Shown in pieces: positions 1-20,433 of a DNA stretch of 20,433 bases (the first letter of the stretch is position 1; every line of letters begins with the position of its first letter). The position numbers and the translations under genes were made by a program. Under the pieces are notes generated by a model. That model saw only the letters and a program-made list of their open reading frames with translations. It had not been told where the DNA came from and did no database searches. The stretch is taken from the IMG/VR virus record IMGVR_UViG_3300024517_000136, positions 1 through 20,433 of that record; one strand, 5' to 3'. Origin of the DNA: a virus.

Positions 1-14
1 ACGGAAACAATGTC

Positions 15-362
15 ATGTCTTACGCCAAGGGTTGTATCGAGTTTGAGATCGAGCCGCTCAAGTCGTACGGCAAGACTCGTGCCTTGATTCAGGAACTAAG
101 AGCAGACGCACGGCGGTCTGCGCATCCTGAACTCGCTGCAATGCAAGATGCTTGCGCTGAGCTGGACGCGGCATGGACCACGCTGCGCTCGACAATCGTC
201 GGCACGGACTTGGTCGACTTGGTTCAGGAACTCACTGAGAAGATTGAGGGACTGAACACGGCGGCAGCGGAGCAGATAGCCGCTCAAGATGCCATCGAGG
301 ACAATCTGGAGGAATTGACCGCTCCGGATATGGTTACGGATGTCGTAGCCGAGGCCGCGTAG
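15..362 (+). CDS. Unknown acidic helical protein, possibly 5'-truncated by the window edge
   Basis: I do not recognise this gene. From the ATG at 15 it encodes 115 residues rich in Ala, Glu, Asp and Leu. The pattern is long amphipathic helix (heptad-like Leu/Ile/Ala spacing around residues 60-100) with an acidic C-terminus. The reading frame stays open to the first bases of the window, and only a weak GGA at 3-5 precedes the ATG. The true start may therefore lie upstream and this could be the tail of a longer protein. It is visibly richer in GC, especially at third positions, than the following genes. It is closed by a strong hairpin and a gene-free stretch, so it probably ends a different, perhaps late, transcription unit. 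Coding status is likely; function is unknown. Confidence 0.6.
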   Translation: MSYAKGCIEFEIEPLKSYGKTRALIQELRADARRSAHPELAAMQDACAELDAAWTTLRSTIVGTDLVDLVQELTEKIEGLNTAAAEQIAAQDAIEDNLEELTAPDMVTDVVAEAA

Positions 363-387
363 CCTAGCGGTAGCAGTAAACAAGGTG

Positions 388-413
388 ATGCCCGCGCCGA
401 GAGGCGCGGGCAT
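388..413 (+). terminator. Strong GC-rich hairpin, probable terminator
   Basis: The 11-bp perfect stem ATGCCCGCGCC / GGCGCGGGCAT closes a 4-base GAGA loop, 26 bases after the preceding stop codon. The bases that follow (TGTTGCGTTGCG) are only moderately T-rich, so a classical U-tract is lacking. It may be a terminator of reduced efficiency or an mRNA 3'-end protecting hairpin. Its place between a GC-rich gene and the next gene block fits an end-of-operon role. Confidence 0.55.
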
Positions 414-425
414 TGTTGCGTTGCG

Positions 426-537
426 TGTATTATGAACAGTGACTCGCTGTATTCGTTATTACCGCGATCACGACCAGTCATAGCCTAGCGGATAGGGGCT
501 ATGTCATCGAACCGGGTCATTGTTCATAGTGCATACA
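426..537 (+). ncRNA. Putative structured RNA element, copy 1 (three-way junction)
   Basis: Bases 426-446 pair with 513-537. TGTAT pairs with ATACA, a GTGC bulge follows on the 3' side (529-532), then TATGAACA pairs with TGTTCATA. A G-U pair comes next, then TGACTCG pairs with CGGGTCA with one G-U. This gives 21 pairs interrupted by one bulge. Inside, CTG/CAG (447-449 with 475-477) and TCGT/ACGA (453-456 with 470-473) form one arm. CATAGCC/GGCTATG (479-485 with 497-503) forms a second arm. The pairing was worked out by eye. A role as RNase III site, mRNA leader structure, riboswitch-like element or stable ncRNA is inference; no known RNA family was recognised. Confidence 0.55.
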
Positions 538-556
538 TAAGAAAGGAGTACATAGC

Positions 557-598
557 GTGTATTATGAACAGGGCATGGTGTGTCAGCGGTCACCATAG
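557..598 (+). CDS. Possible 13-residue leader peptide
   Basis: A GTG at 557 lies 8 bases after an AAAGGAG (542-548), exactly the spacing of the next Shine-Dalgarno to the ATG at 672. It opens a 13-codon frame (MYYEQGMVCQRSP) ending TAG at 596-598. The codons cover the whole 5' arm of the second structured element. A ribosome here would unwind that helix, so this could be a regulatory leader or simply a leftover of the repeat duplication. Nothing shows that it is translated. Confidence 0.22.
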   Translation: MYYEQGMVCQRSP

Positions 599-652
599 CT
601 TAGGGAGTAATGGTCCTAAGAACGGCATCATGCCTTGTTCATAGTGCATACA
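558..652 (+). ncRNA. Putative structured RNA element, copy 2 (three-way junction)
   Basis: This has the same architecture as the copy at 426-537. TGTAT pairs with ATACA, the identical GTGC bulge sits at 644-647, and TATGAACA pairs with TGTTCATA. A G-U pair follows, then the inner helix GGCATG/CATGCC, which differs in sequence from copy 1 but still pairs. Internal arms are GTG/CAC (578-580 with 591-593) and CTTAGG/CCTAAG (599-604 with 615-620, loop of 10). GCGRTCAC is shared with copy 1 before the second arm. The element ends just before the Shine-Dalgarno of the gene at 672, so it lies in that gene's 5' leader. Confidence 0.55.
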
Positions 653-671
653 CAACAAAGGAGTACATACA

Positions 672-896
672 ATGGAACGCCATAAACTCACATTCACGCA
701 GAGTACATACTTTAAGTGTCTGCACGTACAAAGAGGTGAGTACGAAAAGACTCAGCACCACGTGGTAACCGATGGAGTTACAACAGCACGCGGTGACACT
801 CGCAAAAAGGCCGAGAGTCTATTCAATGTATTTATCTACGCTCAGCCGCGGTCTGACTACAAGCCATACACGGCAGGTTCAGGTAGTTGGCTATGA
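672..896 (+). CDS. Hypothetical small protein
   Basis: This 74-residue protein is of unknown function. It is the first ordinary gene after the tandem structured elements, with a strong AAAGGAG 8 bases before the ATG. The sequence is polar and basic in the first half (residues 1-50), with a Gly/Ser/Trp end, no membrane segment and no cysteine pair. The pattern THHVVTDG...ARGDTRKKAESLF (residues 27-51) looks like a compact alpha/beta fold but I cannot assign a family. It overlaps the next gene by ATGA, so the two are probably translationally coupled. Its position right after a leader with RNA structure suggests an early or regulated gene; that is inference. Confidence 0.72.
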   Translation: MERHKLTFTQSTYFKCLHVQRGEYEKTQHHVVTDGVTTARGDTRKKAESLFNVFIYAQPRSDYKPYTAGSGSWL

Positions 897-1192
897 AGGA
901 ACTTGAACGCGCATTGCTAACCGCTTCGATTGTTAGCCAACTCATTAAGCCTTCTGGCGCTCCTTGCCCGGTAACGTGTAATGACGACCGGGCTTTTAAC
1001 TTGTTATACTTCTTCATCACGTGTGTGAACGGGCAAGACCTACACGTGGACGCCACAATTGGCTTCATCACTAAGAACTATTGCAGATGCGGTGGCACAC
1101 TCACATATGATCACAACTGGTATGGCTGGGCATGGTATACCTGCGATAGTTGTGCCATGGAAACCTGCTTAGACGAGGAGCACAAGGTATGA
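893..1192 (+). CDS. Small Cys-rich, probably zinc-binding protein
   Basis: I chose the ATG at 893, which overlaps the preceding TGA, over a TTG six bases upstream. The 99-residue product has an N-terminal helical half with scattered cysteines (C25, C29, C44). Its C-terminal zinc-ribbon-like pattern is C64-x-C66 ... C84-x2-C87 with C92, flanked by aromatic residues. This is consistent with a structural zinc site and possibly nucleic-acid or protein binding. No enzyme motif is visible. It sits in a run of small proteins of which several carry CxxC pairs. Its stop overlaps the start of a nine-codon micro-ORF that leads into the next gene. Function unknown. Confidence 0.7.
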   Translation: MKELERALLTASIVSQLIKPSGAPCPVTCNDDRAFNLLYFFITCVNGQDLHVDATIGFITKNYCRCGGTLTYDHNWYGWAWYTCDSCAMETCLDEEHKV

Positions 1193-1218
1193 CTATTAAA
1201 GGAGTGGATGATGTCTGA
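1189..1218 (+). CDS. Nine-residue bridging micro-ORF (possible coupling peptide)
   Basis: ATG at 1189 overlaps the preceding stop (ATGA) and has a well-placed GAGGAG (1175-1180, spacing 8). The frame reads MTIKGVDDV and stops at 1216-1218, a few bases past the start of the next gene at 1208/1211. It may carry terminating ribosomes across the gap onto the next Shine-Dalgarno. Translation is plausible from the site, but a functional peptide is not implied. Confidence 0.3.
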   Translation: MTIKGVDDV

Positions 1219-1375
1219 ATTACACTGGTTACTGTTTTCACTGTCACCGTGCTTGTTGTTAGCGGTGATCCTAGTGCTCGCTACTGAGTGGGCATACATT
1301 GAAGCAAAGGAGCATGATGAAGATGAAGAGACACTTAATTCTCTTATGCCTAGTTGGCTGCACAAATGGCGCTAA
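1211..1375 (+). CDS. Small single-pass membrane protein
   Basis: This 54-residue ORF starts at ATG 1211, six bases after AAAGGAG (1198-1204); an in-frame ATG at 1208 is three bases after it. Residues about 5-24 form a hydrophobic segment (WLLFSLSPCLLLAVILVLA). A strongly acidic stretch (KEHDEDEE) and a C-terminus ending in WLHKWR follow. It is therefore a likely inner-membrane miniprotein with one transmembrane helix. Its last 59 bases overlap the start of a lipoprotein gene in another frame. A membrane protein overlapping a lipoprotein recalls the spanin pair Rz/Rz1. However, the protein is far shorter than known i-spanins and no lysis genes are nearby, so I do not call it that. Confidence 0.65.
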   Translation: MSELHWLLFSLSPCLLLAVILVLATEWAYIEAKEHDEDEETLNSLMPSWLHKWR

Positions 1376-1745
1376 CGATGGGCTAGAGACTACTGTAGGT
1401 CCAGCCTACATGATTACACCACCGACGGTGTACTCAGAGAGCTGGCGTCTATGTCCTACCGTGTGGGAGTGGGGATTACCTCTACTCAATGCCGACGGCA
1501 CCACGATAGAGCCGGGAGAGCTTGATACCCTTACGATATACGGTGAGGGTGATATCACATGGACCAAGAATGATGTCCCTGTTTATGAGCATCGTGTACA
1601 ACAATGGATAGCTGATCCATACACGCTGCTGTACGAGGACCTTATCATTGAGGGTACATGGTCCTTTTACGCTACATTGACTAACATTGAGGGCCAAGAG
1701 AGCGATGCCTCCAATGTGATCAACAAGGAGTGCCTAGCACCATGA
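1317..1745 (+). CDS. Predicted lipoprotein with an Ig/FN3-like exported domain
   Basis: From ATG 1317 (four bases after AAAGGAG at 1306-1312; ATG 1323 is also possible) the product has 142 residues. It opens with a classic lipoprotein signal: basic MKMKRH, hydrophobic LILLCLVG, then Cys15 in a CLVGC lipobox. The mature part is about 127 residues. The second half (residues 70-135) has alternating hydrophobic beta-strand pattern typical of an Ig- or fibronectin III-like sandwich. Cysteines near 41 and 139 could form a disulfide in the periplasm. Its start lies inside the preceding membrane-protein gene, and its TGA overlaps the next ATG. A host-envelope function such as exclusion or receptor masking is inference. 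Confidence 0.7.
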   Translation: MKMKRHLILLCLVGCTNGANDGLETTVGPAYMITPPTVYSESWRLCPTVWEWGLPLLNADGTTIEPGELDTLTIYGEGDITWTKNDVPVYEHRVQQWIADPYTLLYEDLIIEGTWSFYATLTNIEGQESDASNVINKECLAP

Positions 1746-1912
1746 ACACACAGAATGACAATCTGTTACAAAAGGCCGCAGAGACAATGCGGAAAGCACG
1801 GGCTGAAGTAGCCTTCAACCTAGTTGATGAGATGAGGCGTCAGCTTAACCCCAACGCAGGCATCTGTAAGTGTGAGTCGCTTGCCGAGGAGATAGAGGAG
1901 TTTCTGCGGTGA
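1742..1912 (+). CDS. Small helical protein with CxC
   Basis: This 56-residue product starts at the ATG overlapping the previous TGA (ATGA). AAGGAG at 1725-1730 is 11 bases upstream. An in-frame GTG at 1730 sits inside that ribosome site and is unlikely. The protein is almost all charged alpha helix (residues 5-35), then a C-x-C pair (C46 and C48), then a Glu-rich helix ending EEIEEFLR. I recognise no family. The GTGA overlap with the following gene again implies coupled translation. Confidence 0.6.
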   Translation: MNTQNDNLLQKAAETMRKARAEVAFNLVDEMRRQLNPNAGICKCESLAEEIEEFLR

Positions 1913-2067
1913 AGACAAAGAACTTCCCAGCTAACAAGCTCAGAAGGCAGATAGACGCTAAGATACGCAACGGGGAGAAGATAGACCCCGAGCGTGCCCT
2001 TAAACAGCTTGATGCGGCTAGAGGTATGCGCACAAAGAAGGACAGACGAGGAGGCAGACTACGATGA
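1909..2067 (+). CDS. Small very basic protein, GTG start
   Basis: This 52-residue ORF begins with GTG at 1909. The GTG overlaps the preceding stop as GTGA and is eight bases after GAGGAG (1895-1900). The product is strongly basic, with many Lys and Arg, a middle helix (RQIDAKIRNGEK..PERALKQLDAARGM) and an Arg/Lys-rich tail. Nucleic-acid binding is plausible but no motif proves it. The chain of 4-base overlaps on both sides (1909 and 2064) supports it as a real gene despite its size. Confidence 0.6.
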   Translation: MKTKNFPANKLRRQIDAKIRNGEKIDPERALKQLDAARGMRTKKDRRGGRLR

Positions 2068-2393
2068 GAAAACGACTATACAGACGAGGTAGTTGGTGGT
2101 ATGCCACTAAGACCCCGATATACGAGGGCTGTGGTAGTACATTTATGTGTCATGCCTCAGGGACCCGGCAGGTATCCCTCAAGGGACATAAGGTAATTGA
2201 TCTTGTGTTCACCAAGCGTAAGACCCCGGATAGCTTTACTCTCGCCGTAAGGTCTTACTTTAGCCACCATTACTACTGCATCAAGGAGTTGCCCAGAACA
2301 GATTTTATGCACATGGCTCGGAATAGCATACGTCACGCCATAAAGAAGGGATACAAGTACGTACACATTGAGCTAGTGCGCAAGGAGATATAA
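2064..2393 (+). CDS. Hypothetical basic protein
   Basis: This 109-residue protein is of unknown function, starting at the ATGA overlap with the previous gene and preceded by GAGGAGG. It is rich in Arg, Lys, His, Tyr and Trp. It opens MRKRLYRRGSWWYAT and carries several short beta-like stretches (KVIDLVFT, SFTLAVRSYF, KYVHIELV). The last segment, an Arg/His-rich helix followed by a strand, resembles small alpha/beta phage proteins. No catalytic motif is evident. Cys23, Cys29 and Cys72 are not arranged as a zinc site. The high positive charge would allow nucleic-acid binding; that is inference. Confidence 0.7.
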   Translation: MRKRLYRRGSWWYATKTPIYEGCGSTFMCHASGTRQVSLKGHKVIDLVFTKRKTPDSFTLAVRSYFSHHYYCIKELPRTDFMHMARNSIRHAIKKGYKYVHIELVRKEI

Positions 2394-2395
2394 CG

Positions 2396-2593
2396 ATGAG
2401 TGAAGTACGGCCTGAGCAGCTTGAAATGCTTGACGGCATGTGTGGGTTGTGTAAGAAGAACTTTCCACACGACGAGCTGCACCCTGATGATGGCCTCTGT
2501 GCTAAGTGTGAGGCCGAGTGGGCTGACGCATTCATTGATACAGATGACATTGTATCTTTACAAATAATTGGTAGGAGATATGACGATGAGTAA
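2396..2593 (+). CDS. Small acidic zinc-ribbon protein
   Basis: The product has 65 residues, with AAGGAG upstream of the ATG. Two CxxC pairs, C16-x2-C19 (CGLC) and C35-x2-C38 (CAKC), are spaced as in a treble-clef or zinc-ribbon knuckle. An acidic C-terminal helix follows (EAEWADAFIDTDD). Such proteins often act as protein-protein or RNA-polymerase-binding factors in phages, but nothing here fixes the partner. The end overlaps the next gene by eight bases. Confidence 0.7.
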   Translation: MSEVRPEQLEMLDGMCGLCKKNFPHDELHPDDGLCAKCEAEWADAFIDTDDIVSLQIIGRRYDDE

Positions 2594-2762
2594 AGTGATC
2601 TGTGATCGCTGCAACGGGATGGGGCATGATAAGAATAGTTTGCCTCTGATCAAGTTTGAGCCTCAAGCACAATCTGATGGCTCTACTAAACGAGTACATA
2701 CCACTGTTAAGCGTGGCAGTGGGTGCATGAAGTGTCTCGGTCTAGGGGCACACAAGGAGTAA
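2586..2762 (+). CDS. DnaJ-type zinc-finger miniprotein
   Basis: The start is ATG 2586, eight bases after AGGAG (2573-2577), giving 58 residues; an upstream ATG at 2580 is too close to the ribosome site. Two repeats of the CxxCxGxG motif are present: CDRCNGMG at residues 6-13 and CMKCLGLG at 47-54. That is the signature of the cysteine-rich domain of DnaJ/Hsp40. The full DnaJ domain has four such repeats; here two repeats make one zinc site, joined by a 33-residue linker. No J domain is present, so it is not a chaperone cofactor in the usual sense. It may bind unfolded or partner proteins. The repeats are clear; the function is inference. Confidence 0.75.
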   Translation: MSKVICDRCNGMGHDKNSLPLIKFEPQAQSDGSTKRVHTTVKRGSGCMKCLGLGAHKE

Positions 2763-2766
2763 TACA

Positions 2767-3021
2767 ATGAGATGGTTCATTACATTGATAGCACTCTGTG
2801 TTGTTGGCTGTGCGGCACCAACAGTACTTCAGCAACAGGAGCATGATACCAGAGTCCAAGAGACAGCAGAGAAGTATGCTATATGCAGGAATGCATGGAC
2901 TACGATATGGTGGCAAGGGAAGCCCGGCTTAGGGCGGTATGATAGGCGCACAGGATGGGCACTTGGACTACATCAACAGCTAAGGGAGATGCGTGACAAT
3001 AACTGTTACGTTATCCTGTAA
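2767..3021 (+). CDS. Small predicted lipoprotein
   Basis: The product has 84 residues, with AAGGAG just upstream. The N-terminus is a lipoprotein signal: MRW, a hydrophobic stretch FITLIALCVVG, then Cys15 in a CVVGC lipobox followed by AAP. The mature part of about 70 residues is helical and polar, with a Trp-rich middle (NAWTTIWWQGKPG) and two further cysteines (C40, C80). It would be anchored to the envelope. It overlaps by one base the two-helix membrane miniprotein that follows. Together with the lipoprotein at 1317 it makes a second membrane/lipoprotein neighbour pair in this block. Confidence 0.72.
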   Translation: MRWFITLIALCVVGCAAPTVLQQQEHDTRVQETAEKYAICRNAWTTIWWQGKPGLGRYDRRTGWALGLHQQLREMRDNNCYVIL

Positions 3022-3167
3022 TGCTGTACGCCCTACTAGTCATCATCATCTTTGCGCTGATCTGGCCCGAAGCTACAGGAGCAATGATACGCGCTATGAT
3101 ATACATTGCGGTATGGGCAGTAATAATTGTATTGCTGTTCGCCGCTATAGGAGTGGTATACACATGA
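3021..3167 (+). CDS. Two-helix membrane miniprotein
   Basis: This 48-residue ORF starts at TAATG (one-base overlap with the previous stop) and ends at ATGA (four-base overlap with the next start). Residues 3-15 (YALLVIIIFALIW) and 27-47 (IYIAVWAVIIVLLFAAIGVVY) are strongly hydrophobic. They are separated by a short loop with Pro, Glu and Arg, giving two likely transmembrane helices. Size and topology would allow a holin-like or regulatory membrane peptide, but no motif decides this. No clear ribosome site precedes it, so coupling to the lipoprotein gene is likely. Confidence 0.62.
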   Translation: MLYALLVIIIFALIWPEATGAMIRAMIYIAVWAVIIVLLFAAIGVVYT

Positions 3168-3328
3168 GTGTCTATGTAGTATTACCGATCAAGCAAATCC
3201 CCCGTATCTTGGGCGTCTTTACAACAGCACGTAAGGCAGCGATATGCCGTGAACAATGCCAACGAGAGGGCATACCGTGCAAGGTTGTTAAAGTAGAGAC
3301 CAACAAAAGGAACCATGACCATGACTAA
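3164..3328 (+). CDS. Hypothetical small protein
   Basis: The product has 54 residues from the ATG that overlaps the preceding TGA, with AGGAG (in ATAGGAGTGG) upstream. It starts MSVYVVLP and looks like a compact beta-alpha-beta unit: strand at 2-7, strand GVFTT, a helix with ARKAAICREQCQREG, strand CKVVKVET. The tail is charged and His/Asp-rich. The helix-then-strand pattern resembles small phage proteins that score position or modification, but no family is recognised. It overlaps the next gene by eight bases. Confidence 0.6.
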   Translation: MSVYVVLPIKQIPRILGVFTTARKAAICREQCQREGIPCKVVKVETNKRNHDHD

Positions 3329-3476
3329 GCCTCTCAGTAAGAGTCAGCAACGACGCTTCAAGGTACAAAAGGACCCCAAGAAACGAGCACGTGTCACTCA
3401 ACGACATGAAACAGCCGTTAAGTACAACCGCAAAGAACAACAAGAAGAGTTGCGTGATGAACTTCGACAATCCTAA
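3321..3476 (+). CDS. Small basic helical protein
   Basis: The start is ATG 3321, nine bases after AAAAGGA (3305-3311); ATG 3315 would be only three bases away. The 51-residue product is highly charged, with a Lys/Arg/Gln-rich continuous helix (SKSQQRRFKVQKDPKKRARVT and on) and a C-terminus EELRDELRQS. It has no hydrophobic core of note, so it probably folds on a partner or nucleic acid. It overlaps the next gene by 20 bases. Confidence 0.55.
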   Translation: MTKPLSKSQQRRFKVQKDPKKRARVTQRHETAVKYNRKEQQEELRDELRQS

Positions 3477-4170
3477 GCCTCTCTACAATCTAACAACTAA
3501 CAAAGGGCGTCTGCACTGTAGACCTCGGTATGAGCTTAAAGGATGGCATGGGTTCTGTACGGGTGGGATACTTGCAGGCATTACTGCCCACACCCAGTCA
3601 GAGCTGCGCAACAACCCACCAAGACAAAGACAATTTAAAAAGGACTTGCTACGACGAGGTGTGTTACCCCCTGTTCCTACTATTGCGGCGTACTTTGGAC
3701 TCATAGGAAAAAAGGCTCTATCATCTTACCTGTGCGTACCCCGTAAGTATATCCACGACTACATACTTTATAACATGTGGCTTAAGTCCACCACAGGCGA
3801 GGGCGGCGCAGACATGTGGGGAGGTAATCAGTACGCCAGTAAGATATTTGCTTTGGGAGACAGAGCCAGACGTAACGAACACAGAGTATCATGTCATTCA
3901 TTCGCTAGGTACCTAAAAGAACATAAGGACATATGTCGCATGGTAGGTCTAGGACGTACCGCAGGTGCACATGGCGGAGAGGGGCACTCATGGCTGTTTA
4001 CTATATACGCTGATAAAGCAGAGAAGTACTTTAATGGAGTACTTGATGAACTCAACGAACATTTACTTTACTTGAATAACTATGCGAAGGAACTCAGAAA
4101 GAAAGATGAGTACAAGGACATAGTAGAGATACAGACAGAAGACAAAAAGATACATGGACTGTGGGTATGA
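3457..4170 (+). CDS. Unknown protein of 237 residues
   Basis: I chose ATG 3457, seven bases after GAAGAG at 3444-3449. The frame extends upstream to 3391 without a ribosome site and over the previous gene. The protein is unrecognised. It has a middle region with alternating helices and Gly-rich loops (GEGGADMWGGNQYASK, residues about 117-132). A His/Arg-rich stretch follows (RRNEHRVSCHSFARYLKEH, about 139-157), then GAHGGEGHSWLF near 170. The last 60 residues are a long charged helix. The conserved-looking Ser, Cys, His and Gly/Glu/Gly/His motifs could make a catalytic or DNA-binding site, but I do not assign one. It directly precedes the ligase module, with nine bases between its stop and the first possible start of the next gene. 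Confidence 0.75.
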   Translation: MNFDNPKPLYNLTTNKGRLHCRPRYELKGWHGFCTGGILAGITAHTQSELRNNPPRQRQFKKDLLRRGVLPPVPTIAAYFGLIGKKALSSYLCVPRKYIHDYILYNMWLKSTTGEGGADMWGGNQYASKIFALGDRARRNEHRVSCHSFARYLKEHKDICRMVGLGRTAGAHGGEGHSWLFTIYADKAEKYFNGVLDELNEHLLYLNNYAKELRKKDEYKDIVEIQTEDKKIHGLWV

Positions 4171-4185
4171 GGAGGAGTAATGGCT

Positions 4186-4623
4186 ATGAAAGTAAGAGAT
4201 AGTGGCACAGTTAGGGTGCTAGTGTACGGCACTTTAAAAGAAGACCAGACCAACTACGAACTACTTAAAAGGTGTGGTGCTAAGTTCATGGGGTACGACA
4301 GCATCACGGACGACCTGTTAGTACGTGACCTTGGTCCTTTCCCCGGAGTCTTCGAGTCTAAGACAACAAGTGTCGTTAAGGGAGAGCTGTACAGCATGCA
4401 AGAAGAGGCACTTGCTCACCTTGACTTCTACGAAGGACATCCCCACTTCTTTCGCAGACGCAAGTTATGGACTGATCTACAGCTCAAACGTGCGTGGGTA
4501 TACTTCTGCGTAGCTGATGACTTGGATGATCCTAGAGCAAACAATGAGGTCCTATTAGGGCTATGGCATGGATCAGCAGGCGAGAAGCTATTCTGGAAGG
4601 AGCAAGCAAGTGCCCAAAAGTAA
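4186..4623 (+). CDS. Gamma-glutamylcyclotransferase-like (AIG2-like) protein
   Basis: Family members of this fold release 5-oxoproline from gamma-glutamyl amines or amino acids. With the start at ATG 4186, eight bases after GGAGGAG (ATG 4180 is only two bases away), the product has 145 residues, the usual size. The substrate-binding loop VYGTL is at residues 13-17. The segment FPGVFESKTTSVVKGELY (52-69) and the catalytic-type glutamate in LDFYEGHPHF (E83) follow the family pattern. Next in the operon come amidoligases, a glutamine amidotransferase and an ATP-grasp enzyme. It therefore probably trims or proofreads gamma-glutamyl products of that pathway. Fold assignment is firm; the exact substrate is not known. 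Confidence 0.85.
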   Translation: MKVRDSGTVRVLVYGTLKEDQTNYELLKRCGAKFMGYDSITDDLLVRDLGPFPGVFESKTTSVVKGELYSMQEEALAHLDFYEGHPHFFRRRKLWTDLQLKRAWVYFCVADDLDDPRANNEVLLGLWHGSAGEKLFWKEQASAQK

Positions 4624-4978
4624 CGTCGTGCCGTTCTACTTCACTGTGCGTGTCGAGAAGCACACCGGAGAGATACGCCAACGTCAAGGTACATTAGAAG
4701 CTGAGTCTGTTAGTGCGGCTATGGATGAGATAGAGGCACGCGCTTATGGATGGAACGCAGTCATACTTAGCGCGCAGATTAACGAGACAAACAAACGGGG
4801 CGAGATTGCGCTAATGACAACGCAGACCCCCAAGACCCAGAAACAGAAGAGTATAAAGGTCTTAATGCAAGAGGCCCGAGAGAAGAAGGAGAACACGCTA
4901 GAACTAACACACGTGCGCGAGTACAGCACGGAGTGGCACCTACCCACATTCGCAGTACTAAAGATGGAGGACCTGTAA
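4610..4978 (+). CDS. Unknown protein of the ligase module
   Basis: The start is GTG 4610, seven bases after AAGGAG (4597-4602). It overlaps the end of the cyclotransferase gene by 14 bases; an in-frame ATG at 4568 lacks a site. The 122-residue product begins with a beta-rich half, FYFTVRVEKHTGEIRQRQGT, then EAESVSAAMDEIEARAYGWNAVIL. This strand/helix/strand unit resembles small ubiquitin-like or ferredoxin-like folds found in many phage proteins. A Lys/Gln-rich linker and a C-terminal part with YSTEWHLPTFAVLKME follow. I do not recognise a family. Its place between cyclotransferase and ligase makes it a candidate substrate, carrier or partner; that is inference only. Confidence 0.7.
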   Translation: MPKSNVVPFYFTVRVEKHTGEIRQRQGTLEAESVSAAMDEIEARAYGWNAVILSAQINETNKRGEIALMTTQTPKTQKQKSIKVLMQEAREKKENTLELTHVREYSTEWHLPTFAVLKMEDL

Positions 4979-5829
4979 TGAAGAAGATACCATGTGATCC
5001 ACAGATAGGCGCAGACATTGAGGTATTCGTGTACAACCGAGACAATGGTCTGGTCGTGCCTTGCGTAGGTCTTATTGATGGCACAAAGGACAAGCCGTTT
5101 GAGCCCAAGGATGTCACAAAGGGATTTGCACTACAAGAAGATAACGTCATGCTGGAGTACAATATCCCCCCCGCCCAGACTACACGCACATGGATGGGTC
5201 GCTTTGATGTAGCGCGACAGATGATTAAGGATAATCTTCCTAAAGAACTCAGTTATATAATAAAGCCAGAGCATAAATTCCTCTCTAAAGAACTTGTCTC
5301 GCCGCAAGCACAGACAATAGGATGCGAACCAGACTTTAATGCCTATGAGGGTGGGGAAATGCGCACCTTCGCAGGGATATTAGGACGACACCGTAGCTGT
5401 GGTGGACATATACATTTAGGGGGAGACTTCAACTGTCCTGATTTTGTTGCTGCACTGTTCGCTGAACTCTGCATAGGGGTACAGGGGCGTGCTGGCCCCA
5501 ACAAAGCTAATACGAGAACCGAGTGGTATGGTCGTCCGGGTATCTACAGACCCAAACCTTACGGCATAGAGTACAGAACACCTGATAACAAATGGACTGA
5601 TGTAAATGACACTATACATGGTGTGGGCAGTGCAGCACTTAGACTAAGCACGTGGCTTACAACTAACGAGGCTGCTGTTATCCGAAAGGCATTTAGGGCA
5701 GTACAATGGACCCGAGTTCGAGACTACATGGTACCGCCGACGAAGATAGCAAGGGGGGATCATGTAGCGCGTGACAGACTACGTACTGCTATTATTAACG
5801 AGGCTGTCGGCGCAGGAGTACCACTGTAA
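4978..5829 (+). CDS. phiEco32-like COOH-NH2 ligase, type 2 (glutamine-synthetase fold)
   Basis: Enzymes of this fold join a carboxylate and an amine using ATP and metal ions. From ATG 4978 (TAATG junction, GGAGG upstream) the product has 283 residues. Visible family marks are the metal-binding strand GADIEVFVYN (11-20), DNVMLEYNIPPA (55-66), GCEPDFNA (115-122), GGHIHLGG (142-149) and GIEYRTPDNKW (196-206). Glu and His residues there correspond to the metal and nucleotide site of glutamine-synthetase-like ligases. The family was described from phages such as phiEco32 by Aravind and co-workers. The acceptor and donor here are unknown. It is one of two ligases of the fold in this operon. Confidence 0.85.
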   Translation: MKKIPCDPQIGADIEVFVYNRDNGLVVPCVGLIDGTKDKPFEPKDVTKGFALQEDNVMLEYNIPPAQTTRTWMGRFDVARQMIKDNLPKELSYIIKPEHKFLSKELVSPQAQTIGCEPDFNAYEGGEMRTFAGILGRHRSCGGHIHLGGDFNCPDFVAALFAELCIGVQGRAGPNKANTRTEWYGRPGIYRPKPYGIEYRTPDNKWTDVNDTIHGVGSAALRLSTWLTTNEAAVIRKAFRAVQWTRVRDYMVPPTKIARGDHVARDRLRTAIINEAVGAGVPL

Positions 5830-6395
5830 TGAAACCGTCACAAGCAAATAAACAAGACTGGCGCATGTATTACTCGGGTACATGGATGCACCATATCACA
5901 CGAGGGCCCGGCTACATACAAGTTCTGGACGGTGACTTACACTGGTCTGATGGTAATGAAGCTCATCCTGCTGTACAAGTCGAGGCGGCAGACTTAGAGT
6001 GTTGGTGGCCCAGAAGCGGATCATACAACACACCCGGTGGGGCTGTTTACATAGCCCGGAGAGCTGCTAGAAACATGCGTAAGTCAGCGTGTATGGGAGA
6101 CCACTACCGGCTTACGTATGGTCATGGTCGTGGTGATTGCATGGCTCTTATGGTTAACGGGCCCGACTATGTAACAATAAAGGATGCTGTTAAAGCAATA
6201 AACAAGAACATTGCAGCCTCTATTGCGATCACCCGTGATATTATAGTAACACCCACAAACAAGAATGAGATTGAGGTTGTATTCAGAGGTAACCCCACAG
6301 GAATACTAAATGACGATGGCTTTGAGCCGTACATACAAGCTGATCCACTAGCTAAGCGTGCGTACATTAAACTAATGCAGGAAGGTGTACTATGA
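5829..6395 (+). CDS. Unknown protein between the two amidoligases
   Basis: The product has 188 residues and is joined to its neighbours by a one-base overlap (TAATG) upstream and a four-base overlap (ATGA) downstream. Residues 10-70 are Trp-rich and beta-like (WRMYYSGTWMHH, YIQVLDGDLHW, DLECWWPRSGSY). The middle, VYIARRAARNMRKSACMGDHYRL, looks like a basic helix and strand. The end has regular alpha/beta pattern (VTIKDAVKAINKN, EIEVVFRGNP). A short barrel-like domain followed by a helical part is possible. I recognise no family. The tight coupling suggests that it works with the ligases, as a specificity or carrier subunit for instance, but this is inference. Confidence 0.75.
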   Translation: MKPSQANKQDWRMYYSGTWMHHITRGPGYIQVLDGDLHWSDGNEAHPAVQVEAADLECWWPRSGSYNTPGGAVYIARRAARNMRKSACMGDHYRLTYGHGRGDCMALMVNGPDYVTIKDAVKAINKNIAASIAITRDIIVTPTNKNEIEVVFRGNPTGILNDDGFEPYIQADPLAKRAYIKLMQEGVL

Positions 6396-7366
6396 TTAAC
6401 CTTGAGACTAAACTCTCTAAGCTAGTCCCTAACGTAGCCCGAAGAATAGGTCCCCGCGTAGGAATAGAGCTTGAGTATGAAGGATTTAGTCCTCGTCAGT
6501 TCGCTGCGACCGAAACAAAAGTAACAAAGTGGTACTTAGAGAACGATCCAAGTCTACGCGGAGGAGGTATTGAGCTAATCAGTACCATATTACAGCCGGG
6601 GGCTGTTAAGTCTGCCCTAGAGGAAGCAGTAAACATAATCAAAGCATCAAGAGCTAAAGCACACATACGATGCGGGGTACACGTCCATCTTAATATGTCT
6701 GATGTGGTAATTAAGCATCTATGGAACCTAATAGTGTTGTATGTCCTAATGGAGCCGTCTATATTCAAACAATTTGCTGATGGTCGTGAATCCAGTCACT
6801 TCTGCGTACCGCTGTGGTGTAATGCTCTGTTTGCCCAGACGCTGTACGGTGATATTAAGCATCTACGAGTAGGTATGAAGGCATACAAGCAGCCCGCACA
6901 AGATGAGCCTATACTATGGCGAGACCATCCTATAGAGGCAGGCATGGTGCAGGAAGCAAACATAAGAGTGCCCGGTCGCATACACGACCCCCTACGCAGA
7001 ATACCGAAGCCACAGCCGCAATTAGGTGTATTTAACTGCATCAAGTACTCCGCACTTAACTTTAAGCCACTGAGTACATTAGGTAGTATCGAATTTAGGC
7101 AACACCCAGCGACGACCGACATGAAGAAGATACAACGATGGGTAGACTTCCTGCTAGGACTACGTGCCTTAGCGGAAGAATACGACGATCCACTAGATAT
7201 ATTAGACCAATACGAGGAGATTGGACGCGCAGGTATGTGCGAGAAGGTAGGTCTGGAGCACAATAACGTCGATGAACTAGACCAAGAAGAAGCAATAGAC
7301 GTTGCAACTATGGCGGCAGGTCATAAGCCTACGCCTTGGAATGAACTTGAATGGGAGATCAACTAA
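6392..7366 (+). CDS. Putative amidoligase (Amidoligase_2-type, glutamine-synthetase fold)
   Basis: This is a second COOH-NH2 ligase of the glutamine-synthetase fold, 324 residues long and distinct from the one at 4978. Visible marks are VGIELEYEG (23-31) with the metal-binding E-x-E pattern, NDPSLRGGGIELIS (51-64), CGVHVHLN (94-101) and the arginine-containing strand GSIEFRQHPAT (231-241). These follow the order and spacing of the family, and the site for ATP, metals and gamma-phosphate appears intact. The start overlaps the preceding TGA, and GGAAGG lies upstream. In known neighbourhoods such enzymes go with gamma-glutamylcyclotransferase and amidotransferase proteins, as here. The bond made is unknown; gamma-glutamyl or aspartyl amide formation is the usual guess. 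Confidence 0.87.
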   Translation: MINLETKLSKLVPNVARRIGPRVGIELEYEGFSPRQFAATETKVTKWYLENDPSLRGGGIELISTILQPGAVKSALEEAVNIIKASRAKAHIRCGVHVHLNMSDVVIKHLWNLIVLYVLMEPSIFKQFADGRESSHFCVPLWCNALFAQTLYGDIKHLRVGMKAYKQPAQDEPILWRDHPIEAGMVQEANIRVPGRIHDPLRRIPKPQPQLGVFNCIKYSALNFKPLSTLGSIEFRQHPATTDMKKIQRWVDFLLGLRALAEEYDDPLDILDQYEEIGRAGMCEKVGLEHNNVDELDQEEAIDVATMAAGHKPTPWNELEWEIN

Positions 7367-8871
7367 TGTGTGGAATTGTTGGTTATATATCAACGAGGGA
7401 CGAGAAGTACATAGAGGAGAAGCGACACTTCATGCACTTTGCTCTCACATTGGATACACTGAGGGGCTTTGACTCCACAGGTATTATCAATGTGGATCAG
7501 AGATTCCGCGTGACGACACAGCGCAGCCTCATGGCAGGAGATAGGTTCGTCCACTCTAAGCACTACAAGAAAGATTACCAAGACGCGTGGTGTAAGATTG
7601 GCCATAACCGAGCGGCAACTATTGGCAATATCAAGCTGAAGAACACCCACCCGTTCAACTTTGGACCAATCACGCTAGTACATAATGGGACATTGGCGCA
7701 CAAAGGCGCAAGCCTACCGACGTTTGATCATACACTGACAGTGGACTCTATGCAGATTGCTCTTGCGCTATCACAGGGAGAGCCAAACGAAGCGGCTAAG
7801 ATACTTGAGACTATCGACGGTAGCTTTGCCATCGTGTGGACTGACCAAAGGAATGAAAGCGTCAATATGGCACGCAACAGTGACCGCCCAATACATTACG
7901 CATGGAACAGGACTAAGGATATCATGTGGTTTATGAGTGATGGGCTTCACCTCAAGACAATCAACAAGAGTCTATGGAAGACACCATGTGAAGGTCATAC
8001 TGTGTTCCAGATGGATAAGTACAAGATACTAACATTCCGAAAGGGAACAGTCGTGCCGGTGGTCACGGCCTTTCGCCCTTTTGTACGCACTCAGCGGAAC
8101 ACCTCCGGCCCGATAAAGACCGGTGGAAGCCCAACAGCCTTGCAGCGCGCTACCGACAAATGGAGCGAGACTATAAAGGGTCAGGGAGCTGGTGCGTCAG
8201 GAACGGGCGTAAGGTCTGGGTTGAGGGCAATAGACATGCGGATACAGGTAAGCGGAAAGAGTCGCAGGCTACTGGTAACACACCTGAGCGAGCTACATCG
8301 AGAATTCGACTTAAAGCCGACACGGTATTTAGAGTTCTCGCCCGTCATAAAATACGTACAGAAAAACGGCAGATACACCGTACTCGGTGACATCGTACAT
8401 GATGAGTGGGGCGATAGTGAGTGGGACGCTGTGATATACGACGTCAAGCCTGCCCTAGCTAATGCGTATGATGGCCAGAACTGGACAATAAACCCTGTGG
8501 GACTAAGTAGACCGCATGTAATACCCGACAAGGTAGAGCAAGCAACAGTGCCCAGTGTGCTATGTAAGCTGGTTAACTGTGACTGGGAGCAGTTCAAACC
8601 TATGGAGGGACCCCCCGACCCAAAAGTAGAGACGGACAACACGAGCCCAATCTTAGTGTTAGTTGGGGATATGGAGATAGAGGTCGCAAGGTTGGACAAG
8701 CTATTGGACTCGGGCTGCGTATCTTGTACCGCAGCTATGACTATGGACGATACAGGTTCCGCGCTCATTGTAAACGATGGCCGGGACTTGTTATGCGGGG
8801 GTTGTTTGGCAACTCTGAATGGATCGAAGCTACGAGACTCACTCGACGAGAGTCCAACACACTTGAACTAG
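7366..8871 (+). CDS. Class II glutamine amidotransferase-domain protein with C-terminal zinc knuckle
   Basis: Class II amidotransferase domains hydrolyse glutamine with an N-terminal cysteine to release ammonia. The start must be ATG 7366, because that puts Cys2 (MCGIVGYIS) at the processed N-terminus. An ATG 15 bases upstream would hide it. Further marks are GFDSTG (34-39), GHNRAATIG (79-87, Arg82), THPF (94-97), HNG (106-108) and DSMQIALAL near 127. After about residue 220 there is no known synthetase partner domain. The chain goes on for 280 residues of unrecognised sequence and ends with CVSC (451-454) and CGGC (477-480), a likely zinc site. Released ammonia could feed the ligases of the operon. 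Total length is 501 residues. Confidence 0.88.
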   Translation: MCGIVGYISTRDEKYIEEKRHFMHFALTLDTLRGFDSTGIINVDQRFRVTTQRSLMAGDRFVHSKHYKKDYQDAWCKIGHNRAATIGNIKLKNTHPFNFGPITLVHNGTLAHKGASLPTFDHTLTVDSMQIALALSQGEPNEAAKILETIDGSFAIVWTDQRNESVNMARNSDRPIHYAWNRTKDIMWFMSDGLHLKTINKSLWKTPCEGHTVFQMDKYKILTFRKGTVVPVVTAFRPFVRTQRNTSGPIKTGGSPTALQRATDKWSETIKGQGAGASGTGVRSGLRAIDMRIQVSGKSRRLLVTHLSELHREFDLKPTRYLEFSPVIKYVQKNGRYTVLGDIVHDEWGDSEWDAVIYDVKPALANAYDGQNWTINPVGLSRPHVIPDKVEQATVPSVLCKLVNCDWEQFKPMEGPPDPKVETDNTSPILVLVGDMEIEVARLDKLLDSGCVSCTAAMTMDDTGSALIVNDGRDLLCGGCLATLNGSKLRDSLDESPTHLN

Positions 8872-8884
8872 AGGAGAATAAGAA

Positions 8885-9679
8885 ATGAGTATAAGAATTT
8901 ACCCATACAAGCTACGATCAAGGGGAGCACGTGCCTTGGCGAAAAGACTTGGGGTACTAATAACAACGCCCAAACAGATACGTAAACACAAAGACTTTGG
9001 GACTATCATTAACTGGGGTAGCGCAGAGGAGAAATTCAATGGGACCTACATTAACACTCCCGCAGCGGTGGCGAATGCTCAGTGTAAAGCGGCCACTTGT
9101 ACTGCCTTGGGACTACAGGACGTACCGACGCCTCCGCACACAGCTGACATGGACACAGCACGCGAATGGTGGGGAGATGGAAAGGTCGTGGTCTGCCGTC
9201 AGCTACTTCGGGCCAGCCAAGGTCGTGGAATTGTACTTGCAGCACGTGACCTCGATCAGCCCATCGTTCGTGCGCCGTTATATACGCTATACGTAAAGAA
9301 GCAAGACGAGTACAGGGTACATTGTTTCCGAGGAGACATTATCGATATTCAAATGAAACGAAAACGTAAGGAGATGAATAATGAAGAAGTTAATTACCAG
9401 ATTCGCAATGCACATGCTGGTTGGGTGTTTTGCCGTAGTGGAGTGGATGCTCCTGCTGCTGTACGTACTAGTAGTATTTCTGCCGTTGCTGCCCTTGGGC
9501 TTGATTTTGGGGGTGTTGATGTTGGCTGGAATCAGCACGGGGAAACTGCTAGTGTATACGAGGTTAATACTGCTCCGGGTATTGAAGGCACAACACTCGA
9601 CAAGTATTACGAAGCTTTCGCGCAAGCTCTCCCCGAAATTAGAACTGGAGCGTTCAAGCGCCGTCGGTCTATGGTTTAA
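8885..9679 (+). CDS. ATP-grasp ligase (RimK-like)
   Basis: ATP-grasp enzymes activate a carboxylate as acyl phosphate and couple it to an amine or thiol. The product has 264 residues from ATG 8885, with AGAGGAG upstream. The family pattern is visible: KVVVCRQLLRASQGRGIVLA (98-117) as nucleotide-binding strand-loop, EYRVHCFRGDIIDIQMKRKR (141-160), and a C-terminal metal site in ALGLDFGGVDVGW (202-214). EVNTAPGIEG (223-232) contains the E-x-N residues that bind magnesium. Size fits a minimal ATP-grasp. From about codon 178 to 233 its third positions become strikingly T-rich, where a second reading frame encodes a hydrophobic protein. It is the last recognisable enzyme of the ligase module. Confidence 0.87.
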   Translation: MSIRIYPYKLRSRGARALAKRLGVLITTPKQIRKHKDFGTIINWGSAEEKFNGTYINTPAAVANAQCKAATCTALGLQDVPTPPHTADMDTAREWWGDGKVVVCRQLLRASQGRGIVLAARDLDQPIVRAPLYTLYVKKQDEYRVHCFRGDIIDIQMKRKRKEMNNEEVNYQIRNAHAGWVFCRSGVDAPAAVRTSSISAVAALGLDFGGVDVGWNQHGETASVYEVNTAPGIEGTTLDKYYEAFAQALPEIRTGAFKRRRSMV

Positions 9680-9692
9680 AAAGGAGAATTGA
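9381..9692 (+). CDS. Candidate overprinted membrane protein inside the ATP-grasp gene
   Basis: This 103-residue ORF lies in the +1 frame of the ATP-grasp gene and ends 13 bases beyond it. It has an excellent AAGGAG (9368-9373) seven bases before its ATG. The product reads as a membrane protein. A basic start (MKKLITR) is followed by residues 12-51 that are nearly all hydrophobic, long enough for two helices, with LVGC at 13-16. A basic, Ser/Leu-rich tail follows. Over 9416-9583 I counted T in 36 of 56 ATP-grasp third positions, against 11 of 56 in the first 56 codons. Those third positions are the second positions of this frame, where T gives hydrophobic residues. This fits selection on the second frame, though chance or altered base composition remain possible. 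Confidence 0.45.
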   Translation: MKKLITRFAMHMLVGCFAVVEWMLLLLYVLVVFLPLLPLGLILGVLMLAGISTGKLLVYTRLILLRVLKAQHSTSITKLSRKLSPKLELERSSAVGLWFKKEN

Positions 9693-9694
9693 TT

Positions 9695-10168
9695 ATGATG
9701 GTAAGAGGTATGTCAACGTGTGCTGCAAAAGAGCTGATAGGTATCAACGAGGATTTCACCGCGGCCGGTGCTATAAAGGCTCTGGTTAACCATACTAGCG
9801 TAGAAATGAGACAGGCTCTACAATCAAATAAGAAATGTCCGTCTAACTTTGGTAGTGCCTTCGTAGTTGTAAGTTATGCCTACGATAAAGCTAATGGCAG
9901 TAAGGCTCCACGAGGACCCCGATCATTTAAGCAAGCTTACCGTATTGAGACGTTCTGTGACTACATCGCTAGGAATAAACTTGGCACTACTGTTATTGCA
10001 CAAGATAACAGTAACCCGGTACATCAGGGTGAAAGCATACTACGTAGTATGATATGGACCCCAGATAACGTGGCACTATGGAAGTTCGCTAAGAAGATGA
10101 AGTATTACACAAAAGTGCCCCCAGTATCTAAGATAACGACCCCCCCTCAGTATGCGAGGCTTTGGTAG
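9695..10168 (+). CDS. Unknown protein closing the ligase module
   Basis: The start is ATG 9695, eight bases after AAGGAG (9681-9686); the product has 158 residues. It contains an N-terminal helical part (INEDFTAAGAIKALVNHTSVEMRQALQS), a hydrophobic strand (SAFVVVSYAYDKA, about 53-65), a basic loop and a C-terminal half with ALWKFAKKMKYYTK. It has few cysteines and no membrane segment. I recognise no family. It follows the ATP-grasp gene by 15 bases and may belong to the same transcript, but a role in the ligase pathway is only suggested by position. Confidence 0.7.
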   Translation: MMVRGMSTCAAKELIGINEDFTAAGAIKALVNHTSVEMRQALQSNKKCPSNFGSAFVVVSYAYDKANGSKAPRGPRSFKQAYRIETFCDYIARNKLGTTVIAQDNSNPVHQGESILRSMIWTPDNVALWKFAKKMKYYTKVPPVSKITTPPQYARLW

Positions 10169-10169
10169 G

Positions 10170-10331
10170 ATGTTAAATCCATACCCCAATAACCCGCTAT
10201 GCGCACGCCCCACCAATAGTGGTATGCGTAGATGGTGCCAATGTCAGGGCTGTTTGAAGTATAAGGAGGAGCAGGATGATACGACCAAGAAGCAACAAGA
10301 GCTTCCGATCCGTCCTAAACAAAGAGACTAA
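10170..10331 (+). CDS. Small Cys-rich putative zinc protein
   Basis: This 53-residue ORF starts two bases after the previous stop, with weak ribosome-site support (GAGGC further upstream). It has a cysteine pattern C11 ... C23-x-C25-x2-C28 (CARP and CQCQGC) followed by a polar, Lys/Gln-rich tail. Four cysteines in this order can bind one zinc. It overlaps the next gene by 56 bases in another frame, more than most junctions here, which lowers confidence. Confidence 0.45.
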   Translation: MLNPYPNNPLCARPTNSGMRRWCQCQGCLKYKEEQDDTTKKQQELPIRPKQRD

Positions 10332-10482
10332 GAAGAAAGGTGATGTCATAGACCACCTCTCTGCTCAGTTCAGCGTACAATATGAAGATGGAACCTTCGG
10401 ATTCCTGTTCTATAAGGATGAAGGAGTAACTTTCACACGTGTTAACTATAAGGAGAACAATAATGTTACCAGTAACTGTTAA
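10276..10482 (+). CDS. Hypothetical small protein
   Basis: The product has 68 residues and a strong AAGGAGG (10263-10269) six bases before the ATG. It has a basic N-terminus (MIRPRSNKSFRSVLNKETKKK), then a beta-rich middle (AQFSVQYEDGTFGFLFYKDEGVTFTRV) resembling a small SH3- or OB-like barrel, and an Asn-rich end. No motif assigns a role. It overlaps the next gene by 20 bases. Confidence 0.65.
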   Translation: MIRPRSNKSFRSVLNKETKKKGDVIDHLSAQFSVQYEDGTFGFLFYKDEGVTFTRVNYKENNNVTSNC

Positions 10483-10669
10483 AGGAATTATGTATAGGTC
10501 GATAGCTGAGGCATGGCGCACTACGTCCCCAGATACACTTAAACTTATCACTGTTAGACTGAGGTTACGGAACAAATGGGGTGTCGATGATGCATTTCTG
10601 ACCCCTACGGTGCTCCCAGCAGAGCGTAGAATGAGTAAGAATCTAAGAAAGGGGCTTCCCATTCGTTAA
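10463..10669 (+). CDS. Small DNA-binding-like protein (single nuclease-associated HTH module)
   Basis: The start is ATG 10463, seven bases after AAGGAG (10450-10455), giving 68 residues. The pattern IMYRSIAEAWRTTSPDTLKLITVRLRLRNKWGVDDAFLTP matches the modular repeat seen next to HNH and intron-encoded nucleases. That repeat reads (Y)xSixEAxR...TVRxRLRxGWsxEeAlxTP. It forms a small helix-turn-helix DNA-binding unit. Here it stands alone, without a nuclease domain, followed by a basic tail (RRMSKNLRKGLPIR). A regulator or DNA-binding accessory role is plausible. I recognise the motif by memory, so the family name should be treated as probable. Confidence 0.7.
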   Translation: MLPVTVKGIMYRSIAEAWRTTSPDTLKLITVRLRLRNKWGVDDAFLTPTVLPAERRMSKNLRKGLPIR

Positions 10670-10709
10670 TATACTATAAGATACTGAAAAATAAGAGGAA
10701 TAAAGTATC
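10670..10709 (+). promoter_or_regulatory. AT-rich leader of the primase gene with possible hairpin
   Basis: This 40-base gap has TATACTATAAGATACT, with TATACT or TATAAG as -10-like boxes but no good -35. GATACT (10680-10685) can pair with AGTATC (10704-10709), closing an 18-base loop that holds the ribosome site AGAGGAA and ending exactly before the ATG. It could be a weak translational operator or a promoter for the replication genes; neither is proven. Confidence 0.35.
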
Positions 10710-11486
10710 ATGAAGTCAGAAATCATTCTGTTAGCAGGCTCTCTAGCACCCGGCGACACGATAAGAGAGATGTGTCCAAGGTGTGACGGCGGCAGTACAC
10801 GAGAGAGAAGCTTATCTATTACACTTAGTGAAGACGGACAAGTACTTTGGCAATGCTTCCGTTCTAAGTGCCCAGAGAAAGGATACACTGGCCTTAAGAA
10901 CACGACAAACTCTGGGTTAGTACAGAAGCCAAAGCCTAGAGCTGTGTTTGAGGGAAAGGTAGAGGCATTGAATGCTGCGCAGCTAGAGAGAATACGCGAG
11001 CTATGGGGTATTACTAACCCCCTGCATTGGTGGTGGACACCGGACCATGGGGGGCGTGTGGCCATGAGTATCAGGTCACCTAAGTACGTGCATCGGGGGT
11101 GGGTGCTGCGTGACATCTATGGTAGGTCTCGCATCAAGGCACTCACATACGTTGATCAGAACGAGGAGGGAATATCATGGTACAAGACAAAGATAGGCGC
11201 ACCAACTATGGTAGTGGAGGATTTACCTTCCGCAATCAGGGCGAGTGGGTATGTGAATGCTGTGGCGCTGCTTGGGACGGGCATTGGCTTGACGAGAGCA
11301 GACGAAATCAACTTGTATGCCCCACGACCGATAGTCATTGCTCTGGATCAAGATGCCACGGCGGAAGCGTTCCGACTTGCTCATAAGTGGGCACTACTAT
11401 GGGGTGACGTCAAGGTACTACCTCTCAAACAAGACCTAAAGAACATGGAGGAGGAGGCATTATGCAAGCTACTTACCAAATTGTGA
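10710..11486 (+). CDS. DNA primase (T7 gp4 N-terminal type: zinc + TOPRIM)
   Basis: This enzyme makes RNA primers for the lagging strand. The 258-residue product has a zinc module C22-x2-C25 ... C49-x4-C54 (CPRC and CFRSKC) followed by a TOPRIM domain. MVVED (E170) supplies the conserved Glu, ALLGTG follows at 186-191, and IVIALDQDA (D213, D215) is the DxD metal site. In T7 this half is fused to the helicase. Here the helicase is a separate gene downstream, with two small genes between. The ATG at 10710 is preceded by AGAGGAA. Its end overlaps the next gene by 25 bases. Role is firm from motif order, although the chain is shorter than bacterial DnaG. Confidence 0.9.
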   Translation: MKSEIILLAGSLAPGDTIREMCPRCDGGSTRERSLSITLSEDGQVLWQCFRSKCPEKGYTGLKNTTNSGLVQKPKPRAVFEGKVEALNAAQLERIRELWGITNPLHWWWTPDHGGRVAMSIRSPKYVHRGWVLRDIYGRSRIKALTYVDQNEEGISWYKTKIGAPTMVVEDLPSAIRASGYVNAVALLGTGIGLTRADEINLYAPRPIVIALDQDATAEAFRLAHKWALLWGDVKVLPLKQDLKNMEEEALCKLLTKL

Positions 11487-11605
11487 GGGCAGAGAGTATA
11501 AAGAAGCTGGAGAAGTCAGTCAATGCATGGATAAAGCATGGATGGACCCCGACAGGAGGCCCTATGCGCACCGGCAGTGGATACGCACAGGCTATAGTAG
11601 CGTGA
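11462..11605 (+). CDS. DUF1737-like small protein
   Basis: The product has 47 residues from ATG 11462 with GGAGGAGG upstream, overlapping the primase end by 25 bases. The sequence YQIVRAESIKKLEKSVNAW, then IKHGWTPTGGPM, then GYAQAIV matches the DUF1737 pattern: strand, helix with LExxVNxxIKxGW, then (P)xGG and a YAQAxV strand. It is a compact single domain of unknown role, often in phages and bacteria as a stand-alone protein. Its TGA overlaps the next start (GTGA). Confidence 0.75.
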   Translation: MQATYQIVRAESIKKLEKSVNAWIKHGWTPTGGPMRTGSGYAQAIVA

Positions 11606-12105
11606 GCCATGTGTACGTAACATCTGACTGGCATATTGGTCATACCGGCGTACACGAGAAGTTTAGGACACAGTTTGTATCTTTACTAGATCACGACGAT
11701 TACATACTTCGCCGAGCACGACAAAGTGTGACTAAGAAGGATGTTTTGATTGTGCTTGGTGATATTACATGGACTACAGCGGGCATACATAAGATCAAAG
11801 AAGCTGAGTTTCCTTGTAAGTTGATAATGGTAGGTGGTAATCACGACACCCTACCAGTAGAGGATTATCTCTATGTATTTGATGAGGTACGGGGAGTCTA
11901 TGCTTATAAAAGATTCTGGCTAACCCACATGCCTGTGCATCCTAACGAGCTACTTGGGAGAACTAATGTCCATGGGCACTGCCATAGAGGTGGGCCGTGG
12001 GAGACACACGAAGAGAAAGGGTATTACAATGCTATACTTGAGTTTAACGACTACGCTCCAGTGGATATGCGACATGTGCATAAAGTCATACAGGAACGGA
12101 CATGA
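11602..12105 (+). CDS. Calcineurin-like metallophosphoesterase
   Basis: The start is probably GTG 11602, overlapping the previous TGA; the frame is open back to 11527 but that part only mirrors the DUF1737 gene. The product has 167 residues. Motifs in order are SDWHIGH (metal-binding D and H, near residue 9), VLGDIT (second metal Asp), GGNHD, LTHMPVH and HGHCH. These form the full two-metal site of the calcineurin-like phosphoesterase fold. Phage enzymes of this type act on nucleotides, RNA or protein phosphates; the substrate is unknown. Its position between primase and helicase suggests a nucleic-acid role, which is inference. Confidence 0.88.
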   Translation: MSHVYVTSDWHIGHTGVHEKFRTQFVSLLDHDDYILRRARQSVTKKDVLIVLGDITWTTAGIHKIKEAEFPCKLIMVGGNHDTLPVEDYLYVFDEVRGVYAYKRFWLTHMPVHPNELLGRTNVHGHCHRGGPWETHEEKGYYNAILEFNDYAPVDMRHVHKVIQERT

Positions 12106-13310
12106 GAGAGAAGCACGTACTAAGTTCATGTATCAAATCTAAGGAGGCATTCGATGCTGTACAAAAGCACGTTGAGACACAAGACTTATCGGAACAAGGA
12201 TCGGTTGTCTGGGCAGGAATCTGCGAGTACTACGACACTGACCCCGGAGCAGCACGAGTGGATGATGAACTCCTCGGTGAATCTATTGCTCGGCAGGTAT
12301 CCGCCGACAAGCACAAGGAGATGTTCAAGGGACTGGTTAAGGGTCTTGCACAATTTGACTCGTCACCGGCAAACGTAGTAGAGGACCTCATACAGACGAA
12401 GAGAGAGAGGATCGGTAACCAACTTGCGGCTGCCCTCCTAGCGGGCGACGAGGCTGCAACACTACTGGAGGAGTACAATGAAATACTGGATGCAAAAACG
12501 CTTGGAGATGACGAGCAAGAAGACGACACCCGACAAGGCTACAGCGTCCTCGACTTGGTTGCTACCGACTTTGATCGTGATAATCTTATTCGTATTTATC
12601 CTGAGTCGCTCAACGACAGGCTGGATGGGGGGGTAAAACCCGGCCACCACCTGATACTATTCGCCCGTCCAGAGATGGGCAAGACGATGTTCGTCATTGA
12701 GATGATGGCAGGCTTCGCACGACAAGGTCTAACCGTCCTGTACATAGGTAACGAGGACCCCATCGCAGACATCAACATGCGAGTCGTCAATCGTCTCAGT
12801 GGCATGACCAAGCTGGAGGTTATCAATGCCCCACAGAAGGCAGATGATGTAGCACGGGAGCATGGGTACGAACAGCTAATACTTAAGGGACTAGCTCCGG
12901 GCACATCACGAGAGATTACAAATCTCATTGAGTTCCACAAGCCGGATGTGCTGGTGTTGGATCAGCTTCGCAACCTCAACATGTTTCAGGACAACTACGT
13001 ACTAGCACTTGAGTCAGCAGCAAAACAAGCACGACAATGGGCCAAACGATACTCTTGCGTGGTGGTAAGTGTAACACAGGCCGGTGACTCGGCGCAGGAC
13101 AAAGCTGTACTGGACATGGGGGATGTGGACTTTTCCAACACTGGCATTCCGTCGCAGGCTGATGTGATGATTGGCCTCGGCGCTAACCCGAATCACCAAA
13201 AGAATGGGGAGATAGTCATAAGTCTCCCGAAGAATAAGGTAAGTGGCAAGCATGAATACTTTGCGGTAGCTATCGAACCTCATCTGAGTAAAGTAATGCC
13301 CCTAGGGTAA
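12102..13310 (+). CDS. Replicative DNA helicase (DnaB / T7 gp4 C-terminal family)
   Basis: This ring helicase unwinds DNA at the fork and pairs with the separate primase upstream. The 402-residue product starts at the ATGA overlap. Residues 1-150 form an acidic helical N-terminal part. The RecA-like core has the Walker A ARPEMGKT (188-195), which matches the DnaB-type ARPxMGKT. It is followed by GNEDP near 218, the Walker B strand DVLVLDQLRN, and VVVSVTQAGD, the DnaB sensor region. Then come DVDFSNTGIPSQADVMIGL and SLPKNKVSG near the end. The order agrees with DnaB family motifs H1-H4. The N-terminal part is not recognised and may bind primase or loader. Confidence 0.92.
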   Translation: MREKHVLSSCIKSKEAFDAVQKHVETQDLSEQGSVVWAGICEYYDTDPGAARVDDELLGESIARQVSADKHKEMFKGLVKGLAQFDSSPANVVEDLIQTKRERIGNQLAAALLAGDEAATLLEEYNEILDAKTLGDDEQEDDTRQGYSVLDLVATDFDRDNLIRIYPESLNDRLDGGVKPGHHLILFARPEMGKTMFVIEMMAGFARQGLTVLYIGNEDPIADINMRVVNRLSGMTKLEVINAPQKADDVAREHGYEQLILKGLAPGTSREITNLIEFHKPDVLVLDQLRNLNMFQDNYVLALESAAKQARQWAKRYSCVVVSVTQAGDSAQDKAVLDMGDVDFSNTGIPSQADVMIGLGANPNHQKNGEIVISLPKNKVSGKHEYFAVAIEPHLSKVMPLG

Positions 13311-13356
13311 TAAGAAACCGCGTCGTCAGACGTTATAATAGTAGAGGGAGAATAAT
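13311..13356 (+). promoter_or_regulatory. Leader of the sigma-factor gene with perfect -10 box
   Basis: This is one of the few gaps in the operon. It holds TATAAT at 13334-13339, a perfect bacterial -10 box. No recognisable -35 lies 16-18 bases upstream. A small CGTC/GACG hairpin (13321-13332) abuts the box. AGAGGGAG at 13343-13350 is the ribosome site for the sigma gene. It could be an internal promoter that is activator- or phage-dependent, but it is unproven. Confidence 0.4.
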
Positions 13357-13797
13357 ATGCAACTAACTCCTCAAATGATTGCCTTCTGTGAGAAGCAGAA
13401 GTGGGACGAAGACCTACGACAAGAAGTGTACGTCAAGGTACTTGAATGTGACCACACTGAGACACACGATGGATGGTTGAGTACGATATACTCTAACCTC
13501 CTGACAGATAAACGTAGGGCCACTAAGCTCCATGCTGATCTTATCCAAGCTCACTACGACACAATAGTAAAGACGCTGGCACTGGATGGGACTAACGCAG
13601 ACCCCATGGACATCAGGGACTCTGAGCAGCAGATAGAGGTTAGACTTAAAGATTTGAGTTATCTGCTCCGGGCTACTCTGGATTTGGTATTGATAGAGGG
13701 ATACACGCCGGAGGAGCTAGCAGAACGGGAGGGTACAACAGCTAACGTAATCTACCAAAGAATACATCAAGCACGAAAACTCTTAAAAGGAGAATAA
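13357..13797 (+). CDS. ECF-type RNA polymerase sigma factor
   Basis: This factor directs host RNA polymerase to phage promoters. The product has 146 residues, with GAGGGAG six bases before the ATG. The first half has the region 2 signature DLRQEVYVKVLE ... GWLSTIYSNLLTDKRRATK, which parallels DLxQExFlrv ... WLyxiaxNlxxDxxRr in ECF sigmas. The end is a region 4 helix-turn-helix: YLLRATLDLVLIEGYTPEELAEREGTTANVIYQRIHQARKLL. Regions 1 and 3 are absent, as in ECF sigmas. phiEco32-like phages are known to encode such a factor (gp36). It sits between helicase and SSB genes with its own possible promoter. Its target promoters are not known from this window. Confidence 0.87.
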   Translation: MQLTPQMIAFCEKQKWDEDLRQEVYVKVLECDHTETHDGWLSTIYSNLLTDKRRATKLHADLIQAHYDTIVKTLALDGTNADPMDIRDSEQQIEVRLKDLSYLLRATLDLVLIEGYTPEELAEREGTTANVIYQRIHQARKLLKGE

Positions 13798-13799
13798 TA

Positions 13800-14408
13800 A
13801 TGAGTGAAGCACCACGATACGAAGCAGTAACGACACCGGCGGGTGTTGCTATCTACCCATGGATCACCAAGGCAGACACCGAGCACGTACCTACGGGTGT
13901 GTTTAAGGTGGACCTGAGTATCCCTGAGGAGCTAGCAGCGGATACTATCGCTAAGCTGGAGACGGTACGTGACGAGTTCATCGCTACACTCCCTCAGGCT
14001 AAGCAGGAAGCGCTCACACCGCGTCCCGTCTACCTAGTGGAGTACACACGTCCGGACTACCCAGAAGACAGCACAGCGGAGCAGAGGAAGGCTCTGAGGG
14101 ATGCCCATGAGGGTGTACCAACAGGTAATGTGCTACTGAGGTTCAAGCTTAAGGCTAAGGTAACCCCTAAGGACGGGGAAGCATTCGATCAAGCACCCGT
14201 GGTAGTTGACGCTACTACAGGTGAGAAGATCACCAAGCCTGTGTACGATGGCTCTGTTGTCCGCATCAAGGGGCAGGTTGTCCCGTACACGAGTGCAGCG
14301 AGTGGTATCGTTGGTGTTACCCTCCGCATGAAGGCAGTGCAGGTCATCGAGCTAGTCACTGGATCAGGTGGCGAGGCAGGATTCTGGACCGACTTCGAAG
14401 CCGAGTAA
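13800..14408 (+). CDS. Single-stranded DNA-binding protein (T7 gp2.5-like)
   Basis: This protein coats single-stranded DNA during replication and contacts the polymerase and helicase. The 202-residue product starts RYEAVTTPAGVAIYPWITKAD, then FKVDLSIPEE, then an OB-fold pattern with LLRFKLKAKV and GSVVRIKGQVVPYTSAASGIVGVTLRMKAVQVIEL. The C-terminus GFWTDFEAE is acidic with aromatic residues, the usual partner-binding tail of SSBs. Length is close to the 232 residues of T7 gp2.5. AAAGGAG at 13785-13791 provides its ribosome site. The polymerase gene follows with a one-base overlap, the common phage order. Confidence 0.83.
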   Translation: MSEAPRYEAVTTPAGVAIYPWITKADTEHVPTGVFKVDLSIPEELAADTIAKLETVRDEFIATLPQAKQEALTPRPVYLVEYTRPDYPEDSTAEQRKALRDAHEGVPTGNVLLRFKLKAKVTPKDGEAFDQAPVVVDATTGEKITKPVYDGSVVRIKGQVVPYTSAASGIVGVTLRMKAVQVIELVTGSGGEAGFWTDFEAE

Positions 14409-16330
14409 TGACAAAGCTGGCGGGGTTACCCGCACATGTGAGTAACCCTGACCCAGCTATCTACTGGAGTGATAACTATGTTACACTTGACTTTGAAACG
14501 ACTACAATCCTTAAAGGCTCTCCACTTGCTAGTGGAAATAGAATCGTTCTTGCCTGTTGGAACCAAGCAGGAGATATACGCGACGCCGGGGGGGATCGAC
14601 AGGCCCTCTCTACACGTACTACTCACTCATGCTTCGCTAACGAGTACGGAATGGGTGAGCTTGTTCGAGCGTGTGAGCAAGCAGACTTCATCGTTGCCCA
14701 TAACAGTAAGTTTGAGCTTGGGTGGCTTAAGCGTTGCGGTCTAGACCTACGGAAAGTAGTTGTCTATGACACTATGATCGGAGAGTACGTCCGCGGAGGT
14801 AACAGGTACAACATGGTACAGGTAGGCCTCAGCGCATGCCTCAAGAGGTATGGCCTAGCACCAAAGGAAGATTTGATAGGTACAATGCTCAAGATGGGGA
14901 TAGACACGGCAGACATGCCTGAGTCATGGCTCCTGAGTTACTGTAAAAGGGACATAGCTGCTACACACGAGTTGTTCCTTAAACAGAGAGAGATACTTAA
15001 GAGCAGGAAGCTGATCCACCTGCAGTACCAGAGGTGCTTGGTAACGCCCGCACTCACGGACATGGAGTTCCAAGGTATGCAGCTAGACTCTAAGATGGTA
15101 ATGGATGCTATCAAGGACACCGAGGATCAGTACGCTAAGAAGACTGAGGAATTACAGAGGTACATGGATGGTGTACCTCCAACAGCTACCAAACAGAAGA
15201 GTGAGTATGTATATGGGGTGTTGAAGTTCAGGCCTCCAAGAGACTACCGGGGTAAGCTTATGCTGACCAAGTCGGGTACGCCTAGCGTTGCGGCTGATGT
15301 GTTGAGTAAGCTTACGGCTAAGACAGACCGGCAGCGGGAGTGGCTGAAGCTTCATAAAGAGTGGGCTGCGTTACACAGCGATGTGACAAAGTACTTACGC
15401 AAGTTTGAACTGTGCTGCAACGAAGCAGATGGTCTACTGCAGGCTGTGTTTAATCAATGCGTAGCGCGGACCCACCGCCTCACCAGCTCTGGCTTTGAAT
15501 TCAAGGTACAGTTCCAGAACCTTAACCGTGCTTTCAAGCCTACCTTCTGCGCAAGGAACGAGGGGTGGTTGGTTGGAGAGGCTGATGGTGCGCAGCTAGA
15601 GTTCCGCATCGCAGCACACATGGGTAGGGACAAGCAGGCACTGTACGATATCACGCACGGCGTGGATGTACATAAGTTTAGCGCAGCTACTCTGCTGGAG
15701 ATACCAGAGGAGGAAGTCAATGGAGACCAAAGGCAAGACGCCAAACCGGAGACCTTCAAACCCCTTTACGGAGGGAAGTCAGGGACCCCGGCACAACAGA
15801 GATACTACCAAGCGTTCGCAGAGAAGTACCACCAGATCGCCCGAACGCAGAAAGGTTGGACGCACAAAGTCTTAGACGACAAGACACTACGGACCGAGTA
15901 CGGTATGATATTCCACTGGCCGGGGTGCAGGATGACAGAGCGAGGGTACATCCTGTTCACCACGAACATATATAACTACCCTGTTCAGGGGTTCGCAACG
16001 GCTGAGATTATACCCATCGCCCTAGTGTGTGCGTGGCATCGGATGGCAGATATGCAGAGCTTCTTGGTGAACACTGTACACGATAGTATTGTCGCTGAGA
16101 TACATCCCGAGGAGGTAGAGTTATGGCACGAGATAGGACGGCAATGTCTGATAAAGGACTGTTATATCCTACTGGAGAAGCTATACAATATCCGACTGAC
16201 GGTTCCCCTTGGAGCTGGTGTTACGGTAGGCTCACATTGGGCGAACAAGGAAGCAAAGAGAAACGAGGTGACGTACGAAGCACCGGAGTCCCTGTACGTG
16301 GACATAGCTAAGGAGGCAGGAATGTTATGA
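14408..16330 (+). CDS. Family A DNA polymerase (T7-like) with 3'-5' exonuclease
   Basis: This is the phage replicative polymerase, 640 residues, starting at TAATG. The exonuclease marks are LDFETT (D28, E30), AHNSKFE (97-103) and YCKRDIAATHELF. Polymerase motifs are motif A, ADGAQLEFRIAAH (the metal-binding Asp is present), motif B, RQDAKPETFKPLYGG (Lys and Tyr-Gly), and motif C, NTVHDSIVAEI (D559). The glutamate next to the motif C aspartate in T7 and E. coli Pol I is Ser560 here. There is no 5'-3' exonuclease domain, which is a separate gene downstream. Length is slightly short of T7 gp5 (704). Its end starts a micro-ORF that leads to the next gene. Confidence 0.95.
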   Translation: MTKLAGLPAHVSNPDPAIYWSDNYVTLDFETTTILKGSPLASGNRIVLACWNQAGDIRDAGGDRQALSTRTTHSCFANEYGMGELVRACEQADFIVAHNSKFELGWLKRCGLDLRKVVVYDTMIGEYVRGGNRYNMVQVGLSACLKRYGLAPKEDLIGTMLKMGIDTADMPESWLLSYCKRDIAATHELFLKQREILKSRKLIHLQYQRCLVTPALTDMEFQGMQLDSKMVMDAIKDTEDQYAKKTEELQRYMDGVPPTATKQKSEYVYGVLKFRPPRDYRGKLMLTKSGTPSVAADVLSKLTAKTDRQREWLKLHKEWAALHSDVTKYLRKFELCCNEADGLLQAVFNQCVARTHRLTSSGFEFKVQFQNLNRAFKPTFCARNEGWLVGEADGAQLEFRIAAHMGRDKQALYDITHGVDVHKFSAATLLEIPEEEVNGDQRQDAKPETFKPLYGGKSGTPAQQRYYQAFAEKYHQIARTQKGWTHKVLDDKTLRTEYGMIFHWPGCRMTERGYILFTTNIYNYPVQGFATAEIIPIALVCAWHRMADMQSFLVNTVHDSIVAEIHPEEVELWHEIGRQCLIKDCYILLEKLYNIRLTVPLGAGVTVGSHWANKEAKRNEVTYEAPESLYVDIAKEAGML

Positions 16331-16359
16331 GAACACTTAGGTTTGGAGGCAGACAATGA
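16327..16359 (+). CDS. Ten-residue bridging micro-ORF
   Basis: The ATG overlaps the polymerase stop (ATGA) and its TGA overlaps the next gene start (ATGA), so it exactly fills the gap. AAGGAGG (16310-16316) stands ten bases before it, and GGAGG for the next gene lies within it. The product would read MRTLRFGGRQ. It may hand ribosomes on to the next start. A functional peptide is not implied. Confidence 0.3.
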   Translation: MRTLRFGGRQ

Positions 16360-16799
16360 GTACAGAAGTAGCAGGCGTGGTCCATAGCTTACATGAGAAG
16401 GACTGGAACGGTACTATGCTCTACAGCTTTAAGCTGGAGGGTGTGGAGAGGTTCTGGCGGCTCGGGCAGAAGGTGCCTGAGTTCAAGATAGGTGACAGCA
16501 TCACGTTCACGGAGCGCAACAGCAACGTGGACTGGGGTAGCATCAAGCCTATTGCTAAGGAAGATGTGGTTGTAGTAAGGCCGGGTAGCATGCTGCCGCC
16601 AGCTCCCGACGTAGGCAAGCGCATACAACACCAAGCTGCCCGCGCAGATGCTACCCGTCTGGTTGTGGCCGCACTACACACAGATGCGCTACCATGGACA
16701 GCGGTACAGCAGAAGAATAAGAGCAAGAAGATTGACCTGTTGTTGGGGTACATTAAGCAGGTCACCGAGCAAATGCTAGAGGAGGAGGAAGCGGCATGA
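16356..16799 (+). CDS. Unknown protein with OB-like N-terminal part
   Basis: The product has 147 residues, with GGAGG six bases before the ATG. Residues 1-70 are beta-rich with a hallmark order: AGVVHSLHEKDWNGTMLYSFKLEGVERFWRLG, then PEFKIGDSITFTERN. This looks like a small OB-fold barrel, as in nucleic-acid-binding domains. A basic linker follows (KRIQHQAARADATR), and the last 45 residues are helical and end EEEEAA. Proteins of this shape occur beside phage polymerases and may bind single-stranded DNA or modulate replication, but no function is established. It overlaps the next gene by four bases. Confidence 0.72.
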   Translation: MSTEVAGVVHSLHEKDWNGTMLYSFKLEGVERFWRLGQKVPEFKIGDSITFTERNSNVDWGSIKPIAKEDVVVVRPGSMLPPAPDVGKRIQHQAARADATRLVVAALHTDALPWTAVQQKNKSKKIDLLLGYIKQVTEQMLEEEEAA

Positions 16800-16969
16800 G
16801 TAGGAGTACGGTAGTAATCGAACTAGCTAACCTTGCGTCACAGGGCAAGTACAACGTCACCCCTGTCGAGGCAATACGTATGAACAAACTGTTTGAGGAA
16901 GTAGCCAAGGTAATCAATGAGCTGGAGACCGAAGAGGCTACAGCTAAGGAGAGCACTGATGGAGAATAA
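16796..16969 (+). CDS. Small acidic helical protein
   Basis: This 57-residue ORF runs from the ATGA overlap with the previous gene to a stop overlapping the following start. The sequence STVVIELANLASQGKYNVTPVEAIRMNKLFEEVAKVINELE looks like two helices and ends in an acidic Glu/Thr tail. I recognise no family. The dense overlap on both sides supports it as a real gene. Confidence 0.6.
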   Translation: MSRSTVVIELANLASQGKYNVTPVEAIRMNKLFEEVAKVINELETEEATAKESTDGE

Positions 16970-17267
16970 ACTAGCTATCATTAACGAAGGGCTGACATAC
17001 TACGTGATCGAGCCCGTGTCCAAGTGTATGCAGGAAGACGGTAACTTCCAGTCAAATAAGGATGGTACTATCTGCGGGTACGGGGTACGCAACAAGGCTA
17101 CCGGTATCGTAGAGCACAGCACGGTCATGCTCCCTGTTGCTATCTTTCAAGCTGACTATCTAGACAAGTCTCTGGTAAGTCTGTTTGATAGCCCCGCAAT
17201 CGAGGTAGACGTAGAAGGTGGCTCCACTGATGATGTGATCCTGCCTGATGAACCAGTCATAAACTAA
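16959..17267 (+). CDS. Hypothetical protein
   Basis: The start is ATG 16959, seven bases after AAGGAG (16946-16951); the frame is open further upstream but without a site. The 102-residue product is mostly beta-like at residues 10-60 (LTYYVIEPVSKC, GTICGYGVRNKATGIVEHSTVMLPVAIFQADYL) and ends in an acidic tail (GGSTDDVILPDEPVIN). No motif gives a function. It leads into the 5'-3' exonuclease by a TAATG overlap. Confidence 0.68.
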   Translation: MENKLAIINEGLTYYVIEPVSKCMQEDGNFQSNKDGTICGYGVRNKATGIVEHSTVMLPVAIFQADYLDKSLVSLFDSPAIEVDVEGGSTDDVILPDEPVIN

Positions 17268-18214
17268 TGTACGGGCTACTCGATGGTGATATTGTTCTGT
17301 TCCGTTGTGCTTTTGCGGCGGAGAGGACCCGGTGGCACCTAGCGTGGACGCCTGTGTTCGAGAGAGCCCCTGATGGTGAGGCTAAGCTCTTCCAAGGAGA
17401 GTTTCGTGACCACGAGGACTTCGAGTTCAAGCGTGAGTGCACAGATCGTCTGGACGAGGTGTGTCCGGGCATCATGTCCCGAGTGGAGGGTGAGGACTAC
17501 AAGATATGGCCTGAGGTACAGCTAGAGCCACTGGAGCACGCACTGCAGAACGTACGGACTCTAATCAAGAGACTGTGCGACGAGTGCCAGATCAATCCAT
17601 TCGAGTTGAAAGTATACTTCAGTGACAGCCCCACGTTTAGGCACAAGCTAGCCAAGACTAAGCCATACAAAGGTAACCGTAAGAAGGACCACAGGCCCAC
17701 GTACGAGGAGAAGATCAAAGCCTACATGAAGGAGAAGTACGACTGTTACACCGGGGTAGACGAGGAGGCTGATGACCTACTGGGTATCAACGCCACCAAG
17801 TACGGACCACACGGTGCGGTCATCATCTCTCTGGATAAGGACCTCGATCAGATACCGGGGCTCAAGTATAACTGGCTCCACAACGTGCATTACGATGTGA
17901 CACCGGAGCAGGCCATGTATAACTTCCACATGCAGCTATTAATGGGGGACAACACGGATAACATCCCCGGTCTTCCCGGCATAGGTAAAGGCAAGGCAGC
18001 CAAAGCCTTACATGGTATGGAGACACCAGAGGAGCAGATACAGGAGTGTGCCCGCATGTATCAGATACACTCTGGCAAGAAAGACTGGCAGAAGTACATG
18101 AGGGAGCAGGGAAGGCTCGTGTGGATACGGAGAGAGGCTGGGGAGCTGTGGGACTTTGAGGAAGTAGAAGAGAATGAGTGGACTGTGGGCGAGTTAACAC
18201 TGGAGGTAGACTAA
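17267..18214 (+). CDS. 5'-3' exonuclease / flap endonuclease (T5 D15-, T7 gp6-like)
   Basis: This enzyme removes RNA primers and 5' flaps and may degrade DNA during replication and recombination. The 315-residue product begins MYGLLDGDIVLFRCAFA with the first metal Asp (D7). FSDSPTFRH follows, then KTKPYKGNRKKD as a basic clamp-like region. DEEADDLLGI and SLDKDLDQIPG supply acidic metal-binding residues, and DNTDNIPGLPGIGKGKAAKAL is the helix-3-turn-helix motif that contacts DNA. The order agrees with the FEN superfamily. Because the phage polymerase lacks this domain, this gene supplies the activity in trans, as in T7 and T5. Confidence 0.92.
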   Translation: MYGLLDGDIVLFRCAFAAERTRWHLAWTPVFERAPDGEAKLFQGEFRDHEDFEFKRECTDRLDEVCPGIMSRVEGEDYKIWPEVQLEPLEHALQNVRTLIKRLCDECQINPFELKVYFSDSPTFRHKLAKTKPYKGNRKKDHRPTYEEKIKAYMKEKYDCYTGVDEEADDLLGINATKYGPHGAVIISLDKDLDQIPGLKYNWLHNVHYDVTPEQAMYNFHMQLLMGDNTDNIPGLPGIGKGKAAKALHGMETPEEQIQECARMYQIHSGKKDWQKYMREQGRLVWIRREAGELWDFEEVEENEWTVGELTLEVD

Positions 18215-18555
18215 TGAAGATTTACTTGAGCGGACCCATGAGCGGTGCTAAAGACCTCAACTACCCCGCGTTCCACGAGGGAGCAGCCATCTTGCGCGAG
18301 CAAGGCTACGAGGTCATCAACCCAGCCGAGGACGATGAACCTGATAACACATGGGGACAGAACCTTGGAGCTGACGTCACTATCATAGCTGATGAAGTGG
18401 ATGGAGTGGTAGTGCTACCCGGCTGGCATAAGTCACGGGGGGCACGACTGGAGGCATACACCGCACTCTGCTGCAACAAGCCTGTCTTCGACCTGCAAGG
18501 CATGGAGTTATACAAGAAACGATGGATTATGGAGGTACTAACCAATGAAAGTTAA
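18214..18555 (+). CDS. DUF4406 protein (nucleoside 2-deoxyribosyltransferase-like fold)
   Basis: The start is ATG 18214, at the TAATG overlap and seven bases after GGAGG. The product has 113 residues. MKIYLSGPMSG, NYPAFHEGAAILREQGYEVINPAE, WGQNLGADVTIIADEVDGVVVLPGWHKSRGARLE and a final helical part match DUF4406. That is a Rossmann-like fold related to nucleoside 2-deoxyribosyltransferases and common in phages. The DG(V)xxLPGW and SRGARLE marks are typical. It may act on nucleotides, but the chemistry is not established for the family. Confidence 0.85.
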   Translation: MKIYLSGPMSGAKDLNYPAFHEGAAILREQGYEVINPAEDDEPDNTWGQNLGADVTIIADEVDGVVVLPGWHKSRGARLEAYTALCCNKPVFDLQGMELYKKRWIMEVLTNES

Positions 18556-18820
18556 AGCATACTTCAATAGACTAAAGCCGTTCTATCTGCTCGGTGCTAA
18601 TGAGGCACTGGACGAGATAGGATTCGATGCCTACCCAGTAGAGGTAGACGATGTTACACTGGCTAACGTGCGCTCAGTACGTCGGCTGGTAGAGAAGATG
18701 GAAGCTCTGTTCCTAGAGAGTGGTGCACCTGAGGACTTCGCGCAAGCTGAAGCTGATGTGCTGGAGGCAGAGGTGCGACGCATCTTTAAGACACGAGCAC
18801 AGGACAACATCAATGGCTAA
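18545..18820 (+). CDS. Hypothetical small acidic protein
   Basis: The product has 91 residues, with GGAGG upstream, overlapping the previous gene by 11 bases. It starts with a strand-like KVKAYFNRLKPFYLLG, and the rest is helical and acidic (VRSVRRLVEKMEALFLESG, PEDFAQAEADVLEAEVRRIF). I recognise no family. It also overlaps the next gene by eight bases. Confidence 0.65.
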   Translation: MKVKAYFNRLKPFYLLGANEALDEIGFDAYPVEVDDVTLANVRSVRRLVEKMEALFLESGAPEDFAQAEADVLEAEVRRIFKTRAQDNING

Positions 18821-19157
18821 CAACAAGCTGACACCACAACAAGACATAGCTACACGACAGTTCTTCGTGCTGGTGGCACAGCGTGCGGAGCATGACCCTA
18901 GTGAGCTAGCTATAGCTGCCCGTATCTGTTTGAGTCTCCTCAACTATGAGGTAACAGCAAACGGTAGGTTTATAGAGAAGGGGAGTACTGTTCCCGGAGT
19001 GTACGGCACACATCCCGATGAACTCGGAGGTGCATGTGAGTGGCTCGATGATTACAAGAGAGCTATCAAACAAGGAGGTAAGGATGCAAGACTTAACAAT
19101 AAGGATTCCTTTACGCCCGGTAGCGGCGAGTCGCCCAAGGATACCAAGGTATGGTAA
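18813..19157 (+). CDS. Hypothetical protein overlapping the resolvase gene
   Basis: The start is ATG 18813, overlapping the previous end by eight bases, with only a weak ribosome site (AGGAC). The 114-residue product is helical in its first 60 residues (DIATRQFFVLVAQRAEHDPSELAIAARICLSLLNYEV). A loop follows with YGTHPDELGGACEWLDDYKRAIKQGG, and the last 25 residues are encoded over the start of the next gene. The 74-base overlap with the RusA-like gene is the longest ordinary overlap here. The gene's 3' part may be constrained by, or incidental to, the other frame. Function unknown. Confidence 0.65.
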   Translation: MANNKLTPQQDIATRQFFVLVAQRAEHDPSELAIAARICLSLLNYEVTANGRFIEKGSTVPGVYGTHPDELGGACEWLDDYKRAIKQGGKDARLNNKDSFTPGSGESPKDTKVW

Positions 19158-19482
19158 GCCGTACTTCCCCAAGACATATAAGAAGTGGCGCGATGACGCC
19201 CACAGGGAGGTAGCAGAATGGACAGGAAAGCCAATAGATTTTCCCGTGACAGTGATGGTAATGTTCGCGATACCGAGGGCACGTACCTCAAAGTTAGTAG
19301 TCCCTCTGGGGGACGGAGACAACTTCGAGAAGGGTCTCTACGATCTGTTACAGAGGAAGAAGTACTTATTGGACGACAAGTGGATTACGACGGGCACATG
19401 GCGCAAGAGGTTCCTCCCTTTCGGAGAGGATGGGTACTGTCTGATAACGCTGAGTGAGGAGACTGAGGAGATAGACTTATGA
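19084..19482 (+). CDS. RusA-like Holliday junction resolvase
   Basis: RusA enzymes cut four-way DNA junctions and help phage recombination and packaging. The start is ATG 19084, five bases after AAGGAGG (19073-19078). The product has 132 residues, close to E. coli RusA (120). It has the order IPLRPVAASRPRIPRYGKPYFPKTYKKW, then VMVMFAIPRAR. The catalytic core GDGDNFEKGLYDLLQ follows, and then YLLDDKWI. The Asp residues in GDGDNF and DDKW are the conserved metal-binding acids. It overlaps its neighbours on both sides. Confidence 0.9.
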   Translation: MQDLTIRIPLRPVAASRPRIPRYGKPYFPKTYKKWRDDAHREVAEWTGKPIDFPVTVMVMFAIPRARTSKLVVPLGDGDNFEKGLYDLLQRKKYLLDDKWITTGTWRKRFLPFGEDGYCLITLSEETEEIDL

Positions 19483-19937
19483 ACACGCTATATAATCAAC
19501 TTCAGCAGTACCGTGAAAGTGATGAGTGTAAGTACTGTGGTACGCACACATTCAATCCGCAATGCGCTGCGTGTGCCGGGGACAGAGCCGCAATACTCAG
19601 GCCGCTTCTGGGAATCCCAACACAGCAAGAAGAGTATGATAAGTTGCGCAAGGAGACTCCTCTCTTCTCTGGTGTGAGGGCCTACTTCCCTGATGCATTG
19701 GAGGCCGTTGCACGAGTATCCTTTATAGGTAACGAACAACATAACCCCGGCACTGCACTACACTGGGACAGGTCTAAGTCTAAGCAGGAGTATGACTCCG
19801 CAGACCGGCATCTTAATGACAGGGCTAAGGGGATAGAGTTTGATACAGACGGGCAGCGGCACATGGCAAAGGCAGCATGGAGGTGCCTAGCCGCGCTACA
19901 GAAGGAGATAGAGAATGAGCGCACTGACGAGGGCTGA
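19479..19937 (+). CDS. DUF5664 protein (dATP/dGTP diphosphohydrolase N-terminal family) with zinc knuckle
   Basis: The product has 152 residues, with an ATGA start overlapping the resolvase stop. The N-terminus has CKYC (17-20) and CAAC (29-32), a likely zinc site. The core ARVSFIGNEQHNPGTALHWDRSKSKQEYDSADRHLNDRAKG, then DGQRHMAKAAWRCLAALQKEIE, matches the DUF5664 pattern. Databases name that family after the N-terminal region of dATP/dGTP diphosphohydrolases. The helical acidic and His residues could bind a nucleotide and metal, but activity here is not shown. Enzymes linked to this family occur in phages that modify their nucleotide pools. No purZ-like gene is visible in the window. Confidence 0.78.
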   Translation: MNTLYNQLQQYRESDECKYCGTHTFNPQCAACAGDRAAILRPLLGIPTQQEEYDKLRKETPLFSGVRAYFPDALEAVARVSFIGNEQHNPGTALHWDRSKSKQEYDSADRHLNDRAKGIEFDTDGQRHMAKAAWRCLAALQKEIENERTDEG

Positions 19938-20085
19938 TCTACTGTGGTTACTCACCTTCGTAAGCAACTACGAGTATGTACTGGATGCCTACCCGGAGCT
20001 GTTCTCCGAAGAGGACATAGATGACATCAAAGTAGTGAGACAACTACTAACAGAAAAGCTAGAGGAGAAGATACATGGCTACTGA
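19915..20085 (+). CDS. Small acidic helical protein
   Basis: This 56-residue ORF starts after GAAGGAG within the end of the preceding gene, overlapping it by 23 bases, and ends 11 bases into the next gene. The sequence ALTRADLLWLLTFVSNYEYVLDAYPELFSEEDIDDIKVVRQLLTEKLEEKI is almost entirely amphipathic helix with an aromatic core. No family is recognised. Confidence 0.6.
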   Translation: MSALTRADLLWLLTFVSNYEYVLDAYPELFSEEDIDDIKVVRQLLTEKLEEKIHGY

Positions 20086-20311
20086 TAGACCCTTAATATT
20101 ACTTACGTGGCGTGACGCGTGGTGTGGGCAGGCTGCATACGATCCTGACCATGCATATACAAGTCTAGAGACCCAAGACATAGGATGGCTTGTAGAAGAG
20201 AACGATGACGGTGTGGTGCTGTGCTCATCTCGCTGTGCGAGTAACAACATATACCGCAGTGAGTGCTTCGTTCCGTGGGGTATGATAGTACGAATGGAGG
20301 AACTAACATGA
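20075..20311 (+). CDS. Hypothetical small protein
   Basis: The product has 78 residues from an ATG preceded by AGAGGAG. It has alternating hydrophobic strands (RPLILLTWRDAW, QDIGWLVEENDDGVVLCSS, ECFVPWGMIVRMEEL) and three cysteines near 50-64. Strand order and length suggest a small beta barrel. The family is unknown. It overlaps the following gene by ATGA. Confidence 0.62.
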   Translation: MATDRPLILLTWRDAWCGQAAYDPDHAYTSLETQDIGWLVEENDDGVVLCSSRCASNNIYRSECFVPWGMIVRMEELT

Positions 20312-20433
20312 GTGACATGAGAATACTTACGCTGGACATTGAGACCAGCCCTAACCTTGGGTACTTCTGGGGACTGTTCAATCAGTTCATCCCCATTGAC
20401 TTCATAGTAGAGCCCACGTACATGATGTCGTGG
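20308..20433 (+). CDS. RNase H-fold 3'-5' exonuclease-like protein, cut by the window end
   Basis: Only the first 42 codons are present. MRILTLDIETSPNL (from residue 4) contains the DxE metal-binding pair of DEDD-type exonucleases. LGYFWGLFNQFIPIDFIVEPTYMMSW is the typical continuation seen in phage ribonuclease H-like proteins. The rest lies beyond the window. Family call is probable; activity cannot be judged from the fragment. Confidence 0.7.
   Translation, partial: MSDMRILTLDIETSPNLGYFWGLFNQFIPIDFIVEPTYMMSW

Follow-up and report, generated by a model that had tools for sequence, protein, structure and literature searches.

Two tandem long RNA hairpins with a common base and differing tops, each ending in a ribosome-binding site, in a predicted phage early operon

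The early processing sites of phage T7 and the leader of the lambda N gene have roles in early mRNA processing. The T7 early RNase III sites (R0.3–R1.1) are hairpins located between early genes and upstream of Shine-Dalgarno sequences in the polycistronic early mRNA of a T7-supergroup phage. The lambda N-leader RNase III site is a single strong hairpin that follows a control site and lies directly upstream of the Shine-Dalgarno sequence of an early regulatory gene. RNase III cuts leave ends with a 2-nt 3′ overhang. To be a target of the enzyme, a double-stranded region must measure at least 22 nt (PMC5371410). When T7 R1.1 is made fully paired, both of its strands are cut, and the base pairs of the proximal, middle and distal boxes of RNase III sites show no strong consensus (PMC8708148). 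For two RNase III sites in tandem on a single message, E. coli betT provides a precedent, its cuts falling within one stem-loop region and triggering decay (PMC4067347). Another early phage transcript with two hairpins is that of HK022, whose put RNA totals ~70 nt and binds RNA polymerase (PMC9378689).

The window considered here (the whole stretch of 20,433 nt that was analyzed, a fragment of a virus record) holds a compact run of plus-strand genes. Its DNA polymerase matches those of zobellviruses (Vibrio phages, VpV262) and of Stenotrophomonas phage StenR_269 at ~40% identity. Among IMG/VR records, the DNA polymerase of G001 (L014) is identical to that of the window, and those of G002 (L015) and G003 (L016) share 69% and 58% identity with it. 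The largest gap in the gene map, 309 nt at positions 363–671, lies between genes 1 and 2; the next largest is 46 nt. Both flanking genes are syntenic in G002, where the gene 2 homologue shows 41% identity (E 7e-18). Gene 1, whose homologues in relatives are 273–295 aa long, probably opens the early operon, because it is the last gene before an opposite-strand run in G002. Occupying this only long gap of the compact, predicted early operon are two tandem long RNA hairpins that have a common base, differing tops and, at the end of each, a ribosome-binding site. The features of the region, followed by those of the wider gene run, are:

3–362, plus strand: gene 1, 3′ part, with homologues in G002 (E 2.6e-14) and G003 (E 4e-8)
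384–417, plus strand: GC-rich hairpin after gene 1, 15 bp, no U-tract on the plus strand
423–554, plus strand: unit A, a hairpin with A-rich linker and Shine-Dalgarno
425–446, plus strand: unit A closing helix, 5′ arm (425–439 common to unit B, 440–446 private)
479–503, plus strand: unit A apical hairpin (479–486 pairs with 496–503)
513–534, plus strand: unit A closing helix, 3′ arm (520–534 shared, 513–519 private)
542–548, plus strand: unit A Shine-Dalgarno AAAGGAG, 8 nt before GTG 557
555–669, plus strand: unit B, a hairpin with A-rich linker and Shine-Dalgarno
557–581, plus strand: unit B closing helix, 5′ arm (557–571 shared, 572–581 private)
557–598, plus strand: possible leader frame GTG...TAG, MYYEQGMVCQRSP, predicted from sequence only, the start codon beginning at the first base pair of helix B
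625–649, plus strand: unit B closing helix, 3′ arm (635–649 shared, 625–634 private)
657–663, plus strand: unit B Shine-Dalgarno AAAGGAG, 8 nt before ATG 672
672–896, plus strand: gene 2, 74 aa, served by unit B, of no known family, with a syntenic homologue in G002
Gene run of the window, plus strand: DNA primase, DnaB-like helicase and exonuclease
Gene run of the window, plus strand: DNA polymerase
Gene run of the window, plus strand: a set of amide-ligase-related genes

The last of these sets falls in a cluster at 4180–9679, which comprises a gamma-glutamyl cyclotransferase, a phiEco32-like COOH-NH2 ligase, an Amidoligase_2 and a class II glutamine amidotransferase, together with a putative ATP-grasp gene that has no Pfam match. 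A similar gene set occurs in StenR_269, and the content of the cluster suggests a phage-made amide or peptide modification. The StenR_269 record (L226 34742–41554) annotates a virion-associated RNA polymerase of ~2270 aa, and its polymerase is close to that of the window phage; in contrast, zobellviruses are said to be without an RNA polymerase (PMC9960094).

Units A and B directly abut. They have in common a 5′ end, GCGTGTATTATGAACAG, and a 3′ end, TTGTTCATAGTGCATACA with AA.AAAGGAGTACATA, apart from one further difference between the copies; their middles are unrelated in sequence. In the 5′ arm the copies are identical up to 439/571, and in the 3′ arm from 520/635 onward, so that the boundary is one and the same base pair on both arms (439·520 in A, 571·635 in B). 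Inward of it, unrelated sequence supplies 7 more pairs in A and 10 in B, which bears out the claim of the initial annotation that the inner helix halves differ and yet pair in both copies. The placement of the boundary at one base pair is the strongest indication that the unit is the paired RNA, with the covariation drawn from two paralogous copies in one contig. An assembly error may lie at the duplication.

On the plus strand, copy A (423–540) folds with -45.9 kcal/mol (z -4.9) and copy B (555–655) with -47.3 kcal/mol (z -6.8), and none of 200 shuffles was as good for either copy. The most extreme plus-strand fold of the window for its GC content (541–650, z -4.96) is within the tandem element. 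Both closing helices are unbroken, spanning 22 bp in A (425–446/513–534) and 25 bp in B (557–581/625–649), whereas the next longest uninterrupted helix in the window has 15 bp and when the whole window was dinucleotide-shuffled 160 times, the longest helix had 12–19 bp. The initial annotation had placed the tandem copies correctly, and the signal exceeds its description, which gave closing helices of 20–21 bp, but its geometry needs correcting. The GTGC that was read as a conserved bulge is paired in the plus-strand RNA, where GUGUAU pairs with GUGCAU via G·U pairs. Since this continuous register is favoured over the bulged one by 5.5 kcal/mol in A and 3.2 kcal/mol in B, the latter was rejected as the main RNA form. 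Two internal arms had also been described at the same place in each copy. The top of A instead has one firm arm (479–486/496–503) and one weak arm, and the minimum for B is a single extended arm, in which forcing CTTAGG/CCTAAG costs 2.7 kcal/mol. With tops that fold differently, a shared three-way junction is not supported. Both copies do end in a Shine-Dalgarno sequence as described, with the same 8-nt spacer.

The minus strand of each unit reaches only about -33 kcal/mol, 12–14 kcal/mol worse than the plus strand, and the helices contain 5 and 6 wobbles, seven of them distinct, all of which are G·U on the plus strand and none A·C. Had a DNA palindrome been selected, G·U and A·C wobbles would be expected to be equally common, and the chance of such a bias would be ~1/128, or ~1/16 without the three outer-register wobbles, where a choice of register exists. 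Because the helices were chosen as the longest on the plus strand, the wobble bias toward plus-strand RNA is suggestive and not decisive. Taken with the weaker minus strand, it nonetheless makes RNA in the gene direction a better fit than a cruciform. Folding of cognate arms gives -93.0 kcal/mol and that of crossed arms (A with B) -80.5 kcal/mol, 12.5 kcal/mol worse, so that through its private inner helix each copy prefers its own arms. Selection on RNA shape, as first proposed, is therefore supported by the very long helices, by the unrelated inner halves that both pair, by the all-G·U wobbles and by the weaker minus strand.

The position of the element suits phage early mRNA processing, and its size and duplex form suit RNase III. 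The most likely reading is that of tandem RNase III-type processing or stability hairpins before a duplicated ribosome-binding site, to which we give about an even chance. As with the T7 sites, the location is intercistronic, between genes 1 and 2 of the predicted early operon of a T7-supergroup phage, and the unbroken 22 and 25 bp reach the double-stranded length of at least ~22 nt or bp noted for RNase III targets. The initial suggestion of a T7 early-type RNase III site thus holds for location and size, but not for the anatomy. Folded by the same method, the T7 early sites show 9–10 bp, an internal loop and then a shorter lower stem, whereas the element has 22–25 unbroken bp, with no internal loop at a cut site, in units of ~100–118 nt that are in direct tandem, share a base and are unrelated in sequence to those of T7. 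The lambda hairpin, which is likewise strong and directly upstream of a Shine-Dalgarno sequence, differs in not being tandem, in its unrelated sequence and in its link to nutL and the N protein. As the T7 and lambda sites are shorter or interrupted when folded alike, the element may work like them without T7 anatomy. In betT the likeness is in the two tandem cuts, and the difference is in their confinement to one stem-loop region.

Under the RNase III reading, the two units would be RNA hairpins in the intercistronic leader of an early polycistronic mRNA, each forming, in the gene direction, an uninterrupted two-turn duplex just upstream of its Shine-Dalgarno sequence. Host RNase III would most likely bind and cut these duplexes and so split the gene 1 message from that of gene 2. 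The former would keep its GC-rich 3′ hairpin (384–417), and the latter would start at a defined 5′ end with its ribosome-binding site exposed. The unit of hairpin plus ribosome-binding site was duplicated in tandem with its outer 15 bp staying identical, and the unrelated inner 7–10 bp and tops make each copy fold on itself with no swapping of arms with its neighbour. That the region is transcribed and cleaved, that RNase III is the enzyme and that stability or translation is affected are inferences.

The relatives keep the layout and not the sequences, and the long tandem hairpins are seen in the window phage only. They are absent from the parts of G001, G002 and G003 examined, the G001 coordinates stopping short of the region. 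An unrelated GC hairpin stands at the same place after gene 1 in G002 and G003. It is followed in G002 by a 10-bp hairpin, a Shine-Dalgarno sequence and a small basic frame before gene 2, and in G003 by a 12-bp palindrome and a Shine-Dalgarno sequence. In all three phages (window 384–417; L094 and L095, minus strand) the GC-rich hairpin comes directly after gene 1, is not conserved in sequence and has no U-tract on its sense strand. Since G002 retains the order of gene 1, GC hairpin, second hairpin and Shine-Dalgarno with unrelated sequences, structure rather than sequence seems to be kept. Against the RNase III reading, the second hairpin of G002 is shorter than the window element as well as unrelated in sequence, and G003 has at most a short palindrome, so that a long duplex is not required in relatives. 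Nor does the enzyme need an identical outer 15 bp. The conserved base sequence is left unexplained by RNase III except via recent duplication or a second binder.

Also counting against it, no homologue was found in any collection searched, and these collections may omit records very close to the window's own genome. In Rfam, no family reached its gathering score with the element, and at a lax threshold the best was SNORD58, with 13.2 bits versus 42, so that by covariance score it belongs to none of the families there, including riboswitches, ribozymes and tandem glycine-type aptamers; the earlier remark that no RNA family matches stands, at the lax threshold too. In IMG/VR, a 17-mer of the 3′ arm had 10 matches, all in other contexts, TATGAACA...TGTTCATA had at least 120, with no similar element in any of those checked, and TATGAAC...GTTCATAGTGC had 15, none with the fold. 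The arm pair had no match in GTDB genomes, and blastn of the element in phage and plasmid records gave chance-level matches only. For the neighbouring genes (gene 2, 3391–4167 and 6392–7363), peptide-pattern searches in IMG/VR found no match, and neither did tblastn of gene 2 in phages. A two-sequence covariance model run over the relatives' sequences recovered only the two copies on their own plus strand (best outside the window, E 0.94). Homologues with compensatory changes were not found by model or sequence search.

Several other candidates and structures came to light. A promoter in the shared GCGTGTATTATGAACA was rejected, as its TATTAT lacks a -35 and a promoter scan gave no site there, and a coding role of the element was rejected with the frames at 501–641 and 610–765 having no family. 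The strongest hairpin of the G002 parts examined (L015 5595–5750, z -8, arms 95% complementary) was rejected as a homologue because it is an inverted duplication of coding sequence; it has the look of template switching during replication, or of an artefact of assembly. In Vibrio phage 1.015.O, a zobellvirus, a 21-bp unbroken hairpin between two early genes (L227 1557–1600) is possibly a terminator. The perfect palindrome TCACACGTGTGA, which recalls a dispersed operator such as a stoperator, occurs 11 times in the examined parts of G003 (L016, L101) and four times in those of G002 (L015, L099); several copies are just upstream of a Shine-Dalgarno sequence or start codon, and none is in the window.

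An alternative that we consider unlikely is that of a control RNA whose outer 15-bp duplex is bound by a protein of phage or host, or by the polymerase, the variable tops being spacers. It could be a translational repressor site or a put/nut-like antitermination RNA that acts immediately downstream of the GC hairpin; control would be exerted on the ribosome-binding site that adjoins the base of each hairpin. Such a role would account for the identity of both strands of the outer 15 bp, for the freedom of the rest, with the boundary at the same base pair on both arms, and for the Shine-Dalgarno sequence within 7–8 nt after each hairpin, and the element lies after a hairpin, a position at which antitermination would be of use. 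Recent tandem duplication explains the outer identity equally well, however, and neither a lax Rfam match nor a homologue in relatives was found. The put RNA of HK022 has another size and form, with two stem-loops joined by a short junction (PMC9378689) and no long unbroken closing helix. The units here measure 101–118 nt with one long closing helix, and no resemblance in sequence to put was found by Rfam or blastn.

It is improbable that the hairpins have no function, having arisen by replication template switching and then been duplicated in an otherwise free spacer. The inverted duplication in G002, with 66-nt arms at the end of an ATP-grasp-like gene, indicates that such events may happen in the lineage, and relatives are without long hairpins at this place. 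Chance origin sits poorly, however, with seven distinct wobbles that are all G·U on the plus strand, with two independent inner halves that both pair without mismatch, and with the retention of a 309-nt spacer by a genome in which the next gap measures 46 nt.

We find an attenuator-like leader very unlikely. Here, translation from the first ribosome-binding site of the frame at GTG 557 (14 codons including the stop, 13 residues) would unfold helix B and control gene 2. The frame starts at the first base pair of that helix, the first Shine-Dalgarno sequence is spaced from it exactly as the second is from ATG 672, and G002 has a 43-residue frame from a GTG at the corresponding place. Equal spacing largely follows from duplication of the hairpin with its ribosome-binding site, though, no single amino acid predominates in the peptide, and the second ribosome-binding site is outside helix B, so unfolding would not expose it. 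Equally remote is a role at the DNA level, with the palindrome TATGAACA/TGTTCATA, which is perfect over the outer 8 bp, as the basis of a cruciform, an origin of replication or a site of recombination: the tandem copies with conserved ends and variable tops do resemble, in general form, folded recombination sites such as attC, whose core boxes at the ends are GTTRRRY and RYYYAAC, but the GTTCATA of the conserved end TTGTTCATAGTGCATACA has C at position 4, the wobbles become A·C mismatches on the weaker-folding other strand, and no such site was found elsewhere in the window or in the relatives' sequences searched.

The element is probably a known kind of thing, namely mRNA processing at RNase III-type sites, in an unusual and so far unique sequence. 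With one contig and no homologues found in the collections searched, it carries modest weight. Its two copies nonetheless amount to a natural experiment that separates what was kept (15-bp base, pairing, spacing of the ribosome-binding site) from what was free (inner helix, tops). A bolder and rather improbable proposal is a new class of phage leader RNA built of modular tandem units, every one of which would combine a conserved duplex of 15 bp for recognition with a replaceable top and a ribosome-binding site of its own. Inner helices would diversify against mispairing with the neighbour, and a phage or host protein would recognize the units to control early genes in a phage whose Zobellviridae relatives are reportedly without their own RNA polymerase. 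If the units are processing sites, early mRNA processing, known mainly from T7-like phages, would extend to distant relatives of the VpV262 group, and would do so with a fully duplex geometry different from that of T7-like phages.
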